This document shows positions 1 to 64,000 of a stretch of DNA of 64,000 nucleotides, piece by piece. Position numbers and translations under genes: made by a program. The notes beneath the pieces are model-generated. The model had not been told where the DNA came from and did no database searches. It saw only the letters and a program-made list of their open reading frames with translations. Each line of letters starts with the position of its first letter. Position 1 is the first letter of the stretch. Source of the stretch: a virus; the IMG/VR virus record IMGVR_UViG_3300020477_000990, positions 1 to 64,000 of that record; one strand, given 5' to 3'.

Positions 1-76
1 GGGGGATTAGCTCAGCTGGGAGAGCGCCTGATTTGCATTCAGGAGGTCAGCGGTTCGATCCCGCTATCCTCCACCA
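1..76 (+). tRNA. tRNA-Ala (anticodon TGC)
   Basis: A full cloverleaf can be folded. The acceptor arm GGGGGAT pairs with ATCCTCC (one G-U), the D-arm contains AGCTCAGCTGGGAGAGC, the T-arm carries GGTTCGATCC, and the 3' CCA is encoded at 74-76. The anticodon TGC is at 34-36. It lies directly upstream of the SufS gene, and a second tRNA follows that gene. It begins at the first base of the window, so its promoter is not visible. Confidence 0.95.
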
Positions 77-124
77 ATTTAAATATAAGTTATTCGAAAA
101 ATCAACAAGTTAAATATAATAGTA

Positions 125-1333
125 ATGAAACATATTAGAAAACAATTTCCGATATTTAATAAAAAACTACCTAGTGGAAAGACGCTAGTGTACTTTGATA
201 GTGCTAATTCTTCACAAAAACCACAAAGAGTAATTGATCGAATGAATACGTTTTTAACAGAAGAGTATTCTAGTGTTGGTAGAAGTATACATGAATTGTC
301 TAATAGTGCAACAAAGGCGGTTGAAGATAGTAGACAAGCAGTTGCTAAATTTATTAATGCTAGAGAACCAGATGAAATTGTTTTTACAAAATCAGCCACA
401 GAAGCAATTAATATGATATCAACGTCATATGGTAGAACAATGCAACCAGGTGATGAAATAATTACAACAGAAGTAGAACATCATTCAAATTATATTCCGT
501 GGCATTTACAACGTAAGTTTAATGGAGCAGTTATTAAGTTTCTTAAATTAAATAATGAGCATCAAATTAATATTGATGAGCTAGAATCATTAATTACAGA
601 CCGTACTAAAATAATTGCAATTACACATTTATCAAATACTACAGGGCAAACAATAGACGTTAAACGTGTTTGTGAAATTGCTCATGCAAAAGGTATAGTT
701 GTATCAGTTGATGGAACACAAGGTGCTCCACATATGAAAGTTAATGTACAAGATATTGATTGCGATTTTTATGTAATGAGTGGTCATAAAATGTATGCAC
801 CAAGTGGTATTGGAGTAATGTATGCTAAACGTAAATGGATTGATGAATTAGATCCAGCATTAGGTGGTGGTGGAATGATTACAAATGTTGATCATGATAC
901 TGTTGACTTTGCAGAAGGTTCTAAAAAATGGGAAGCTGGAACGTTAGCAGTAACTGAAATTGTTGGCTTACATGAAGCATTAAATTTTTATGTAGATACA
1001 GGTTTTGATGAAATGGTTAAGCATGAAGAAGAATTAATTAATTATGCTTATGAAAAAATGTCAGAAATAGATGGAATGCAGTTTATTGGAACAAAAAAAC
1101 GTAGTGCTGTTATTTCGTTTAATATTGATGGAATACATCATCAAGATATGGCTATGTTTTTAGATGCTTATGGAATAGCAACTCGTCCAGGGCACCATTG
1201 TACACAAATGCTACATAGACAAATAGGATGGACAGGATCTTGTAGAATATCTACAGGAGTGTACAATACAAAAGAGGAAGTTGATTATTTTCTAACTTGT
1301 TTAAATGAAATTAAAGGCAGGTTTGGCAAATAA
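125..1333 (+). CDS. sufS: SufS-type cysteine desulfurase (PLP aminotransferase class V)
   Basis: The 402-residue protein has the normal length of group II cysteine desulfurases, which take sulfur from cysteine onto an active-site cysteine for Fe-S cluster or thio-modification chemistry. Visible hallmarks are His120 in EVEHHSN, Asp196 in SVDGTQ, the PLP lysine Lys222 in SGHKMYAPSG, and the persulfide cysteine Cys359 in RPGHHC. It looks intact and active. It lies between tRNA-Ala and tRNA-Gly. A TATAAT box at 115-120 is only 4 nt from the ATG, so the transcript may start very near the start codon. No SufE/SufU, SufB, SufC or SufD is seen in the window. An A-type carrier (8363) and a CGFS glutaredoxin (41322) are encoded elsewhere. 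A cysteine desulfurase is unusual phage cargo; a CsdA-like role in tRNA thiolation is an alternative. Confidence 0.93.
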   Translation: MKHIRKQFPIFNKKLPSGKTLVYFDSANSSQKPQRVIDRMNTFLTEEYSSVGRSIHELSNSATKAVEDSRQAVAKFINAREPDEIVFTKSATEAINMISTSYGRTMQPGDEIITTEVEHHSNYIPWHLQRKFNGAVIKFLKLNNEHQINIDELESLITDRTKIIAITHLSNTTGQTIDVKRVCEIAHAKGIVVSVDGTQGAPHMKVNVQDIDCDFYVMSGHKMYAPSGIGVMYAKRKWIDELDPALGGGGMITNVDHDTVDFAEGSKKWEAGTLAVTEIVGLHEALNFYVDTGFDEMVKHEEELINYAYEKMSEIDGMQFIGTKKRSAVISFNIDGIHHQDMAMFLDAYGIATRPGHHCTQMLHRQIGWTGSCRISTGVYNTKEEVDYFLTCLNEIKGRFGK

Positions 1334-1345
1334 ATATTAATATAG

Positions 1346-1420
1346 GCGGGTGTAGCTCAGTGGTAGAGCGTCTCGTTGCCAACGAGAAGGTCATGGGTTC
1401 GAACCCCATTACCCGCTCCA
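1346..1420 (+). tRNA. tRNA-Gly (anticodon GCC)
   Basis: The acceptor arm GCGGGTG pairs with TACCCGC. The D-arm is GTAGCTCAGTGGTAGAGC, the anticodon stem-loop is TCTCG-TTGCCAA-CGAGA with anticodon GCC, and the T-arm has GGGTTCGAACCCC. The discriminator base is T and the 3' CCA is encoded at 1418-1420. A perfect T4-like late promoter box starts 3 nt after the tRNA. Confidence 0.95.
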
Positions 1421-1422
1421 TG

Positions 1423-1430
1423 TATAAATA
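1423..1430 (+). promoter_or_regulatory. T4-like late promoter box TATAAATA
   Basis: The exact T4 late consensus TATAAATA lies 18 nt before the ATG of the methyltransferase at 1449. The leader between them is A-rich and contains AAAGAAAG. Confidence 0.6.
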
Positions 1431-1448
1431 AATAAAAAGAAAGAAAAA

Positions 1449-2105
1449 ATGAAAACAGAAAAAATAGAACAGTTTTTAAAGAAGGTAGAATCAGAAGTTT
1501 ATTCTGAACCAGATTCACCTATGCATACACAAATGATAGATATGGTTGTTAAAGATCTTTTAGAAAATCAATTAAAAGAAACAGATAAACAAATTCGTAT
1601 TTTAGATATAGGTTGTGGCCAAGGATATGCATTAATAAAATTTAAAGAAGCTGGGTTTGAAAACTTGCAAGGAATAACAATGAGCAAAGAAGATGTTGAT
1701 AAAACTATTGAAAGAGGATTTAAATGTGAAAACATGGATCAGTCTTTTATGACATTTGATGATAATAGTTTTGATTTTATGTTTTCAAGACATTGTTTAG
1801 AACATTCACCATTTCCATATTTAACATTAATAGAATATTTTAGAGTGTGCAAACCAAATGGTAGAATTTATATAGAAATGCCTGCCCCTAATAATCATCG
1901 TCCATTAGAAAGAATAGCAAATCATTATTCAATTATGGATACTAAAATGTGGGGTGCATTAATGATGAGAGTAGGTTGGCAAGTTTTAGTTGCTAACCAT
2001 TTTACTATTAAATTAACTGACAACAACAATCCTGATAAACCGTTTGACGAAAAGAATTTAGTTTTCGTTTTACAAAAACCAACCAATGAACAATCAACCA
2101 AATAA
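1449..2105 (+). CDS. Class I SAM-dependent methyltransferase
   Basis: The 218-residue protein has a Rossmann methyltransferase core: motif I ILDIGCGQGYAL near residues 50-60, an acidic strand-2 region, and FDFMFSRHCLEHSPFP (motif IV/post-IV of the Methyltransf_11 type), followed by RVCKPNGRIYIEMP. This layout fits small-molecule, lipid or sugar methylation rather than DNA methylation, because no DPPY/NPPY motif is present. It is the first gene after tRNA-Gly and is preceded by a late-type promoter. The next gene starts 15 nt after its stop. The substrate is unknown. Confidence 0.8.
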   Translation: MKTEKIEQFLKKVESEVYSEPDSPMHTQMIDMVVKDLLENQLKETDKQIRILDIGCGQGYALIKFKEAGFENLQGITMSKEDVDKTIERGFKCENMDQSFMTFDDNSFDFMFSRHCLEHSPFPYLTLIEYFRVCKPNGRIYIEMPAPNNHRPLERIANHYSIMDTKMWGALMMRVGWQVLVANHFTIKLTDNNNPDKPFDEKNLVFVLQKPTNEQSTK

Positions 2106-2120
2106 TAATTGGAGATAATA

Positions 2121-3179
2121 ATGATCAAAATAGATACAATTTCTCAAGAAGGATATGAGAAAGTAATACGTATAACTGAACCAGAAAGTGGATTAAATTG
2201 TGTTATTGCATTATGTGATTATTTAAAAACAAAACACATTGCTTTATGTAGTATTAAAGTAGAAGAATATACATCAGATAATTTGCATTTAGATAGAACA
2301 TTAAGATATGCTAATAGTGTAGCTAAAAAACTATCGTATGCAGGATTACCTTACACTGGTGGTTCAATAACAATCAATAAAAGTTCAATTAAAAGTGAAA
2401 GAGAAGCATTAAACCAATTGTCTACTTTTTTAACAACAAATTTAAAAGATGAGTTAGTAGCCTTTGTAGAATATGGTCTTGAAGAATTAGCATTAGATCA
2501 TTTATGTAAAAATTGTGATAGTGTTATACAAATTGATAGTGATTTGTATTTTAAAGCACAGGCAAAAGGTGCATACTATTCTATACGAGCTTTACAACAA
2601 TTTCAAAGTGGAAATAAAAATTTAAAATATAAACATATTGTAATAGACGGAGTCGGACCATTAGGTTCAGAGTTAGCACAATTACTTGATCGTGCAGGAG
2701 CAAATATTACTGTTTGTGATAATGACGAACAAAATATAAACGATTTATATGCTCATATGCATTTTGGTAAATGTACAGTTGAAGAAGCTCCTTCAGTTCC
2801 AGGTGATGTATATGTTTTATGTAGTAGTCCAGAAAAATTAGATAAGAAGTCTACATATGAAATTAAGTCGTCAAGAATTGTAGGTGTAACTGATGCACAA
2901 TTATCTAGTAACAAAGCAGGATATAATTTACATAGTAAAGATATTATATATGTTCCTGAGTTTGTTGCAGGAGTTGGTGGGTTAGTTGCTATTGCAAAAC
3001 AACAATCAAAAGTTAAAAAAACTTTAGACAAAGAGTTAGATACTATTTTTACTAGAACATTGTCGTTATTAAACCATAGTTCAAAAAATAGAAAGCCACC
3101 ATTTATTGTAGCTGAACAACAAATGACAGATAAATCACCAACTAAACAGGCCAAACAACCAGAAACAATAACAATATGA
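2121..3179 (+). CDS. Degenerate Glu/Leu/Phe/Val dehydrogenase-like protein
   Basis: The 352-residue protein follows the leucine dehydrogenase layout. An N-terminal dimerisation/substrate domain ends in KLSYAGLPYTGGSITI, and a Rossmann domain starts with GVGPLGSELAQLLDRAGA. In active enzymes the aligned segments carry two lysines (TYKNA...GGGK). Here both positions are replaced (LSYAG and TGGS), so oxidative deamination is unlikely. The Rossmann glycines are kept, so it may still bind NAD(P). ATG 2121 is chosen because GGAGA lies just upstream; a longer TTG start at 2109 is less likely. The last 4 bases overlap the next gene (ATGA). Role unknown, perhaps structural or regulatory. Confidence 0.65.
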   Translation: MIKIDTISQEGYEKVIRITEPESGLNCVIALCDYLKTKHIALCSIKVEEYTSDNLHLDRTLRYANSVAKKLSYAGLPYTGGSITINKSSIKSEREALNQLSTFLTTNLKDELVAFVEYGLEELALDHLCKNCDSVIQIDSDLYFKAQAKGAYYSIRALQQFQSGNKNLKYKHIVIDGVGPLGSELAQLLDRAGANITVCDNDEQNINDLYAHMHFGKCTVEEAPSVPGDVYVLCSSPEKLDKKSTYEIKSSRIVGVTDAQLSSNKAGYNLHSKDIIYVPEFVAGVGGLVAIAKQQSKVKKTLDKELDTIFTRTLSLLNHSSKNRKPPFIVAEQQMTDKSPTKQAKQPETITI

Positions 3180-3376
3180 CAGATTTAGTATTAACCAATA
3201 TTCTTTACTCATTGCGAGTATTGTTAGTTGGTGGAATATTAGTTAGAGTGTTTATGTATTTTGGCCAGAAATATAAATTAAAATATGAGCATAATTATTG
3301 GATTTCTGTATTTCTAATGAGTCAAATAACTTTTTGGATAGATTATATCCTATTTTCGCAACTTTTAACTCGATAA
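3176..3376 (+). CDS. Small membrane protein, unknown
   Basis: The 66-residue protein has two hydrophobic segments (about residues 4-28 and 40-60) separated by a charged stretch GQKYKLKYEHNY, so a two-pass inner-membrane protein is likely. It is coupled to the preceding gene by an ATGA overlap and followed by an inverted repeat and a promoter. No family recognised. Confidence 0.6.
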   Translation: MTDLVLTNILYSLRVLLVGGILVRVFMYFGQKYKLKYEHNYWISVFLMSQITFWIDYILFSQLLTR

Positions 3377-3379
3377 AGA

Positions 3380-3407
3380 TTAGTCTTTTTGGTTGACAAA
3401 AGACTAA
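3380..3407 (+). repeat. 10-bp perfect inverted repeat overlapping a -35 box
   Basis: TTAGTCTTTT (3380-3389) is matched by AAAAGACTAA (3398-3407) around an 8-nt loop that holds GGTTGAC. The repeat covers the TTGACA of the next promoter, so it may be an operator, or a terminator hairpin for the upstream operon. Confidence 0.5.
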
Positions 3408-3420
3408 TAGATGTTATATT
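3393..3420 (+). promoter_or_regulatory. Sigma-70-like promoter (TTGACA-N16-TATATT)
   Basis: The -35 TTGACA is at 3393-3398 and the -10 TATATT at 3415-3420. The -10 box ends exactly 6 nt before the ATG at 3427, so transcription should start at or next to the start codon. Confidence 0.65.
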
Positions 3421-3426
3421 AATATT

Positions 3427-3873
3427 ATGACTATGCATTTAGAACGTGGCTTAACCACTCTGAATACAAAGAAGCGAAAGACTAAACCCAAGAAAATTGA
3501 GTATTATATGAAAGGGTTTAAAGAACAAAATAAGTTCTTAAAAAGTAAAGGTTTAGTACAAATGACCATGCAAGAATATATTGATTACAGACGTGGCAAG
3601 TTTAAGTCACCCGTTACTACAAATAGGAGTGTAGTGTCAACGGTTAGCACGTCGGTCTCCAAAACCGAAAGTGAGGGTTCGAATCCTTCCACTTCTGCCA
3701 AACCAGAACCTAAATTGAGTAACAAAATAGGCGGTGGTGCTACAAGAAATTGGCGTGAAGAAAAAGAAAGATTAGAAGTAAGTAGAAAATATTCAATTGT
3801 ACCTGCTTATAATAAAGGACCATATATGGTTGTATCAAAAGACGATTTAAAAACAGCAGGTAGAAAAGTATGA
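3427..3873 (+). CDS. Unknown protein whose reading frame runs through a tRNA-Trp gene
   Basis: This 148-codon open frame has a basic N-terminal part (KKRKTKPKKIEYYMKGFKEQ, then YIDYRRGKFK) and a C-terminal part (NWREEKERLEV...YNKGPYMVVSKDDLK). Both read like protein and are in the same frame. Between them, codons about 67-91 are exactly the tRNA-Trp gene at 3625-3700, translated as a serine- and threonine-rich stretch. The start has no Shine-Dalgarno and lies 6 nt behind a -10 box. It overlaps the lipoprotein gene by 4 nt (ATGA). Either the tRNA inserted in frame into an older gene, or the two halves are relics kept open by chance. Function unknown. Confidence 0.6.
   Translation: MTMHLERGLTTLNTKKRKTKPKKIEYYMKGFKEQNKFLKSKGLVQMTMQEYIDYRRGKFKSPVTTNRSVVSTVSTSVSKTESEGSNPSTSAKPEPKLSNKIGGGATRNWREEKERLEVSRKYSIVPAYNKGPYMVVSKDDLKTAGRKV
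3625..3700 (+). tRNA. tRNA-Trp (anticodon CCA), nested in a coding frame
   Basis: The acceptor arm AGGAGTG pairs with CACTTCT, the discriminator is G, and the CCA is encoded at 3698-3700. The anticodon stem-loop is TCGGT-CTCCAAA-ACCGA with anticodon CCA, and the T-arm contains GGGTTCGAATCC. All helices form. The gene lies wholly inside the 3427-3873 reading frame on the same strand, so maturing the tRNA would cut that mRNA. Confidence 0.9.
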
Positions 3874-4190
3874 TAAGAAATCCTGGAATTTTATTTTTAA
3901 TGTTATTATGGATTACTGCGATTGTATTTTTACAAGGGTGTGCATTCCTTCCAACAACGGCTACAACAACAGCAACAGCATCAGGTTCTTATCAAACATA
4001 TAAAACAATTACTATTGCAAAAACAGGAGTTGATGGAGCACTTGCACTTCAAGATAAAAAAACAACTACTGATCATATTTTAGAAATTGTAACAGGTAAA
4101 GACTGTAAAATTATGAGAGCAGTTAAAGAAGAAAGTTTAACATTTTTCTGTGTTGATACAATACCAGAACATATACAATCTAGAGACTAA
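3870..4190 (+). CDS. Small lipoprotein, unknown
   Basis: The 106-residue protein has a hydrophobic N-terminal signal ending in a lipobox (FLQGC, cysteine about residue 24), followed by a Thr/Ala-rich linker. The mature part holds two cysteines (DCKI and FFCVD) that could form a disulfide. It would be anchored in the host envelope. It overlaps the upstream gene by 4 nt. Its role is unknown. Confidence 0.75.
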   Translation: MIRNPGILFLMLLWITAIVFLQGCAFLPTTATTTATASGSYQTYKTITIAKTGVDGALALQDKKTTTDHILEIVTGKDCKIMRAVKEESLTFFCVDTIPEHIQSRD

Positions 4191-4192
4191 TA

Positions 4193-4381
4193 ATGTACGA
4201 AATTTGGTATATACCTAGAATACAAGATGAATTAGTTGTAGCACGATTTGAAAATGAAGAAGATGCACAATCGGCAATGACAGATTTAAAAGATAAAAGA
4301 CCAAAAGCATTTCCACATCATTATATTTGGAATACAGAAACTAAAACTAAAATCAACTACAAAGGAGAAATAAATGCCTAA
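4193..4381 (+). CDS. Unknown small protein
   Basis: A 62-residue soluble protein (MYEIWYIPRIQDELVVARF...) with mixed charge. It starts 2 nt after the lipoprotein stop and overlaps the next gene by 8 nt, so it is part of the same operon. No motif recognised. Confidence 0.6.
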   Translation: MYEIWYIPRIQDELVVARFENEEDAQSAMTDLKDKRPKAFPHHYIWNTETKTKINYKGEINA

Positions 4382-4706
4382 AACAGATGATCCGTTAGGA
4401 CTATATAAAACTAATCAATATTCTTGGTCAGAAGAACTTGATAGAGAAACTACACTTGGACTTGATTTTCAGTGGTGGTGGAATATGCGTAAGTACAAGA
4501 AAAAAGATATTCCAGCAAAACAATTTAGTGATGTAAAAATTAAACAACGTAATGCAGGTAATTATGGATGGCCTGGACCTGAAAAAACTGTAAAGTATTG
4601 GGTTGAACTTATTAATGGTTATGCAGTAGGTATGCATGAACCAAAACGTGGCAAAGCGGAATTTCCGATGTATGAAATGCCTAAAAAGAAAGAAGAGGTT
4701 GCATAA
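4374..4706 (+). CDS. Unknown protein
   Basis: The 110-residue protein is rich in Trp, Tyr and Lys (DFQWWWNMRKYKKKD). AAGGAG stands 8 nt before its ATG, a clear ribosome site. Its stop overlaps the next ATG (TAATG). No family recognised. Confidence 0.6.
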   Translation: MPKTDDPLGLYKTNQYSWSEELDRETTLGLDFQWWWNMRKYKKKDIPAKQFSDVKIKQRNAGNYGWPGPEKTVKYWVELINGYAVGMHEPKRGKAEFPMYEMPKKKEEVA

Positions 4707-4774
4707 TGGAACCAGCAAGTATAGTATTAGCAATATTTTTAGCCCTGTGGATAGCAGGAACTATTGATGGTTAA
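4706..4774 (+). CDS. Tiny membrane peptide
   Basis: A 22-residue open frame that is almost entirely one hydrophobic helix (SIVLAIFLALWIAGTI). It starts by a TAATG overlap with the preceding stop, and its end overlaps the next gene by 8 nt. Support is positional and compositional only. Confidence 0.4.
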   Translation: MEPASIVLAIFLALWIAGTIDG

Positions 4775-5108
4775 AAAATTAGATATGAAAGCAGTAAAGA
4801 AAGAACTGGATGAAATGTTTGATAATTATAAACCAAATCAAAAAATAAAAAAAGAACCAGAAGTTATAGATTTGGTTGAACAAGTAGCAAGGGCAAATCA
4901 AAAAGAACGTGATGCATTTACTAGAGGATTAGTTGCAAAATGGCCTTTGTTAGCAAAACAAATTATGGATAGCATACAAGTTGAAATTTTTGAAGCACGA
5001 ATTAAAGAAGAGCAAGAAACTTTAGAACGTATTTCAGAAGAAGCACGTAAAGAGGATGAACCTCTAATATTAACAAAAGAAATGGAAGTAGGTAAAAATG
5101 GAAATTAA
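4767..5108 (+). CDS. Unknown acidic/helical protein
   Basis: The 113-residue, strongly charged and predicted mostly helical protein ends in a long Glu/Lys/Arg segment (EARIKEEQETLERISEEARKE) that could be a coiled coil. ATG 4767 is taken rather than the adjacent TTG at 4764. It overlaps the aminopeptidase gene by 11 nt. No function recognised. Confidence 0.6.
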   Translation: MVKKLDMKAVKKELDEMFDNYKPNQKIKKEPEVIDLVEQVARANQKERDAFTRGLVAKWPLLAKQIMDSIQVEIFEARIKEEQETLERISEEARKEDEPLILTKEMEVGKNGN

Positions 5109-6597
5109 ATTTATCGACGATATGGCAGGTAGTGGTGAAAGCAATTGCGAAGTACACTTCTTGTATAAAATTAAAGATGATATACAACTATCACAACCAT
5201 CAGCAATATTAGATGAAGGCACAGATGGATTATTAAGTGAAACATTAAACAATAATAAATTTAAAGGAAAGTTTTTAGATAGTTTCTTTATAACATCAAA
5301 TAATTTGCCTTGCCATGATGCATTGTTTATATGTGTTGGTGATCCTAATGAATTAACAGAAAGCAAAAATGAAAAAATTGGTGGAGCAATTTATAGTAAA
5401 TTGCAAGAACGTGGCACACAAGGAAAAGTATTAATTTTTATTGATGATAAAATGAAAGGTCATCCTGCAACAAATATTGGGTTTGGTATGCAGTTAAAAG
5501 AATATAAGTTTGACAAATATTTTACTAAAAAAGATAAAGAAAAAACAGACTTTGAAGTAGTTGTTTGTCGCGACGGTGTTGCATCTACAACATTAGAAAA
5601 AGAATTTATAGATAAACAAGCAATGGCTGATAGTATTGCCTTTACTAAAGATTTAATTTCTGAACCATCAAATGTATTGTATCCTAAATCATATGCTGAT
5701 AGAGTTAACGATTTAGAAAAATTTGGAATAAAAGTTACAGTATATGGTGAAAAAGAATTAAAAAAAATAGGTGCAGATGCATTATTGGCAGTTGGACAAG
5801 GTAGTGAAAGAGAATCACAAATGGTAGTAATGGAATGGCAAGGTGGTAAAAAATCTGAAAAACCTGTAGCATTTGTTGGTAAAGGAGTTTGCTTTGATAC
5901 TGGTGGGTATTCAATTAAGCCATCTAAAGGTTTAAAAGACATGAAATATGATATGGGTGGATCAGCAGTAGTTGTTGGTACTATGATGAGTATTGCAAAA
6001 CGTAATTTACCTATTAATGCAGTTGGAGTTATTGGATTAGTTGAAAATATGGTGTCTAGTACAGCATATAAGCCAGGTGATGTTATTAATTCTATGAGTG
6101 GGCAAACAATTGAAATTGATAATACAGATGCAGAAGGTAGAGTAGTATTAGCAGATTGTTTATGGTACACACAAGATAAGTTTAAACCAAAAACAATGAT
6201 TAATTTAGCAACATTAACAGGAGCAATATCAATTGCACTTGGTGATCAACTTGCTGGTATATTTTCAAATAATGATGAATTAAGTAATCAATTAATTGAT
6301 GCTGGGCATCAAGTAGATGAAAAAGTTTGGCGTTTACCATGCGATCCAATAGGAGAAAGATATGACAAGTATGTTGATTCAACTATTGCAGATATGCATA
6401 ATGTAGGTAAAGGTGGTGAAGCAAGTTCAACAACAGCGGCACAATTTTTGCAAAGGTTTGTTAATGATACTCCATGGACACATATTGATATAGCTGGAGT
6501 TACTTGGAATGATAAAGGATCTATGACAGCATCTGGTGGTGCAACTGGTTGGGGAGTTAAGCTCTTAAACAAATGGGTAGATAACCTTGATGGTTAA
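5098..6597 (+). CDS. pepA: Leucyl aminopeptidase, M17 family
   Basis: The 499-residue protein matches the full length of cytosol aminopeptidases, which are hexameric two-metal enzymes that trim N-terminal residues; some also bind DNA. The C-terminal catalytic half is intact. It shows GKGVCFDTGG with the metal-binding Lys and Asp, KYDMGGSAVV, the signature NTDAEGRVVLAD (metal Asp/Glu and catalytic Arg), and LATLTGA. The N-terminal domain is diverged. The gene sits in a run of small genes and overlaps both neighbours. A possible role is recycling peptides from host protein breakdown by the phage's own ClpA, or N-terminal trimming after the phage deformylase; both are inference. Confidence 0.93.
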   Translation: MEIKFIDDMAGSGESNCEVHFLYKIKDDIQLSQPSAILDEGTDGLLSETLNNNKFKGKFLDSFFITSNNLPCHDALFICVGDPNELTESKNEKIGGAIYSKLQERGTQGKVLIFIDDKMKGHPATNIGFGMQLKEYKFDKYFTKKDKEKTDFEVVVCRDGVASTTLEKEFIDKQAMADSIAFTKDLISEPSNVLYPKSYADRVNDLEKFGIKVTVYGEKELKKIGADALLAVGQGSERESQMVVMEWQGGKKSEKPVAFVGKGVCFDTGGYSIKPSKGLKDMKYDMGGSAVVVGTMMSIAKRNLPINAVGVIGLVENMVSSTAYKPGDVINSMSGQTIEIDNTDAEGRVVLADCLWYTQDKFKPKTMINLATLTGAISIALGDQLAGIFSNNDELSNQLIDAGHQVDEKVWRLPCDPIGERYDKYVDSTIADMHNVGKGGEASSTTAAQFLQRFVNDTPWTHIDIAGVTWNDKGSMTASGGATGWGVKLLNKWVDNLDG

Positions 6598-6856
6598 GCA
6601 AGAAACAATATCACGTCAAGAGCTTAATGAATTAAAAGAATTAATTCAAGAAGAAGCATTAATAACTAGAAGGACAATAGTGAAAACATCACAAAAAACA
6701 GACCCACAAAGTTTAAGGCGTAAAGTTTCTGAAGTAGAACGAAAACAAAAACAGGAACAATATATGCGTAAAAAATATCCAGCAGTTAATGAAGCATATA
6801 AAAATTATCAAGAAGCATTTAAGTATTATAAAATGATAATGAGAACTGTAAAATAG
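6590..6856 (+). CDS. Unknown basic helical protein, paralogue A
   Basis: The 88-residue highly charged protein is predicted helical and ends with EQYMRKKYPAVNEAYKNYQ. The next gene repeats this pattern, so the two form a tandem duplicate pair. ATG 6590 overlaps the aminopeptidase stop. No known domain seen; the basic surface would suit nucleic-acid binding. Confidence 0.65.
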   Translation: MVKQETISRQELNELKELIQEEALITRRTIVKTSQKTDPQSLRRKVSEVERKQKQEQYMRKKYPAVNEAYKNYQEAFKYYKMIMRTVK

Positions 6857-6859
6857 AGT

Positions 6860-7093
6860 ATGGACAAAGAAAAAGATTTAGCACATGAGTTTGAAAATAT
6901 GAGACAAGAATTAATGAAGCACCACGATACAGAATACGGAAATGAAATAGAAGTTCATTCTTTAAGACGTAAGCTCTTAAAACAAGAGCAAAAAATGAAG
7001 CATGAGCAATATATGAGAAGACGTTATCCGTCAGTAAATGAAGCATATAAGCAGTATCAAATGCTCCTAAAATTAACAAAATCGCATAAGTAA
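6860..7093 (+). CDS. Unknown basic helical protein, paralogue B
   Basis: A 77-residue tandem paralogue of the preceding gene. It shares LRRK, then a KQEQKMKHEQYMRRRYPS segment, then VNEAYKQYQ. It starts 3 nt after its paralogue. Function unknown. Confidence 0.65.
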   Translation: MDKEKDLAHEFENMRQELMKHHDTEYGNEIEVHSLRRKLLKQEQKMKHEQYMRRRYPSVNEAYKQYQMLLKLTKSHK

Positions 7094-7096
7094 ATT

Positions 7097-7131
7097 GATA
7101 AATAAATACTGAAGAGCAGACTTCAGTTTAT
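7097..7131 (+). promoter_or_regulatory. Late-promoter-like box and 7-bp hairpin upstream of Hfq
   Basis: GATAAATAAATA (7097-7108) resembles two overlapping late boxes. It is followed by ACTGAAG (7108-7114) pairing with CTTCAGT (7121-7127) around a 6-nt loop and then TTATTT. The element could give the Hfq mRNA a 5' hairpin or terminate upstream transcription. Confidence 0.45.
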
Positions 7132-7143
7132 TTAGGTATAACT

Positions 7144-7350
7144 ATGAACGAAAATGAAACAAATTTTATAAAAAAATTAATAGACAAAAATGCACAGGTG
7201 ACAATTTTTCTAATTAATGGTGTTAAACTAACTGGAGAAATTACCGCTGTGGATCAAAATACATTAAATTTGAAACGTGAAAAACATACTCAATTGGTAT
7301 ATAAAAACGCGATTTCAACTATAATGCCCCTAGAACCCCTAGAAATTTAA
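7144..7350 (+). CDS. hfq: Hfq-like RNA chaperone
   Basis: The 68-residue Sm-fold protein aligns end to end with the bacterial Hfq core. The Sm1 segment VTIFLINGVKLTGEI matches VSIYLVNGIKLQGQI, and the Sm2 segment QLVYKNAISTIMP matches QMVYKHAISTVVP. The proximal-face YKH signature is YKN here, and the arginine-rich rim patch of E. coli Hfq is replaced by a lysine/aspartate stretch (KKLIDKN). RNA specificity may therefore differ. Hfq normally forms hexamers that match small RNAs with mRNAs. The gene is immediately followed by a late promoter and a probable structured RNA, which suggests a linked RNA-regulatory module (inference). Confidence 0.88.
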   Translation: MNENETNFIKKLIDKNAQVTIFLINGVKLTGEITAVDQNTLNLKREKHTQLVYKNAISTIMPLEPLEI

Positions 7351-7351
7351 T

Positions 7352-7359
7352 TATAAATA
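7352..7359 (+). promoter_or_regulatory. T4-like late promoter box TATAAATA
   Basis: The exact consensus begins 2 nt after the Hfq stop codon. No protein start follows for 280 nt, so this box most likely drives the noncoding region 7370-7580. Confidence 0.65.
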
Positions 7360-7369
7360 CTATTGATAT

Positions 7370-7580
7370 AGATGAGTAAGGAAACTTATGAAGGGACTGG
7401 AAAGGTTTTCCTATTTTAGAGCCCGACTATATAAGGTGTGTCATATCTCGCCTATTGACTGAACATATGGCCGGGTGAATATACCGTTGGGTAACACCAG
7501 AGAATTATTCTAACGGAACCCTGTAGAAGAAGGATATATTTTAGGCCAAAGTATAGCTGGGCATTGCAGGGTTTAGTGAT
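7370..7580 (+). ncRNA. Candidate structured noncoding RNA downstream of hfq
   Basis: This is the longest region without a convincing gene in the window and is visibly less AT-rich than its surroundings. Helices found by eye are: GGAAA/TTTCC near 7399-7411; AGGTG/CGCCT around a 10-nt loop near 7433-7455; CCGTT (about 7486) with AACGG (about 7513), enclosing two small hairpins (GGT-AAC-ACC and AGAAT-T-ATTCT); and AACCCTG with CAGGGTT near 7517 and 7567. A perfect late promoter box lies just upstream and the next gene has its own Shine-Dalgarno at 7626. It does not match tmRNA, RNase P, 6S, SRP RNA or a group I/II intron as far as I can see. The ends are approximate. Confidence 0.6.
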
Positions 7581-7636
7581 TTTAATTGACTTTTTATGAA
7601 AAAAATATTAAAATAAAACATAATAAGGAGAAATAT

Positions 7637-7819
7637 ATGAGTACAACAAATCAACAACTTTTAACTTTATTTGATGAATACAAAGAAAACAATGATAAGT
7701 TTGCAGAAAAAGGTAATAAAGCCGCAGGTACTAGAGCTAGAAAAGCCTTATCTGAAATGACAAAGTTAGCTAAAGTGAGAAGAAAAGAAATCCAAGAAGC
7801 AAAAACTGTAACGGCATAA
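7637..7819 (+). CDS. Histone H1-like (Hc1-type) DNA-binding protein
   Basis: The 60-residue, lysine-rich helical protein contains KFAEKGNKAAGTRARKAL and then KLAKVRRKEIQE. This is the pattern of small bacterial histone H1/Hc1-like proteins, which compact DNA. AAGGAG lies 6 nt before ATG 7637; a longer upstream frame lacks such a site. It follows the putative structured RNA. It could condense phage DNA or bind RNA; the family match is by eye. Confidence 0.7.
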   Translation: MSTTNQQLLTLFDEYKENNDKFAEKGNKAAGTRARKALSEMTKLAKVRRKEIQEAKTVTA

Positions 7820-7823
7820 TTAA

Positions 7824-8366
7824 ATGGAAACTTCGAACGACAAGTACGAAATTATAAGAACGGTGTGGCGTTCTGGTCGCAAGAATGATTTTGGAGATGA
7901 ATTGGTTGTTACACAAGGTAATGTTAATTTAAAGTTAGCATATATTATGGCATGGGAAGTAAATGAAAATAGACCCGAGTGTGTTTGCTGGAATGGCACC
8001 GTAGCATACTTTCCACGTATGTTTTGGTTAGACAGCATTCCAAAAAATTTTATTAAAGTTTATAACCACTCTGAAGAGAAACATTACTTAATTGAAAAGG
8101 ATAAACATTATACTATAAATGAAGATGGCATTTATGTGAAGTATAATAAAGAAGAAGGTACAGATGTGTATCAACCACAATTTATAAATGTAACTAAAAA
8201 CCCATCAGCATTAACACAGGCAATAGAATATGTGCTTTGGTTTAATGAAAATCAACGTCAACTTGACACTTATAATAGGTTATTAAGTACGTCAAAACAA
8301 GCAAGAAAACGTAGAAGAAATAGAGCTTCTAAAACGGTTGAAAAACAGATAAATACTACATTATGA
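7824..8366 (+). CDS. Unknown protein with basic C-terminus
   Basis: The 180-residue soluble protein has a Cys/Trp-rich centre (RPECVCWNGTVAYFPRMFW) and a basic tail (KQARKRRRNRASK) that could bind nucleic acid. It starts 4 nt after the H1-like gene. Its last codons contain a late promoter box for the Fe-S carrier gene, which starts within its stop (ATGA). No family recognised. Confidence 0.65.
   Translation: METSNDKYEIIRTVWRSGRKNDFGDELVVTQGNVNLKLAYIMAWEVNENRPECVCWNGTVAYFPRMFWLDSIPKNFIKVYNHSEEKHYLIEKDKHYTINEDGIYVKYNKEEGTDVYQPQFINVTKNPSALTQAIEYVLWFNENQRQLDTYNRLLSTSKQARKRRRNRASKTVEKQINTTL
8348..8355 (+). promoter_or_regulatory. Late-promoter-like box GATAAATA inside a coding end
   Basis: The box lies within the last codons of the preceding gene and ends 7 nt before the ATG of the A-type carrier gene at 8363. 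It would give a nearly leaderless transcript. Confidence 0.45.
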
Positions 8367-8686
8367 TAACACTTACAGATTCAGCAAAACAACAGATTAT
8401 AGATTTGTGTAAGCAAAATGAAGTAGATGCAGTTAAGCTATCAGTAGAAGGTGGCGGATGTGCAGGCTTTAAGTATGACTGGGGATTTACTAGTAATGAT
8501 AAAATTGCATCAGATGATGAAGTTTTTGAATTAACAGAAGGTAAATTTGTAGTAGATGGTATGAGTGTGATGTATATTGCAGGTACAGAAATAGATTATG
8601 TACGTGAAGTATTTGGTTCACATTTTGAAATTAGAAATCCATCAGCATCATCGTCATGTGGCTGTGGTGAAAGCTTCGGAGTCTAA
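8363..8686 (+). CDS. A-type Fe-S cluster carrier (IscA/SufA/ErpA family)
   Basis: The 107-residue protein has the three conserved cluster-binding cysteines in the correct frame: Cys33 in GGGCAGF, and Cys99 and Cys101 in SSSCGCGESF. The rest follows the HesB/IscA fold (KLSVEGGGCAGFKYDW, FVVDGMSVMYIAGTEIDYV). Such proteins receive Fe-S clusters and hand them to target enzymes. Together with SufS and the CGFS glutaredoxin in this window it forms a partial Fe-S set. A client in the phage could be the radical-SAM QueE. It overlaps the upstream gene by 4 nt. Confidence 0.93.
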   Translation: MITLTDSAKQQIIDLCKQNEVDAVKLSVEGGGCAGFKYDWGFTSNDKIASDDEVFELTEGKFVVDGMSVMYIAGTEIDYVREVFGSHFEIRNPSASSSCGCGESFGV

Positions 8687-8687
8687 T

Positions 8688-8927
8688 ATGTCTGACATTA
8701 AAAATGTTTTTGAACGTCCTGATCTAGATGATGAAAGTTTAGTACAACTAGTTAGAAGTATTCAACAAAAATTGGCTTACATTGAAAAGACAGGTGGTTA
8801 TACATCAGCTCATGAGCAAATGAGAAGACAGTTAGATTTTTTACTAATAGAATTAAATACTCGTCAAAATAAAAAAGAAAGTGATGTAGTATTAAATGAA
8901 AAGCCATTTATAATTGGTGAGGAGTAA
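8688..8927 (+). CDS. Unknown small protein
   Basis: A 79-residue, mostly helical protein (MSDIKNVFERPDLDDESLV...) containing EQMRRQLDFLLIELNTRQNK. ATG 8688 is chosen because it sits 1 nt after the Fe-S carrier stop, while the longer upstream frame would run inside that gene. No motif recognised. Confidence 0.6.
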   Translation: MSDIKNVFERPDLDDESLVQLVRSIQQKLAYIEKTGGYTSAHEQMRRQLDFLLIELNTRQNKKESDVVLNEKPFIIGEE

Positions 8928-8931
8928 CTTT

Positions 8932-9111
8932 ATGTCAATGAATTTAAATGAACAAAAATTAAAAAGAGAATATGAATATTTAAAAGATAAAGTTGAAGAA
9001 GCAGAAAAAGTAAGAGACTTAAGAAGAGGACCTAATAGTTGGAAAAAATTAAGAACACTTAAAAAATTAAAATTAAATATAAAAGATAGGTTAGCACAAT
9101 TAGAAAGATAA
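8932..9111 (+). CDS. Small coiled-coil protein
   Basis: A 59-residue protein that is almost entirely charged helix with heptad-like spacing (LKREYEYLKDKVEEAEKVR). GAGGAG at about 8919-8924 provides the ribosome site for ATG 8932. No family recognised. Confidence 0.6.
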   Translation: MSMNLNEQKLKREYEYLKDKVEEAEKVRDLRRGPNSWKKLRTLKKLKLNIKDRLAQLER

Positions 9112-9112
9112 A

Positions 9113-9532
9113 ATGGGTAAAAAACCAAAGTCGAATACAAAAACGTCATATACATCTAAAGGTGGCCTTGGCGGAAGAGTAGGACGCAAAACCCGTAACA
9201 TGATGAGACGTGCAAGACGTTCAGGTGAATTAACAGATGAATCAGTTATGAGAGGTTGGGTAGCTAGAGAAAAATATTGGAAAGAGTTATCAACAAGACG
9301 TGATCAAAAATCAAAAGATAGATATGCCAAATGGGCAGAGGAAGAAAAAATTAAATTAGAGGCTAGTAAATTACATAGAACATATAAGCCTGCAGGTTGT
9401 ACTTATGGCGCCTGTGTTCAAGCATTGAAAACTAATTATTTGTCACAATTTACAGAAAAGTGGAATAAACAATTAGGCGAAACTTCAGGCGGAAATATAC
9501 ATTATGGAAGACAGCGAAGACGACCTTCATAG
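9113..9532 (+). CDS. Unknown basic protein
   Basis: The 139-residue protein is very rich in Lys/Arg (GGRVGRKTRNMMRRARRSGE...), with two cysteines in GCTYGACVQ. It is likely nucleic-acid bound or a virion DNA-associated protein, but no family was recognised. It starts 1 nt after the preceding stop and overlaps the next gene by 29 nt. Confidence 0.6.
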   Translation: MGKKPKSNTKTSYTSKGGLGGRVGRKTRNMMRRARRSGELTDESVMRGWVAREKYWKELSTRRDQKSKDRYAKWAEEEKIKLEASKLHRTYKPAGCTYGACVQALKTNYLSQFTEKWNKQLGETSGGNIHYGRQRRRPS

Positions 9533-9761
9533 TCAGCCGCGGGAAAGTCTTTCTGAGAAAGTCGTTCTTCCCCCGGCCAAGCTAAAAAAGAGAGTCAATT
9601 ACATTCTCCAAAAATTAATAATTGAGCATTCACCCAAAGAAGTTGTTGATTATCTATTTGACTTTATTAACCAAAATTATAAAGGTGATAAAAGAATAGA
9701 TGTAGCACTTAAAGAATTTTTAGAAAAACAAGAAAACAATAAAGACATTGACAATTCCTAG
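9504..9761 (+). CDS. Unknown small acidic protein
   Basis: An 85-residue protein with an acidic N-terminus (MEDSEDDL) and a helical C-terminus (KEVVDYLFDFINQNYKGDKRIDVALKEFLEK). Codons about 12-25 coincide with a GC-rich hairpin at 9536-9577. A promoter for the next gene begins inside its end. Function unknown. Confidence 0.55.
   Translation: MEDSEDDLHSQPRESLSEKVVLPPAKLKKRVNYILQKLIIEHSPKEVVDYLFDFINQNYKGDKRIDVALKEFLEKQENNKDIDNS
9536..9577 (+). other. GC-rich composite hairpin at a gene junction
   Basis: GCCG-C-GGGAA pairs with TTCCC-C-CGGC (one C/C mismatch). Inside it, CTTTC pairs with GAAAG around a TGA loop. The element stands out from the AT-rich surroundings. It starts 3 nt after the stop at 9532 and lies in the 5' end of the 9504 gene. 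It could be an RNA processing or stability element. Confidence 0.4.
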
Positions 9762-9776
9762 AATTTAATATATAAT
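9748..9776 (+). promoter_or_regulatory. Sigma-70-like promoter (TTGACA-N17-TATAAT)
   Basis: Perfect -35 and -10 hexamers with ideal 17-nt spacing. The -10 ends 9 nt before ATG 9786, so the leader would be very short. Confidence 0.75.
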
Positions 9777-9785
9777 TTGGTTATA

Positions 9786-10325
9786 ATGATTGATACTGGA
9801 AGAATTACAAATATAAATGAATATGGTGAACCGGTTGTTAATTGTAATGACCTAGTTGAATTAATATATCAAGGTAAAACAATAGACAATTTAAAAGTAA
9901 ATGATAAGCGAATTGACTTATATAATACTGTAATTTCTGATTTAAATATTGATTGGCCAGAAATTAAAAAATTATCTAAGATAGATATTTCTGTAAAAGA
10001 TTATGATACTGCTCTACAATCAGATTGGTATATGCCAGATGAATATAAAAAACTTGATGTAGTATCACATATAAAATCATTAGCAAAATCAGATGAAGAG
10101 ATAAAAAGAGTTGACACAGAGCTTGAATTATATGTAAAATATGATTTGTTAAATGTATTAAGATTTTTAGTATATTTAATTAAAATAATGAGAGATAATA
10201 ATATTGTATGGGGAGTTGGAAGAGGATCATCAGTTTCATCATATGTATTATATTTGATAGGAATTCATAAAGTAAATTCTATTAAATATGGCTTAGATAT
10301 AGGTGAATTTTTAAAAGATAAATAA
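9786..10325 (+). CDS. DNA polymerase III alpha-like (family C) fragment
   Basis: The 179-residue protein ends with WGVGRGSSVSSYVLYLIGI and then KYGLDIGEFL. This matches the DnaE palm segment that reads VGPGRGSAAGSLVAYLLGI...KYGLLFERFL. The catalytic aspartates that follow this segment in DnaE (PDIDxD) are absent because the protein stops there, so it cannot polymerise alone. The phage's own polymerase is family B (33389). This stand-alone piece may modulate replication or mimic the host polymerase. ATG 9786 is used; a TTG at 9777 lies within the promoter region. Confidence 0.7.
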   Translation: MIDTGRITNINEYGEPVVNCNDLVELIYQGKTIDNLKVNDKRIDLYNTVISDLNIDWPEIKKLSKIDISVKDYDTALQSDWYMPDEYKKLDVVSHIKSLAKSDEEIKRVDTELELYVKYDLLNVLRFLVYLIKIMRDNNIVWGVGRGSSVSSYVLYLIGIHKVNSIKYGLDIGEFLKDK

Positions 10326-10343
10326 TTATATAGGAGTTTTATT

Positions 10344-10721
10344 ATGGCAACTAGAAGAACAAATCAAGGTCAAACTTTAGATATGGAAGGTCTTGCTTTA
10401 AGAAATGAAAAAGCTGTAGCAGTAGGAAATATGAATACTAATGCTAGAGGCGATAAACTTGATGCAGATGGTAATATAGTTAAAACTAAAACTGAACAAG
10501 CACAGGCTTATTATGCAAATAATCCAAAAGCAGTTGTGAAAACAGTTAGTATTAAAGATGCTATTGATCCAGTTCAAACTAAAAAAATGGAAAGTGCACC
10601 AGTACAAAAAGCAAAACCAAAAGCACCTAAGGCAAAACCAGCACCAGCACAAAAGGTAAAGAAAACTGTTGAAGTTGAATTACCAAATGGTGATATTGAA
10701 CTTAGAGAAATAGAAGAATAA
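10344..10721 (+). CDS. Unknown protein with Ala/Lys/Pro-rich linker
   Basis: The 125-residue protein has a structured N-terminal part (MATRRTNQGQTLDMEGLALRN) and a low-complexity Lys/Pro/Ala segment (KAKPKAPKAKPAPAQK) before an acidic end. AGGAG precedes its start. It starts 18 nt after the polymerase fragment gene and 2 nt before the GroES-like gene. A virion or assembly role is possible but not shown. Confidence 0.6.
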   Translation: MATRRTNQGQTLDMEGLALRNEKAVAVGNMNTNARGDKLDADGNIVKTKTEQAQAYYANNPKAVVKTVSIKDAIDPVQTKKMESAPVQKAKPKAPKAKPAPAQKVKKTVEVELPNGDIELREIEE

Positions 10722-10723
10722 AA

Positions 10724-11104
10724 ATGGCTCACAGAATATATGGGAAAATAATACCCATAAAAGAAAAAATATTGGTAAAACATATTGATAAGGGCGAAAG
10801 AAAAACAGCAGGTGGACTTATTCTACCATCTAGCGATGAAGTTGCAGATGGTGGGTCAGGAGTAAGACCTCGCTGGGCTCAAGTTTATGCAGTTGGTCCG
10901 AAAGTAGATTATTTACATGAAGGCCAATGGGTTTTAATGGATCATGGACGTTGGACAAATTCAATAGAACTTGATGACGGAAACGAAGTTTTTGATTTAA
11001 GGATTTGCGATGCAGACGGAATTCTTGGAGTTCAGGACGAAAAACCTTCAGGAATTGTTTCAGTAGGAATTGAAAATCCTGGCCACGGCCCACACACAAT
11101 TTAA
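10724..11104 (+). CDS. GroES-like co-chaperonin (gp31-type role)
   Basis: The 126-residue protein aligns with the Cpn10 fold. KIIPIKEKILVKHI matches the first beta strands, KTAGGLILPSS matches the mobile loop (KTAGGIVLP), and AQVYAVGPKVDYLHEGQWVLMD matches the last strands of GroES. It carries a longer insertion and C-terminus than GroES. In T4 and relatives, gp31 replaces GroES so that the host GroEL can fold the capsid protein; the same role is likely here. It is followed by the promoter of the clamp loader gene. Confidence 0.82.
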   Translation: MAHRIYGKIIPIKEKILVKHIDKGERKTAGGLILPSSDEVADGGSGVRPRWAQVYAVGPKVDYLHEGQWVLMDHGRWTNSIELDDGNEVFDLRICDADGILGVQDEKPSGIVSVGIENPGHGPHTI

Positions 11105-11108
11105 TCAT

Positions 11109-11137
11109 TTGACAAAACATCATTTATATACTATACT
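11109..11137 (+). promoter_or_regulatory. Sigma-70-like promoter (TTGACA-N17-TATACT)
   Basis: A perfect -35, 17-nt spacer and good -10 lie 47 nt before the clamp loader start. Confidence 0.75.
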
Positions 11138-11184
11138 ATACGTTGTATGCGTAAGCTCTGGAATATATTAATAGGCGGGAAATA

Positions 11185-12111
11185 ATGAAAGAATTATGGG
11201 TAGAAAAGTATAGACCTAAAAAAGTAAAGGAATATGTTTTTCGCGATGAAAAACAGGAACGACAAGTTCAAAGTTGGATTGATTCAAAAGCAATACCTCA
11301 TTTAATGTTTAGTGGTGATCCTGGTACAGGTAAAACTACTTTAGCAAAATTGTTGTTGCATGAACTTGAAGTTGATAGAGGTGATATATTAGAAATAAAT
11401 GCATCTAATGAAAATAGTGTAGATGTAATGCGTGAAAAGATTACAAACTTTTCACAAACAATGCCATTTGGTGATTTTAAATATGTATTGTTAGATGAAG
11501 CAGATTATATTACACCAAACGGACAAGCAATATTGCGTGGACTTATGGAACAGTTTGCGTCAACGTGTAGATTCATATTAACTTGTAATTGGGAAAGAAG
11601 AATTATTCCAGCAATTCATTCAAGATGTCAAGGCTTTCATATAAAACAATTAGATAAAACAATGTTTTCAGTAAGAGCAGGCGAAGTTATGGCAAATGAA
11701 GGTGTTGAGTTTGATATGGATACATTAGACATATATGTTAAAGCAAATTATCCAGATTTAAGAAAATGTATTAATACTTGTCAGATGAATTCACAAACAG
11801 GTAAGTTAGAAAAACCTGAAGATGGTGATCTTACAGAAGGTAATTTAGAAATCACTTATGTAGCAATGTTTCAAAATGGTGACATTGAAAAAGCTAGAAA
11901 ATATATAGTTGAAAATGCAGATCAAAATCAGTATGATAATATATATAGAAAGATGTATGAGAACTTAGAATGGTTCGGAGATACACAAGAAAAACAAAAT
12001 AGAGCATTATTGGCAATTCGTGAAGGACTAGTAAATCACGCAGTTGTAGTAGATCCAGAGATTAATTTAGCGGCAACTATGGTCGAATTAGAAGTAATTC
12101 GAAATAAATAG
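11185..12111 (+). CDS. Clamp loader ATPase subunit (T4 gp44 / RFC-small type)
   Basis: The 308-residue AAA+ protein is close to the length of T4 gp44. It begins with the clamp-loader motif LWVEKYRPKKVKEYVF. Walker A is SGDPGTGKTTLAK, the Walker B/DEAD box is LLDEADYIT, sensor 1 is LTCNW, and the SRC motif is HSRCQGF (arginine finger). It should load the sliding clamp encoded at 37563 for the family B polymerase. The small partner (gp62 type) was not recognised. It has its own strong promoter and the start follows GGCGGG. Confidence 0.95.
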   Translation: MKELWVEKYRPKKVKEYVFRDEKQERQVQSWIDSKAIPHLMFSGDPGTGKTTLAKLLLHELEVDRGDILEINASNENSVDVMREKITNFSQTMPFGDFKYVLLDEADYITPNGQAILRGLMEQFASTCRFILTCNWERRIIPAIHSRCQGFHIKQLDKTMFSVRAGEVMANEGVEFDMDTLDIYVKANYPDLRKCINTCQMNSQTGKLEKPEDGDLTEGNLEITYVAMFQNGDIEKARKYIVENADQNQYDNIYRKMYENLEWFGDTQEKQNRALLAIREGLVNHAVVVDPEINLAATMVELEVIRNK

Positions 12112-12118
12112 TTGTAGT

Positions 12119-12439
12119 ATGAGCAAGAATAAAGGGCACTTCATAGTTTTCCAACATAGTTATATGCCTGCAGAAGGGGCCAATACTTCTATGAAAAATT
12201 TTGGTACTGAAGGAAAATGGAGAGTGCAAGAATATGTTTATTTTGTTGACAAATTAAAAACAAGACATTGGGATTCATCCACAGTTATAGTTGATTATGA
12301 TAATTGGAAAGTGTTAAAAGGCCCCTCAGATGGGGAACCAGTTACAGTTCAAGGTATGTTAGATCATATCCAAAAACATTATCCAAAACAGTTTGCAGAA
12401 TTTATGAATTTAGTTAGAGATGTTAAGCCAAAAAAATAA
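12119..12439 (+). CDS. Unknown protein
   Basis: The 106-residue soluble protein (MSKNKGHFIVFQHSYMPAEG...) starts 7 nt after the clamp loader, so it is co-transcribed. No motif recognised; no gp62-like feature is obvious but this small neighbour position makes that worth testing. Confidence 0.6.
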   Translation: MSKNKGHFIVFQHSYMPAEGANTSMKNFGTEGKWRVQEYVYFVDKLKTRHWDSSTVIVDYDNWKVLKGPSDGEPVTVQGMLDHIQKHYPKQFAEFMNLVRDVKPKK

Positions 12440-12440
12440 C

Positions 12441-12469
12441 TTTACAAAAACAAAAAATCGTTATATAAT
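12441..12469 (+). promoter_or_regulatory. Sigma-70-like promoter (TTTACA-N17-TATAAT)
   Basis: The -10 TATAAT (12464-12469) ends exactly 6 nt before the ATG at 12476, with six adenines between. The transcript is predicted to start at the start codon. Confidence 0.65.
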
Positions 12470-12475
12470 AAAAAA

Positions 12476-13582
12476 ATGAAGATTTGGTTAATAGATTTAG
12501 AATCAGTTGAAACAAGATATACTTGCCAATGGAAGAGCCACGTTCCTACATTATTATTACTACAAGGCTATGAAGTAGAAATAGTTGGTGGTGCAAGAGA
12601 TATACCTCCTGCAACTACACCAGGTGCATTTTTAAACTTTGGTGGAACTAACATTTATAAATCAACGCAAATAGAAAAAGTTGCTAGGGCATTTACTGAA
12701 GGTAGAGTAAGTGCAGGTGATCATTTTATTTTTACTGACGCTTGGCATCCTGGTGTTATACAATTAAAATATATGAGTGAATTATTAGGTATTAAAATTG
12801 TAACACATGGTTTATGGCACGCCGGCAGTTATGATCCAGCAGACTTTTTAGGTAGACTTATTGGTGATGAACCGTGGGTAAGATATGCAGAACAATCTAT
12901 GTTTGAGTGTTTTGATCATAATTATTTTGCAAGTGATTTTCATATTGATATGTTTGGTAAAACTTTTGACAATGCAATGAATCATGTTGGACTTACACCA
13001 CAAGCAAAAAATAAAAAAATTGTACGTACTGGATGGCCAATGGAATATTTAAGTGATACACTTAAACCTTATAATGGAGCAGAAAAAGAAAATATTATTT
13101 TATTTCCACATAGAATTGCACCAGAGAAACAACCTGACATATTTAAAGATTTAGCAACAGCATTACCAGAATATAAATTTATAGTTTGTCAAGAACAACA
13201 ATTATCAAAAGATGAATATCATAAATTATTAGCAAAATCTAAAATGGTGTTTAGTGCTAACTTACAAGAAACATTAGGGATATCACCGTATGAAGGTTTA
13301 CTAGTAGGATCAATGCCACTAGTACCAGATAGATTAAGTTATACAGAAATGTATGATGCAGATTGGAAATATCCGTCAGAGTATACTGAAACATGGGATG
13401 GTTATATAACAAATAAACAAGCATTAGTATCAATTATTAAATCAGATATGGAAAGCTATGTAGATAAACTTCCTAAATTACTTAAATTGGAACAAAATTT
13501 AACTAAAAATTACTTCTCTGCAAATAATCTTTTAAATACTATAAAGGATTATGTAAATGAGGAAGAAAAAGAAAAAGTTTGA
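12476..13582 (+). CDS. Glycosyltransferase, GT4/GT-B-like
   Basis: The 368-residue protein has a two-domain GT-B look. The N-terminal half is acceptor-like (FLNFGGTNIY, ITHGLWHAGSYDP). The C-terminal Rossmann half contains ILFPHRIAPEKQPDIF, then FSANLQETLGISPYEGLLVGSMPLVP; this resembles the donor-sugar site of GT4 enzymes (E-x7-E type: QETLGISPYE). It could glycosylate phage DNA bases, capsid or host glycans. It sits with FolE, a cytidylyltransferase and an FkbM methyltransferase, which favours sugar or nucleotide chemistry. It has no Shine-Dalgarno and may be leaderless. Confidence 0.75.
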   Translation: MKIWLIDLESVETRYTCQWKSHVPTLLLLQGYEVEIVGGARDIPPATTPGAFLNFGGTNIYKSTQIEKVARAFTEGRVSAGDHFIFTDAWHPGVIQLKYMSELLGIKIVTHGLWHAGSYDPADFLGRLIGDEPWVRYAEQSMFECFDHNYFASDFHIDMFGKTFDNAMNHVGLTPQAKNKKIVRTGWPMEYLSDTLKPYNGAEKENIILFPHRIAPEKQPDIFKDLATALPEYKFIVCQEQQLSKDEYHKLLAKSKMVFSANLQETLGISPYEGLLVGSMPLVPDRLSYTEMYDADWKYPSEYTETWDGYITNKQALVSIIKSDMESYVDKLPKLLKLEQNLTKNYFSANNLLNTIKDYVNEEEKEKV

Positions 13583-13859
13583 AGTAGAATTTGATATGGA
13601 AAGTGAAAGTAGGTTACCTGAATATATCTCATGGGAAGAAGAAGAGGTTATGTATGAACTTGCTAAATTTTTTCGTACAAAAATAAAAAATGGCCAATAT
13701 AGAGTAACTATGGCAGAAATAGTAGAAAAGTTTGGACATATTCCTGAACCTCATATGTATAATCAAATATTTGAAATAGCGGAAAGTCTTAATCATCCTG
13801 CATCTGGAATTACCCATAAAGGAAAGTATTATCCTTTAGGAAATTCTACTATACACTAA
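13557..13859 (+). CDS. Unknown small protein
   Basis: A 100-residue protein with a lysine-rich start (MRKKKKKFEVEF) and an acidic, aromatic middle. It overlaps the glycosyltransferase end by 26 nt. No family recognised; the C-terminal part (FEIAESLNHPASGITHKGKYYPLG) resembles a small beta domain. Confidence 0.55.
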   Translation: MRKKKKKFEVEFDMESESRLPEYISWEEEEVMYELAKFFRTKIKNGQYRVTMAEIVEKFGHIPEPHMYNQIFEIAESLNHPASGITHKGKYYPLGNSTIH

Positions 13860-13870
13860 TAAAAAAATAC

Positions 13871-13899
13871 TTGCATTTTAAATCTAAAATTGTTATAAT
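13871..13899 (+). promoter_or_regulatory. Sigma-70-like promoter (TTGCAT-N17-TATAAT)
   Basis: The -35 is imperfect and the -10 perfect, with 17-nt spacing. They lie upstream of folE, whose ATG at 13944 follows CGGGAGAAC. Confidence 0.65.
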
Positions 13900-13943
13900 A
13901 AACTTTATAGGCAACCCACTGCCTTAACATCGGGAGAACATGA

Positions 13944-14618
13944 ATGAGTGTAAGTGAAGATATTAAAAAAAGATTAAAAGAAGCAGGGAAGAGATTTCAT
14001 TGTAATGATAATATATCAGAATATATTAAAGAAGGTGAAATTGCACAAATACAAGAAGAAGTAGAAGAAAAAATGCAAGGAGTTTTGAATAGCCTTGTTA
14101 TTGACACAGCCAACGATCATAACACAAAAGATACAGCAAGGCGTGTAGCTAAAATGTACGTCAACGAAGTTTTTGGTGGTAGGTTTAATCCACCTCCAAG
14201 AGTTACAACTTTTCCAAATATGGGATACAAAAGTTTGTACACTAGTGGGCCAATTTCAATTAAATCAACCTGTGCCCATCATTTTCAAAATATAGTAGGT
14301 AATTGTTGGGTAGGCATTGTACCAAATGGTGAAGTTATTGGTTTGAGTAAGTTTAATCGTATAGTTCATCATATAGCAGAACGTCCACAAATACAAGAAG
14401 AAATGACATCGCAAATTGCAGATGAATTACAGAAGTATGCGAAAACAGAAAATATAGCAGTTGTAGTAAAAGCAGAGCATCATTGCATGACACATAGAGG
14501 TGTTAGGGAACATGAATCTGATATGACCACAGCAATTATGGAAGGCGGTTTTAGAGATAATGAAGCACTTAGACAAGAGTTTTATAATTTAATGCTGAAT
14601 ATGAAGGGTCATGAATAA
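13944..14618 (+). CDS. folE: GTP cyclohydrolase I
   Basis: The 224-residue protein catalyses the first step from GTP to folate, and also to queuosine and other 7-deazaguanines. The zinc and catalytic residues are present: Cys110 and His113 in STCAHHFQ, and His179, His180 and Cys181 in EHHCMTHRG. The helix DTARRVAKMYVNEVFGG is typical of the N-terminal part. With QueE at 18132 and the TGT/DpdA-like protein at 38306 it suggests preQ-type DNA modification. It overlaps the next gene by 8 nt. Confidence 0.96.
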   Translation: MSVSEDIKKRLKEAGKRFHCNDNISEYIKEGEIAQIQEEVEEKMQGVLNSLVIDTANDHNTKDTARRVAKMYVNEVFGGRFNPPPRVTTFPNMGYKSLYTSGPISIKSTCAHHFQNIVGNCWVGIVPNGEVIGLSKFNRIVHHIAERPQIQEEMTSQIADELQKYAKTENIAVVVKAEHHCMTHRGVREHESDMTTAIMEGGFRDNEALRQEFYNLMLNMKGHE

Positions 14619-14883
14619 ATCGAAATATGTTGCAGAACACAAATTGTTTACATTTCAACCAGCCGAAGATTCTGATTATATTGTTTGGGAAGAAATGGAA
14701 ATTGGTAAAAGAGTAACAAAGTATACTGATTGGTTTAAAAGTAATTCAGTAAATCCAAAAAAATATAATTTTAAAAAATATATAAATGAAGGCAATGGAT
14801 TTGAAAGTATTGTTGAAGGTCATGTTACAGTTCAAATCTTTGATAAAAAAATTGATACACTATTTAGGTTAACTTGGTTATGA
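14611..14883 (+). CDS. Unknown small protein
   Basis: A 90-residue, lysine- and aromatic-rich soluble protein (MNKSKYVAEHKLFTFQPAED...) translated in an overlapping chain folE, this gene, then a membrane protein. No motif recognised. Confidence 0.6.
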   Translation: MNKSKYVAEHKLFTFQPAEDSDYIVWEEMEIGKRVTKYTDWFKSNSVNPKKYNFKKYINEGNGFESIVEGHVTVQIFDKKIDTLFRLTWL

Positions 14884-15167
14884 TGCAAAAAGTAAAAAAG
14901 TTGTTTATAGAATCTTATCAAGAAAGCCCATTTTCGTTTTGGTGTGAAACAATTGAAACTATATTATTAGTTGGTGCAAGTGCTGTTTTAACTTTTACTA
15001 TATTAGAACCAGCTACTTGGATATTTGTTCCAATGTATTTGGTTGGGTCAGCATTAGGAATAATTAGTTCAGTTATACGTAAAGCGGCTATGGTAATTTT
15101 TTTATGTAGTTGGTTTACACTTATGAATTTAATTGCTTTAATAGTTTTAATTATGGATGTAATATGA
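14880..15167 (+). CDS. Membrane protein, unknown
   Basis: The 95-residue protein has three hydrophobic stretches (about residues 23-40, 45-65 and 70-93). The start is ATG 14880 or 14883 in an ATGATG overlapping the upstream stop. Its stop overlaps the next ATG. No family recognised. Confidence 0.6.
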   Translation: MMQKVKKLFIESYQESPFSFWCETIETILLVGASAVLTFTILEPATWIFVPMYLVGSALGIISSVIRKAAMVIFLCSWFTLMNLIALIVLIMDVI

Positions 15168-15682
15168 AGGTAGGAATAACATTCTCAACATTTGATTTAT
15201 TTCATTCTGGTCATGTGTTAATGTTAAAAGAAGCAAAAGAAAGTTGTGATCATTTAATTGCGGCTATACAAACAGACCCAACTATTGATAGACCTGGAAC
15301 AAAAAATAAGCCAGTACAGTCTATTGTTGAAAGGCAAATACAAGTTAACGGTTGCAAATACGTTGATTCTATAGTAGTATATGAGAGTGAAAAGGATGTC
15401 GAAGACATTTTAAAAAGTACTAAAATTGATGTTAGGATTTTAGGAATTGAGTATAAGGATAAAGAATTTACAGGCAAAAGTATTTGCAAAGAAAAAGGAA
15501 TAGAATTAGTGTTTAATAGTAGAGATCATGATTGGAGTACTACAGAATTACGTAACAGGATAGGAAATGTTATGCCAAAAAAGTCTGAATCGTCTAGTCC
15601 TGGAAAGACATTTGATGAAAAAATGGATGAAGAATTTAAAGATTTAAGTTTTTTAAAATACAAATATAAAGGGAATGTATGA
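15164..15682 (+). CDS. Cytidylyltransferase-like nucleotidyltransferase (TagD type)
   Basis: The 172-residue protein carries the class I nucleotidyltransferase HxGH motif in FDLFHSGHVLMLKEA and the second signature HDWSTTELRNRI (the ISTTxLR-type motif). These place it in the glycerol-3-phosphate cytidylyltransferase/PCT family, which makes CDP-activated head groups. ATG 15164 is used; the longer upstream frame overlaps the membrane protein. It neighbours FkbM methyltransferase and glycosyltransferase genes. Its substrate cannot be told from sequence. Confidence 0.85.
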   Translation: MKVGITFSTFDLFHSGHVLMLKEAKESCDHLIAAIQTDPTIDRPGTKNKPVQSIVERQIQVNGCKYVDSIVVYESEKDVEDILKSTKIDVRILGIEYKDKEFTGKSICKEKGIELVFNSRDHDWSTTELRNRIGNVMPKKSESSSPGKTFDEKMDEEFKDLSFLKYKYKGNV

Positions 15683-16632
15683 TGTACGCAGAAGAGTTAG
15701 TTAACAATTCAATTGGAAGGCAGTATTGGATTTATAAAGATGATGCTTTTTATCAACAAAGAATTGCAAATGCTGGTCCTTATCAAAAACAAAATTTATT
15801 AAGATTGCGAGAATTAAAACCAAATGCAAGAACTATATTAGACGTAGGTATGAATATTGGTATGAATACAATTGAATATGCCACGTGGGCTAAAAAAGTT
15901 CATGGGTTTGAACCAACTAAACAAACATATAATATGGCATTAAAAAATATAATATTGGCTAAAAAACAATTAAATGAAAATATGATTAAGCCATGGTATT
16001 TAAATGGTACTACAAATTTTAATGGAAAGTTTGGAGGATCTTTAGAAATGATAGGTGAAGTTAGTACATATAATCATGGGTTAGGTGATAAGCCAGGACA
16101 ATTTGAAATATTAATTAAAAAAGATAATGCTGGGCACAATCATATAGAAAATATTAATGTGCCGTTAGCTAATGGAAGAAAACGAAGAAGAACAGTTCAA
16201 CCAGAAAAAGAAATTGTAGAAGTTAAAACTTTAGATTCATATAATTTTGAAGATGTTGATATTATTAAAATTGATACAGAAGGTTATGAGTTTCCAGTAG
16301 TAATGGGTGCAGAGCAAACAATTGTTTCACAACGTCCTATTGTACAATTAGAAATGGTTGATGGGCAACCTGAACGTTTTGGATTTAGTTGTCAACAAAT
16401 ATATGATTGGTTTTTATCAAGAGATTTTGTAATTACATTATCTGATGGTACAGATGTTGGTACTAAATGGGAACATTACACTAAAAAAATGGAAAGATTC
16501 TTTATACATAAAAGTTTATTAAATGACGAATATCTTAAAGAAGTTGCAGTTAAAAGAACTAAAACAATACCTAGTAGTGAAGAAAAAAAATTAAAAGAAC
16601 AAATTGAACCAATAATGTTGGCACCGATATGA
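15679..16632 (+). CDS. FkbM-family methyltransferase
   Basis: The 317-residue protein has the SAM site ILDVGMNIGMNTIEYA with EP following (HGFEPTKQTY), and the FkbM hallmark DIIKIDTEGYEFPVVMGAEQ. FkbM enzymes methylate sugar or polyketide hydroxyls. The gene is in a chain of ATGA overlaps with the cytidylyltransferase before and the phosphoribosyltransferase after. A role in glycan or modified-nucleotide methylation is possible. Confidence 0.85.
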   Translation: MMYAEELVNNSIGRQYWIYKDDAFYQQRIANAGPYQKQNLLRLRELKPNARTILDVGMNIGMNTIEYATWAKKVHGFEPTKQTYNMALKNIILAKKQLNENMIKPWYLNGTTNFNGKFGGSLEMIGEVSTYNHGLGDKPGQFEILIKKDNAGHNHIENINVPLANGRKRRRTVQPEKEIVEVKTLDSYNFEDVDIIKIDTEGYEFPVVMGAEQTIVSQRPIVQLEMVDGQPERFGFSCQQIYDWFLSRDFVITLSDGTDVGTKWEHYTKKMERFFIHKSLLNDEYLKEVAVKRTKTIPSSEEKKLKEQIEPIMLAPI

Positions 16633-17111
16633 AAAAAGAATATTACAATTGGGAAAATATAGAAGATATGATATCTGATGTTGTACAGCAAATTGCTGTA
16701 GATGGAGATAACTTTAAACCAGATTACGTAGTAGGATTAACACGTGGAGGTTTAATACCAGCAACAATGTTAAGTCATTATTATCAAGTGCCAATGCATA
16801 CACTAGAAATTAAATTGCGTGACCATGCAGTTACGCCAGAATCAAATAAATGGATGGCGAAAGATGCAGTTGATGGAAAAAATATTTTAATTGTAGATGA
16901 TATTAATGATACAGGTGATACACTTGCTTGGATTAAACAAGATTGGGGAAAGTCAGGTGAAATAAATTGGCCTGCTAATATTAGATTTGCAGTTTTAGTT
17001 GAAAATGAGCCAAGTAAGTTTGGTGATGTTGATTATGTTTCAAAATTTATTAACAAAAACGAAAATCCTCAATGGATAGTATTTCCATGGGAAGAATGGT
17101 GGGCAATATGA
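16629..17111 (+). CDS. Phosphoribosyltransferase (purine salvage type)
   Basis: The 160-residue type I PRTase-fold protein has DYVVGLTRGGLIPATMLSHYY (the PPi loop region) and the PRPP signature ILIVDDINDTGDTL. It resembles xanthine/hypoxanthine phosphoribosyltransferases and would make a nucleoside monophosphate from a free base and PRPP. It overlaps both neighbours by 4 nt (ATGA). Confidence 0.88.
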   Translation: MKKEYYNWENIEDMISDVVQQIAVDGDNFKPDYVVGLTRGGLIPATMLSHYYQVPMHTLEIKLRDHAVTPESNKWMAKDAVDGKNILIVDDINDTGDTLAWIKQDWGKSGEINWPANIRFAVLVENEPSKFGDVDYVSKFINKNENPQWIVFPWEEWWAI

Positions 17112-17551
17112 ATAAATGGAAAGATGAACCATATCCGTGGCACAATGAACCGGTAAACAGATATCCAGATGAATTTAAAGATAGTGTCTGGGCAAGTGGA
17201 GATAGAAAACCAGTTCATGATGAACCATGCTTTGCAGTATATGAAGATAAGTATCCGGTTAAAAAAGGACACTTGTTATATATTCCAAAAACTAAAGATG
17301 CTCCAGGAATGATTGGGTTATGTTTTCAAGAAGCATATCGAAAAGGAATGGAAATGGTCAATGAAGGAAAAATTACAGGATTTAATTTAGGTATGAACTT
17401 TGGAGAGTCAGCAGGTCAAAGTATTTTTTGGCCTCATGTACATTTTATACCAAGAACAGATGGAGATCAAACAGGTCGACCTAAAGGTGTAAGACGTGCA
17501 TATCCAGATGATCCTTATCAACCTGAAAATATGAAAAAGGAAGTGAAGTAA
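17108..17551 (+). CDS. HIT-family hydrolase
   Basis: The 147-residue protein contains WPHVHFIPR, a variant of the HxHxHxx histidine triad with H-V-H-F, plus the upstream PVKKGHLLYIPK beta segment typical of the fold. HIT enzymes hydrolyse dinucleotide polyphosphates or AMP-conjugates. The first triad histidine is Pro-flanked and the last position is Pro/Arg rather than His, so activity is uncertain. ATG 17108 overlaps the upstream stop. Confidence 0.78.
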   Translation: MNKWKDEPYPWHNEPVNRYPDEFKDSVWASGDRKPVHDEPCFAVYEDKYPVKKGHLLYIPKTKDAPGMIGLCFQEAYRKGMEMVNEGKITGFNLGMNFGESAGQSIFWPHVHFIPRTDGDQTGRPKGVRRAYPDDPYQPENMKKEVK

Positions 17552-17552
17552 T

Positions 17553-18083
17553 ATGAACGTAGTAAATGAAATGTACAGAGATAAAGTACCACAAGTAACA
17601 TTTAAAGTTAGAGAAATGTTAACACCAGGTAAGTATGGTTGGAAAGATAAAACAACTGATGATTTTTTTAAAAATAAAACAGTTGTGCTATTTTCGTTAC
17701 CAGGTGCATTTACACCAACTTGTTCGTCTACTCATTTACCTGGATATGAAGAAAAGTATAAAGAACTTAAAAAATATGCTGATGACGTATATTGTATTAG
17801 TGTAAATGATTCATTTGTTATGAACAGTTGGGCAAAAGAGTTAGATTGTCAAAATGTAAAAATGATTCCAGATGGAAATGGCCATTTTACAAAAAAAATG
17901 GGTATGTTAGTTAATAAAGAACATTTAGGATTTGGCCAAAGAAGTTGGAGATATTCAGCATTAGTTAAAAACGGTGCTATAATGAAAATGTTTGTAGAAC
18001 CTGGAAAAAATGATAAAGGCGAAGATTTTGATCCTCTTGAAGTATCAGATGTAGACACAATGTTGGCCTATCTAAAAGGTTGA
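17553..18083 (+). CDS. Peroxiredoxin (Prx5/AhpC-TSA type)
   Basis: The 176-residue protein has the peroxidatic cysteine motif PGAFTPTCSSTHLPGYEEKY and the following VYCISVNDSFVMNSWAKEL, as in Prx5-type peroxiredoxins. It reduces peroxides with glutaredoxin or thioredoxin; two glutaredoxins are encoded in the same genome. It starts 1 nt after the HIT gene. A promoter for queE begins in its final codons. Confidence 0.93.
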   Translation: MNVVNEMYRDKVPQVTFKVREMLTPGKYGWKDKTTDDFFKNKTVVLFSLPGAFTPTCSSTHLPGYEEKYKELKKYADDVYCISVNDSFVMNSWAKELDCQNVKMIPDGNGHFTKKMGMLVNKEHLGFGQRSWRYSALVKNGAIMKMFVEPGKNDKGEDFDPLEVSDVDTMLAYLKG

Positions 18084-18107
18084 CATATTGCCTAAATACT
18101 ATATAAT
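18080..18107 (+). promoter_or_regulatory. Sigma-70-like promoter (TTGACA-N16-TATAAT)
   Basis: Perfect hexamers with a 16-nt spacer lie upstream of queE (ATG 18132). A second TATAAT at 18114-18119 lies closer to the start, and CTAAATAC at 18091-18098 resembles a late box. Confidence 0.7.
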
Positions 18108-18131
18108 ATGTAGTATAATGGATAATATAGT

Positions 18132-19058
18132 ATGACATTAGCACAGCATGAGTTTGGTAAAACTGTAGAAAAGAAGTTTTATTATTCAGAAATATTTCAC
18201 AGTATTCAAGGTGAAGGACATTATACAGGTGTTCCTACTGCTTGGATAAGATTCTTTTTATGTAATTTACAATGCAATGGATTTGGACAAAAAGATCCAA
18301 CAAATCCAGATACATATGAATTACCATTTGAAGACTTTGATGTATCAAGTGTAGATAAAGTAGAAGATCTTCCAGTATGGGATAAAGGTTGTGATTCGTC
18401 ATATACTTGGGCAAAAAAATTTAAACAATTAATGGGGTATGAAACTCCTACAGTATTAGCAAATAAAATTGTAGATATAATGAAAAATGAAAGTAATCCA
18501 GATGGATTATTTTTACATCCTGTTACAGGACAAAGACAACATTTATGTTTTACAGGTGGTGAACCATTAATGGTATTGGCACAAACAGCGATTGTGGGAA
18601 TTTATCAAGAATTACAAAAGCAAAATAATTTGCCAGGATCAATGACATTTGAAACTAATGGAACACAGAAATTAAGACCACAGTTTATAGATTGGGTAAA
18701 CTCAATTGATACAGAAGTGTTTTTTAGTTGTAGTCCAAAATTATTTACAGTATCAGGTGAAAAGTCTATGAAAGCAATTAAACCTGAAATAGTTGCAGAG
18801 TATAGAAAACTTTCTGATAAAGGACAATTAAAGTTTGTTGTAGGTTCTGAAGATAGAGAATGGGAAGAAATGGAATCAGTAATTAAACAATTTAAAGAAG
18901 CAGGTGTTGACTGGCCTATATGGGTTATGCCAACAGGTGCTAGAGAAGAAGAGCAAATAGAAGGTGCTGGTAAAGTAGCAGAAAAGGCTTTTAAACGAGG
19001 TTATAATGTTGCGGCAAGAGTTCACGTATATTTGTTTGGAAATGCAATAGGTACATAA
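18132..19058 (+). CDS. queE: 7-carboxy-7-deazaguanine synthase (radical SAM QueE) with insertion in the Fe-S motif
   Basis: The 308-residue protein starts like QueE: YSEIFHSIQGEGHYTGVPTAWIRF. The cluster cysteines are Cys44 and Cys48 (LCNLQC), but the third, Cys87 in KGCDSSYTW, is 38 residues further on instead of 2. The residues after it match the normal CDSxFTW of QueE, so an insertion of about 36 residues has entered the cluster loop. CFTGGEPLMV and FETNGT are further QueE markers. It works after FolE in 7-deazaguanine synthesis. Confidence 0.9.
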   Translation: MTLAQHEFGKTVEKKFYYSEIFHSIQGEGHYTGVPTAWIRFFLCNLQCNGFGQKDPTNPDTYELPFEDFDVSSVDKVEDLPVWDKGCDSSYTWAKKFKQLMGYETPTVLANKIVDIMKNESNPDGLFLHPVTGQRQHLCFTGGEPLMVLAQTAIVGIYQELQKQNNLPGSMTFETNGTQKLRPQFIDWVNSIDTEVFFSCSPKLFTVSGEKSMKAIKPEIVAEYRKLSDKGQLKFVVGSEDREWEEMESVIKQFKEAGVDWPIWVMPTGAREEEQIEGAGKVAEKAFKRGYNVAARVHVYLFGNAIGT

Positions 19059-19387
19059 TGAGAAGTTTAAAAGATTTATGGTTTGATGCAGAAGATGTTG
19101 TTAAAAAAATACAGATTAATTTTCCTGGATTTTTTGAAGTAGCAGTTAAAATATTAAAAACAGTAATACTGTTTATTTTATGTTCAGCTATTTTTATGAT
19201 TCTAATTGCAAAAGAATTTATAGTATCAATGTATAAAAAAATTAAATCTAAATTAAAAAAAGATAATGCTGTAGAAGAACTAGATGAATATGTAGATGAA
19301 TATGGAGCAAGAGAAGAAATTGTATTACCTGATAAAGTTGAACCAGGAGAATTAGATAAATTAGATAAAGTAAGGAAGTGGATGTGA
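19058..19387 (+). CDS. Single-pass membrane protein, unknown
   Basis: The 109-residue protein has one strong transmembrane segment (about residues 30-50, VILFILCSAIFMILIAKEF), followed by a basic stretch and a long acidic C-terminal tail. It starts by a TAATG overlap with queE. No family recognised. Confidence 0.6.
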   Translation: MRSLKDLWFDAEDVVKKIQINFPGFFEVAVKILKTVILFILCSAIFMILIAKEFIVSMYKKIKSKLKKDNAVEELDEYVDEYGAREEIVLPDKVEPGELDKLDKVRKWM

Positions 19388-19533
19388 TTGAAGAAGAACT
19401 TAAATTAAGTAAAACACAAAAAGAGTGGATAAAAGAGTTTATAAAAAAACATACAGCAAGAGGTTCACATAGATGGGCATTTTGGTGTGAAGGAATTATA
19501 ATAGGTTTAATAATAGGAACATTAATGTTGTGA
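19384..19533 (+). CDS. Small membrane protein
   Basis: A 49-residue frame starting with GTG inside the previous stop (GTGA). It has a charged N-terminal half and a C-terminal hydrophobic helix (GIIIGLIIGTLML). Its own stop overlaps the next GTG. It is supported by the coupled arrangement. Confidence 0.5.
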   Translation: MIEEELKLSKTQKEWIKEFIKKHTARGSHRWAFWCEGIIIGLIIGTLML

Positions 19534-19970
19534 TAAAAGATTTTTTAAAAAGTCGTGTACGAACTATATATGATAGAGATGGTAAAAAACCATATATGAT
19601 TAGATACTACTTGTTTTTAAAAGATAGAAAATGGTTTCCATTTAACTTTACATTACATAAAATTTGCTTATCAGACGAACCAACATTACATGATCATCCA
19701 TGGCCATGGATGTCAATTATTCTTAAAGGTGGGTATTGGGAATGGACTAGTAAGAAAAATCCAAAATGGAAAGGTCCTGGAAGAATGTCTTTTAGCTCAT
19801 CTAAAAGATTACATAGATTGCAATTAGGAAAAGATGTTTGGAATAATACTATTCCTTGTTGGACATTGTTTTTTATGGGTCCGAAAAGACGTGATTGGGG
19901 ATTTAAAGTTAAAGACAAATGGATTAATAACGAAAAATACTTATCTGATCGTAAAAAAGATGATAGCTAA
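19530..19970 (+). CDS. Cupin-like protein
   Basis: The 146-residue protein contains LHDHPWPWMSIILKGGYWEW, a cupin-type beta-barrel metal motif (HDH...E). It starts with GTG in a GTGA overlap. Small cupins of this type occur in phages with unknown function; a dioxygenase or sugar-binding role is possible. It overlaps the HNH gene by 11 nt. Confidence 0.6.
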   Translation: MIKDFLKSRVRTIYDRDGKKPYMIRYYLFLKDRKWFPFNFTLHKICLSDEPTLHDHPWPWMSIILKGGYWEWTSKKNPKWKGPGRMSFSSSKRLHRLQLGKDVWNNTIPCWTLFFMGPKRRDWGFKVKDKWINNEKYLSDRKKDDS

Positions 19971-20316
19971 ACAAATACCTACTTGTATTAATTATGGTTG
20001 TAATAGATTAGTTACTAAAAGTGGAAAGTATAAACTAAGGCCAGTTTGTTGGAAATGCCACGAATCATCATATGGTGCCAGACAATTAGAAGAAGGTGTA
20101 AAGTTTTTTAAAAAAGAATATTGTGAAAATGTTAATGGATTTTTAGGATATAAATGTACAGCACATATTCCTTATTCAGGAGCATTAGAATTAGATCATA
20201 AAGATGGTAATCAATATAATAATGTAGAGGCCAACATACAAACATTATGTAAAGTGTGTCATTCTTGGAAAAGTAAGCAAAGTAATGATTATAAAAAGAC
20301 TAAAGAAACAATTTGA
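19960..20316 (+). CDS. HNH endonuclease
   Basis: The 118-residue protein has zinc cysteines (CINYGC, CWKCH) and the HNH core LELDHKDGNQYNNVEANIQTLCKVCHSWKS. It could be a free-standing homing-type or packaging-related nuclease. The start ATG 19960 overlaps the cupin gene; the long upstream frame would be a shadow. The next promoter begins in its last codons. Confidence 0.82.
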   Translation: MIAKQIPTCINYGCNRLVTKSGKYKLRPVCWKCHESSYGARQLEEGVKFFKKEYCENVNGFLGYKCTAHIPYSGALELDHKDGNQYNNVEANIQTLCKVCHSWKSKQSNDYKKTKETI

Positions 20317-20341
20317 CAAAATGAATAAATACGTATATAAT
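20313..20341 (+). promoter_or_regulatory. Sigma-70-like promoter (TTGACA-N17-TATAAT)
   Basis: Consensus hexamers with ideal spacing. The expected start near 20348 leads into the replication gene run (unknown proteins, then exonuclease). It also contains AATAAATA, a late-like box. Confidence 0.75.
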
Positions 20342-20378
20342 GAAATATATAGATTATTTAAAACACGTAATAAAATTA

Positions 20379-20513
20379 ATGGCCTATGATAATATTATAT
20401 TGTTTCCTATGGACAAAGTAGTTAATAGTGATATTGAACATTTTGAAAAACAAGTAAAGCCATTAAAAGAAAAGAGTAAGGAAAAAAATGAAAAAGATAA
20501 AGATACCGTTTAA
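20379..20513 (+). CDS. Small unknown protein
   Basis: A 44-residue protein (MAYDNIILFPMDKVVNSDIE..., ending in a run of charged residues). The in-frame ATG at 20340 lies upstream of the predicted transcription start, so 20379 is preferred. It overlaps the next gene by 26 nt. Confidence 0.5.
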   Translation: MAYDNIILFPMDKVVNSDIEHFEKQVKPLKEKSKEKNEKDKDTV

Positions 20514-20907
20514 ATATAATCCAACTAGTTGGTTTTTAAAAGGAAAAGAAAAAGAAATAGCTCAAGCCAAATATGAACTTAAAGGAACTGCACTAGATAA
20601 AAAATTGGCTGACATTGATGAAAAGCCTTTTGTGACTGTACTTAATACACATTTTGATCCAAACAATCCAAAACAAGGATACTTTGAATTAGATTGGAAT
20701 GACTCATTTATTACTATGTTAAACAAAAATGGTTACTCAGGTATAACTGAAGATGAAACTGTTAATAAATGGTTTGATGATTTATGTAAAGGTATTGTTT
20801 TAGAAACAATGGATACAGATGTATTAGACGAGCTAAAGTCACAAAAGAAAGAAGCAGAAAGCATTAAGAAAACTGCATTAGAGGACGGCAAAGTTGAATA
20901 CTCGTGA
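20488..20907 (+). CDS. Unknown protein
   Basis: The 139-residue protein (MKKIKIPFKYNPTSWFLKGK...) contains FVTVLNTHFDPNNPKQGYFELDWND and a charged C-terminus. AAGGAAAAAA precedes its ATG. It is coupled to the exonuclease gene by a 4-nt overlap, which suggests a replication role. Confidence 0.65.
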   Translation: MKKIKIPFKYNPTSWFLKGKEKEIAQAKYELKGTALDKKLADIDEKPFVTVLNTHFDPNNPKQGYFELDWNDSFITMLNKNGYSGITEDETVNKWFDDLCKGIVLETMDTDVLDELKSQKKEAESIKKTALEDGKVEYS

Positions 20908-21896
20908 CATATATTTTAGTTGATACTGCAAATACATTTTTTAGAGCCAGACACGTTTCAGGTAGAGGCACAGACCTTGATACAAAGATTAGTTTAGCAT
21001 TTCATATACTTTTTAATTCACTTAAAAAAGCAAATACTATGTTTTCAGGATCACACGTTGTATTCTGTTTAGAAGGACGTAGTTGGCGTAAAGATGTATA
21101 CGAACCATATAAAAAGAATCGTGCTGTAGTATTAGATAAAAGATCAACCGGCGAAAAAGAAGAAGATGAAGTATGGTGGGAAGCATTTGATGATTTTTGT
21201 ACATACGTAAAAGAAAACACAAATTGTTCAGTCTTGCGTGAATTAACATCAGAAGCAGATGACTTAATTGCGTTATGGACTCAAGCACACCCAAATGATA
21301 AACACGTTATTATATCTTCTGACTCTGATTTTTATCAATTAATTAATAATAACATTTCTTTATATAATGGTGTAGCAAATCAAATTGTTACTGCAAATGG
21401 ATTTTATGATGAAAAAGATAAACCTATTATAGATAAAAAAACAGGGCTAACAAAAATGCCACCTAATCCAGAGTGGATGTTATTTGAAAAATGTATAAGA
21501 GGAGATTCGGCTGATAATGTATTTTCTGCTTATCCAAAAGTACGTAAGACAAAATTAGAAGAAGCATTTAATGATAGATCCAACCAAGGTTTTATGTGGA
21601 ATAATTTAATGTTGCAACGTTGGACAGATCATAATGGTATTGAGCATAGAGTAAAAGAATGCTATGAACGAAATCAAAAGTTAATTGATCTTACTATGCA
21701 ACCAGAAGAAATTAAAACAAAAATTTATAAAGAAATTTATGATGCACAAAATCCAAAACACGTTGAGCAAGTTGGTGTTCGTTTTATGAAATTTTGTGCA
21801 AAATATGGTTTAAATAAGTTATCTGAACAGCCAACTGACCATGCTCAATATTTAAATGCAGGATATCCTCGTGCTACAAGCGAAGCAAATAATTAA
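20904..21896 (+). CDS. RNase H / 5'-3' exonuclease (T4 Rnh-like, FEN superfamily)
   Basis: The 330-residue protein has the flap-nuclease acidic clusters: ILVDTANTFFRARH at the N-terminus, EADDLIALW, and ISSDSDFYQLI, followed by the helix-3-turn region RGDSADNVFSAYPK. T4 Rnh (305 residues) removes RNA primers at lagging-strand ends. It is consistent with the T4-like polymerase and clamp encoded elsewhere. It starts with GTG (GTGA overlap). Confidence 0.88.
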   Translation: MTYILVDTANTFFRARHVSGRGTDLDTKISLAFHILFNSLKKANTMFSGSHVVFCLEGRSWRKDVYEPYKKNRAVVLDKRSTGEKEEDEVWWEAFDDFCTYVKENTNCSVLRELTSEADDLIALWTQAHPNDKHVIISSDSDFYQLINNNISLYNGVANQIVTANGFYDEKDKPIIDKKTGLTKMPPNPEWMLFEKCIRGDSADNVFSAYPKVRKTKLEEAFNDRSNQGFMWNNLMLQRWTDHNGIEHRVKECYERNQKLIDLTMQPEEIKTKIYKEIYDAQNPKHVEQVGVRFMKFCAKYGLNKLSEQPTDHAQYLNAGYPRATSEANN

Positions 21897-22380
21897 AGAT
21901 TCATTTTGGATTTTAGAAAGCAATGAGCAAAAGGTTGGAACTATGAGGAAATCATCTAATACTTGGCAAATCTTATTAGAGCAAAATAAACAAGAATTTC
22001 AAGATTATAATGATGTAATTAACTTTTTAGGTTCAGATCCTTTAATTAAGAAAAAAAATAATATAGAAGAACCAGAAGCAGGAAAGTTTGATGTAAATGG
22101 GTATCCTACAGACATCAAGCCATATAATATTGAAGTACATAATAACTTACCAACCTACACTAAGACGTCAAAATCGCAGGTTAGGCATTGTGCAGGGTAT
22201 TATTGTGTAGAGTTTCCAAAGGGCTGGGTACCCTCTTATAACCCCAAATTACCTACCTTAATTGAGAATGCTATGTCGTTCGCAGGTCCATTTTATTCAG
22301 AAATGGAAATGCAAATCAACATAAATAATAAAAAGCGAGAAAGACGACAAGCATGGCAACAAACAACTACGAAAACGTAA
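21856..22380 (+). CDS. Unknown protein
   Basis: The 174-residue protein overlaps the exonuclease gene by 41 nt if ATG 21856 is used; an in-frame GTG at 21871 is an alternative. It has an N-terminal segment DSFWILESNEQKVGTMRK and a conserved-looking CAGYYCVEFPKGWVPSYNPKL. No family recognised. A DNA-binding replication partner next to Rnh is plausible. Confidence 0.6.
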   Translation: MQDILVLQAKQIIKDSFWILESNEQKVGTMRKSSNTWQILLEQNKQEFQDYNDVINFLGSDPLIKKKNNIEEPEAGKFDVNGYPTDIKPYNIEVHNNLPTYTKTSKSQVRHCAGYYCVEFPKGWVPSYNPKLPTLIENAMSFAGPFYSEMEMQININNKKRERRQAWQQTTTKT

Positions 22381-22580
22381 AGAATTTTTGCAATAGAGTT
22401 ATTAATTTAGAAAAGACTCATAGCACGGAAATTCGTCTAACTCGTGAAGAAGCTGTATCAATTATGTGTGAACTTAATCAATTGTTAATTAACGAATCTG
22501 CAAAAATTAAAGTTCCTGTAAGTAATACACAGAAAATGGTTTCTAGTGTATCTGTAGATGCAGGCACATTTAAGGATTAA
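22353..22580 (+). CDS. Unknown small protein
   Basis: A 75-residue helical protein (MATNNYENVKNFCNRVIN...) overlapping the previous gene by 28 nt. Two nucleotides separate its stop from the protease gene. No motif recognised. Confidence 0.55.
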   Translation: MATNNYENVKNFCNRVINLEKTHSTEIRLTREEAVSIMCELNQLLINESAKIKVPVSNTQKMVSSVSVDAGTFKD

Positions 22581-22582
22581 TA

Positions 22583-23713
22583 ATGAAAAAGTTTTTAACA
22601 GTATTATCTATTATATTTTTACTGACTATTCCAACGAATGTCTCTAGTAATCAAGATGATAATAATCCAAATACATTTGAATACAAAACGTCTATATTCA
22701 GTAGCACAGCGGATATAGTTGACAAAGTAATATCATCAGTAGTTTACATTTATATTGAGCAAAGAGTTGCAACTGAAGAAGGTGACAATGATTTTGGTGG
22801 GCTTATGCCTCCACGTGGAGTTCCAATTACTGGAGTAGGTACAGGATTTTTTATAAACGATCAAGGATATATTGTTACAAATGCACACGTGGTTAAAGGT
22901 GCACAAGATCTTACAATTTATTATTGGTCATCACCATTAGAATTTAATAAAGCACAAATAATAGGTGTTGATGCAATAGCTGACATTGCCGTAATTAAAA
23001 TTGAACCATTGTTACCAACTGATTATGTTGAATGGGGTGATAGTGAAGCAGTAAGATTAGGTGAAGATGTTCTTGCAATTGGTCACGGTATGAGTATGCC
23101 ATGGTCAGTTACTAAAGGAATTATTAGTTATACACACAGACAAAAACCTGGATCTCCAATGATTGTTTACAATCAATCTGATGCTGTTATTAATCAAGGT
23201 AATTCAGGTGGTCCATTGTTTAATATGAATGGAGAAGTTATCGGTGTTAATACTTTATTATTTTCGCAAACTGGTTCATTTTCAGGAGTTGGATTTTCTT
23301 TACCATCAGTTTTAGCAGAACGTTCTGTTAGACATATTATGAATACTGCGGAATATGATAGTGATGGAAATATTACTAAACAAGGATTTGTTACATATCC
23401 AGCAATTGGAATTCATGTAACAACAGTTGAAACTAAAGAAGAACGTCAAGAGTTACTTGATAAAGGAATAAAATCTATAGTTATAATTGACCAAACACCA
23501 GAAGATGGTGCGGCATATGAAGCCGGATTACTAAAAGGTGATATTATAACGTTTGTTGATGGAAATGAAATAATAACTTCACTTGACCTTATAAAGCAAT
23601 TGTGGTATAATGATATAGGTGATACAGTAGATGTAGTAGTAATAAGAAATGATGAAGAACTAACAATACCTGTAACATTAAAAGAGTTTAAATTTGCAAA
23701 AGAAGGAAAATAA
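22583..23713 (+). CDS. Secreted trypsin-like serine protease with PDZ domain (DegP/DegQ family)
   Basis: The 376-residue protein starts with a signal peptide (MKKFLTVLSIIFLLTIPTNVSS). The trypsin-like domain shows the catalytic triad: His in VTNAHVVKG, Asp in ADIAVIKI, and Ser in NQGNSGGPLF. It is followed by one C-terminal PDZ domain (AAYEAGLLKGDIITFVDGNEI). This is the single-PDZ DegS/HtrA layout, and the signal sequence points to the host periplasm. It may remodel or protect the envelope, or process virion proteins. It overlaps the glutaredoxin gene by 1 nt. Confidence 0.92.
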   Translation: MKKFLTVLSIIFLLTIPTNVSSNQDDNNPNTFEYKTSIFSSTADIVDKVISSVVYIYIEQRVATEEGDNDFGGLMPPRGVPITGVGTGFFINDQGYIVTNAHVVKGAQDLTIYYWSSPLEFNKAQIIGVDAIADIAVIKIEPLLPTDYVEWGDSEAVRLGEDVLAIGHGMSMPWSVTKGIISYTHRQKPGSPMIVYNQSDAVINQGNSGGPLFNMNGEVIGVNTLLFSQTGSFSGVGFSLPSVLAERSVRHIMNTAEYDSDGNITKQGFVTYPAIGIHVTTVETKEERQELLDKGIKSIVIIDQTPEDGAAYEAGLLKGDIITFVDGNEIITSLDLIKQLWYNDIGDTVDVVVIRNDEELTIPVTLKEFKFAKEGK

Positions 23714-23949
23714 TGAAAAAAGTAGTTTTATATTCTAAAAATTTATGTGGATATTGCACAATGGCTAAATCATGGTTAAACAATAAAGGTGTACAATATG
23801 AAGAAATTAGTATTGAAGAGCCAGAAATACGCGAAAAGTTCATGAAAGATTATCCACAGCTTCGTCAAATGCCACAAATCTTTGTAGATGGTGAAAATAT
23901 TGGTGGTTATCAGCAATTAATTAAACTAGACGAATCATCATTAAAATAG
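23713..23949 (+). CDS. Glutaredoxin (CGYC)
   Basis: The 78-residue protein has the dithiol active site Cys12-Gly-Tyr-Cys15, the cis-proline segment MPQIFVDG and GGYQQL for glutathione binding. It is a complete class I glutaredoxin, able to reduce ribonucleotide reductase or the phage peroxiredoxin. It is followed directly by a late promoter box. Confidence 0.93.
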   Translation: MKKVVLYSKNLCGYCTMAKSWLNNKGVQYEEISIEEPEIREKFMKDYPQLRQMPQIFVDGENIGGYQQLIKLDESSLK

Positions 23950-23957
23950 TATAAATA
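23950..23957 (+). promoter_or_regulatory. T4-like late promoter box TATAAATA
   Basis: The exact consensus overlaps the end of the glutaredoxin gene and ends 8 nt before ATG 23966. The predicted leader is only a few nucleotides. Confidence 0.6.
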
Positions 23958-23965
23958 CAATTGTT

Positions 23966-24472
23966 ATGGAAGCAAACGATATAGTTAATAATCATTATGC
24001 AATTCACAAAAGCACTAGCCTTTTAGATGCTTTGCTTGAGTTTGAAAAAGCATTAGATGAAATGGGGTTATATACCTATAGAAATTGGGATCAAGGCGAA
24101 ATAGTTGAAGGTCCTAAAATTAGTAGATATTGGATAGAAACAACATTAATGTATCCACGCAATGAGATGCCAGATCCAACAGGTGGACAACGATTATTAG
24201 GCTATGACTGTAAAGTGTCTTATAAAAAAGACAATTACAAATCACCACGCAAAGTAGAATCATATGACGATTATCAACCAGGCACAAGAAAGCCAAAAGT
24301 TGATGACGTTCCAGTTTGGTTAGTTAATATAAAAATGCCTAAGAAATTTTTAGAAAACTTTAATTTAGAATTAGAAGCAGATCAAACAGATCAAACTGCG
24401 GCTGATCAAGAAGCCCAACAACAAGGGCAGGAGGAAGGGTTAAACGATGAAGCTTTACTCACTGATCAATAA
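23966..24472 (+). CDS. Unknown protein, possibly virion-associated
   Basis: The 168-residue acidic protein (MEANDIVNNHYAIHKSTSLLD...) has a Gln/Glu-rich C-terminal tail. It sits behind a late promoter, which suggests a structural or assembly role. It overlaps the next gene by 26 nt. No family recognised. Confidence 0.6.
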   Translation: MEANDIVNNHYAIHKSTSLLDALLEFEKALDEMGLYTYRNWDQGEIVEGPKISRYWIETTLMYPRNEMPDPTGGQRLLGYDCKVSYKKDNYKSPRKVESYDDYQPGTRKPKVDDVPVWLVNIKMPKKFLENFNLELEADQTDQTAADQEAQQQGQEEGLNDEALLTDQ

Positions 24473-24872
24473 AGATAAGTTAGACGAAGGTCTAAGACCA
24501 AATGATTTACAACATTTGATTTTAGATAAAATTAGTCTTGATGAGTTTGAACCAAAAAGTGGTGATTCAAAAGATATATTAGTAATGGGCTTGTATTCAG
24601 TTGATGAAGAGCCTGCAAGAGATTTAAGTAGATTTATTGAACGAGGTTATATTGATGTAATTGATACAGAAGTATCACCTGGACCAGATGAAGATGGAAA
24701 CTATATGGTGTTTGTTGAAATCAATAAAAATAAAGACACAATGAAAAGAGTTTCAGAAATATTAAATGATATTAAGACTATTACATCTATTAATGAATGG
24801 CAATTACATTTTTATCGTGGCGGAGTACGTTCTTTAACTGAAGATATGATCAAACAAGCTATCAGAGGTTAA
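24447..24872 (+). CDS. Unknown protein, possibly virion-associated
   Basis: The 141-residue acidic protein (MKLYSLINKDKLDEGLRPNDL...) with GGAGGAAGGG upstream of its ATG, a strong ribosome site. It contains EDGNYMVFVEINKNKDTMKR and INEWQLHFYRGG. It overlaps the IF-1 start by 1 nt. Function unknown. Confidence 0.6.
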   Translation: MKLYSLINKDKLDEGLRPNDLQHLILDKISLDEFEPKSGDSKDILVMGLYSVDEEPARDLSRFIERGYIDVIDTEVSPGPDEDGNYMVFVEINKNKDTMKRVSEILNDIKTITSINEWQLHFYRGGVRSLTEDMIKQAIRG

Positions 24873-25090
24873 TGACGAAAGATAATATTATAAAAATGAG
24901 TGGTTCGGTGATCTCAGTTTTACCAGCTGGAATGTTTAAAGTAAAATTAGAAAATGGACATGAAATAATGGGGCATTTGAGCGGTAGGATGAGAAAGAAT
25001 CACATTAAAATTTTAGTTGAAGATAAAGTAGATTTAGAAATATCAGCTTATGATGTTACTAAAGGAAGAATAGTATATAGGTACAAATAA
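24872..25090 (+). CDS. infA: Translation initiation factor IF-1
   Basis: The 72-residue protein has exactly the length of bacterial IF-1 and its OB-fold. MSGSVISVLPAGMFKVKLENGHEIMGHLSGRMRKN aligns with IF-1, including the NGHE, SGRMRKN and YDVTKGRIVYRYK blocks. IF-1 binds the ribosomal A site with IF-2 and IF-3 during initiation. A phage copy could favour phage or leaderless mRNAs; this is inference. It is flanked by late-expressed genes and starts inside the preceding stop. Confidence 0.93.
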   Translation: MTKDNIIKMSGSVISVLPAGMFKVKLENGHEIMGHLSGRMRKNHIKILVEDKVDLEISAYDVTKGRIVYRYK

Positions 25091-25091
25091 T

Positions 25092-25385
25092 ATGTGGGAA
25101 TATATTACATCAATGATTAATGCAATGTTCACAGATAGATTGTGGATGTGGACAGCTATTGCAGGTGCAATATTTGGTGCATTGTTTATTGCATATATGC
25201 GTAACACAAGAATTGCTGTTTGGGTTTATGGCAAGTGGGACGCATTAATTGATTTCTTTCGTGATAGATACGGATGGACTTGGCTTAATCAAGACTTAGG
25301 TGCTTGGAGAAAAGTACACCCGCAACTAACAAAAGAAATAGAAGTTATCAAGAGTAGGCTTGATAAACTTGAAAAGAAAAAGTAA
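25092..25385 (+). CDS. Membrane-anchored protein, unknown
   Basis: The 97-residue protein has one transmembrane helix (about residues 17-35, MWTAIAGAIFGALFIAYM), a Trp-rich middle and a charged C-terminal helix ending in KLEKKK. It starts 1 nt after infA. A holin or lysis-accessory role is conceivable given the lipase and spanin-like genes downstream. Confidence 0.6.
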   Translation: MWEYITSMINAMFTDRLWMWTAIAGAIFGALFIAYMRNTRIAVWVYGKWDALIDFFRDRYGWTWLNQDLGAWRKVHPQLTKEIEVIKSRLDKLEKKK

Positions 25386-25395
25386 GGAGATGAAC

Positions 25396-25554
25396 ATGAA
25401 TTATATTACTGAGAGACTAGGCGAAAAAGCATCACATGGTGGACTAGGTTTAGTTGCTGTGGGATTAATTATTTTATTTTTAGGTAGCTGGGTGAATATC
25501 GCGGCTTATGCCGCTATTGCCTTCGGTGCTTATCAATTTTTAACTAGAGGCTAA
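25396..25554 (+). CDS. Small two-helix membrane protein (holin-like?)
   Basis: A 52-residue protein (MNYITERLGEKASHGG...) with two hydrophobic segments, LGLVAVGLIILFLGSW and NIAAYAAIAFGAYQFL. AAGGAG at 25384-25389 fits ATG 25396. Size and topology would suit a holin near the lipase/spanin-like cluster, but there is no sequence proof. Confidence 0.5.
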   Translation: MNYITERLGEKASHGGLGLVAVGLIILFLGSWVNIAAYAAIAFGAYQFLTRG

Positions 25555-25555
25555 T

Positions 25556-26053
25556 ATGAGATTTAGAGAACTAGTTCAGGCAATACAAGAAAGCATGAGT
25601 TTTAATGCAGGTTATCTAGAAAAACGAGATGACGGAAAGCATTGGGTCGGTGTTATAGATTCTGGTGATAGATATGAACCAGATGCTTATAAATCAGATT
25701 GGCCTGCTAACAAAATGCCGAAAATGAATCCGAAATATAAACCTGAGCTAGACCTCTCTCTTGCTAACACAAATATGAGAATGGTAATGGATGAACTTGG
25801 GTATCCAACAAATTTAGAAGACGTTGATCCATTTCCAATTGATGAATTTATTGCAAGAACTACACAATGGTTACAAAAAGCAATTGGAAAACCATCACCA
25901 GAAGAAAAACCACACGTAGATCAAAATCCAGGCGGACCAACAATGATTAGTGGTGGCAAACCAGAGGGTTATTATAACCAAGTAATTAAAGGTATGAACC
26001 ATATTGCTAGGGTTGGTAAGCAGAATGGAGCAACTCATGTCTGGGCCATTTAA
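25556..26053 (+). CDS. Unknown protein, possibly virion-associated
   Basis: The 165-residue soluble protein (MRFRELVQAIQESMSFNAGYLEK...) contains DDGKHWVGVIDSGDRYEPDAY. It overlaps the lipase gene by 17 nt. No family recognised. Confidence 0.6.
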   Translation: MRFRELVQAIQESMSFNAGYLEKRDDGKHWVGVIDSGDRYEPDAYKSDWPANKMPKMNPKYKPELDLSLANTNMRMVMDELGYPTNLEDVDPFPIDEFIARTTQWLQKAIGKPSPEEKPHVDQNPGGPTMISGGKPEGYYNQVIKGMNHIARVGKQNGATHVWAI

Positions 26054-26831
26054 CTTTACGGTTGATAAATTTGATAAAGATACAGCATTATTTTTTGCTA
26101 AATTAAGTAAAGCGGCATACTATTCACAAAAAGCATTTATACATTTTTTAAGACAAGAAGAAATTTCTAAAATTAATTATAAATTTTTAGATCTTGACAG
26201 TAGTCAAGCATACGTACTATGGGATGATGAAAATTTTATAGTTGCATTTAGAGGAACAGAAACATCTGAAGTAAAAGACATCTTATCAGATGCTAAAATT
26301 TGGAAATCACGTGCTTGGGAAGGTGGAAAAGTTCATAGCGGATTTAAAGGTTATGTTGATGAAATTTGGGCAGATATTAAAATGCTTTTCTTTAAGCATG
26401 GTACTAATGAAGAAACTAAAAAAACTAAAAAGGTATATTTTACAGGACATTCATTAGGAGGTGCCGCGGCAACAATTGGAGCGGCAAGGTTAGGAACATT
26501 TTCAACAGGTTGTTTTACTTTTGGGTCACCAAGAGTTGGTAATAGAAAATTTGTTAAGTCAATTTATTGTCCTGTTTGGCGTTTTAGAAATAAAAGAGAT
26601 TTAGTTTCTAGAGTTCCAACAGCATTTTTTGGATATACACACGCAGGTAAGTTTTGCTATATAGATGAAAAAGGTGTATTACGTATAGGTGCTGTTTCAT
26701 TTGCTAGATTATTTAAAGATAGTATTAAAAGTTTGCTTAATTTTACACTAGGTGATGGTTTATTAGATCATTCTATAAGTGATTATTGTAAACATATAAA
26801 TAACTGTGATAAGGTATTAGTAAAAAAATAA
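26037..26831 (+). CDS. Class 3 lipase / alpha-beta hydrolase
   Basis: The 264-residue protein has the lipase nucleophile elbow FTGHSLGGAAA, the oxyanion segment FIVAFRGTET, and DVLSDAKIW-like features (DILSDAK). A catalytic Asp is likely in KRDLVSRVP and a His in the C-terminal region (DHSISDY). This is the Lipase_3 pattern. No signal peptide is seen. It may attack host membrane lipids at lysis or during infection. ATG 26037 is used. It lies just before a spanin-like pair. Confidence 0.85.
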   Translation: MSGPFNFTVDKFDKDTALFFAKLSKAAYYSQKAFIHFLRQEEISKINYKFLDLDSSQAYVLWDDENFIVAFRGTETSEVKDILSDAKIWKSRAWEGGKVHSGFKGYVDEIWADIKMLFFKHGTNEETKKTKKVYFTGHSLGGAAATIGAARLGTFSTGCFTFGSPRVGNRKFVKSIYCPVWRFRNKRDLVSRVPTAFFGYTHAGKFCYIDEKGVLRIGAVSFARLFKDSIKSLLNFTLGDGLLDHSISDYCKHINNCDKVLVKK

Positions 26832-26832
26832 A

Positions 26833-27312
26833 ATGTTCGGTTATATTAGATTAATAATGACAATCGCTTTAATAGGTGGTTTAGCAGGTGCAGGAATGTA
26901 CGTGATGAAATTACGTGCGGATAATGCCATTTTAAAAACAAATCAAATTAAATTAGAGCAAAGCATAGAAGCACAGCACAAAACTATTGAACAGCAAAAG
27001 AAAGATATAAAAGAAATAGTTGCGGCTAATAGAGAAATGAATAAGTTAGTTAATAATTTAAAAGAAGATTTACAAAATTTAGATAAAAGATTTACTAAAA
27101 ATGGAAGAGACATTGGTAAACTTGCAGAGAAAAAACCAAAGTTAATTGAAAAGATTGTTAATAATGCAAGTGAACGTGCAAAACGATGTGTTGAAATAGC
27201 ATCAGGGGCCCCATTAACAGAACAGGAATTAAATGCTACGAAGAAATCAGAAATTAATCCTGAATGTCCTTCAATAGCAAATCCAAATTATGTACCTTAT
27301 GCGGTGGAGTAA
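26833..27312 (+). CDS. Inner-membrane spanin-like (Rz-type) protein
   Basis: The 159-residue protein has an N-terminal transmembrane helix (LIMTIALIGGLAGAGMYVM) followed by a long coiled coil rich in Gln/Glu/Lys, the topology of i-spanins. The next gene encodes a lipoprotein, as expected for the o-spanin partner. The cysteines in RCVEIA and PECPS are near the end. Assignment rests on topology and gene order only. Confidence 0.55.
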   Translation: MFGYIRLIMTIALIGGLAGAGMYVMKLRADNAILKTNQIKLEQSIEAQHKTIEQQKKDIKEIVAANREMNKLVNNLKEDLQNLDKRFTKNGRDIGKLAEKKPKLIEKIVNNASERAKRCVEIASGAPLTEQELNATKKSEINPECPSIANPNYVPYAVE

Positions 27313-27316
27313 CGAT

Positions 27317-27700
27317 ATGGAAAAAATTTTAGCATCAATATTATTAGTGTTATTTTTATCAGGTTGTTCAGCTGGGTTTGGTGAAAAAAGAATTAAATTA
27401 TTTACAGTAGAAGAACCAAGAGCTAAATTAGATTTAGAATCTCCTGCTCCTTTAACATTAGAAGACATTAGATGGATTATTATTACATCTGAAAATGCTG
27501 AAGAAGTATTTAAAAAATTAGAAGCAGAAGGATATGATCCAGTTTTATTTGGCCTAACTGATAAAGAATATGAAATGATTGCCAAAAACTTTGCAAAAAT
27601 TCGTTCGTATCTAAAAGAACAAAACGCAATACTTGAAAAATATAGAGAGTATTACGAAGAAGACAATTCCAAAAAAGAAAATACCAATAAAGCCAAATAA
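27317..27700 (+). CDS. Lipoprotein, outer-membrane spanin-like
   Basis: The 127-residue protein has an N-terminal signal with lipobox FLSGC (Cys about residue 17) and a charged helical C-terminus. It follows the Rz-like gene by 4 nt. ATG 27317 is chosen because the upstream in-frame ATG would remove the signal-peptide geometry. Together they could disrupt the outer membrane at lysis (inference). Confidence 0.6.
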   Translation: MEKILASILLVLFLSGCSAGFGEKRIKLFTVEEPRAKLDLESPAPLTLEDIRWIIITSENAEEVFKKLEAEGYDPVLFGLTDKEYEMIAKNFAKIRSYLKEQNAILEKYREYYEEDNSKKENTNKAK

Positions 27701-27704
27701 TTGC

Positions 27705-27732
27705 TTGACATTCTTTTTAAGTGTTATATAAT
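27705..27732 (+). promoter_or_regulatory. Sigma-70-like promoter (TTGACA-N16-TATAAT)
   Basis: Perfect hexamers. The -10 ends exactly 6 nt before ATG 27739 of dnaJ, so a leaderless transcript is predicted. Confidence 0.7.
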
Positions 27733-27738
27733 ATACAT

Positions 27739-28629
27739 ATGAGCGATTACTATAAAATTCTGGGTGTACAATCAACAGCTTCACAAGATGAAATAAAGAG
27801 GGCTTATAAAAAATTAGCCAGAGAACATCATCCTGATGTTAGTGGTGGAGATGGTAATAAATTTAAAGAAATAAGCGAAGCACATGATACATTAAAAGAT
27901 GCTCAAAAAAGACAGCAATATGATTTGCAACGTAAGTTTGGCGGCCAAGCTGGACAAGATGGATTTAGTTTTTCTACAGGTGACTTTGATGATATAGTAA
28001 TTAATATGAGTGGTGGCAATGGTTTTGAATCTATGTTTGAACAATTTTTTGGTCATCATCATCCAATGGGCAGAGGAAGAAGAACTTACAGGCAAAGACA
28101 AAGCCAACCAATGCGTAATCAAGACATTAGAATTAATTTAACAGTCTCGCTTGAAGACATTTATAAACAAGAAACAAAAGAGTTATTAGTTAAAACGCCA
28201 GATGGATCAAATAAAAGTGTAAAAGTTACAATTCCAGCAACAGCAGATGATGGAACGCAAATTAAATTTAGTGGATTAGGATCGTCAAAGCATAATAATT
28301 TAAGGCCAGGAGATCTTTATGTTGTATTGTCATTATATCCACATCCTAATTATACTAAAAAAGGTTATGATTTGTATACAACAATAGATGTAGATGTATT
28401 TGATGCATTGTTAGGAGTTGAAGTAATTATAAATCATTTTGCTGGAAAAGTAAAATTAAAAGTACCTGCATTGACTGAACCAGATAGTGTTATTAGGCTT
28501 AAAGGTAAAGGAATGCCAACAGCATCTGGTAGTTTTGGTAATTTATATATTAAATTAAATTATATAGTTCCAACTACATTAACTGATGAACAAAAATCAT
28601 TGTTAAATAAATTAAAGGAAAGTAAATAA
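27739..28629 (+). CDS. DnaJ/CbpA-type co-chaperone (class B Hsp40)
   Basis: The 296-residue protein has an N-terminal J-domain (DYYKILGVQSTASQDEIKRAY, HPD in AREHHPDVSGG), a Gly/Phe-rich linker, then two DnaJ C-terminal beta domains (QDIRINLTVSLEDIYKQETKELLVKTP...). The cysteine zinc finger of class A DnaJ is missing, so it resembles CbpA. It stimulates host DnaK. It shares a strong promoter and a 1-nt overlap with the deformylase gene, and ClpA follows: a proteostasis operon. Confidence 0.93.
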   Translation: MSDYYKILGVQSTASQDEIKRAYKKLAREHHPDVSGGDGNKFKEISEAHDTLKDAQKRQQYDLQRKFGGQAGQDGFSFSTGDFDDIVINMSGGNGFESMFEQFFGHHHPMGRGRRTYRQRQSQPMRNQDIRINLTVSLEDIYKQETKELLVKTPDGSNKSVKVTIPATADDGTQIKFSGLGSSKHNNLRPGDLYVVLSLYPHPNYTKKGYDLYTTIDVDVFDALLGVEVIINHFAGKVKLKVPALTEPDSVIRLKGKGMPTASGSFGNLYIKLNYIVPTTLTDEQKSLLNKLKESK

Positions 28630-29126
28630 TGGAATTAGTTTATGCCCCATCAGAAATTTTAAAAACACCCACAATAAATGTTGACGAAGACATGGATAAT
28701 ATAGTACAATATGGTAAACAAATGTACGACTTAATGATGAAGAGTAATGGTGTTGGTTTAGCGGCACCACAGGTAGGAATTAACAAGAGCTTTTTTATAA
28801 TGGGCAGTAGAGAATCATATACAATAATAACAAACCCAAAAATTATAGAATCAAGTAAAGATTTAGTTAAAATGGAAGAAGGATGTTTAAGTTTTCCGGA
28901 TTTATACTTAAAAGTTCTGCGTCCAGATAATGTAACTGTAGAATATGTAAATACTATAGGGAAGAGAGTAACTGAAAAGTTAGAAAGTATGGTTTCTAGA
29001 ATATTTCAACATGAAACAGATCATACTAATGGTATAACTTATGACACTCGAGTTTCTAAACTAGCTTTAGACATTGCTACAAGGAAACGGAATAAACTTT
29101 GGAGAAAACATGGACGAGCAATTTGA
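28629..29126 (+). CDS. def: Peptide deformylase
   Basis: The 165-residue protein has the three metalloprotease motifs: GVGLAAPQVG (41-50), EGCLS (84-88), and HETDH (HExxH type, 128-132). It removes the N-formyl group from new proteins. Phage deformylases are known from marine phages. It sits between dnaJ and clpA; the ClpA start lies 17 nt inside its end. Confidence 0.95.
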   Translation: MELVYAPSEILKTPTINVDEDMDNIVQYGKQMYDLMMKSNGVGLAAPQVGINKSFFIMGSRESYTIITNPKIIESSKDLVKMEEGCLSFPDLYLKVLRPDNVTVEYVNTIGKRVTEKLESMVSRIFQHETDHTNGITYDTRVSKLALDIATRKRNKLWRKHGRAI

Positions 29127-31338
29127 CCCAATAGAACAAGTTCTTGATAGAGCAATGGAATATGCTTCTGAACGTAATCATGAATATGTTGTATTAGAAC
29201 ATTTATTATTATCATTGATGGAAGAGAAAGATATTCAAAACCTAATTAGTGAAATTGGTGGTGAAACTTCTGAAATTATGCACGAGTGTATGGCGTATTT
29301 AGATAATGCACTTGGAGATATCGTAGTTCAAACAGAAGAAGCACCTCGTAAGACATCAGCATTAGAAAGAGTATTTAATAGAGCAGTTACACAGGTTATA
29401 TTTTCAGGTAGAAAAAAACTTGGTATTAAAGATGTGTTTGTTAGTTTATTAAGTGAAAAGCAAAGTTATGCATTATTTTTTTTAAAAAAACATAAAGTAA
29501 GTAGACAGTCAGTTATTGAGCAATTAACTAAAGAAAGATATGGTGAAGAGCCAGGATTACAAGAACGTGGATTTCCAGGACAACCAGGATCAGGTCCACA
29601 AATCAATTTTGAAGATTTTTGTACAGATTTAAATAAAGAAGCAAAAGAAGGTCGTGTTGATGAGTTAATTGGTAGAACAGATGAAGTAGATGATATAGTT
29701 CATATATTAGCAAGGCGTAAAAAGAATAATGTTATTATTTGTGGTGAGCCTGGTGTAGGTAAAACAGCAATTGCTGAAGGACTTGCTAAAAAAATTATTA
29801 ATAAGCAAGTACCAGAAGTACTTAGAAATAGAATTGTTTATAGTTTAGATGTATCATCATTAGTAGCTGGTACTAAATTTAGAGGTGATTTTGAAGAACG
29901 TGCTAAAGTTGTATTAGATGAATTAAAAAAACGTAAAAATACTATTTTGTTTATCGATGAAATTCATCAAATTATGGGTGCAGGTTCGGCAGGACAATCT
30001 AATTTAGATTTTGGTACATTATTAAAACCTATATTAGCAAAAGGTAAATTATTGTGTATTGGTACAACAACATTTGAAGAATATAGAGAAAATTTTGAAA
30101 AAGATCGTGCTTTAATGAGACGTTTCCAAAGATTAGATTTAAACGAGCCTTCAAAAGAAGATACAAAATTAATTTTAAATGGAATTAAAGTTTATTATGA
30201 AAAATTCCATAAAACAAAATATGAACCTGGTACAATTGATTTAGCAGTTGATTTATCTGCTAGATTTATACATAATAAATTTTTACCAGATAAAGCAATT
30301 GATGTAATTGATGCCGCTGGAGCAAAAGCAAGATTATCTGACGCACCATCAGTTACAGTATCAATGATTGAAGAACAAGTTAGTAAAATTTCTAAAGTGC
30401 CTATGGATATTATTAATGAGAAAAAGACTGATAACTATGCTGGATTAGAAGGCAAAGTTAAAACAAAAGTATTTGGGCAAAATGAAGCAATTGAAAAGTT
30501 AGTTGATTCTATAATGATTGCTAAAGCAGGATTAAGACCATACAACAAACCAATTGGATCATACTTGTTTGTAGGTCCAACAGGAGTTGGTAAAACTGAA
30601 GTATGTAGACAACTTGCAGAGTCTTTAGGAATTAAATTATTAAAATATGATATGTCAGAATATCAAGAAAAACATTCTGTATCTAAACTAATTGGTGCTC
30701 CTCCGGGGTATGTAGGTTATGCAGAAGGTTCTATTGGATCAGGACAGTTAATTAATGATGTTGAAGACAATCCAAATTGTGTATTACTATTAGATGAAGT
30801 AGAAAAATCAGCACCAGAAGTATTACAAGTGTTATTACAAGTAATGGATGATGGTAAACTTACTTCGTCAACAGGTAAAATGGTAATGTTTAATAAAGTA
30901 ATTTTATGTTTAACATCTAACCTAGGTGCTGAAGCAAGTGAAAAAGCACCAATGGGTATTGGAGTAACTAGATCTGATAAACAAGATGATTATGTTAAAG
31001 ACTTTTTTGCACCTGAATTTAGAAATAGATTAGATGCAACAATTAAATTTAATAAATTAACAAAAACTGAAATTCTTAAAATTGTTAATAAAGTAAAAGA
31101 TGAAACTAATGTAATGTTAAAAGATAAAAAAGTTGTTATTGATTTAGATGCAAATGCTGTACAATGGGTTTGTGATAAAGGTTACAATCCGGCTATGGGT
31201 GCTAGACCAATGCAACGTATATTTGATCAAAATATTAAAAAGCCACTTGCTAAAGAAATATTATTTGGTAAATTAATTAATGGTGGTAATGTTTTAGTTA
31301 AAATTGTTAATGATAAAGTAGAGTTAGAGATAAAATAA
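29110..31338 (+). CDS. clpA: ClpA-type AAA+ unfoldase
   Basis: The 742-residue protein has an N-terminal Clp-N domain, then two AAA+ modules. The first Walker A is GEPGVGKTA with Walker B ILFIDEIH; the second is GPTGVGKTE with VLLLDEVEK. No middle coiled-coil domain of ClpB is present, so it is ClpA-like (no disaggregase). The ClpP-docking loop that reads IGL in E. coli ClpA appears as IGV (PMGIGVTRSD), so docking to host ClpP is plausible but unproven. No clpP or clpS is seen in the window. It may redirect host proteolysis. ATG 29110 follows TGGAGA. Confidence 0.93.
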   Translation: MDEQFDPIEQVLDRAMEYASERNHEYVVLEHLLLSLMEEKDIQNLISEIGGETSEIMHECMAYLDNALGDIVVQTEEAPRKTSALERVFNRAVTQVIFSGRKKLGIKDVFVSLLSEKQSYALFFLKKHKVSRQSVIEQLTKERYGEEPGLQERGFPGQPGSGPQINFEDFCTDLNKEAKEGRVDELIGRTDEVDDIVHILARRKKNNVIICGEPGVGKTAIAEGLAKKIINKQVPEVLRNRIVYSLDVSSLVAGTKFRGDFEERAKVVLDELKKRKNTILFIDEIHQIMGAGSAGQSNLDFGTLLKPILAKGKLLCIGTTTFEEYRENFEKDRALMRRFQRLDLNEPSKEDTKLILNGIKVYYEKFHKTKYEPGTIDLAVDLSARFIHNKFLPDKAIDVIDAAGAKARLSDAPSVTVSMIEEQVSKISKVPMDIINEKKTDNYAGLEGKVKTKVFGQNEAIEKLVDSIMIAKAGLRPYNKPIGSYLFVGPTGVGKTEVCRQLAESLGIKLLKYDMSEYQEKHSVSKLIGAPPGYVGYAEGSIGSGQLINDVEDNPNCVLLLDEVEKSAPEVLQVLLQVMDDGKLTSSTGKMVMFNKVILCLTSNLGAEASEKAPMGIGVTRSDKQDDYVKDFFAPEFRNRLDATIKFNKLTKTEILKIVNKVKDETNVMLKDKKVVIDLDANAVQWVCDKGYNPAMGARPMQRIFDQNIKKPLAKEILFGKLINGGNVLVKIVNDKVELEIK

Positions 31339-31940
31339 TGCAATTTAAAAATACAACAAAACTATTTTATGGTGAATTTCCATATAAGTTAGTTTTGCAT
31401 CATCAAAATATTGATATTGATAATTGGTATACTCATATGAGAAAAACTTTAGAATGGTTGCGTAATTTACCAAAAGAAAATTATCGTGTAAGGCATATGA
31501 ATAGTATGCAATTATTTTTTAAATCAAGAAAAGATTTAATGCACGTATTAGATAATGATCATAGGTATGCAATTGAAGTGCATGAGCCAATTAATAAAAA
31601 GCATTATGAACATTTAATGGATAATCCTAATTGTATTACAAGAACAACTTTGTTTTGGAACAAATACAAATATAAAATTACATTTGATAATCATAAAAAC
31701 TTTTCACCTGAATGGTTTACTGGATTTTTTCAAGATCGTGAGCCAAGTAGATATAGATATGGATCTTCAATGGCAAAAATGATTAGAACAAAAGGACAAT
31801 ATGAATATTATTGGTGTAATCCAGTTTTATATCTTGCTAATAATGATGATGTAATGTTATGTAAATTAGCAATGAATGATAAAATTTTAAAAATAGAAAC
31901 AGCGATAACATTTGATGAATTTAAGGAGGATAAAAAATGA
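31338..31940 (+). CDS. Unknown protein
   Basis: The 200-residue aromatic- and basic-rich protein (MQFKNTTKLFYGEFPYKLVLHH...) contains NWYTHMRKTLEWLRNLPKENYRVRHM and SPEWFTGFFQDREPSRYRYG. It starts inside the clpA stop (TAATG). No family recognised; a replication role is possible from its position upstream of the polymerase. Confidence 0.6.
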   Translation: MQFKNTTKLFYGEFPYKLVLHHQNIDIDNWYTHMRKTLEWLRNLPKENYRVRHMNSMQLFFKSRKDLMHVLDNDHRYAIEVHEPINKKHYEHLMDNPNCITRTTLFWNKYKYKITFDNHKNFSPEWFTGFFQDREPSRYRYGSSMAKMIRTKGQYEYYWCNPVLYLANNDDVMLCKLAMNDKILKIETAITFDEFKEDKK

Positions 31941-32074
31941 TCTCATTTTGGATATGGCATATTCTAGCGATTTGTACTGTAATAGCAGTATCATTTAGCA
32001 TAGGATATAGTGTAGGTAAAGCAACGAAAAAAGAAAGAAAAATAAAATGGACAAACAACTCGGAGATACGTTAA
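31937..32074 (+). CDS. Small membrane protein
   Basis: A 45-residue protein (MISFWIWHILAICTVIAVSF...) with one strong transmembrane helix and a basic C-terminal tail. AAGGAGGA lies upstream of ATG 31937. It overlaps the previous gene by 4 nt and the next by 28 nt. Confidence 0.6.
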   Translation: MISFWIWHILAICTVIAVSFSIGYSVGKATKKERKIKWTNNSEIR

Positions 32075-32358
32075 TTAAACGTAAAATAGTTTCTGTAGAT
32101 ACTGAAATTGAAGCCTGGTATAAAGCAAATGAATTTGGTGGTGGAACATTTGACCAAAAAGGCTTTTTTACTATAAATGAAATAGAGCAAAAAGACAATG
32201 GAGCAGTATGTTTCCATGCTAGATCTAATATTGATGGCAAATGGTATGATTTTAACTATAGCAATATAATTGCAATCGATGGCATGGAGCCAGAAAAACT
32301 AGCAAATGCGTATGGAATTAAACTTCCAAAGGTAAATAAAAATACTAACAAGAAATAA
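32047..32358 (+). CDS. Unknown protein
   Basis: The 103-residue soluble protein (MDKQLGDTLIKRKIVSVDTE...) has GAVCFHARSNIDGKWYDFNYSNIIAIDGM, suggestive of a small beta-rich domain. No family recognised. Confidence 0.55.
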   Translation: MDKQLGDTLIKRKIVSVDTEIEAWYKANEFGGGTFDQKGFFTINEIEQKDNGAVCFHARSNIDGKWYDFNYSNIIAIDGMEPEKLANAYGIKLPKVNKNTNKK

Positions 32359-32363
32359 GCATT

Positions 32364-33392
32364 ATGAAAAACAATGTAGCTATCATCGGTAATGGTAAAA
32401 TTGGCAGAGTCATCGCCAGTTTATTAAAATCAGAGTATTTCAATGTAACTATAGCAGATCAAGAACCACAAGGCGGAGCAGTATTGCTTGATGCCACAGA
32501 TCAAAAAGCACTTGAACATTTTATACAAGGTAAAGATGTTGTAGTATCAGCGGCACCATATTTTTTAAATAAAAAAATAGCCTTAGTTGCTTCTGAAATG
32601 GGAGTAGCATATTTTGATTTAACAGAAGATATTGATGTAACAAGTTATATTCAAAGTTTAAACACAAAAACATTCATGATGCCACAATGTGGGTTGGCGC
32701 CTGGAGCAGTTAATATTATAGGTTCTAATCTAATAAAAGAATTTGATGAAGTGCATGATGTTCAAATGAGAGTAGGAGCATTACCGCGATATCCATCAAA
32801 CGAAATGAGTTATTATTTAACTTGGTCTACAAATGGTTTAATAAATGAGTATTGTAATTTGTGTGATGCTATAGTAGATGGCCAAAAATTAGAAATTCCA
32901 CCATTAACAGGTGTAGAAAGAATTTATATTGATGGTAGAAAATACGAAGCATTTAATACTTCAGGTGGAGTAGCAACAATGTGTGAAACATTTGATGGCA
33001 AAGTACAAAATTTAAGTTATAAAACTATTAGGTATCCTGGACATAGAGACAGGATGAATTTTTTATTACAAGATTTAGGATTAAAAAGAAATAGAGATAA
33101 AATTGCAGACCTTTTTGATCAACAAGTTCCATATACAACAGAAGATGTCATCGTTATGCTAGTTAAAGTAATTGGAGTAGCTAACGGAAAACTAATCGAA
33201 CGTTCATATCAAAAAAGTATTTTTGGACAAGATGGAATGAGTGCAATTCAGAGGTCGACAGCGTCAGGAGTTTGTGCTATAGTGTTAGCTTATTGTAGAG
33301 ATGAAATAACAGGTGAAGGTTTCATTAAACAAGAAGACATTAATTGGGATACATTTATTAACAACAAATTCGGACAAGTATATAGCAAATGA
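32364..33392 (+). CDS. Saccharopine dehydrogenase-like oxidoreductase
   Basis: The 342-residue protein starts with a Rossmann motif VAIIGNGKIGRVIASLL, followed by VVVSAAPYFLNKKIA and GLAPGAVNIIGSNLI, and TWSTNGLINEYCN. This is the pattern of saccharopine reductase/lysine 6-dehydrogenase-type proteins, which handle lysine-derived amino acids with NAD(P). Substrate is unknown. It overlaps the DNA polymerase gene by 4 nt. With the degenerate dehydrogenase at 2121 it is the second amino-acid-dehydrogenase relative in the window. Confidence 0.78.
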   Translation: MKNNVAIIGNGKIGRVIASLLKSEYFNVTIADQEPQGGAVLLDATDQKALEHFIQGKDVVVSAAPYFLNKKIALVASEMGVAYFDLTEDIDVTSYIQSLNTKTFMMPQCGLAPGAVNIIGSNLIKEFDEVHDVQMRVGALPRYPSNEMSYYLTWSTNGLINEYCNLCDAIVDGQKLEIPPLTGVERIYIDGRKYEAFNTSGGVATMCETFDGKVQNLSYKTIRYPGHRDRMNFLLQDLGLKRNRDKIADLFDQQVPYTTEDVIVMLVKVIGVANGKLIERSYQKSIFGQDGMSAIQRSTASGVCAIVLAYCRDEITGEGFIKQEDINWDTFINNKFGQVYSK

Positions 33393-36109
33393 GTTATGTA
33401 GACGCTTACCTAAATAGAGACAAAGATACTATTAATATTGTTGAAAGAATAGATGGCAAAAGGGTATATAAAAGTTATCCTACTTGCTATAGATTTTATC
33501 ATGACGACAAAGATGGAACATATACATCAATATATGGTAGGTCATTAAGTAAATTTGAAACAGCAAATAGTAGAACATTTCAAAAAGAAAAGAAATTATT
33601 TGATGGGCAAAGGTTATATGAATCAGACCTAAATCCTGTGTTTAGATGTTTAGAAGAAAATTATCTTGATAAAGAAGCACCGGATCTTCATATAGCATTA
33701 TTTGATATTGAGGTTGACTTTGATAAAGATCGTGGATTTGCTAAACCAGATGATCCACATCAACGTATTACAGCAGTTACACTACATTTAAGTTGGTTAG
33801 ATAGTTTAATTACATTATGTCTTGCTCCAAAAGATATGCCTTTTGAAATGGCAGACCAAATTGCTAAAAAGTTTGAGAATACTGTATTGTGTGAAACTGA
33901 ATCACAATTACTAAACACTTTTTTACATTTAATTGAAGATGCTGATATATTGAGTGGTTGGAATAGTGAGGGTTTTGATATTCCATATCTTGTAAACAGA
34001 ACTGAAATGATATTAAGTAAAGATGATGTTAGACGTTTTAGTTTATGGGATTTGTATCCACGTGAAAGAATGTTTACAAAGTTTGGTGTAGAACAGCAAA
34101 CATATGATTTCTTTGGCAGAGTTCATTTAGATTATTTAGAATTATATAGAAAATATACATATCATGAAATGCATAGTTATAGATTAGATGCAATTGGTGA
34201 ATATGAAATTAGTGAAAAGAAAATACCATATGAAGGAACATTAGATCAGTTATATAATGAAGATTTTGAAAAGTTTATTGCATATAACAGACAAGACGTT
34301 GCACTATTGGCAAAACTTAATAAAAAATTAAAGTTCATTGACTTGTCAAATGTACTAGCACACGCAAATACTGTTTTATTGCAGACTACAATGGGTGCAG
34401 TTGCAGTTACAGAACAAGCAATTGTAAATGAAGCACATAAAAGAAATTTAATTATTCCTGATAGAAAATATCGTAAGCCACATTCAACAGATGCGGCAGT
34501 TGGTGCCTATGTAGCAAAACCTAAGAAAGGATTGCATGATTGGATAGGAGCAATTGATATTAATTCACTATATCCAAGTGTTATTAGAAGTTTAAATATG
34601 GGTCCAGAAACTATTATTGGGCAGTTACGACCAACACATACAGAAAAATACATTAATGATAAAATTTATAATGAAAAGAAATCACCAGCAGATGCTTGGG
34701 AAGGATTATTTGGTACATTAGAATATACCGCAGTTACAGAACAAGATAGAGGTACAAATATTATTGTTGATTTTGAAGATGGTACTACCGAAGAAATGAG
34801 TGGTGCTGAATTGTATGCAGTAATATTTCAACAAAATACAGATTGGTGTTTGTCAGCAAATGGTACAATTTTTAATACACAAGAAAAAGCAATTATTCCT
34901 GGATTATTAGAACATTGGTTTGCAGAAAGAAAAGTGTTACAAGGCAAAATGAAAGAAGCAATTGAAAAAGGTGATTCAGATGAAATAGCATTTTGGGATA
35001 AGCGTCAATTAGTTAAAAAGATTAATTTAAATTCATTATATGGTGCAATATTAAATCCAGGTTGTAGGTTTTTTGATCATCGTATTGGGCAATCAGTTAC
35101 ATTAACTGGTAGAACAATTACAAAACACATGGCTTCAATTACAAATGAAATTATAGCAGGTGAATATGATCATAGAGGTAAAGCAATTGTATATGGTGAT
35201 ACAGATTCAGTTTACTTTAGTGCGTACTCAATGGTTAAAGAAGATGTTAAAAGTGGTAGGTTACCATGGGATAAAGAAGCAGTAATAGAATTATATGATA
35301 ATGTAGCAAATGAAGTTAATAAATCATTTCCAGCATTTATGAAAAAAGCAACAAATGTTCCAATTAAAAATGGTGAAATAATTGTTGGTGGTAGAGAAAT
35401 GGTTGCATCAAAAGGATTGTTTATTACAAAGAAAAGATATGCAGTTCTTATATATGATTTAGAAGGACATAGACAAGATGTTGATAATCCAGGTAAACTT
35501 AAAGCAATGGGTCTTGATTTAAAAAGATCTGATACACCTGAGTTTGTACAAAACTTTTTGTCAAAAATTTTAATTGAAATTTTAACAGGCAAAGATAAAA
35601 AAGAAATATTATCCGGCATACAAGAATTTAAAAGAAAGTTTGGTGAAAGACCTGGTTGGGAAAAAGGTACACCAAAACGTGTAAACAATTTAACAAAGTA
35701 TGTTGATGAACTTGAACGTTATAGTAAGCATACAGCGAGAGTAGGATATATTAATGGCAATGGCAATGGTAAACTTAAAAAACCAGCATTACCTGGTCAT
35801 GTAAGAGCAAGTATTAATTGGAATAAAATGCGTGAAGCATATAGAGATTTGTATTCGTTGCCAATTATGGACGGACAAAAAGTTATTGTATGTAAATTAA
35901 AATCAAATCCAATGAATTATACATCAATTGCATATCCAATTGATGAATTAAATATTCCAAAATGGTTTAAAGAATTACCTTTTGATCATGAAGCAATGGA
36001 ACAAGCAATAATTGATCAAAAAGTTAGTAATTTAATGAGTGGGTTAGGATGGGATTTAGAGTCAACTAAAAAGTCAGCAGTATTTGATTCTTTATTTGAA
36101 ATGGTATAA
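33389..36109 (+). CDS. DNA polymerase, family B (T4 gp43-like)
   Basis: The 906-residue protein is about the size of T4 gp43. The 3'-5' exonuclease has IALFDIEVDFD (Exo I) and the Exo II region ILSGWNSEGFDIPYL. Polymerase motif A is IDINSLYPSVI, motif B is KKINLNSLYGA, and motif C is YGDTDSVYF. It should be the replicative polymerase working with the clamp (37563), clamp loader (11185) and Rnh (20904). It is coupled upstream to the saccharopine-dehydrogenase-like gene. Confidence 0.97.
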   Translation: MSYVDAYLNRDKDTINIVERIDGKRVYKSYPTCYRFYHDDKDGTYTSIYGRSLSKFETANSRTFQKEKKLFDGQRLYESDLNPVFRCLEENYLDKEAPDLHIALFDIEVDFDKDRGFAKPDDPHQRITAVTLHLSWLDSLITLCLAPKDMPFEMADQIAKKFENTVLCETESQLLNTFLHLIEDADILSGWNSEGFDIPYLVNRTEMILSKDDVRRFSLWDLYPRERMFTKFGVEQQTYDFFGRVHLDYLELYRKYTYHEMHSYRLDAIGEYEISEKKIPYEGTLDQLYNEDFEKFIAYNRQDVALLAKLNKKLKFIDLSNVLAHANTVLLQTTMGAVAVTEQAIVNEAHKRNLIIPDRKYRKPHSTDAAVGAYVAKPKKGLHDWIGAIDINSLYPSVIRSLNMGPETIIGQLRPTHTEKYINDKIYNEKKSPADAWEGLFGTLEYTAVTEQDRGTNIIVDFEDGTTEEMSGAELYAVIFQQNTDWCLSANGTIFNTQEKAIIPGLLEHWFAERKVLQGKMKEAIEKGDSDEIAFWDKRQLVKKINLNSLYGAILNPGCRFFDHRIGQSVTLTGRTITKHMASITNEIIAGEYDHRGKAIVYGDTDSVYFSAYSMVKEDVKSGRLPWDKEAVIELYDNVANEVNKSFPAFMKKATNVPIKNGEIIVGGREMVASKGLFITKKRYAVLIYDLEGHRQDVDNPGKLKAMGLDLKRSDTPEFVQNFLSKILIEILTGKDKKEILSGIQEFKRKFGERPGWEKGTPKRVNNLTKYVDELERYSKHTARVGYINGNGNGKLKKPALPGHVRASINWNKMREAYRDLYSLPIMDGQKVIVCKLKSNPMNYTSIAYPIDELNIPKWFKELPFDHEAMEQAIIDQKVSNLMSGLGWDLESTKKSAVFDSLFEMV

Positions 36110-36110
36110 A

Positions 36111-36197
36111 ATGATAAGATTAATTCTTTGGATTATGTTATTAGGAACTTGGAGTTTTGTAATATTAGCAAGTGTAAAAGGTGTATCAGGATTATGA
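36111..36197 (+). CDS. Tiny membrane peptide
   Basis: A 28-residue frame that is nearly one transmembrane helix (IRLILWIMLLGTWSFVILA). It starts 1 nt after the polymerase stop and overlaps the next ATG (ATGA). Support is positional and compositional. Confidence 0.4.
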   Translation: MIRLILWIMLLGTWSFVILASVKGVSGL

Positions 36198-36445
36198 AAA
36201 CAGCAATAGTAATAACAATATTATTTTTTATGTTCGTTTTTGGTTTGCCTATGATGGCAATGTTGAATACAGCACATATTATTACTGGCCAAAGTAATGT
36301 AGAACAAGTTTTAAAAGATATAGAGCAGAAAAAACTTAAATTAAAAATGGCTCATGAAAAGCAATTAGCAATAAACATGGAGGCACTTCATAATGGAACT
36401 TATAAACCAAGGCCTTGGAAAGGTTTGCAAATAGATACACAATGA
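36194..36445 (+). CDS. Membrane protein, unknown
   Basis: The 83-residue protein has an N-terminal transmembrane helix (IVITILFFMFVFGLPMMAML) and a charged tail. ATG 36194 is chosen because it overlaps the upstream stop; a longer upstream frame would overlap the tiny peptide. No family recognised. Confidence 0.55.
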   Translation: MKTAIVITILFFMFVFGLPMMAMLNTAHIITGQSNVEQVLKDIEQKKLKLKMAHEKQLAINMEALHNGTYKPRPWKGLQIDTQ

Positions 36446-36705
36446 AAATACTTAGAATTATATTATGGCCTTTTAAGATGTTGTCAAACATATTATCTGC
36501 AAATTACTGGGCAAACAAAATAGCCGATAAAACCAATATGCATGAAAAGGTAAAAGGTAGTAGATTTAATAGATGGCAGAATAGTCTACCTCAACCATAT
36601 AGATTTATATTCAAAACATCTATGTTGATAATATGTATCTACCTTATTGAGATGTATTTTAATCTAGTAGGTATGTCAATGTTGCCATGGAGATGGGATT
36701 GGTAA
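36442..36705 (+). CDS. Membrane protein, unknown
   Basis: The 87-residue protein has a C-terminal transmembrane helix (FKTSMLIICIYLIEMYFNLVG) and an N-terminal amphipathic stretch. It starts and ends in short overlaps with its neighbours. No family recognised. Confidence 0.55.
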   Translation: MKILRIILWPFKMLSNILSANYWANKIADKTNMHEKVKGSRFNRWQNSLPQPYRFIFKTSMLIICIYLIEMYFNLVGMSMLPWRWDW

Positions 36706-37484
36706 TGAAAATAATTGTAACAGGTAGCACAGGATTTATTGGAAAGCATTTAGTTAAAAAATTAAATGAAGATGGCCATGATATTATACAATGGGATAGA
36801 TCACATGGTTGGGATATTGCTGATTTTACAGCAGATAAAGTACAATTTGATGTAGACTTTGTAATACACTTGGCCGCAATAGCAGATGTTAGACGTAGTT
36901 TAAAAGAACCAGAATTATATTGGAAAACTAATGTAGAATATAGTAAAAAGATTTTTGATCTTTGTTATAAAAATAATATTCCAGTTGTATATGCATCAAG
37001 TTCTTGCGTACACGCATGGTGGAAGTCGCCATATGGTACAAGTAAAAAAGCAATGGAGGCAATAGCACATCCAGGGCAAATTGGATTAAGATTTACTACT
37101 GTTTTTGGTGAAGGTGCTAGAGATACTATGCTTATGTCAAGAATACGTAATGGAACAGTTAAGTTTGCTACAGAACATATTAGAGATTTAATTTTTGTAG
37201 AAGATATAGTGTCAGCAATTATGATATTTGTTAATACCGGAACTAAAAATAAAAATACAACGTATGAAGTAGGAACTGGCCAAGGAACAAAAGTATCAGA
37301 TATAGTAAAACACGCAGGATATAATGTTCCTACACAAGAAGGCCAAGATGCAGAAGCTGATGATAATACAGCAAATAATTCAGAGTTAAGAAAATTAGGT
37401 TGGAAGCCAACATTAACAGCAAAAGAGTGGATAGATATTAGGATTGCCGTAGATTATACAAATAGATTAGGTGAACCAAAATAA
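36705..37484 (+). CDS. NAD-dependent epimerase/dehydratase (extended SDR)
   Basis: The 259-residue protein has the nucleotide site TGSTGFIGKHLVKKL, HLAAIADVRRS, and the catalytic YxxxK as YGTSKKAM, with Ser in VYASSSCVH. It resembles sugar-nucleotide epimerases, slightly shorter than GalE (about 338). It may feed the glycosyltransferase at 12476. ATG 36705 overlaps the upstream stop. Confidence 0.88.
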   Translation: MKIIVTGSTGFIGKHLVKKLNEDGHDIIQWDRSHGWDIADFTADKVQFDVDFVIHLAAIADVRRSLKEPELYWKTNVEYSKKIFDLCYKNNIPVVYASSSCVHAWWKSPYGTSKKAMEAIAHPGQIGLRFTTVFGEGARDTMLMSRIRNGTVKFATEHIRDLIFVEDIVSAIMIFVNTGTKNKNTTYEVGTGQGTKVSDIVKHAGYNVPTQEGQDAEADDNTANNSELRKLGWKPTLTAKEWIDIRIAVDYTNRLGEPK

Positions 37485-37497
37485 ATTAAAAAGTGTA

Positions 37498-37526
37498 TTG
37501 ACATCAATAACTAAAAATGCTATTAT
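37498..37526 (+). promoter_or_regulatory. Sigma-70-like promoter (TTGACA-N17-TATTAT)
   Basis: The perfect -35 and ideal spacing drive the sliding clamp gene, whose ATG at 37563 follows GGAGG. Confidence 0.75.
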
Positions 37527-37562
37527 AAAAACAATAAAACAAACGTCGGAGGCGAAATATTT

Positions 37563-38306
37563 ATGTTAAGAGATGTATTATTAGACATTGTGAAGCATAC
37601 TCATTCATTGGGGTTTATTCAAGCAGTTAAAATTGAAAATACCGATGAAGGAACTATGGTTGAAGCAATGGATGAAGAAAGAACAGTTGTTCTAAAAGGT
37701 AAATTGAACAACAAATTAAACGAAGTACCTGGCTTGGTTGGAATGGGTAGACTTGGTGTATTATCAGGTTATTTAAATTACGAAGCATATGGTAAAGAAG
37801 GTGCAAACATTGAAGTTGTAACTGCATCAAGAGATGGTAAAGATGTTGCAGAAGAAATGAAGTTTACATCACCAGGTGGATATACTGCAAATTATAGATT
37901 TATGGTAAGTTCATTAATTGAAGAACAACTTAAAACTATTAAGTTTAAAGGTGTTAGTTGGGATGTTAGTATACAGCCAACAGCACAAAATTTAAAAGAC
38001 CTTTCATACTTCAATGGTATTATGGGTGGGTTTGAACCTACATTTGTTGCAAAAACAGATGGTACTACATTAAAATTTTATATTGGTGATGGTGCTAATG
38101 ATAGAGTTGAAATACCATTTGCTACAAACGTTGAAGGTAAACTTACAAAAGGTTGGGCTTGGCCATTAGCACAGGTATTAAGTATTTTAAAATTAAGTGA
38201 TACTTCAAAGGCTACTATGGGTTTCAGTGATCAAGGAGCAATGCAAATTGAAATTGATTCTGGAATAGGCAAATACGAATATATACTTCCTGCACGGAGC
38301 CAATAG
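37563..38306 (+). CDS. Sliding clamp (T4 gp45-like)
   Basis: The 247-residue protein (T4 gp45 is about 228) has the two-domain PCNA-like layout. It contains VPGLVGMGRLGVLSGYLNYEAYG, KEGANIEVVTASRDG and the end block FSDQGAMQIEIDSGIGKYEYILPAR, as in phage clamps. It tethers the polymerase and, in T4, also activates late transcription. The many TATAAATA boxes in this window fit clamp-dependent late transcription. It has its own strong promoter and overlaps the transglycosylase gene by 1 nt. Confidence 0.9.
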   Translation: MLRDVLLDIVKHTHSLGFIQAVKIENTDEGTMVEAMDEERTVVLKGKLNNKLNEVPGLVGMGRLGVLSGYLNYEAYGKEGANIEVVTASRDGKDVAEEMKFTSPGGYTANYRFMVSSLIEEQLKTIKFKGVSWDVSIQPTAQNLKDLSYFNGIMGGFEPTFVAKTDGTTLKFYIGDGANDRVEIPFATNVEGKLTKGWAWPLAQVLSILKLSDTSKATMGFSDQGAMQIEIDSGIGKYEYILPARSQ

Positions 38307-39829
38307 TGAATAAACCATACGGTGAAGATTTAACTGCAAGTCATAAAGATTATGCTGTCTTCTTACCAGCGGTAAGTGGATTTTATCAAACTTACGTTAG
38401 TAAACAACAGCAAACATTTGGTACAGATAAACAATTTGTTCCAGATGAACGTATTCCAAAAGGTTTTGAACAAGGTATTGAAGGATTAAATTATCTTAAT
38501 AAAGAAAAAGGATATTTTAATTACAAATACGGATTATATTCGGCAGGTCACGCACATCTAGATGTTGACAAGTCAATGGTTCAAGAATCTATGTTTCATA
38601 CAAGAAACAAAAATGATACCATTATAGTTGGTGATTCCGGCGGTTACCAAATTGGTAAAGGAATATTAAAATTTGATTGGCAAAATTTTAAAGGTAAGTC
38701 AGCAAATGATATGCGTACAAAAATCTTGCATTGGTTAGAACTTACAGCAGATTGGTCAATGGTATTAGATATTCCTAGTTGGGCTTGTGATGCCACACAT
38801 AGTCCAAAGACAGGATTAAAATCATATGGTGACTGTATTTCAGGTACAGTACATAATAACGAATTTTTTTTAAAAAATAGATTAGGACAAACGAAGTTTC
38901 TTAATGTGTTGCAAGGCTTTGATGCTCAAACGGCTGACGTTTGGTATGATGCTGTTAAGCATTTTCCATTTGAAGGCTGGGCATTTGGCGGAAACAATAT
39001 GTGTGATATGACTATGGCTCTCCGACGCCTAATTATATTGCGAGATTCTAAATTACTAGATAATAGGGATTGGGTTCACTTCTTAGGTACTAGTAAATTA
39101 GATTGGGCTTGTTTCTTGACGTCCATCCAACGTCAATTGAGAAAACACGTTAATGAGAACCTAACCGTATCTTATGATAGTGCAAGTGCCTTTGTGGCAA
39201 CAGCACATGGTTTGGTTTACACTTCACCAGTTCATACTAATAAGCGATGGTCTTATATTATGGATAAGGCAACAGATAGTAAAGCCTTAAAACTTTCTAC
39301 TATTCCTTTTCCATGGGAGTCGGAAATCGGTAAACGATTGACAATAGGAGACATTTGCTGGTATGGACCTGGTGATTTAAACAAAGTTGGAAAAGAAGGT
39401 AAAACTTCTTGGGATTCATTTGCTTATGCATTAATGATGGGTCATAATGTAAATCAACATATTAAGATTGTACAAAAAGCAAATCAAATAATGGATATTG
39501 AATCAGTAATTCATAAACCAGATTATAGGCATTGGAGAAAAGCAAAACAAAAAGAGACAGCAACAGAATATAGTGATTGGTGTCCTAGAAATGTACTGTA
39601 TTTTAATTCATTTATTGAAGACTTTTTTAAATCAGAAAAACCTATGGAAATGCTAAATGATAATAAAGCATTTTTAGATGACATTAAAGGTGTTAGATGG
39701 ACAGGTAATTCAGGAAATGTGTTTAATGATTTATTTGATGTAGAAACTAAAAGCTCAATGGGTGATGAATTATCTAATCCTAACGATGAGAAGTTAGAGA
39801 AATTAGGGAAAGTTTTAGAAACTATTTAA
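38306..39829 (+). CDS. TGT-fold transglycosylase, DpdA-like (7-deazaguanine insertion into DNA)
   Basis: The 507-residue protein has all four TGT-type landmarks: Asp110 in GDSGGYQ (the nucleophile loop DSGGFQ), Asp155 in SMVLDIPSW, VLQGFD near 201-206 (VQGG position), and GWAFGGNN near 224-231 (GGL position). It is longer than bacterial TGT (about 375), as is common for phage DpdA enzymes that place 7-deazaguanines into DNA. FolE and QueE in the same genome supply precursor steps. The zinc-binding cysteines of TGT are not obvious. Start is GTG 38306 in a TAGTG overlap. tRNA modification is an alternative. Confidence 0.72.
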   Translation: MNKPYGEDLTASHKDYAVFLPAVSGFYQTYVSKQQQTFGTDKQFVPDERIPKGFEQGIEGLNYLNKEKGYFNYKYGLYSAGHAHLDVDKSMVQESMFHTRNKNDTIIVGDSGGYQIGKGILKFDWQNFKGKSANDMRTKILHWLELTADWSMVLDIPSWACDATHSPKTGLKSYGDCISGTVHNNEFFLKNRLGQTKFLNVLQGFDAQTADVWYDAVKHFPFEGWAFGGNNMCDMTMALRRLIILRDSKLLDNRDWVHFLGTSKLDWACFLTSIQRQLRKHVNENLTVSYDSASAFVATAHGLVYTSPVHTNKRWSYIMDKATDSKALKLSTIPFPWESEIGKRLTIGDICWYGPGDLNKVGKEGKTSWDSFAYALMMGHNVNQHIKIVQKANQIMDIESVIHKPDYRHWRKAKQKETATEYSDWCPRNVLYFNSFIEDFFKSEKPMEMLNDNKAFLDDIKGVRWTGNSGNVFNDLFDVETKSSMGDELSNPNDEKLEKLGKVLETI

Positions 39830-40048
39830 ATGAATGAAGATCATATGGCGAAAAGATACACAGCAGAATATATGGCAAACGAATATAGAAACGAAGCGGC
39901 AGACGTAAAATATAAGTATAAAGAATTAAGGAATTTAGTAGTTGAACTAATAGATGCTATTCCAGAAGACAGAATATTGTGGCATCAAGATGTAAATGAC
40001 TTAATAACAAAAGTAAAACAGAAAATGGAGAATGATGATGTCAGATAA
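39830..40048 (+). CDS. Unknown small protein
   Basis: A 72-residue helical charged protein (MNEDHMAKRYTAEYMANEYRN...). It starts directly after the transglycosylase stop and overlaps the MazG gene by 11 nt. No motif recognised. Confidence 0.55.
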   Translation: MNEDHMAKRYTAEYMANEYRNEAADVKYKYKELRNLVVELIDAIPEDRILWHQDVNDLITKVKQKMENDDVR

Positions 40049-40442
40049 TATTGATTTGAAAGAGTATTCTGATTTTGTAGATAAGGTTACAAGTGATGAA
40101 TCAAAAGATAGTGGAGCATTTAGGCAAAGATTAGACGATTTAGGAGATGGTGATATTCCTAGGTTACTTACAGCGTCATTAGGGTTATCAGCTGAATCAG
40201 GTGAGTTTACTGAGATAGTTAAAAAGTTAGTATTTCAAGGTAAGCCATTAACTGATGAAACTAAAGCACATATGGCCAAAGAATTAGGAGATGTAATTTG
40301 GTATTGGATACAAGGGTGTATGGCAATTGGAATTGACCCAAATGAAGTTATTAACACAAATAAAGAGAAGTTAATGGCCAGATATCCGGCCGGAGAGTTT
40401 TCAGCTATAAGAAGTGAAAATAGAAAAGAGGGTGATATCTAG
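40038..40442 (+). CDS. MazG-like nucleotide pyrophosphohydrolase
   Basis: The 134-residue protein has the MazG metal motif: LSAESGEFTEIVKK (ExxE) and KELGDVIWYW (ExxD), followed by RYPAGEFSAIRSENRKEGD, as in marine phage MazG. It hydrolyses NTPs and may alter nucleotide signalling. GGAG stands 7 nt before ATG 40038; earlier ATGs at 40032 and 40035 are alternatives. The next promoter starts 2 nt after its stop. Confidence 0.88.
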   Translation: MSDNIDLKEYSDFVDKVTSDESKDSGAFRQRLDDLGDGDIPRLLTASLGLSAESGEFTEIVKKLVFQGKPLTDETKAHMAKELGDVIWYWIQGCMAIGIDPNEVINTNKEKLMARYPAGEFSAIRSENRKEGDI

Positions 40443-40444
40443 TA

Positions 40445-40472
40445 TTGACATTCTCAGTAATTCTGTTATAAT
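40445..40472 (+). promoter_or_regulatory. Sigma-70-like promoter (TTGACA-N16-TATAAT)
   Basis: Consensus hexamers; the -10 ends exactly 6 nt before ATG 40479, the same geometry as at 3427, 12476 and 27739. Confidence 0.7.
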
Positions 40473-40478
40473 AGTATT

Positions 40479-41000
40479 ATGAAGAGAACATACGATAATA
40501 ATGAACAACGTGATGATGTTTTAACTTTTACTGGAATAGAAGTTGAAAGAACACCATGTTATGGTCTCAAAACATATTTTGTAGTTGGAGTTCCAAGAGA
40601 AGATCCTGTAGTTTTTATTAATAAAGTAATGAAGCAGGAATGTGAACAAATTTATTTTGGTGCAAATCATTCATTAAAAGATTGGAAAGATGATTGGACT
40701 GGTCCAATGACTGCATTAATAAAAGAAAGTCTTAATGCTAAATTTTGGGTTACATTAGATGTTGATGGTACAAAACTACCTCCAATGTTAACTGATTTTT
40801 TAACAAACAAATATTTTAGTGTAACTTATTCAATACAAGTTCCTAATGTTGATAAAATTAATGGTAATATTAATATTAAAATAGATGATGAAGATTTTGA
40901 AGCAACAAATAAAGGTGTTTGGTCAACTACTTTAAGATCAATTAAAGTTAAAAATAATTTTACTCCATGGGATGATTATAAGAAAGATACAGTAATATGA
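40479..41000 (+). CDS. Unknown protein
   Basis: The 173-residue soluble protein contains CYGLKTYFVVGVPREDPVVFINKVMKQE (not a known motif to me) and the striking IYFGANHSLKDWKDDW, then a beta-rich C-terminal half. It has a strong promoter of its own and no Shine-Dalgarno. It overlaps the next gene by 4 nt. Function unknown. Confidence 0.65.
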   Translation: MKRTYDNNEQRDDVLTFTGIEVERTPCYGLKTYFVVGVPREDPVVFINKVMKQECEQIYFGANHSLKDWKDDWTGPMTALIKESLNAKFWVTLDVDGTKLPPMLTDFLTNKYFSVTYSIQVPNVDKINGNINIKIDDEDFEATNKGVWSTTLRSIKVKNNFTPWDDYKKDTVI

Positions 41001-41185
41001 AAAAAGTATCTATAACATTAGAAGTGGGAGACAAAATAGATTTAGGTCGTTTTAGAAATGTACGAGCTGAAATAATTGATATTAAAAAAGACCAATATGG
41101 ACAGCCTGTAATTGTAACAAGTAAAGGCGATAAAAAAGCATTAACATTTAGGTTAGTTAAATTAGATAATGACAAAAAGAGCTAA
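40997..41185 (+). CDS. Unknown small beta protein
   Basis: A 62-residue protein (MKKVSITLEVGDKIDLGRFRN...) with alternating beta-like pattern. Its FRNVRAEIIDI segment resembles FRNMRAGRITF in the 41669 gene, so the two may be distant paralogues. Overlaps neighbours at both ends. Confidence 0.55.
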   Translation: MKKVSITLEVGDKIDLGRFRNVRAEIIDIKKDQYGQPVIVTSKGDKKALTFRLVKLDNDKKS

Positions 41186-41321
41186 AATAAAGAAAAAAGA
41201 TTATCAAGATTATTATGATGTAATTGTTACAGATCAATGTCCACCAGAAGATATTGCATATTGGTTTAGTGATTTAAAATTTTTAGAATGGTTTAGAAAA
41301 CAAAAGGATAGAAAAGAATAA
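41169..41321 (+). CDS. Unknown small protein
   Basis: A 50-residue protein (MTKRAKIKKKDYQDYYDVIV...) with an aromatic C-terminus (AYWFSDLKFLEWFRKQK). It overlaps the previous gene by 17 nt and abuts the glutaredoxin start. Support is position only. Confidence 0.5.
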   Translation: MTKRAKIKKKDYQDYYDVIVTDQCPPEDIAYWFSDLKFLEWFRKQKDRKE

Positions 41322-41672
41322 ATGGACAGTAAAATAAAAGAACAAATTAAAAGTAATATTGATAATAATGATGTTTTTCTTTTTATGAAAGGAACACCTG
41401 ACGCACCACAATGTGGATTTTCAGGAATGGTGTGTGGAGTATTGAAAAAATTTAATGTGACATTTAATCATTGTAATGTTTTAGAAAATAATGATATTAG
41501 AGAAGGAATAAAAGAATATAGTGATTGGCCAACAATACCTCAGTTATATATAAAAGGAGAGTTTGTAGGTGGAGCAGATATTGTTAGAGAAATGGTTCAA
41601 TCTAGTGAGTTAATTGATTTGCTTAATTCAAAAGAAATTAAAAATAATTATACAAAGGAGAATGTAAAATGA
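41322..41672 (+). CDS. Monothiol glutaredoxin (CGFS, Grx4/GrxD type)
   Basis: The 116-residue protein has FMKGTPDAPQCGFS with the active cysteine Cys31, then the glutathione-binding block WPTIPQLYIKGEFVGGADIVREM. CGFS glutaredoxins bind [2Fe-2S] with glutathione and deliver clusters to A-type carriers and target proteins. With SufS and the A-type carrier this gives three steps of Fe-S traffic in one phage window. Confidence 0.95.
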   Translation: MDSKIKEQIKSNIDNNDVFLFMKGTPDAPQCGFSGMVCGVLKKFNVTFNHCNVLENNDIREGIKEYSDWPTIPQLYIKGEFVGGADIVREMVQSSELIDLLNSKEIKNNYTKENVK

Positions 41673-41878
41673 AAAACTTTTTTCTTAATGTATGGTATTT
41701 TTTTGTTGGTGTGCCAATAGATTTAACTTATTGGTTTAATGGACAAGAAGTTAATGTAAAAGTTCGTAACTTTAGAAATATGAGAGCTGGACGTATAACT
41801 TTTAAAAATATTGATACAGGAAAAATAGAAACAATAAGCTCACCAGATTTAAAATATAAAATTGTAAAGGAGGACTAA
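41669..41878 (+). CDS. Unknown small protein
   Basis: A 69-residue protein with an aromatic/hydrophobic N-terminal stretch (FFLNVWYFFVGVPIDLTYWF) that may touch the membrane, followed by a beta-like half similar to the 40997 product. It overlaps neighbours by 4 and 1 nt. Confidence 0.55.
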   Translation: MKNFFLNVWYFFVGVPIDLTYWFNGQEVNVKVRNFRNMRAGRITFKNIDTGKIETISSPDLKYKIVKED

Positions 41879-42336
41879 TGGCACAAAAAAGAATGATATG
41901 GGTAACATTTCGCAAAGAAGGTATTCACAAATATCCTGCGGCATTAGATGATCCTAAATTAGCAACAGGTAAAGATGATGATGTTAGTTTTTTAGGATAT
42001 CCACATAGGCATATATTTCATTTTAAAGTTGCTATTGAAGTGTTTCATGATGATAGAGATATTGAATTTATACAATTCAAAAGATGGCTTGAAGCATTAT
42101 ATCAAGGAACATTAGAATTAAATTATAAGTCTTGTGAAATGATTGCAGATGATTTGTATGCACAGATTAAACAAAAATATCCAAAAAGAGATGTTAACAT
42201 AGAAGTTTCAGAAGATGGAGAAAATGGAGCATCAATTTCATATCCAAAAGCTGAAAGTGTAAAAACAAAATATAAAACTTATTCTGAAATGGAAGAAGAC
42301 TTTGCTGATGAGTATTCAGCACAAAATACATTGTAA
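41878..42336 (+). CDS. Unknown protein; possible QueD/PTPS-like fold
   Basis: The 152-residue protein contains YPHRHIFHFKVAIEVFH, a His-rich strand that loosely resembles the HGHNY metal site of 6-carboxytetrahydropterin synthase. SCEMIADDLYAQIKQKYP is followed by VNIEVSEDGENGASISY, resembling the QueD end (VEVSET...). This is a weak, by-eye similarity. If correct, it would supply the step between FolE and QueE. Otherwise it is an unknown phage protein. GGAGG lies just upstream of its ATG. Confidence 0.45.
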   Translation: MAQKRMIWVTFRKEGIHKYPAALDDPKLATGKDDDVSFLGYPHRHIFHFKVAIEVFHDDRDIEFIQFKRWLEALYQGTLELNYKSCEMIADDLYAQIKQKYPKRDVNIEVSEDGENGASISYPKAESVKTKYKTYSEMEEDFADEYSAQNTL

Positions 42337-42348
42337 AAGGAGAGGACA

Positions 42349-42801
42349 ATGAAATTAACTGAAAATTTTACACTAGCAGAATTGTGTAAAAGTCAAACGG
42401 CTTTAAGAAAAGGTATTGACAACTTACCAAATGATCCAAATGTTGTTACAAAATTACAAACAATTGCTGAAAAAATATTACAACCAGTTAGAGATAAATT
42501 TGGTCCAACGGTAATTAATTCAGGTTATAGATGTAAAAAATTGAATACAGCTATTGGTGGTTCTAAAAAATCACAACATTGTTTTGGAGAAGCGGCAGAT
42601 ATAGAAGTTCCAACATTAAGCAATAGAGATTTAGCCGAATGGATTAAAAATAATTTAGATTTCGACCAACTAATATTGGAATTTTATAATGGAAAAGATC
42701 CACGTAGCGGTTGGGTTCATGTGTCATTTAAGTCTGATGGTAATAATCGTAAGCAATGCCTAACAATTAATAAACAAGGTACTTTTAACGGTTTTGTTTA
42801 G
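42349..42801 (+). CDS. Peptidase M15 (D-Ala-D-Ala carboxypeptidase-like endolysin)
   Basis: The 150-residue protein has the zinc-binding pattern INSGYRCKKLN...SQHCFGEAADIEVP (His and Asp ligands) and GWVHVSF (second His). These are small M15A peptidases that cut peptidoglycan peptides and serve as endolysins or tail lysins. There is no signal peptide. It follows AAAGGAGAGG and is the last gene before the late structural block. Confidence 0.9.
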   Translation: MKLTENFTLAELCKSQTALRKGIDNLPNDPNVVTKLQTIAEKILQPVRDKFGPTVINSGYRCKKLNTAIGGSKKSQHCFGEAADIEVPTLSNRDLAEWIKNNLDFDQLILEFYNGKDPRSGWVHVSFKSDGNNRKQCLTINKQGTFNGFV

Positions 42802-42838
42802 AATTCTATATATTATTACATAATATAGGCCTCTTTAG

Positions 42839-42846
42839 CATAAATA
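42839..42846 (+). promoter_or_regulatory. Late-promoter-like box CATAAATA
   Basis: This box lies 73 nt upstream of ATG 42920 in a 118-nt intergenic gap and starts the late structural block. Confidence 0.5.
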
Positions 42847-42919
42847 AAAGTGTAAAACTTAATGATTCGGAGAATTGGGCCGGATTGTTATTTTAATAAA
42901 TTTTATAGGAGAACATACC

Positions 42920-43222
42920 ATGGCATTAGGTATTGGAAATCCTAACACGGCACCTTCAGCAGGTCAAAATATTGCTGGTTCATTGAGCCACTTTACTCTT
43001 GCTGACGGTAATACAGACTGTTCAACAGCGGCTAACTTAAAAAACCTAGTTGAAGTTATTCAAATGATTTCAACTACAGTTGTTATCGGTGCAGTTGCGG
43101 CAGGTGGCTTTAGATTTGCAGTTGAAAACAACGGCACTACAGCGGCACAAATGCAGGCACATATCAGAGCAAACGGCTTGTCTGGTTTCTCAGATTTAAC
43201 AATTGCTGATTTTGATTACTAA
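42920..43222 (+). CDS. Small virion or fibre-associated protein
   Basis: The 100-residue protein (MALGIGNPNTAPSAGQNIAG...) is rich in Ala/Gly/Thr/Asn and lacks cysteine-rich or enzyme motifs, like small decoration or fibre proteins. The start ATG 42920 follows TAGGAGAAC. It stands alone between a late promoter and a strong terminator, so it is probably made in large amount. Function inferred from context. Confidence 0.6.
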   Translation: MALGIGNPNTAPSAGQNIAGSLSHFTLADGNTDCSTAANLKNLVEVIQMISTTVVIGAVAAGGFRFAVENNGTTAAQMQAHIRANGLSGFSDLTIADFDY

Positions 43223-43258
43223 TCTGTAATCCGTAATAGGAATATAAAACAAATATAT

Positions 43259-43290
43259 AAAGGGCGGGCCTTAAAATCCGCCCTTTTTTT
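43259..43290 (+). terminator. Intrinsic terminator
   Basis: AAAGGGCGG pairs with CCGCCCTTT around a 10-nt loop and is followed by a run of seven T. It closes the single-gene unit 42920-43222. Confidence 0.9.
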
Positions 43291-43316
43291 ATGACTATAC
43301 AAATATATAATAAAAC

Positions 43317-43324
43317 AATAAATA
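43317..43324 (+). promoter_or_regulatory. Late-promoter-like box AATAAATA
   Basis: The box lies 57 nt before ATG 43382 of the subtilase gene, directly after the terminator. A short GGCGTCTAATTCC segment follows. Confidence 0.45.
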
Positions 43325-43381
43325 CTAGCATATAATGGCGTCTAATTCCTATTTTAAGCGTCATATAAAAGGATTTATAGC

Positions 43382-45292
43382 ATGAGAGCACTCATAGTAC
43401 CAAATACAGACGTCATATCAAAAGAAGCTCTAATTACAGAGCTAGAAACAGAAGGCCAAGGTGATATTTCACGTTCTGTAACTATTGTAGATAGAGATAC
43501 TCCAGAAATTATTTGGGTTGAATTAGATTCAAGAGATGAATTTGATATATTATTAAATTCACCAAAAGTGGCCGGTGCTAATAGTGATGCATATGAAGAC
43601 AGTTTAAAATTTGATCCTCAAGGTTCAGCAACAATTAATCCACAAAAAACACATTTAATAAGTGATGCATATCATAATTGGGGATTAGCACAAATGACTC
43701 AAGATGGTACAACACTTGCAACAACATTTTCATGGCAGAATGATGGTGCAAATGTTGATGTAGTTATTATGGATACAGGTATTACAGTAGGACATCCTGA
43801 ATTTAATGATTTAGCAACAAATACATCATCAAGAATTAATCAAGTTAATTTTGGTGGTACACAAGGAGCAAGTTTTTATACTGACCCAGATGGACATGGT
43901 ACACACGTTGCAGGTATAATGGCAGGAAGAACACAAGGTTGGGCCAGAGATGCAACTATACATTCATTTACATCTAACATTGGTGGATTGACACATGGAT
44001 ATAATATTTCACAAATGGGATTGCTAACTTCTTGGCATACAGCAAAATCAAATAATAAACCAACGGTAGTTAATATGAGTTGGGGAACGTCAACTTGGTA
44101 TCCACCAAATCATCCTAGCCATACTATTACTATTTTAGATTGGGATCCAAATGCAATTCCAGATAGTCAATATCATATGACACGTTCGTCAAGTTATGAT
44201 ACGTTAGTAAGAAATATGGTTAATGCAGGAATTGTTGTAGTATGTTCAGCAGGTAATGATAGTGAAAGGATTTATGCAACAAGTGAAACTGGAGCAAATG
44301 AGTGGAATTCAGGTTATTGGTATTTCTTTGATTCGGGTAACGATGTAGGTTATGGTGGTGGTACAAAAATGTATATGCAAGATGCATCAGCACATGATCC
44401 AAATGTTCATGGTACGGGATCTAGATCAGGTATACCTGGAGCACCTCCAGGTGGTAGTTATAATAACACAATTTATTTTCAAGCAACAAATAATGGACAA
44501 TCTCCTAGTAATGCTTGGTTACAAGATGGAACGTCTACAAGACATGATATTGCTGTAATGTCTCATAATATGTATTTGTCTAAATCTAGTTTTTCAAATT
44601 ATGGAACGCCATTAAGAGTATGGGCACCAGGAACATATATTATGAGTGCATATATTAATTCAGGATCTGCGGTTCAAATAGGTGCAACAGGATATTATGT
44701 TAACAAGTTAAGTGGAACGTCAATGGCATCTCCACAAGTTGCAGGATTAATTGCTTGTTATCTTGATAGAGATGCAACAACTTATGCTGGAATAACAACA
44801 AAAGCAAATCAAGAATCTGCAATAGCATTTATAGAAAATGATGGTGATATTGATGATGGTGTTGGTGATTGGGGAAGTGCTCCACCAAATAGAAATAGAG
44901 CATATCAACCTTATCAAGAATATAATTATACGTGGAATGTTGGTCATGGTGTAGGTGGAACGTATTCAATTGGTACAGAAGATGAAAATGATCCTTTAAG
45001 TTATCAATTAAATGCAACAATTAGAAATAAAGCATCTGAGCAATTACATACAGCAACATTTTCAATACAATCTGGTTCTTTACCAGATGGTATTACTTTT
45101 AATAATTCAACAGGTACAATTACAGGATCGCCTAGTGCTACATCAGGTGGGCAAACATATACCTTTGTTGTTAGAGCAGATAATGGTTTTGAATATATGG
45201 ATAAAAGTTATTCTTTAACAATTAGTGATGATGTTGCTAATTATACTATTAGTGGCGGAGTAATAATAGGCGGCGGAGTGTCAATAGGATAA
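43382..45292 (+). CDS. Subtilisin-like serine protease (S8) with Ig-like C-terminal domain
   Basis: The 636-residue protein has the subtilase triad: Asp131 in VVIMDTGITVGHPEF, His172 in PDGHGTHVAGIMAG, and Ser near residue 450 in SGTSMASPQVAGL. The N-terminal 80 residues look like an I9-type pro-region. The last 120 residues (LPDGITFNNSTGTITGSPSA...) match a putative Ig/cadherin-like domain found in phage fibre proteins. It has no signal peptide. In this structural block it is probably virion-borne, to open host surface proteins or process fibres. Confidence 0.9.
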   Translation: MRALIVPNTDVISKEALITELETEGQGDISRSVTIVDRDTPEIIWVELDSRDEFDILLNSPKVAGANSDAYEDSLKFDPQGSATINPQKTHLISDAYHNWGLAQMTQDGTTLATTFSWQNDGANVDVVIMDTGITVGHPEFNDLATNTSSRINQVNFGGTQGASFYTDPDGHGTHVAGIMAGRTQGWARDATIHSFTSNIGGLTHGYNISQMGLLTSWHTAKSNNKPTVVNMSWGTSTWYPPNHPSHTITILDWDPNAIPDSQYHMTRSSSYDTLVRNMVNAGIVVVCSAGNDSERIYATSETGANEWNSGYWYFFDSGNDVGYGGGTKMYMQDASAHDPNVHGTGSRSGIPGAPPGGSYNNTIYFQATNNGQSPSNAWLQDGTSTRHDIAVMSHNMYLSKSSFSNYGTPLRVWAPGTYIMSAYINSGSAVQIGATGYYVNKLSGTSMASPQVAGLIACYLDRDATTYAGITTKANQESAIAFIENDGDIDDGVGDWGSAPPNRNRAYQPYQEYNYTWNVGHGVGGTYSIGTEDENDPLSYQLNATIRNKASEQLHTATFSIQSGSLPDGITFNNSTGTITGSPSATSGGQTYTFVVRADNGFEYMDKSYSLTISDDVANYTISGGVIIGGGVSIG

Positions 45293-45295
45293 ATA
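45289..45295 (+). promoter_or_regulatory. Late-promoter-like box ATAAATA, 5 nt from ATG
   Basis: The box overlaps the subtilase stop codon and ends 5 nt before ATG 45301. With T4 spacing the transcript would start at the start codon. Confidence 0.5.
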
Positions 45296-45300
45296 CTTTT

Positions 45301-45672
45301 ATGTCAAGAACTAGTGTACAAATGTTGTCAAAAGATACCGCTGGAGCTTCAATTACATTACCTTTTTCAGGTGCAAGTGTAACAAGTTCAAATGTTCCAG
45401 CTGATTCCTATTATGGATTTTCAGACGGTTTACATACTGTAGGCATCACTTTAGATGGTTTTACAGGCTCTATTGCGATTGAAGGCACGTTAGCTAAGAC
45501 TCCTGGAGCAAATGATTGGTTTAGAATATCATTAGGCGGGCAAAATGCAGTTCCATTTACTACACATACAGGTACTACTGCATATACATTTACTGGTAAT
45601 TATTTGTATATACGAGCATTGGTATTTGGTAGATCTGCAGGTTCAGTAACGTCATTTCTTTTAAACCACTAA
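45301..45672 (+). CDS. Unknown fibre-associated protein
   Basis: The 123-residue protein is rich in Ser/Thr/Gly/Ala (MSRTSVQMLSKDTAGASITL...) and predicted all beta, with no cysteine. Located between the protease and the main fibre gene, it is likely a virion component such as a fibre-attachment or decoration protein. Its start has no Shine-Dalgarno. Confidence 0.6.
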   Translation: MSRTSVQMLSKDTAGASITLPFSGASVTSSNVPADSYYGFSDGLHTVGITLDGFTGSIAIEGTLAKTPGANDWFRISLGGQNAVPFTTHTGTTAYTFTGNYLYIRALVFGRSAGSVTSFLLNH

Positions 45673-45685
45673 AATTACTTCCAGA

Positions 45686-45693
45686 AATAAATA
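45686..45693 (+). promoter_or_regulatory. Late-promoter-like box AATAAATA
   Basis: The box follows TTCCAGA and lies 39 nt before the fibre ATG at 45733, which is preceded by AAAGGGATTG. A similar TTCCAG-box element precedes the 53295 gene. Confidence 0.5.
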
Positions 45694-45732
45694 CATATAA
45701 TACATATATTGTATAAAAGGGATTGATAAAAT

Positions 45733-48700
45733 ATGGCTGATAACACGGGTTCAAATTTAGGTACAGGACACATAGTCTTTAGTTCAAAAGTAGGTAATGA
45801 TCTACAATTTAAAACACTAGTAGGTGGTACTAATATAACATTGGCAAATACTGCCTCAGAAATAACTATTACTGCATCAAATGATACTACTGCTTTAAAT
45901 ATAGGTACAGGATCAGGTATATTTACTAGTAAAGCAGGCGATAATATACAGTTTAAATCGCTTATAGCAAATGCGGCATCTGGTATTAGTTTAACTTCAA
46001 ATGCAGATGATTTAACTTTTCAATTAGTTTCAGCAAATGTAGATGCTGGTAAATTAGGTGGTGTAGCGGCATCAGACTTTTTACAAAAATCAAATAACTT
46101 ATCTGGATTGACAAATCTAGCAACAGCAAGATCAAATTTATCAGTATATTCAAAAGCAGAAGTAGATGGCTTTGCAGTCAAAAATAATGCTAATGTATTA
46201 CCATCAGCAGACAATACATGGTCTCTAGGAGATAACTCAAATAGATGGGCGGCAATCTACGCAAATAGATTTTACGGAATGGCAACTACAGCAGGTAGTA
46301 TGGCATCACTTAATGATATTACTGATGTTGATACTTCTGGTGCAGTTAACAATTCAGTATTAAAATGGAATTCATCAACATCACAATGGGAAATTGGTGT
46401 TGACTCAGGTGGAGGCGGTGGATCGTCTAGCTTCGTTGGTTTATCAGATACACCTGGAAACTTTACAGGTGACGCAAACAAATATGTAAGAGTTAATGCA
46501 GGAGAAACTGCATTAGAATTTGTAGATGGTGTTGCAACAGAGGCTTATGTAACAACACAGGTTAATAATTTAATTGACTCGGCACCTGGAGCATTAGATA
46601 CATTAAACGAATTAGCGGCGGCGTTAGGTGATGATGCAAACTTCTCAACAACAATAACAAATTCAATTGCAACAAAACTAGCAACAGCAGATTTTAACAA
46701 TACATTTGATACAAGATTTGGAAATAAAAATATTAGTGACTTATCAAACGTACACACAGCGGCACCAACAGATGGACAAGTACTTTCTTGGGATAATGGA
46801 AATTCAAGATGGGCACCATCAAATGTAGGTTCAGGAGATATTACAAGAGTTAATATTACAGCAGGAACAGGGTTAAGTGGTACACAAGATACAACATCAG
46901 GTGATCATACACAAACACTTGCAGTTGATGTTGGTACAAGTGCAGGCAAAATTGTACAACTAGATGGTTCAGCTAAATTACCAGCAGTAGATGGTTCGGC
47001 ACTTACAAACTTGCCGGCGGCTTATACTAATGCAAGTGTAGATGCACATTTAAATCAATCAAATCCAACTTCAGGATTTGTATTAAGTTGGAATGGATCA
47101 GATTATGCTTGGGTTACTAATGCAGGTTATACTGATACAGATTTTGATAATAGATTAGCTACTAAATCAACAACAAATTTAACAGAAGGCACAAATCTTT
47201 ATTATACAGATGCTAGAGTAAACGCAAGAGTTGGAGCATTAGGTTCAGCAAACTGGGATACAGCATTTGGTTGGGGTGACCACTCGAGTGCAGGTTACTT
47301 ATCATCAGTTGCGTTGAATAATTTAACAGATGTTAATACGGCAGGCGTCGCAAATGGAAAAATTTTAAAATACAATGGTACTTCTTGGGTAGTTGCAGAT
47401 GACACAGGTGGTCCTGCAGATACAGATGCGTTAGGAGAAGGTTCAACTAACCTTTACTTTACTAATGCAAGAGCAGATGCACGTATTAGTGCGGCAACAT
47501 TTACTACATTATCAGATGTAGATGCTGTAGTAGCCGGTGATAATGGAAAAATTTTATATTATGATCACGGTACAACTTCATTTAAATGGAAAGTTGATGC
47601 AGGTGGTCCAGCAGACACAGATGCTTTAGCAGAAGGTTCAACTAATTTATACTTTACTAATGCAAGAGTAGATACACACTTAAACCAAAGTAATCCAACA
47701 AGTGGATATGTTCTTTCTTGGAACGGTTCAGATTATGTTTGGGTAGCAAATGGTACACCTGGTGCTATTACAGATATTGTTAATGACGCAACTCCACAAT
47801 TAGGTGGAACATTAGATGCAAACGGTAATACAATTGACATGGGTACAAATGTATTAACAGATGTAAATCTTGGACAATTTATAACAGCACACGGTTGGGG
47901 AGATCATAGTGGTGCTGGATATTTAACAAGTACTGGTGTAATAAGTTCACACACAGATGTACACAATGCGGCGGCAACAGATGGGCAAGTATTAAAATGG
48001 GATAATGCGAATTCAAGATGGGCACCTGCAAACGATACAGATACAGTTTATAGTTCATTTAACTCAGACTTTGATACAAGATTAACAGCAAAAGACACAG
48101 GTGATTTAAGTGAAGGATCTAACTTATACTTTACTAATGCAAGAGCAGATGCACGTATAGGTGCGGCAAGTATTAATGCATTATCAGATGTAGATACATC
48201 TGGTGCGGCAAATGGTAAAATTTTAAAACATAATGGAACAAGTTGGGTAGTAGCAGATGACACAGATACTGATACAGGGATATTAAATGTTGTAGAAGAT
48301 ACAACACCACAACTAGGTGGAAATTTAGATGTACAAACTAACACAATTAAATCAAGTGATAATGTACAATTAGGTGAAGGTGTTAGTGCAACAGGTATTA
48401 CTGGAACACTTGCAACTAGAGTAAGTGGATTTGGTGCATACTTTGGATTTACTTCAGACAACTCAAAAAGACATTATAATAATGTTTGGCAATCTAAACA
48501 AACATTATCTACAAATGTAGATACAGGAAATAAAAAGCAAGGTTGGCTTATAGATTCAGTTTTAGAATTAGATGGTAATACACACGGTGCTAATGATACT
48601 GCTGATGTTTCAAAATTATTTGGTGACTATAGTTATACAAGTCTTAAATCAAGTAGTGGAAATACAAGTGCTAATGGTGTAGTTGGTCATTCATTCTCGG

Positions 48701-51270
48701 CAGAAGTTACAGATGCTTCAACTAATACTGTTAATACATCACACATTATTGGTATTAAGGCTAGAGCAGGAAACTTTAAAGCAGGAAGTACTGCCACTAA
48801 CGCATATGGTTTATATGTTGACACATCAAAAGATGGTGCGGCAACTATAACAAATAGATATTCAATTTACGCACCACAGTCAAGTGATAAGGCATACTTT
48901 GCAGGTCAAGTACAAATAGGTGCATTTACAATACCAAATACAGATGGTACTAATGGACAATTTTTAAAAACAGATGGTGCTGGAAACCTTACATGGACAT
49001 CAATAACACAAGAAAATTTAGCAGATAATGATACAGATGATTTAAGTGAAGGTTCTTCTAACTTATACTTTACTAATGCAAGAGCAGATGCACGTATTGG
49101 AGCATCAAGTTTAAGTGATATATCAAATGTACACACAGCGGCTCCAACAGATGGTCAAGTACTTAAATGGGATAACGGAAATAGTAGATGGGCACCAGCG
49201 GCAGACACAGATACAGTTTATACTTCATTTAACTCAGACTTTGATACAAGATTAGCGGCAAAAGATACAGGTGATTTAAGTGAAGGAAGTAATTTATATT
49301 ACACAGATGCAAGAGCTGATGCAAGAATTACAAACGCATTAATTGATGAAGACAATATGGCTTCAGATAGTGCTACAAAATTACCATCACAACAATCAGT
49401 TAAGGCATACGTTGATTCACAAGTAGCAAGTGAAAATGAATTAAGCGAAATGAATGATGTAACTTTATCAGGTTTAGCATCAAGTCAATTCTTACAATAC
49501 AATGGTACTGCTTGGGTGAATGTAAGTAGTTCAGCAGTTCCGGCAGGCTCAGATACAGAAGTTCAATTTAATGATGGTGGTGGTTTTGCTGGTGATTCAG
49601 ACTTTACATATAATAAAACAACAAATAAAATTACAGTTGGATCAGTTACAACAACAGGTGCTTCACCGTCTATTTCATCTTCAGGTGCTTTAGGAATTTC
49701 AACTACAGCATCAAACAGCGATATTACAATTACACCACATGGTACTGGTGACATTGTACTTGATAGTCAAAAATGGCCACAGGCAGATGGTCCAGCAGGT
49801 TCATATTTAAAAACAGATGGTGCTAGTCAGTTAAGTTGGGACTTGTTAGATACAGATGATGTAGGTGAAGGCGGAAGATTATATTATACAACTGCAAGAG
49901 TTGATCAAAGAATTACAGGACAATGGTTAGTTGATGAAGATAATATGGCATCAGATAGTGATACTAAAATTCCTTCTCAACAATCAGTTAAAGCATACGT
50001 AGACGCACAGATTTTAACAAAAGATAATACAGATGAAATTGCAGAAGGTTCAACTAATCTTTATTATACAGATGCAAGAGCACAGGCAGTTTCAATTAAT
50101 AATTTAGTAGAAGATACTACTCCACAGTTAGGCGGTACACTTGATGCCAACAGTAATACAATTGACATGGGTACAAATATTATTACTGATGCAAAAGTTG
50201 GTAATTGGGATACAGCACATGGTTGGGGTGACCACTCAAGTGCAGGTTACTTAACATCAATTAGTGCAAATTCAATTAATGATACACACATTGATTGGGG
50301 AACAGGTGCTAATCAAGTATCATCAGCTGATGTTCCAGAACAAACAAATTTATATTACACAGATGCAAGAGCTGATGCAAGAATTGGAGCGGCAAGTATT
50401 AATGCATTATCAGATGTTAATACATCAGGTGCGGCAAATGGCAAGATATTAAAACACAATGGTACTGATTGGGTAGTAGCAGATGACTCAGGTGGTCCTG
50501 CAGATACAGATGCATTATCAGAAGGTTCAAGTAACTTATACTTTACTAATGCAAGAGCAGATGCACGTATAGCCGCGGCAACGTTTACTACACTATCAGA
50601 CGTAGATGCTGTAGTAGCCGGTGATGATGGTAAGATATTATACTACGATCATTCATCAACTTCATTTAAATGGAAAGCAGATGCAGGTGGTCCAGCAGAT
50701 ACTGATGCATTGTCAGAAGGTTCAAGTAACTTATACTTTACAAACGCAAGAGCTGATGCACGTATTGGAGCGGCGGATATAGCTGACTTAAACAATGTAC
50801 ACACAGCGGCGGCAACAGATGGACAAGTACTTACTTGGGATAATGGAAATTCAAGATGGGCACCAGCTGATGCAGGTGGTGGTGGAACAACCACAGTAGA
50901 AAGATTTAAAATTAACTATGCAACAAATGGTAACTTACAAAGTATTACAGATATAACATCTGGAATATCAGGAGTAAACATTGATTCAGCGGCAGGTGGT
51001 GATATTACAATTACATTTACAGGATACAGTTATCCACCAGCAGGTATATTATACTTTGGTTACAAATATGCATCAAATGAATATGATATTATGCCTTGGA
51101 ACAAAGACGTTACATTAAGAAAAGTACCAGGCGGTGGATCATCAGGATCTCCAACAGCATTTGGATCAATATCAACAATTTCAATTAAAGCGGCTGAAGG
51201 TGATACTGGAGCTTCAAGATCATTTGGTACAGTTACTCATGCATGGATACAATTGGTAATGGGAGGCTAG
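45733..51270 (+). CDS. Very long repetitive tail fibre protein
   Basis: The 1845-residue protein is made mostly of degenerate repeats. The unit motif, a Y(F/Y)T(N/D/T)AR box, occurs 11 times, usually preceded by LSEGS-N. It alternates with NGKILKHNGTSWVVADD-type, DGQVLKWDNGNSRWAP-type and GWGDHS-type blocks. The N-terminus (MADNTGSNLGTGHIVFSS...) may attach to the tail. The C-terminus ends in a Gly-rich, beta-like domain (SYPPAGILYFGYK...). This repeat style is known from tail fibres of marine T4-like phages. The internal repeats make it prone to recombination, which could vary host range. Confidence 0.92.
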   Translation: MADNTGSNLGTGHIVFSSKVGNDLQFKTLVGGTNITLANTASEITITASNDTTALNIGTGSGIFTSKAGDNIQFKSLIANAASGISLTSNADDLTFQLVSANVDAGKLGGVAASDFLQKSNNLSGLTNLATARSNLSVYSKAEVDGFAVKNNANVLPSADNTWSLGDNSNRWAAIYANRFYGMATTAGSMASLNDITDVDTSGAVNNSVLKWNSSTSQWEIGVDSGGGGGSSSFVGLSDTPGNFTGDANKYVRVNAGETALEFVDGVATEAYVTTQVNNLIDSAPGALDTLNELAAALGDDANFSTTITNSIATKLATADFNNTFDTRFGNKNISDLSNVHTAAPTDGQVLSWDNGNSRWAPSNVGSGDITRVNITAGTGLSGTQDTTSGDHTQTLAVDVGTSAGKIVQLDGSAKLPAVDGSALTNLPAAYTNASVDAHLNQSNPTSGFVLSWNGSDYAWVTNAGYTDTDFDNRLATKSTTNLTEGTNLYYTDARVNARVGALGSANWDTAFGWGDHSSAGYLSSVALNNLTDVNTAGVANGKILKYNGTSWVVADDTGGPADTDALGEGSTNLYFTNARADARISAATFTTLSDVDAVVAGDNGKILYYDHGTTSFKWKVDAGGPADTDALAEGSTNLYFTNARVDTHLNQSNPTSGYVLSWNGSDYVWVANGTPGAITDIVNDATPQLGGTLDANGNTIDMGTNVLTDVNLGQFITAHGWGDHSGAGYLTSTGVISSHTDVHNAAATDGQVLKWDNANSRWAPANDTDTVYSSFNSDFDTRLTAKDTGDLSEGSNLYFTNARADARIGAASINALSDVDTSGAANGKILKHNGTSWVVADDTDTDTGILNVVEDTTPQLGGNLDVQTNTIKSSDNVQLGEGVSATGITGTLATRVSGFGAYFGFTSDNSKRHYNNVWQSKQTLSTNVDTGNKKQGWLIDSVLELDGNTHGANDTADVSKLFGDYSYTSLKSSSGNTSANGVVGHSFSAEVTDASTNTVNTSHIIGIKARAGNFKAGSTATNAYGLYVDTSKDGAATITNRYSIYAPQSSDKAYFAGQVQIGAFTIPNTDGTNGQFLKTDGAGNLTWTSITQENLADNDTDDLSEGSSNLYFTNARADARIGASSLSDISNVHTAAPTDGQVLKWDNGNSRWAPAADTDTVYTSFNSDFDTRLAAKDTGDLSEGSNLYYTDARADARITNALIDEDNMASDSATKLPSQQSVKAYVDSQVASENELSEMNDVTLSGLASSQFLQYNGTAWVNVSSSAVPAGSDTEVQFNDGGGFAGDSDFTYNKTTNKITVGSVTTTGASPSISSSGALGISTTASNSDITITPHGTGDIVLDSQKWPQADGPAGSYLKTDGASQLSWDLLDTDDVGEGGRLYYTTARVDQRITGQWLVDEDNMASDSDTKIPSQQSVKAYVDAQILTKDNTDEIAEGSTNLYYTDARAQAVSINNLVEDTTPQLGGTLDANSNTIDMGTNIITDAKVGNWDTAHGWGDHSSAGYLTSISANSINDTHIDWGTGANQVSSADVPEQTNLYYTDARADARIGAASINALSDVNTSGAANGKILKHNGTDWVVADDSGGPADTDALSEGSSNLYFTNARADARIAAATFTTLSDVDAVVAGDDGKILYYDHSSTSFKWKADAGGPADTDALSEGSSNLYFTNARADARIGAADIADLNNVHTAAATDGQVLTWDNGNSRWAPADAGGGGTTTVERFKINYATNGNLQSITDITSGISGVNIDSAAGGDITITFTGYSYPPAGILYFGYKYASNEYDIMPWNKDVTLRKVPGGGSSGSPTAFGSISTISIKAAEGDTGASRSFGTVTHAWIQLVMGG
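47190..50860 (+). repeat. Degenerate long repeats inside the fibre gene
   Basis: At DNA level the blocks coding for LYFTNARADARI and for NGKILKHNGTSWVVADD recur many times with long near-identical stretches (for example near 48130, 49070, 50530 and 50740). These direct repeats lie in one frame and are separated by variable linkers. Confidence 0.8.
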
Positions 51271-51273
51271 TAG

Positions 51274-53250
51274 ATGGCCTACAAAACTAATTATATTGAT
51301 GTTAATAAACCAGCAAAAGTTTTAAGTTTAAACATTACATCAATTGCAAACAAAACACAATGGCCACATAATGATGGACAAGGTGATAAATGGTGGTCGA
51401 GTGGTTCAAATCCAAAATATTATCAATGGACAGTTCAAGGAACAGTAACAGCACAGAATCATGGTTCTCACTTAACAAGAAAAGATTTTCAATATAATGG
51501 ATTAGATATACAAGTAGGTGATTGGATTGCAGGTGCATCAACAGGATTATGTTGTAGAATTGTTTCTATATCAGCAAAAGCAACAGGTAGTTTTACCTGT
51601 ATTGTAGAAGATTGGTTAAGATATAATACATTTAGATCATCTTCAGGTTCTGGTATATTTGCTACAGGTACAGCGGTTTGTTTTCAATTAAATGAAAACG
51701 GACACCCTATGATAGATCCAGTACCAGCATCTATTACTTCTGGAACGTTTTATCAAAATATTAACTCAAGATTTCAATATTTAAATCCACAAATGCACTA
51801 TGTATTAGATCAAACAGCACATGGTTTTGCGGCAGGAGATGTTATATCAATTACAGGTTCAGGCTTTGCTAAAACAACAGGTGCAACAGCAAGTAAAACA
51901 ATTGGTACAGTAACTAATCCAGGACCAGGCCCAAATCAATTTATGTTAAGACCAAATACAAGAATTATTGATTTCAATCCTGCTATACCAGGATCAGTAG
52001 GTGATTTTATTTACACAGACAATAGTACAGCAGGTGGTTTAACAACTACTTCAACATCAGGTAAGATACAGTTTTTAAAAATAGCAGATGCTATTGCTTC
52101 ATCAGTTACAGGATCACAAGTAGACCCAACAACTACAGCAAGTGATGTTTTAGAAATTAATGAAATAGCGGTTACATTTACTGGTGGTAATTTGACACAA
52201 ACAATAACAGACATTAATGGTGGTACAGGAACGCATGGGGTTTCAGCATCAAGTTCACCTTCACCAACTACAGCAACCACGGCAGTAGAAAGTTTAGCTT
52301 ATGGACTAGTTGGTGTTTATCCAAATGGACAAATTACTATTAATGGTACTAATGTAACATTTACAACTACAACGGCTGGACAAGCGGCATATGGTATTGC
52401 AGTTGGTATTGCAGATGATATTATTGCAGATGTTAACGCGGCATCTCCAACAAATATTACAGCAAGTAAGTCAGGATCAAATGTTATATTAACAGAATCA
52501 CAAGGTAATGCAATTACAATTGTAAATGTACAAAATGATGGACAAGGTAATCCAGTAGCAGGTCCAAGTTCAGGTACAGGATGGGAATTGTCAACAAGTG
52601 CATCATCAGGTGCTTATATAAAATTAACAAGATCAGATGGTGGAGAAATTTTATTAGATGAAACAACTGGAACACCATTAAACGATTTAGGATTATTTTC
52701 CGTACATAATGGAAGACCACCGTTAGCAGTAACAGTAGAACAAGGTATTGTTGCAGGTGGCGGCGGAACAACTGTTGTAAATGATATAGCGGCAAGAAAT
52801 GCTTTATCTCCTTCAGTTGGAGATATGGTCTATGTAATTGATTCAGGTAATAGTGAGTATGCTTTCTATGTTTATAGTGGCGGTACTTGGAAATTACTTG
52901 CAGATGAAGATTCAGCAAATACAGATGCTAATACACTTTCAGCAACTATAACACAGGCAGGCGGCTCAGGTACAACAGCAATTGGAACAGTATCAGATGG
53001 TTCAAGAATAACATTAATTAGTGTAGAAGTTACAGTAGCATTTGACGATGCACCAACATTAACAATTGGTGACGCAAGTGATAATGATAGACTTGTTACT
53101 AATAATGAAATAGATTTAGGATCTGTAGGAACCTATGCAATACAGCCTGCTTATCAATACTCTACAGGTTCAGATGCGACTATAAATGCGTATTTTAATG
53201 TTGCAAGTGCAACAACAGGATCGGCTAAAATACTAGTTAGTTATATGTAA
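51274..53250 (+). CDS. Fibre-associated structural protein
   Basis: The 658-residue Gly/Thr/Ser/Ala-rich protein starts 3 nt after the fibre stop. The N-terminal 150 residues form a conserved-looking domain (QWPHNDGQGDKWWSSGSNPKYYQW, DWIAGASTGLCCRIVSI). The middle is beta-repeat like. A VNDIAARNALSPSVGDMVYV block followed by YAFYVYSGGTWKLLAD is typical of phage fibre tips. The C-terminal 100 residues are a jelly-roll-like segment. It is likely a tail-fibre partner or receptor-binding tip. Confidence 0.75.
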   Translation: MAYKTNYIDVNKPAKVLSLNITSIANKTQWPHNDGQGDKWWSSGSNPKYYQWTVQGTVTAQNHGSHLTRKDFQYNGLDIQVGDWIAGASTGLCCRIVSISAKATGSFTCIVEDWLRYNTFRSSSGSGIFATGTAVCFQLNENGHPMIDPVPASITSGTFYQNINSRFQYLNPQMHYVLDQTAHGFAAGDVISITGSGFAKTTGATASKTIGTVTNPGPGPNQFMLRPNTRIIDFNPAIPGSVGDFIYTDNSTAGGLTTTSTSGKIQFLKIADAIASSVTGSQVDPTTTASDVLEINEIAVTFTGGNLTQTITDINGGTGTHGVSASSSPSPTTATTAVESLAYGLVGVYPNGQITINGTNVTFTTTTAGQAAYGIAVGIADDIIADVNAASPTNITASKSGSNVILTESQGNAITIVNVQNDGQGNPVAGPSSGTGWELSTSASSGAYIKLTRSDGGEILLDETTGTPLNDLGLFSVHNGRPPLAVTVEQGIVAGGGGTTVVNDIAARNALSPSVGDMVYVIDSGNSEYAFYVYSGGTWKLLADEDSANTDANTLSATITQAGGSGTTAIGTVSDGSRITLISVEVTVAFDDAPTLTIGDASDNDRLVTNNEIDLGSVGTYAIQPAYQYSTGSDATINAYFNVASATTGSAKILVSYM

Positions 53251-53265
53251 TTTTAACCAATTCCA

Positions 53266-53273
53266 GATAAATA
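53266..53273 (+). promoter_or_regulatory. Late-promoter-like box GATAAATA
   Basis: It follows TTCCA and lies 21 nt upstream of ATG 53295, which has GGAG at a normal distance. Confidence 0.5.
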
Positions 53274-53294
53274 TGTGTATAGAATGGAGTTATA

Positions 53295-53597
53295 ATGAGT
53301 AGACCAAAACCAGATATTTTATTAGAATTTACGAATCCAAAGAACTATAAGAGTGAACAGGTTCTTAAGGCCGAGGCAATCTATGCGGTTTTCTTTAAAG
53401 ATGCTCCAATCAATTTACGTTCATTAAATACTTTAGTGAACTACCCCGGACCTAAGTACAAAAAAGTCTCCTTTTCAAATTCAGGACACGCAATTAACCT
53501 TGCGGAAAAATTAAATTCATTATTCAAATGTGATGATTTTTCAGTCCACGTTTTAACAGCAGGAAAGAAACTTAATGTACAAGGACAACCAAAGTAA
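53295..53597 (+). CDS. Unknown protein
   Basis: A 100-residue protein (MSRPKPDILLEFTNPKNYKSEQV...) with a positively charged beta/alpha mix. It overlaps the next gene by 23 nt. Position behind a late promoter suggests virion assembly. No family recognised. Confidence 0.6.
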   Translation: MSRPKPDILLEFTNPKNYKSEQVLKAEAIYAVFFKDAPINLRSLNTLVNYPGPKYKKVSFSNSGHAINLAEKLNSLFKCDDFSVHVLTAGKKLNVQGQPK

Positions 53598-53964
53598 AAA
53601 AATCATTTTAGATTATTTAAAAAGTAAGAATGTGTCAGATGCACAGATGTTTACTATGTTTGTGAGTCGTATTGGCAAAGATTCTTTTGAGCAATCATTA
53701 AGATTAACAAAAATGGGTGTACAGGTATTAGAAGAACACTTTCCTTCTTATGTAATTAAAATTAAACAGCCTTTTACAGTTAAAGCAATTCATATACATA
53801 ATTTAGAACGTGAAATGCTATTACCTTATTATATAGATAATAAAAAAATTGTAGTTTTTAATGAAAAAGATGCAGTAGATCTAAAGTTAATTGACGGTGA
53901 TGTTGAGCTTTGGTCCAGAAATTTCAGCATAAACAACCAAGATTATTCTCCTAAATTTGACTAA
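53575..53964 (+). CDS. Unknown protein
   Basis: The 129-residue protein (MYKDNQSKKIILDYLKSKNVSD...) has an alpha/beta layout. The gene ends 9 nt before a terminator hairpin and is the last gene before the MoxR promoter. No motif recognised. Confidence 0.6.
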   Translation: MYKDNQSKKIILDYLKSKNVSDAQMFTMFVSRIGKDSFEQSLRLTKMGVQVLEEHFPSYVIKIKQPFTVKAIHIHNLEREMLLPYYIDNKKIVVFNEKDAVDLKLIDGDVELWSRNFSINNQDYSPKFD

Positions 53965-53973
53965 AAGAGGATA

Positions 53974-53998
53974 AGTCATTGAAATCATTGGCTTTTTT
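53974..53998 (+). terminator. Terminator hairpin, copy 1 of a duplicated cassette
   Basis: AGTCA pairs with TGGCT (one G-U) with a partly paired TTGAAATCAT loop, followed by six T. The same hairpin recurs at 57507-57531, and both are followed by the same promoter type. Confidence 0.65.
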
Positions 53999-54024
53999 CT
54001 GGCCATTTTTCTGACAAATAATGG

Positions 54025-54052
54025 TTGACAGATTTCTATATGATGCTATTAT
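54025..54052 (+). promoter_or_regulatory. Sigma-70-like promoter, cassette copy 1 (TTGACA-N16-TATTAT)
   Basis: The region ATAATGGTTGACAGA...CTATATGATGCTAT is nearly identical to the one at 57547. It drives the MoxR gene 34 nt downstream. Confidence 0.75.
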
Positions 54053-54086
54053 ATAATTATAAACAAAAAAGCAGAAAGAGGCTAAA

Positions 54087-55178
54087 ATGGTGAAAACAAA
54101 TACAACAGAAACTAGAACAGTTAGACCAAGCGATGTTAAAGCAGAAGTTCTAGCCTGTATAGATGCAAAGAGACCTGTAATGTTATGGGGTCCTCCAGGC
54201 ATTGGAAAATCAGAAATTATTAATGAAATAGGACAAGACTTAAATCGTAATGTTATTGATTTAAGATTGTTATTATTGGAACCAACAGATTTACGTGGTA
54301 TTCCATATTTTAATTCGAAAGCGAATAAAATGGATTGGGCACCACCAGTAGATCTTCCAAGTGATCCTAAAGATAATTCAATATTATTTTTAGACGAAAT
54401 AAATGCCGCACCACAATCAGTACAGGCCGCGGCGTATCAATTAGTTCTTAATAGAAGAATTGGTACTTATAAATTACCAGATGGAGTATCAATTGTAGCG
54501 GCTGGTAATAGAGAAAGTGATAGAGGTGTTACTTATAGAATGCCTTCACCACTTGCTAACAGAATGTTACATATTGAGATGGCTGTTAATTTTGAAGATT
54601 GGCAGGATTGGGCAACCAAAAATGAAATCCATGCTGATGTAGTTGGATATTTAACATTTGCTAAAAATGATTTATATGACTTTGATCCTAGAAGTTCATC
54701 TAGAGCATTTGCAACACCAAGAAGTTGGTCGTTTGTAAGTGATATGCTAGAAACTGGAAAACTTGAAGGTTCAAGATTAACTGATATTATCACAGGGTCA
54801 GTTGGTGAAGGTCTTGCAGTAAAATTTATAGCACATAGAGATGTTGCTGGTAAATTACCTAACCCATCTGATATTTTAAGTGGTAAAGTTAAAAAACTTG
54901 ATACTAAAGAAGTTAGTGCTATGTATTCATTAATTACTTCATTATGTTATGAATTAAAAGATGAATGTGAAAAGGCTCAAAAATCTAAAAAGATGGCTGG
55001 GTGGCATAAAATGGCAGATAACTTTTTGCAGTATATGATGGATAATTTTGAAACTGAAATGGTAGTGCTAGGGGCAAGAATTGCTCTTAAAAATCATCAA
55101 CTACCGTTTAGTCCTAAAGAGCTAAAGAGCTTTAAGGACTTTTATAAGAGATATGGTAAGTTAATCGTTGACGTTTAA
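54087..55178 (+). CDS. MoxR/CbbQ-type AAA+ ATPase
   Basis: The 363-residue protein has Walker A LWGPPGIGKSE (residues about 34-43), Walker B ILFLDEINAAP, the sensor region VAAGNRESD, and EVKLPDGVS-type strands (IGTYKLPDGVS). MoxR ATPases work with VWA-domain proteins in assembly or stress systems. A VWA protein with a metallopeptidase-like domain is encoded 2.4 kb downstream (57605) under a copy of the same promoter. Such MoxR-VWA pairs are known in bacteria and marine phages, but the phage role is unclear. Confidence 0.9.
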   Translation: MVKTNTTETRTVRPSDVKAEVLACIDAKRPVMLWGPPGIGKSEIINEIGQDLNRNVIDLRLLLLEPTDLRGIPYFNSKANKMDWAPPVDLPSDPKDNSILFLDEINAAPQSVQAAAYQLVLNRRIGTYKLPDGVSIVAAGNRESDRGVTYRMPSPLANRMLHIEMAVNFEDWQDWATKNEIHADVVGYLTFAKNDLYDFDPRSSSRAFATPRSWSFVSDMLETGKLEGSRLTDIITGSVGEGLAVKFIAHRDVAGKLPNPSDILSGKVKKLDTKEVSAMYSLITSLCYELKDECEKAQKSKKMAGWHKMADNFLQYMMDNFETEMVVLGARIALKNHQLPFSPKELKSFKDFYKRYGKLIVDV

Positions 55179-55180
55179 TT

Positions 55181-55251
55181 TATCATTATATGGGGACTAG
55201 GTCTACCTCTCTCTGCTCTTTCGGAAGACCGGTCCCCGCCAAATTATGATA
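55181..55251 (+). ncRNA. Strong hairpin with tRNA-like CCA end
   Basis: GGGGAC (55192-55197) pairs with GTCCCC (55232-55237), and GGTCT pairs with AGACC inside it. Outer TATCAT/ATGATA flanks can extend the stem. The stem ends in GCCA (55238-55241), like a tRNA 3' end with discriminator G. No D or T arm or anticodon is present, so it is not a tRNA; it has no T run, so it is not a classical terminator. It separates moxR from the following small genes. Confidence 0.5.
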
Positions 55252-55261
55252 AGTATTGTAT

Positions 55262-55651
55262 ATGGACAAAGTGCTAATATTAATAAAATTAATTTCGTTA
55301 TTATATCCTAAGAAAAATTGGGATAAGAATTCTCATTTTATTTTTACACATCAAGATAGAAAATTAATGAAAGAGTATTTAAAGTCAGCAAAGAAAATGG
55401 GACTTCATAAAATATTAAGAGAAGTGAATTTAATAGATCATGATTTTTTATCTTATGAAAAAGGTGAAGTATATCATTTATATATTGGTCCTAAATATAT
55501 TTGGGATCATGATTATAAAATGCTTTGGAAACCCCATGAAGATAAAGGCATTTGGAAAATAGAAAAAATATTTAATGAAAAAATTTCTCATGTACCTAAA
55601 GTAATGGGACAAAAAATATTAGGTAATTATTCATCGAAAGGTAAGGAATGA
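55262..55651 (+). CDS. Unknown protein
   Basis: The 129-residue protein is Lys/His/Trp-rich (MDKVLILIKLISLLYPKKNWDKN...). ATG 55262 is preferred to an upstream TTG. No motif recognised. It begins a run of seven small overlapping genes between MoxR and VWA. Confidence 0.55.
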   Translation: MDKVLILIKLISLLYPKKNWDKNSHFIFTHQDRKLMKEYLKSAKKMGLHKILREVNLIDHDFLSYEKGEVYHLYIGPKYIWDHDYKMLWKPHEDKGIWKIEKIFNEKISHVPKVMGQKILGNYSSKGKE

Positions 55652-55836
55652 AAATAACATTTTTAGATAAAAAATATGCAACAATGAGATATGAAAAACT
55701 TTTATCTAATTGTGATAAAGCATTATTAGAAGCAGAAGATCAATGGGCTATTACTTATTGGACTAATGTAAAAGAAAAATTAAGAAAAAATATGTCTAAA
55801 TTAGGTTTATTAAAAGGAAGTAAAATAGTTAACTAA
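55648..55836 (+). CDS. Unknown small protein
   Basis: A 62-residue helical charged protein (MKITFLDKKYATMRYEKLLSNC...). It overlaps the upstream gene by 4 nt and abuts the zinc-finger gene. No motif recognised. Confidence 0.5.
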   Translation: MKITFLDKKYATMRYEKLLSNCDKALLEAEDQWAITYWTNVKEKLRKNMSKLGLLKGSKIVN

Positions 55837-56109
55837 ATGGAACAACAATTTAATAACAAAGTATATCCAATTTATAAAAACGATATAGGTGTAAAAGAAA
55901 TACAGATAGGAGTAAAAAGTTTTATGTGTATGGGATGTTCACCACCAGATGATCACCCACACGTCTTTTTAACTATGGGAAATGATGAGTCATTAAATTG
56001 TATCTATTGCAATACAAAATATGTATATGATCATACACTAACATTTAGATATACTAATCCACCTGAGTGCTATGCAGGTGATAATATAATAGGTGAAAAA
56101 AATGAGTAA
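55837..56109 (+). CDS. Small zinc-finger protein (zf-CHCC/NDUFS6-like)
   Basis: The 90-residue protein contains FMCMGCSPPDDHPHVFLTMG followed by LNCIYCNTKYVYD. This is the CHCC pattern (Cys, His, Cys, Cys) seen in the zinc-binding C-terminus of NDUFS6-like proteins. The matching segment in that family reads HPxVFL...CPYCGTxY. It probably binds zinc; its partner is unknown. Confidence 0.7.
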   Translation: MEQQFNNKVYPIYKNDIGVKEIQIGVKSFMCMGCSPPDDHPHVFLTMGNDESLNCIYCNTKYVYDHTLTFRYTNPPECYAGDNIIGEKNE

Positions 56110-56401
56110 AGAAGAACTTTCAGTTTTGAAAAATCATAAGAGAAAGTTTTTAGGAATGCCAGCGGTTTGTGAAAATTATTTTGGTAAAAAGTATAAACAC
56201 AATGTTCATTTTCCTACAAAGAATGTAGCTGAAAATATAGGTAACTGGCTTGAAACAGGACCACAGGGTAAATGGGGTTGGTATTATGAAGCCCATAAAA
56301 CTGATATGGAAATGATGTATGATGAACCAGTTAGAAAAGAACACGTGGTATTATCATTTGAAAATGGAGAAGATGCTTTAATATGCCAAATGAAAAAGTA
56401 G
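56102..56401 (+). CDS. Unknown protein
   Basis: A 99-residue soluble protein (MSKEELSVLKNHKRKFLGMPAV...). ATG 56102 is used because the upstream in-frame codons overlap the zinc-finger gene. No family recognised. Confidence 0.55.
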   Translation: MSKEELSVLKNHKRKFLGMPAVCENYFGKKYKHNVHFPTKNVAENIGNWLETGPQGKWGWYYEAHKTDMEMMYDEPVRKEHVVLSFENGEDALICQMKK

Positions 56402-56763
56402 AAATAGAAGAATATAAAGTTAAAAAAAATAAATCTACTTATCGTAAAAAGAGTAATGAAGAATTAAAACAATTGGCTATTGAATGTTATCGAGGATCAG
56501 TATTTACAAGTTACCAAATACATCAGCAAGATATGAATATGTTGCAATCAATTTTTATGCCATTAGCATTTATGAACCCAGCACAATTAAAAGATACATA
56601 TAAAGATAAGCCTCATATGTATTATTCACACGAGAAAGATGCATTTCCAACTGGAATAAATGGATATGGCTGTTATGGATCTGTAGCATATCTTAATAAA
56701 GAAGATGGAGATCGTTTTAGAAAATACTATAATGCAATAGAAGAAAAACTAGAAAAATTATAA
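56383..56763 (+). CDS. Unknown protein
   Basis: The 126-residue protein (MPNEKVEIEEYKVKKNKSTY...) contains NGYGCYGSVAYLNKEDGDRF. It overlaps its neighbours by 19 and 1 nt. No family recognised. Confidence 0.55.
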   Translation: MPNEKVEIEEYKVKKNKSTYRKKSNEELKQLAIECYRGSVFTSYQIHQQDMNMLQSIFMPLAFMNPAQLKDTYKDKPHMYYSHEKDAFPTGINGYGCYGSVAYLNKEDGDRFRKYYNAIEEKLEKL

Positions 56764-57002
56764 TGCAAATATCATCACACGAATTTATGGAATTAGATCA
56801 AGATTATTATGTGATAGATATACATACAGTTTTTGAATCAAAAGAAGATAAATTAATAGAAGATGTATTAAAAAAACACACAACAGGTTGGTATTATAAA
56901 GCAGGATCATTTTTTGCATTTGAAAAAGCAAAAGATAGAGATATTGTAAAAGGTGCATTGGCTTGGGATAAGTTAACAAAGAGTTTTAAAAAAGATGAGT
57001 AA
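56763..57002 (+). CDS. Unknown small protein
   Basis: A 79-residue protein (MQISSHEFMELDQDYYVIDI...) starting in a TAATG overlap. No motif recognised. Confidence 0.55.
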   Translation: MQISSHEFMELDQDYYVIDIHTVFESKEDKLIEDVLKKHTTGWYYKAGSFFAFEKAKDRDIVKGALAWDKLTKSFKKDE

Positions 57003-57177
57003 TGTATATTACAAGGTTACAGTCACTAAAAACGATATGGAATGTACTTTATATTGGTGGGAAAAAACATATAAAAAGTTAATGGAATCAGTTGACTTAT
57101 TGTATAAATGTGCTAAAGTAGATGCAGTAGAATTAGAAATGGTTACAAAGGAAGAATATGATGAAAATTTTGTATAA
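56995..57177 (+). CDS. Unknown small protein
   Basis: A 60-residue protein (MSNVYYKVTVTKNDMECTLY...) overlapping the previous gene by 8 nt. No motif recognised. Confidence 0.5.
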   Translation: MSNVYYKVTVTKNDMECTLYWWEKTYKKLMESVDLLYKCAKVDAVELEMVTKEEYDENFV

Positions 57178-57186
57178 GGAAATATT

Positions 57187-57507
57187 ATGACAGTAAAAAA
57201 GACAATAAAAGATGTGGTAGAAGAACAGGTCACACTCGCCATACAAGATAAGAAAAAACTAATTAAAAAGGTAACACCATTACATGATAGGTCATGGTAT
57301 GTTAAATGGGTATCCTCTTTTATTATAATAATAGCAATGGCACTTACAGCTCTAGATTGGCATCCGTACAATTTGTTTTTTCATTTAGTTGGTGTAACAG
57401 GATGGGGAATTGTTGGATATCTATGGCACGATAGAGCATTAATGTTATTAAATGGAATAGCCGTTGGTATATTTACGGCCGGAATTATCGGATTTTATAC
57501 AGGGTAA
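57187..57507 (+). CDS. Membrane protein, unknown
   Basis: The 106-residue protein has a charged N-terminal third and three transmembrane segments (about residues 37-53, 58-77 and 82-104). Its stop codon lies within the second terminator-promoter cassette. No family recognised. Confidence 0.6.
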   Translation: MTVKKTIKDVVEEQVTLAIQDKKKLIKKVTPLHDRSWYVKWVSSFIIIIAMALTALDWHPYNLFFHLVGVTGWGIVGYLWHDRALMLLNGIAVGIFTAGIIGFYTG

Positions 57508-57531
57508 GTCATTGAAATCATTGGCTTTTTT
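57507..57531 (+). terminator. Terminator hairpin, copy 2 of a duplicated cassette
   Basis: The hairpin is identical in its 20 stem-loop bases to 53974-53993 and is followed by T6. It begins at the last base of the upstream stop codon. Confidence 0.65.
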
Positions 57532-57546
57532 CTGATCAGATAATGG

Positions 57547-57574
57547 TTGACAGAATTCTATATGATGCTATACT
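57547..57574 (+). promoter_or_regulatory. Sigma-70-like promoter, cassette copy 2 (TTGACA-N16-TATACT)
   Basis: It is nearly identical to 54025-54052, including the CTATATGATGCTAT spacer end. It drives the VWA gene 30 nt downstream. Confidence 0.75.
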
Positions 57575-57604
57575 ATATATATAATTAGAAAAAGGAAGAG
57601 CTAG

Positions 57605-58855
57605 ATGACTTTTAAAACAACAACAAAATCAAAGATTAATAAGAAGCCAAAAATAGTGGCACAAACAGATGATGAAATTCGTGAAAGAATTGTACAAAGT
57701 AGAGTAAGACTTCTTTTAAAACATCCATTCTTTGGTAATCTAGCAACAAGATTGAAACTTAAAAACGCAGATGATTTTTGTCCTACCGCGGCAACTGATG
57801 GTAGACATTTTTATTATAATAGAGAATTTATTACTCCGTTAACACCTGAAGAATTAGACTTTCTTGTAGGCCATGAAGTGATGCATTGTGTTTATGATCA
57901 TATGGAAAGAAGAGAAGGAAGAAATCCTCAAATTTGGAATATGGCAACGGACTATGTGATAAATGGTCAGCTTGTTCGTGAAGGTCTTGGTAAAATGCCA
58001 AAACAAGGATTGCACGATTCAAAATATTATGATAAAAATTCAGATGAAGTATATCAAGATTTAGAGAAAAATGCAGTAGAAATTAAAGTTACTTTAGATA
58101 TGCATATGGATGGTGAAGGTCAACAAGGTAAAGGTGATCAACAAAATCCTGGAGACAAAGATGGTGAAGGTAAAGAAAAAATGCCAGTTATGTCTAAAGA
58201 AGAAAAAGAAAAATTAAAAGACGAAGTTAAAAATGCAGTATTACAAGCGGCACAGGCGGCAGGTGCTGGTAATGTTCCAAAAGGTGTTGAAAGACTTATT
58301 AAAAATATTACAGAACCTAAAATGGATTGGCGTTCGTTATTAGATCAGCATATTACATCAGTTGTAAAATCAGACTATTCATTTATGAGACCTTCAAGAA
58401 AAGGTTGGTCAGTAGATGCAGTATTACCTGGATTACAACCAGAACCAGCAGTAGATGTATGTGTTGCAATTGATACTTCAGGTTCTATTAGTGATAAGCA
58501 GTTGCAAACATTTTTAGCTGAAGTAAAAGGTATTATGGATTCATTCCAAGATTATAAAATACATATATGGAGTTTTGATACAGATGTTCATAATCCAGAA
58601 GTGTTTACACCAGATAAAGATATTACAGATTATAAGCCTGGTGGCTTTGGTGGTACAGAATTTACTGCCAATTGGGAATGGATGAAAGAAGAAGGTATAC
58701 AGCCTAAAAAATTAATTGTATTTACAGATGGTTATCCTTGGGGTTCATGGGGTGATGAAAACTATTGTGATACACTTTGGGTAATTCATTCTAATCACGA
58801 TAAAGATTTAGAAGCACCTTTTGGTGTAACTTGTCATTATGATGAGGTTGCTTAA
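57605..58855 (+). CDS. VWA-domain protein with N-terminal metallopeptidase-like domain (DUF2201 type)
   Basis: The 416-residue protein has a zinc-protease-like helix FLVGHEVMHCVYDHM with HEVMH at 90-94 (HExxH), an acidic/Gly linker at about 165-195, and a VWA domain with the MIDAS DTSGS at 290-294. This fits the DUF2201_N plus VWA-like architecture. It is the expected partner for the MoxR ATPase at 54087, sharing its promoter cassette. Possible roles are remodelling of a protein complex or regulated proteolysis during infection; none is proven. Confidence 0.88.
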   Translation: MTFKTTTKSKINKKPKIVAQTDDEIRERIVQSRVRLLLKHPFFGNLATRLKLKNADDFCPTAATDGRHFYYNREFITPLTPEELDFLVGHEVMHCVYDHMERREGRNPQIWNMATDYVINGQLVREGLGKMPKQGLHDSKYYDKNSDEVYQDLEKNAVEIKVTLDMHMDGEGQQGKGDQQNPGDKDGEGKEKMPVMSKEEKEKLKDEVKNAVLQAAQAAGAGNVPKGVERLIKNITEPKMDWRSLLDQHITSVVKSDYSFMRPSRKGWSVDAVLPGLQPEPAVDVCVAIDTSGSISDKQLQTFLAEVKGIMDSFQDYKIHIWSFDTDVHNPEVFTPDKDITDYKPGGFGGTEFTANWEWMKEEGIQPKKLIVFTDGYPWGSWGDENYCDTLWVIHSNHDKDLEAPFGVTCHYDEVA

Positions 58856-58983
58856 TGCTTTGGTTTTTATTATTTCTTTTACTATCAATTTATGCATTTG
58901 GATTTAAAAATGTTTTAAGGGTTAGTTTACTAACCTTTGCTATGCTATTTGTATTAGTTGTTTTTCTTGGAGTTATGGCATAA
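58855..58983 (+). CDS. Small membrane protein
   Basis: A 42-residue protein (MLWFLLFLLLSIYAFGF...) of two hydrophobic stretches, starting in a TAATG overlap with the VWA gene. Its end converges on the minus-strand gene with 30 nt overlap. Confidence 0.5.
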   Translation: MLWFLLFLLLSIYAFGFKNVLRVSLLTFAMLFVLVVFLGVMA

Positions 58984-59178
58984 CCTATCATCTAGGTGCT
59001 CACTAATTTTTTTAACTAGTTTAGAACTAGTATTTTCAAATATAAAAGGAAAGAAGGCATGAATAAATGTCATCATGCATAAAAGTAAAAATTTTATGCT
59101 ATATGATAATGAATGTATCATATGAGTGAAGTATGATTCACCGACACTATTAGGATGTTTCATAAATAGGTTTTTCAT
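58954..59178 (-). CDS. DUF6356-like small membrane protein
   Basis: The 74-residue protein has MKHPNSVGESYFTHMIHSL, one hydrophobic helix (FLLLCMMTFIHAFFPFIF) and ENTSSKLVKKISEHLDDR. This matches the pattern of a small alphaproteobacterial family (DUF6356, sometimes labelled capsule-related). The match is by eye. The ATG may be 59178 or, in frame, 59163. It lies 4 nt after the upstream minus-strand gene, so the two form a unit. Confidence 0.65.
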   Translation of the reverse strand: MKNLFMKHPNSVGESYFTHMIHSLSYSIKFLLLCMMTFIHAFFPFIFENTSSKLVKKISEHLDDRLCHNSKKNN

Positions 59179-59182
59179 TTTA

Positions 59183-59707
59183 CTACTCTATATTAGAATA
59201 GTCTACTGTAGAAGTATAATCGCGACACATTTGAGATTTTTCAAGTAGACCTTTAACAACATTAGCTATCATGGCAGGGTTTTCTTTGCCTTGTGCTAAC
59301 ACTAAACCTATAGACTGTTGAGTCTGGACCTGGTTACGTCTCATTTGTTCTATTAATCCTGGTAAAGGAAAATTGTAATCTTTTATTAATTTTTTAATAA
59401 CCATTTGAGATTTACTTTCAAACATTTGCCTTTGTGCTTTAATATTTGCAAGTAGTTCTTGCATACGTTGTAAATATTCTGTTGGGTAGCCTAAATTTGA
59501 ACCTACACCATAATTAACAGCCACTAACATCATTAAGTTATCATGGATTGCTCCACAGACAGTATATTCTCTAAAGTCACTTGCTATTGCTTGATATGTT
59601 GCATCGTTTGTATAGTCATGATTTTCATCTGGGTAAGTAACTGCTTGAACTGATGTTGTTAAACAGAATAGTATTACAAAAATAAAACCGACAATGCTCT
59701 TTCTCAT
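59183..59707 (-). CDS. Exported protein, unknown
   Basis: The 174-residue protein has a clear signal peptide (FIFVILFCLTTSVQA, cleavage near VQA-VT). The mature part is helical with two cysteines (VCGAIHDN, MCRDY) that could form a disulfide in the periplasm. It is one of only two minus-strand genes in the window. It is divergent from the HNH gene, with 78 nt between. No family recognised. Confidence 0.75.
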   Translation of the reverse strand: MRKSIVGFIFVILFCLTTSVQAVTYPDENHDYTNDATYQAIASDFREYTVCGAIHDNLMMLVAVNYGVGSNLGYPTEYLQRMQELLANIKAQRQMFESKSQMVIKKLIKDYNFPLPGLIEQMRRNQVQTQQSIGLVLAQGKENPAMIANVVKGLLEKSQMCRDYTSTVDYSNIE

Positions 59708-59769
59708 AATAATATTTAACTATATATTTTTCTATAATAACATACTGGTTAACTTGTAGTTTAGTTTAA

Positions 59770-59777
59770 GATAAATA
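59770..59777 (+). promoter_or_regulatory. Late-promoter-like box GATAAATA
   Basis: The box ends 8 nt before ATG 59786. It would give a leader of only a few bases for the HNH gene. Confidence 0.5.
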
Positions 59778-59785
59778 TTTTTGAA

Positions 59786-60322
59786 ATGAGTTCCACCTTA
59801 ATATTAAATTCAACTGGTTCCCCTTTAAGTTTACTTCCTATTAGTGCGGTTAATTGGCATTTATCAATTAAATTACTTGTTTTAGATAAGTTTAAGGTAT
59901 TAGATGAATATGAAGATTGGATTATCCACAGCCCATCAATGGAAATGAAAGTTCCAGCGGTAATGATAGCAAAAAGATATTTAAATTTAACAAGATATCC
60001 AAAGTTTTCGCGGGGTAATGTATATCTAAGAGATTTATTCACTTGTCAGTATTGTGGTTGTGAGCATGGCTGGAATGATTTAACATTAGATCATGTACTT
60101 CCAAGAGCAAAAGGAGGCAGGTCAGCTTGGGAAAACATTGTGACTGCCTGTCATGATTGTAATGTATCAAAAGGTGATGATAAGTTATCTCCAATGAAAG
60201 ATCCATATAAGCCACATTATTGGGAATTGGCCAATAAAAGAGCCAGGTATCCTGTTAAAGTTGGCCATCATAGTTGGGTAAAATATCTAAAATGGAATGA
60301 AAATCTTATTAATGTTGCATAA
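59786..60322 (+). CDS. HNH endonuclease
   Basis: The 178-residue protein has FTCQYCGCEHGWNDLTLDHVLPRAKGG followed by ENIVTACHDCNVSKGD. The C-x2-C pairs and the H-N-H residues of the nuclease core are complete. Such HNH proteins are common in T4-like marine phages, as free-standing or packaging nucleases. The N-terminal 80 residues are a separate helical region. Confidence 0.88.
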   Translation: MSSTLILNSTGSPLSLLPISAVNWHLSIKLLVLDKFKVLDEYEDWIIHSPSMEMKVPAVMIAKRYLNLTRYPKFSRGNVYLRDLFTCQYCGCEHGWNDLTLDHVLPRAKGGRSAWENIVTACHDCNVSKGDDKLSPMKDPYKPHYWELANKRARYPVKVGHHSWVKYLKWNENLINVA

Positions 60323-60330
60323 AATAAAGG

Positions 60331-60360
60331 TTGACAATAAATATTAAAGTATACTATAAT
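60331..60360 (+). promoter_or_regulatory. Sigma-70-like promoter (TTGACA-N18-TATAAT)
   Basis: Consensus hexamers lie upstream of ATG 60383, which has AAGGAG at 60369-60374. Confidence 0.7.
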
Positions 60361-60382
60361 AGAACAATAAGGAGTAAAAAAT

Positions 60383-60718
60383 ATGGCCGATACTCAAGAA
60401 GTAAAAAAACAAGAAGCAGTAGCACCTAGCCCAGATCAGGCAGTTGCTCCTCAATTAACAATTGCAGACTTAACACAATTGTTGAATATAATTGATGCCG
60501 CTTCTTCAAGAGGAGCCTTCAGAGCCAATGAACTTACTAACGTTGGTAGTGTAGTTGATAAACTTTCTAAGTTTTTACAATACGTTACAGACCAACAAAA
60601 AGCAGAAGCTGAAGCGAAAGCTAAAGCAGAAGGCGGATCAGTTGACGCAGGAACCGTAAGTGGTACTGATGCATCAGCTGGAAGTGGTTCAGGTGAATCT
60701 GAAGCTTCGAAAAAATAA
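60383..60718 (+). CDS. Unknown protein with acidic/Ala-rich tail
   Basis: The 111-residue protein has a helical core (LTIADLTQLLNIIDAASSRGAFRANELTNVGSVVDKLSKFL) and a low-complexity Ala/Ser/Gly/Glu C-terminus. It resembles abundant small phage proteins, but no family was recognised. Confidence 0.6.
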   Translation: MADTQEVKKQEAVAPSPDQAVAPQLTIADLTQLLNIIDAASSRGAFRANELTNVGSVVDKLSKFLQYVTDQQKAEAEAKAKAEGGSVDAGTVSGTDASAGSGSGESEASKK

Positions 60719-60750
60719 ATGAATAATAATTGCAATTAAGGAGAAACATC

Positions 60751-61377
60751 ATGACTGACATGATTAAACATACAGGTAGGATAGACTCAACTAACAGACG
60801 TGTTATTGTTGTATTTCCACAAATTCCTGAAGATCAAGAAAATTGTCTTGTAGTTGATGTTGATTCATTACCAGAGAAATATCACGATGGTTTAATGAAA
60901 ATAGTTGAATCAGCAGAATCGCAAGAATCAAATCAGTTGTATGAAGTATTAGGAAGAAATTTATTTTGGGATGGTAAAAATTGTTTGTCAACTTTGCACG
61001 AACAAGGTTTTTTAAGACGTGTTCCTGTTAATACAGTTACATTATTACCAAGACCAGATCAGTCTCTTCCATTAAAAGACTTTAATGCATACCAAAGTAT
61101 GGTAGCTGAAACAAAAACAACACCAGCAGAACCTACTGATGCTCAAACTACACGAGCTGGGGATATTACAAATCCAGCAGATGAAACTGACAGCGAAGGT
61201 ATAGCAAGAAATCTTTTAGTGCAGGCAGAATTACTTGAAAATGAAGCACGTCAAAAACGTGCAGAAGCAGAACAAGTGTCACCTGGTATACAGGTTAAAT
61301 TAGGTAAAGTTACTACCGTTGTTACAAAACGTGGTAGAGGAAGACCTAAAAAAGCCGAAGCTACAACGACTGCGTAA
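60751..61377 (+). CDS. Unknown protein with C-terminal AT-hook-like motif
   Basis: The 208-residue protein has a structured N-terminal half (HTGRIDSTNRRVIVVFPQIPEDQENC...) and a helical linker. The C-terminus holds KRGRGRPKKAE, an AT-hook-like DNA minor-groove binder. AAGGAG fits ATG 60751. It may bind the AT-rich phage DNA. Confidence 0.65.
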   Translation: MTDMIKHTGRIDSTNRRVIVVFPQIPEDQENCLVVDVDSLPEKYHDGLMKIVESAESQESNQLYEVLGRNLFWDGKNCLSTLHEQGFLRRVPVNTVTLLPRPDQSLPLKDFNAYQSMVAETKTTPAEPTDAQTTRAGDITNPADETDSEGIARNLLVQAELLENEARQKRAEAEQVSPGIQVKLGKVTTVVTKRGRGRPKKAEATTTA

Positions 61378-61393
61378 TTAATAATTATTAATT

Positions 61394-61439
61394 AATCTGC
61401 CTATGTTTTATGATAAATATTACGTAGGCAGATTTTTTT
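61394..61439 (+). terminator. 12-bp terminator with a late box in its loop
   Basis: AATCTGCCTATG pairs with CGTAGGCAGATT (one G-U), followed by a T7 run. The loop carries ATAAATA at 61413-61419, a late promoter-like box. The T run directly precedes ATG 61440. Confidence 0.85.
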
Positions 61440-61790
61440 ATGACAGAAGAGCAAAATTCAAATAGAAAATTTTTACCATCTAAAGAATCGGGAGATCACG
61501 ATCATGCGGAATTTAATAAAATAATGCATGAAATTGCTCCAAAAGAAATTCCAGCTAAATTTGTTGATATGATTAAAATTATCCGTAAAGATGGAACTGT
61601 TACTAATATGACAAGAGATGATATTGTTAATACTGTTCCTCTTGCAGGTCCAGTTGATTGGGAAAGCATAGCTGGTAATTATCATGATATCCGCGATATG
61701 GAAATTTATATAGATATGGATGCCTTAGAATATACAGTTCATAAAAATGTTCATCGAATGCTTGGTAAATTCTTTAAAAAAAGCAATTAA
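61440..61790 (+). CDS. Unknown acidic protein
   Basis: The 116-residue protein (MTEEQNSNRKFLPSKESGDHDHAE...) contains IIRKDGTVTNMTRDDIVNTVPLAGPVDW. It begins right after a terminator T run with no Shine-Dalgarno. Its transcript probably starts within the terminator, from the late-like box. No family recognised. Confidence 0.6.
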   Translation: MTEEQNSNRKFLPSKESGDHDHAEFNKIMHEIAPKEIPAKFVDMIKIIRKDGTVTNMTRDDIVNTVPLAGPVDWESIAGNYHDIRDMEIYIDMDALEYTVHKNVHRMLGKFFKKSN

Positions 61791-61821
61791 TTGACAATCT
61801 TATTAAAATATGTTATAAATA
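61791..61821 (+). promoter_or_regulatory. Composite promoter (TTGACA-N17-TATAAATA)
   Basis: A perfect -35 TTGACA at 61791-61796 is spaced 17 nt from TATAAATA (61814-61821). The second box is at once a sigma-70-like -10 (TATAAA) and a perfect T4-like late box. Confidence 0.65.
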
Positions 61822-61866
61822 CTAATACAAATTACCGTATTAAACAATAGGGGTTGGGGTAATATT

Positions 61867-62418
61867 ATGATAAAAACTATTTTAGCATTTCTTTATATTT
61901 CAGGCATTCTTGCCTTGGGAAGATTAATTCCACATCCACCAAACTTAACACCAATATTAGCCGCGGCTATTTTCGCTCCATACATTATTAATGATCGTTG
62001 GACAGCAATTGCAATTCCTTTAATGGCGATGTTTATTGCAGATTTAGTTATAGGGTTTCATCCATATATGTTATGGGTCTATGGTGCAATAGGTTTATCA
62101 ACTTTAATTAGTAAATGGTCAATGCAATTTAATAAAAAGTATATTCAATTAGGAGCAATGACAATAGTATCTTCTGTATTATTTTTTATAATAACAAATT
62201 TTGCAGTATGGACTATGTGGGATTACTATCCAAAAACATTAGATGGTTTAATAATGTGTTATACAATGGCAATACCATTTTTTCAAAATACATTATTAGG
62301 AACTATAATATATACAGCTCTAATGGCATCTTTAACTGTAGCATTAACTCGACCTTTTGAAAATACCTATGTACTGGTAATAAGCAAAGGAAGAGATTAT
62401 GTTAACAAACATTTTTAA
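61867..62418 (+). CDS. DUF6580-like membrane protein (putative transporter)
   Basis: The 183-residue protein has five to six hydrophobic helices. The start LGRLIPHPPNLTPILAAAIFAPYI and then FIADLVIGFHPYMLWVYG are typical of DUF6580 proteins (R-x2-PHPPNxTP, DLVxGFH), which resemble ECF-type vitamin transport components. It lies directly upstream of the TonB receptor gene and overlaps it by 20 nt, which suggests they work together in uptake. Family identification is by eye. ATTACC (61831) can pair with GGTAAT (61858), which would cover the GGGG ribosome-site region. Confidence 0.72.
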   Translation: MIKTILAFLYISGILALGRLIPHPPNLTPILAAAIFAPYIINDRWTAIAIPLMAMFIADLVIGFHPYMLWVYGAIGLSTLISKWSMQFNKKYIQLGAMTIVSSVLFFIITNFAVWTMWDYYPKTLDGLIMCYTMAIPFFQNTLLGTIIYTALMASLTVALTRPFENTYVLVISKGRDYVNKHF

Positions 62419-64000
62419 GTTAATAATAATATTTTTTATTTTTTTAGGAACAGCAAAAGCAAACGAATGCTATTGGGAAGAAATGAAAGACGAAACAATC
62501 GTTTGTGATTCGTTAGTTATTAATATACCAATATTTTTTACACAAACACCTTCACATAGAAGTAATGAAATACATAATAACGAATACATATTTCCAGACA
62601 ACGAAAGTATTCTAACAGATGCATTAAATGATGTAGCAAATTTTAATGCAGTACGTTCTGGATCAAAAGGACAACAAACATCGTTGTTTACTAGAGGAAC
62701 AAATTCAAATCATACATTAGTAACAATAAACGGATCAGCAATTACAGATCACTCAACAACTAATGGAGCAACAGATCTTAACAATGTAAATATAAATTTT
62801 GCAGATGGTATACATTTGTATACAGGTCCTATGAGTACTATATATGGACCTAATGCAATAGGTGGTGTAGTTGATATTAAAACAAGTGATGTTAAAGAAA
62901 ATGAAGTAGTAGTTACTTATGGATCTAACAATACCAAACAAACACATATTACAATTAGTGAAGGACTTACAAACTTTGGAATAAATTTTGAAGAATCAGA
63001 TGGTATATCAGTTTATCCAAAAGGTGATGAAAAAGATGGATACAACATACTTGGATTTAACTTTGGGCATTTAACAAAAATTGATAATACAGAAATTAAA
63101 ATAACAGGAATAACAAATAATACAGAATCAGATTTAGATGCCTCGGGTGCAGATGATTTAGACTATACAGCAGATACTAAATTCCATTTTGGACAAATAC
63201 AAACGTCTACAGAATTTGATGATGGAATTCTTAAATCAGTTTTAGATGCTACCTATTGGGATAGAGAATATGTAAATGGAACTGAACTTGATGAATATGA
63301 TTCTTCAGCTATACATTCAGCAACTGATTGGATAACACACACAGACAAAGTATCAACTAAAACTGGAATAGATACTGTTTGGTATAGTGCAGAATTTAAC
63401 AACAGAGGATCTTATAATTCTTCTGTAGATAAAGAAGCAAATACAACTGGAATATATCATAACTTTGATTATGTAACTGATTTAGATATAGTAGTGTCAG
63501 GTGGTTTACGTTATGATTATAATTCAATAGTAGAAGGGCAATCAACATACAGGGTTGGTACAGCATACAAAGGACTTTACTTTAGTAGGTCAACAGGGTA
63601 TAGAGCACCAACACTATATGAATTATATGGTGCAGACAATTACGGGTATAGTGGTAATGAAAATTTAAAAGCAGAAACTTCTGTAACAAATGAAGTAGGA
63701 TATAAATTTGGTAACCAAACGGTAAATGGTAATATTAGTGTTTACTCTACAAAAATAGAAGATATGATTACATACGGAAATTCTACTTATAGTAATGACA
63801 GTAATGGTACGTCAACAATGAAAGGTGGAGATATAAAACTTAACTACTACAAAGGAAATTATGGTTTTCATAATAGTATAGCATTTACGTCAGCACAAGA
63901 CTCAACTGATAATTGGTTAAAAAGAAGACCACATACGATTATCAATTCATCAGTTAGTTATTATAAAGATGATTTTTATATTTCTCCAAGTATAAATTAT
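62399..64000 (+). CDS. TonB-dependent outer-membrane receptor (BtuB-like), incomplete
   Basis: The open frame runs 534 codons to the window edge. It starts with a signal peptide (FKLIIIFFIFLGTAKA). A plug domain follows (SLFTRGTNSNHTLVTINGSAI, then YTGPMSTIYGPNAIGGVVDI), and then beta-barrel strands, including RSTGYRAPTLYELYG, a well-known block of BtuB/TonB receptors. ATG 62399 follows GGAAGAG and overlaps the DUF6580 gene. A TonB box is not clear (LVINIP). Such receptors import vitamin B12, haem or siderophores with host TonB. One in a phage genome is unexpected. Confidence 0.9.
   Translation, partial: MLTNIFKLIIIFFIFLGTAKANECYWEEMKDETIVCDSLVINIPIFFTQTPSHRSNEIHNNEYIFPDNESILTDALNDVANFNAVRSGSKGQQTSLFTRGTNSNHTLVTINGSAITDHSTTNGATDLNNVNINFADGIHLYTGPMSTIYGPNAIGGVVDIKTSDVKENEVVVTYGSNNTKQTHITISEGLTNFGINFEESDGISVYPKGDEKDGYNILGFNFGHLTKIDNTEIKITGITNNTESDLDASGADDLDYTADTKFHFGQIQTSTEFDDGILKSVLDATYWDREYVNGTELDEYDSSAIHSATDWITHTDKVSTKTGIDTVWYSAEFNNRGSYNSSVDKEANTTGIYHNFDYVTDLDIVVSGGLRYDYNSIVEGQSTYRVGTAYKGLYFSRSTGYRAPTLYELYGADNYGYSGNENLKAETSVTNEVGYKFGNQTVNGNISVYSTKIEDMITYGNSTYSNDSNGTSTMKGGDIKLNYYKGNYGFHNSIAFTSAQDSTDNWLKRRPHTIINSSVSYYKDDFYISPSINY

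Follow-up and report, generated by a model that had tools for sequence, protein, structure and literature searches.

A proposed vitamin B12 import module of marine T4-type phages, formed by a DUF6580 membrane protein and a BtuB-like receptor

Two overlapping genes of a marine T4-type phage, one for a DUF6580 membrane protein and one for a BtuB-like TonB-dependent receptor, probably form a module, encoded by the phage, for the import of vitamin B12 (cobalamin). They lie at the right end of the window, which is the whole stretch of 64,000 nucleotides analysed here (bases 1-64000 of the 328,149-base virus record IMGVR_UViG_3300020477_000990, G000; Table 1), and the window's lineage comprises five phages, namely this record and the contigs L005, L006, L008/L015 and L014 from other metagenomes. 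B12 import is favoured because the best sequence and predicted-structure matches of the receptor are to BtuB, with most of the calcium/B12 acidic positions kept, because the predicted fold of DUF6580 matches ECF S components, because the two genes are paired in 38 of 79 contigs and in both orders, because an AdoCbl-II riboswitch precedes DUF6580 or the receptor in 15 contigs, because a TokK/CysS-like methylase is encoded downstream in the window's lineage, and because both genes are under purifying selection. We infer that B12 is the substrate, that it passes through DUF6580 and that the phage benefits, which suggests that bacteria infected by these viruses are made to take up B12 on behalf of B12-dependent enzymes that the viruses encode. 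The balance tips slightly towards a wider picture, in which T4-type phages of the sea possess every part of a circuit for cobalamin import: the riboswitch, the BtuB-like outer-membrane receptor and DUF6580, the last representing a family of solitary B12 transporters that had not been recognised before. In this picture the circuit senses B12 in several lineages and feeds virus-encoded B12-dependent methylases, and the window's lineage has a different, undescribed conserved leader in the position of the aptamer.

Table 1. Features of the DUF6580-receptor region and of the phage record around it
Feature	Position	Strand	Remarks
Phage gene, 116 aa	61440..61790	+	Left border of module; conserved upstream
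Putative promoter	61791..61821	+	TTGACA 61791-61796, 17-nt spacer, TATAAATA 61814-61821
31-nt leader TTACCGTATTNAACAATAGNGGTTGGGGTAA	61832..61862	+	Conserved block where relatives have B12 riboswitch
DUF6580 integral membrane protein, 183 aa	61867..62418	+	PF20221; proposed inner-membrane B12 transporter
BtuB-like TonB-dependent receptor	62399..64000 (window edge; ends record 64213)	+	Plug and barrel domains, TIGR01779
SufB gene	L002:4019-5485 (Suf genes together, record 65019-72095)		Score exceeds equivalog cut-off
Radical SAM methylase gene	L002:7294-9075		Predicted cobalamin-dependent
SufC gene	L002:9847-10530		Score exceeds equivalog cut-off
Short SufD-like gene	L002:10517-11095
tmRNA	L003:14937-15228 (record about 94937-95228)		Permuted, two-piece, alphaproteobacterial type
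Gp23 major capsid gene	207253-208221		T4-type, E 6e-97

A preliminary description of the window had proposed both a DUF6580-like membrane gene and a BtuB-like receptor gene, and both assignments are borne out. The record contains the whole receptor ORF (604 aa), whose final 213 bases lie beyond the window, and the ORF encodes a signal-peptide-like start, a Plug domain (PF07715) and a TonB_dep_Rec_b-barrel domain (PF00593), of which the signal peptide and barrel point to an outer-membrane location. It resembles E. coli BtuB in several respects. The best named family is TIGR01779, vitamin B12 receptor (E 7e-59, 199.8 bits), with heme and siderophore receptors matching less well; the nearest solved relative in the PDB is BtuB (E 1e-31), and the top 12 fold matches of the AF2 model (pLDDT 80) are all E. 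coli BtuB. A TonB-box-like segment is predicted in the window's lineage, DSLVINI aligning there with DTLVVTA. We take the acidic loop residues with which E. coli BtuB binds calcium and B12 to be D179, D193, D195, D230 and D241. Across 16 viral receptors, D195 is Asp in all 16, D193 is Glu or Asp in all, D230 is mostly Asp and D241 is Asp or Asn, whereas D179 is replaced by Ser throughout. The receptor further differs from E. coli BtuB in being phage-encoded, in having a DUF6580 partner, in its identity of only ~23-26% and in scoring far below the TIGR01779 equivalog cut-off (599.7 bits), which none of 34 records reached. Because this strict cut-off failed, the receptor is termed BtuB-like and not filed as BtuB; the low score and the loss of D179 are counted against B12 import. 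The dN/dS of the receptor within the lineage is about 0.08-0.30, consistent with purifying selection. When its phylogeny was set beside that of bacterial BtuB, as had been proposed, the viral receptors grouped apart from the seven bacterial BtuBs sampled (100/100 support), in a tree that sampled few bacteria and has long branches.

The DUF6580 protein matches PF20221 with 150.2 bits (E 8e-44), above the gathering score of 27, and the same profile matches 26 of 26 viral members. Its ORF and that of the receptor overlap by 20 nt on the same strand, which makes the translational coupling claimed in the preliminary description plausible; the overlap is the part observed. When the AF2 model of DUF6580 (pLDDT 82) is compared with PDB folds, ECF S components (RibU, ThiT, FolT and others; PF12822) occupy the first six places, with Foldseek probabilities of 0.90-0.99, weak E-values (0.1-0.4) and TM-scores of about 0.5-0.6. 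Unlike ECF S components, the viral DUF6580 proteins gave no match to PF12822, no EcfT was detected in 34 phage records, and no profile match to BtuM or other S components was found among PDB chains at E up to 5-10; the weak Foldseek E-values, the missing sequence link and the missing EcfT all weigh against B12 import. Within the lineage, dN/dS is about 0.09-0.22, again consistent with purifying selection. On the strength of the modelled fold, we propose that DUF6580 is an inner-membrane B12 transporter with a fold like the six-helix one of ECF S components. By analogy, its closest functional precedent would be BtuM, a solitary S-component B12 transporter whose genes lie next to btuB (Rempel et al. 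2018, PMC6072759). Like BtuM, DUF6580 is a small S-component-like membrane protein with a btuB-type neighbour, encoded on a replicon that lacks an ECF module, although the two have no detectable sequence similarity. BtuM has an invariant cobalt-ligand Cys. In viral DUF6580, Cys131 is nearly invariant.

The search of viral contigs that had been suggested recovered DUF6580 in the 79 IMG/VR contigs mentioned above. Among the 38 in which a receptor adjoins it on the same strand, DUF6580 comes first in 26 and the receptor in 12, and the paired genes mostly overlap or stand within about 65 nt of each other. Pairs occur in 12 of 20 DUF6580 clusters (70% identity), and 12 records contain the pair together with a T4-type Gp23. 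About half of the DUF6580 contigs have no neighbouring receptor, which we count against B12 import.

The leaders of related operons bear on the ligand. Six AdoCbl-II matches served to build a covariance model, which identified 15 copies in 1.14 Mb (93 loci). Every copy stands directly ahead of DUF6580 or the receptor, with no match at any other place; in L073 and L090 the copy lies between the two genes, and the other copies precede DUF6580. Copies in 12 distinct contigs are independently confirmed by Rfam RF01689, 96.7% of the structure is paired, and 13 of 21 pairs have compensatory changes. Riboswitch, gene pair and Gp23 coincide in four contigs (L032, L067, L072 and L078), and in L018 and L163 the riboswitch precedes a DUF6580 without receptor. 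The AdoCbl-II or AdoCbl-variant riboswitch (RF01689) was described from marine metagenomes, its taxa being given only as 'Marine' in the table of 2010 (PMC2864571). Here it is found, with covariation, on the operon in related viral contigs, several of them phage contigs, but not in the leader of the window. If the B12 reading is true, it would suggest that phages are the owners of some marine AdoCbl-variant riboswitches seen in metagenomes.

In the window, the region 61600-62450 gave no match to Rfam or to the AdoCbl-II model, including with filters off. A diverged AdoCbl-II element in the leader was therefore rejected, and the lack of a recognisable riboswitch in this copy speaks against B12 import. 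The 31-nt block at this position is present in all five lineage phages while nearby bases differ, and with the sequence patterns used no copy was found outside the window's lineage. It has no Rfam match, no unusual folding energy and no stable fold; it is a candidate cis-regulatory element. The putative promoter ahead of it had been described as a sigma-70 -35 combined with a T4-like late box, and this description is upheld by comparison, TATAAATA reading as a -10 hexamer that overlaps a T4-type late box. The -35 is kept in the five lineage phages (TTGACA in four, TTGACG in L005), as is TATAAATA, with varying flanking bases. With 5 occurrences in the window where 18 would be expected, TATAAATA is also rarer than chance, and each of the five is on the + strand. 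The TTGACA-17-TATAAATA motif is not a chance occurrence.

In all five lineage phages, a radical SAM gene follows the receptor at a distance of up to about 5 kb, and its product is more than 90% identical across them. In phmmer comparisons it matches TokK (E 5e-49, residues 15-388) and CysS (E 9e-33), two cobalamin-dependent methylases that are its solved relatives. By homology it combines B12 and radical SAM domains and is predicted to have the corresponding activity, although PF02310 did not detect the B12 domain in this TokK/CysS-like methylase. B12-type radical SAM genes also occur near DUF6580 in L007 and L053. A B12-dependent ribonucleotide reductase was considered as the B12 consumer and rejected, the phage's own enzyme being class Ia NrdAB; this and the PF02310 miss are both counted against B12 import. 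The MoxR/VWA genes were likewise rejected as a cobaltochelatase CobS/CobT pair, having no NCBIfam match.

These observations are compatible with the following route. Expression from the phage promoter would bring the BtuB-like receptor to the host outer membrane, where it would bind B12 with calcium, and energy from host TonB-ExbBD would move B12 into the periplasm. The inner-membrane DUF6580 might then act as a solitary S component in the manner of BtuM, passing B12 to the cytoplasm with no ECF module of phage origin. The imported B12 could serve cobalamin-dependent enzymes of the phage, above all the TokK/CysS-like radical SAM methylase, and might also reach B12 enzymes of the host. The AdoCbl-II riboswitch of several relatives would sense B12 and set the expression of the module.

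The preliminary description had left open whether vitamin or iron uptake was involved; the vitamin part is strongly supported and can be narrowed to B12 on the basis of the BtuB-type receptor, the ECF-S-like fold, the riboswitches and the B12-dependent enzyme. TonB receptors readily change ligand and ECF S components serve many vitamins, so that the pair might import iron, heme, a siderophore or another cofactor and resemble BtuB through family membership only, as the weaker heme and siderophore matches would allow. However, BtuB comes first in every sequence and structure ranking, AdoCbl-II aptamers lie on the same operons in relatives and a cobalamin-dependent enzyme is encoded next door, and we regard another ligand as unlikely. 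Somewhat harder to sustain is superinfection exclusion or receptor swap, in which the displayed BtuB-like barrel would replace, compete with or titrate the host receptor of rival phages. Host TonB receptors, BtuB included, are known phage receptors, and the probable outer-membrane location of the barrel would suit such a role. The TonB-receptor-like protein of pelagiphage Skadi has also been discussed in relation to phage adsorption (PMC10504331). Yet superinfection exclusion leaves unexplained the inner-membrane S-component-like partner in 38 contigs, the B12 riboswitches, the kept calcium/B12 acidic residues and the lone DUF6580 behind an AdoCbl-II riboswitch in L018 and L163, and it is less likely than B12 import. 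Neither it nor an altered surface composition, both raised in the preliminary description, found positive evidence, and the latter would equally leave the inner-membrane partner and the riboswitch unexplained.

Extension of the sequence to the right of the window, as had been advised, reached the end of the receptor and, further on, the T4-type capsid gene, which confirms the phage-like genome proposed earlier. All four sister contigs share the DUF6580-receptor pair and most of the downstream content, including GNAT, B12-type radical SAM and 2OG-oxygenase-like genes; the desaturase gene is downstream of the pair throughout the lineage except in L014, where it is upstream. On the left, the 116-aa gene is in the identical position in L005, L006 and L015, and in L014 its homologue is separated from the pair by a few inserted genes. 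Further upstream, HNH, VWA and AT-hook-type genes are common to L006, L015 and L014, the contigs reaching far enough. Chimeric assembly, which had been feared for the right end, is excluded because the gene neighbourhood recurs in four further marine phage contigs, and GC content between 56 and 64 kb (~29-35%) has no sharp change at the suspected join. SufB, SufC and SufD genes are absent from the corresponding stretch of the four sister phages; in the window's phage only, they are interleaved among its many radical SAM and 2OG-oxygenase-like genes. Although IMG/VR contigs may include host sequence and host-type metabolic genes (SufBCD, desaturase) follow the pair, it is very improbable that the pair represents host DNA contamination, a chimera or a host operon that was captured and plays no part in infection, given the synteny across five independent assemblies, the T4-type capsid genes in pair-bearing records, and the separation of the viral receptors from the sampled bacterial BtuBs together with purifying selection.

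TonB has to come from the host, which is probably not a SAR11 strain such as Pelagibacter HTCC1062 or HTCC1002, because these have no TonB-dependent transporters (PMC3400609) and no TonB_C domain was detectable in this phage; a SAR11 host is accordingly doubtful. TonB-receptor-type genes have been reported from phages before, Mar_Mega_1 having SusC (PMC9723777) and pelagiphage Skadi a TonB-dependent receptor (PMC10504331), but the accessible text of these two reports describes no B12 type, S-component partner or riboswitch. Marine myophages Melnitz and Mosig use riboswitches as well (PMC9004378), of the glutamine class, so that ligand and target genes differ; the cobalamin riboswitch upstream of btuB in that report belongs to the host, not the phage. 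Among the plasmids searched, only distant BtuBs and no DUF6580 were found, and two scans of genome contigs with narrow patterns recovered no cellular relative. GenBank phage records contained no DUF6580, and their full-length BtuB matches sit in records resembling bacterial chromosome contigs. A fold search against viral structures gave no significant match. In the open-access literature searched, outside which most subscription papers and preprints fall, there was neither a report of a phage B12-uptake module nor a mention of DUF6580.

B12 is scarce in the ocean and needed by many marine bacteria. If phages install their own B12 import, infection takes a direct part in the competition for B12, and the cofactor demand of phages becomes testable. 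The same reading, if true, would assign a function to DUF6580 and, for some bacteria whose inner-membrane B12 transporter is missing, supply a candidate.

Several minor observations concern the surroundings of DUF6580 in other contigs. In L018, L143, L145 and L163, a conserved ORF of ~60 aa, lipoprotein-like and with ITQTFTW or a close variant at its end, comes directly after a receptor-less DUF6580, and in L040-L044 and L183 a secreted protein of 115-120 aa stands before DUF6580 in place of that ORF. The site between a MQLIPRYLV gene and a primase-like gene holds a lone BtuB-like receptor in L113, L119 and L128, and a small secreted protein with DUF6580 in L043, L172 and L183, as if parts of the module were exchanged among related phages. 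In L007 (10688-12779, a 171-kb phage contig), DUF6580 is followed by genes like those of a TctA-type tripartite tricarboxylate transporter and a secreted binding protein. In L046, L047, L049 and L111, an element like manA RNA (42-50 bits, below the gathering score) ends shortly upstream of a receptor-first pair. Because a hairpin of terminator type and an independent TTGACA promoter seem to come after it, manA RNA was dropped as the leader of receptor-first operons. The same region contains a glutamine riboswitch ahead of an ORF of 50-63 aa, and in L046 and L111 a freshwater-2 RNA lies after DUF6580.
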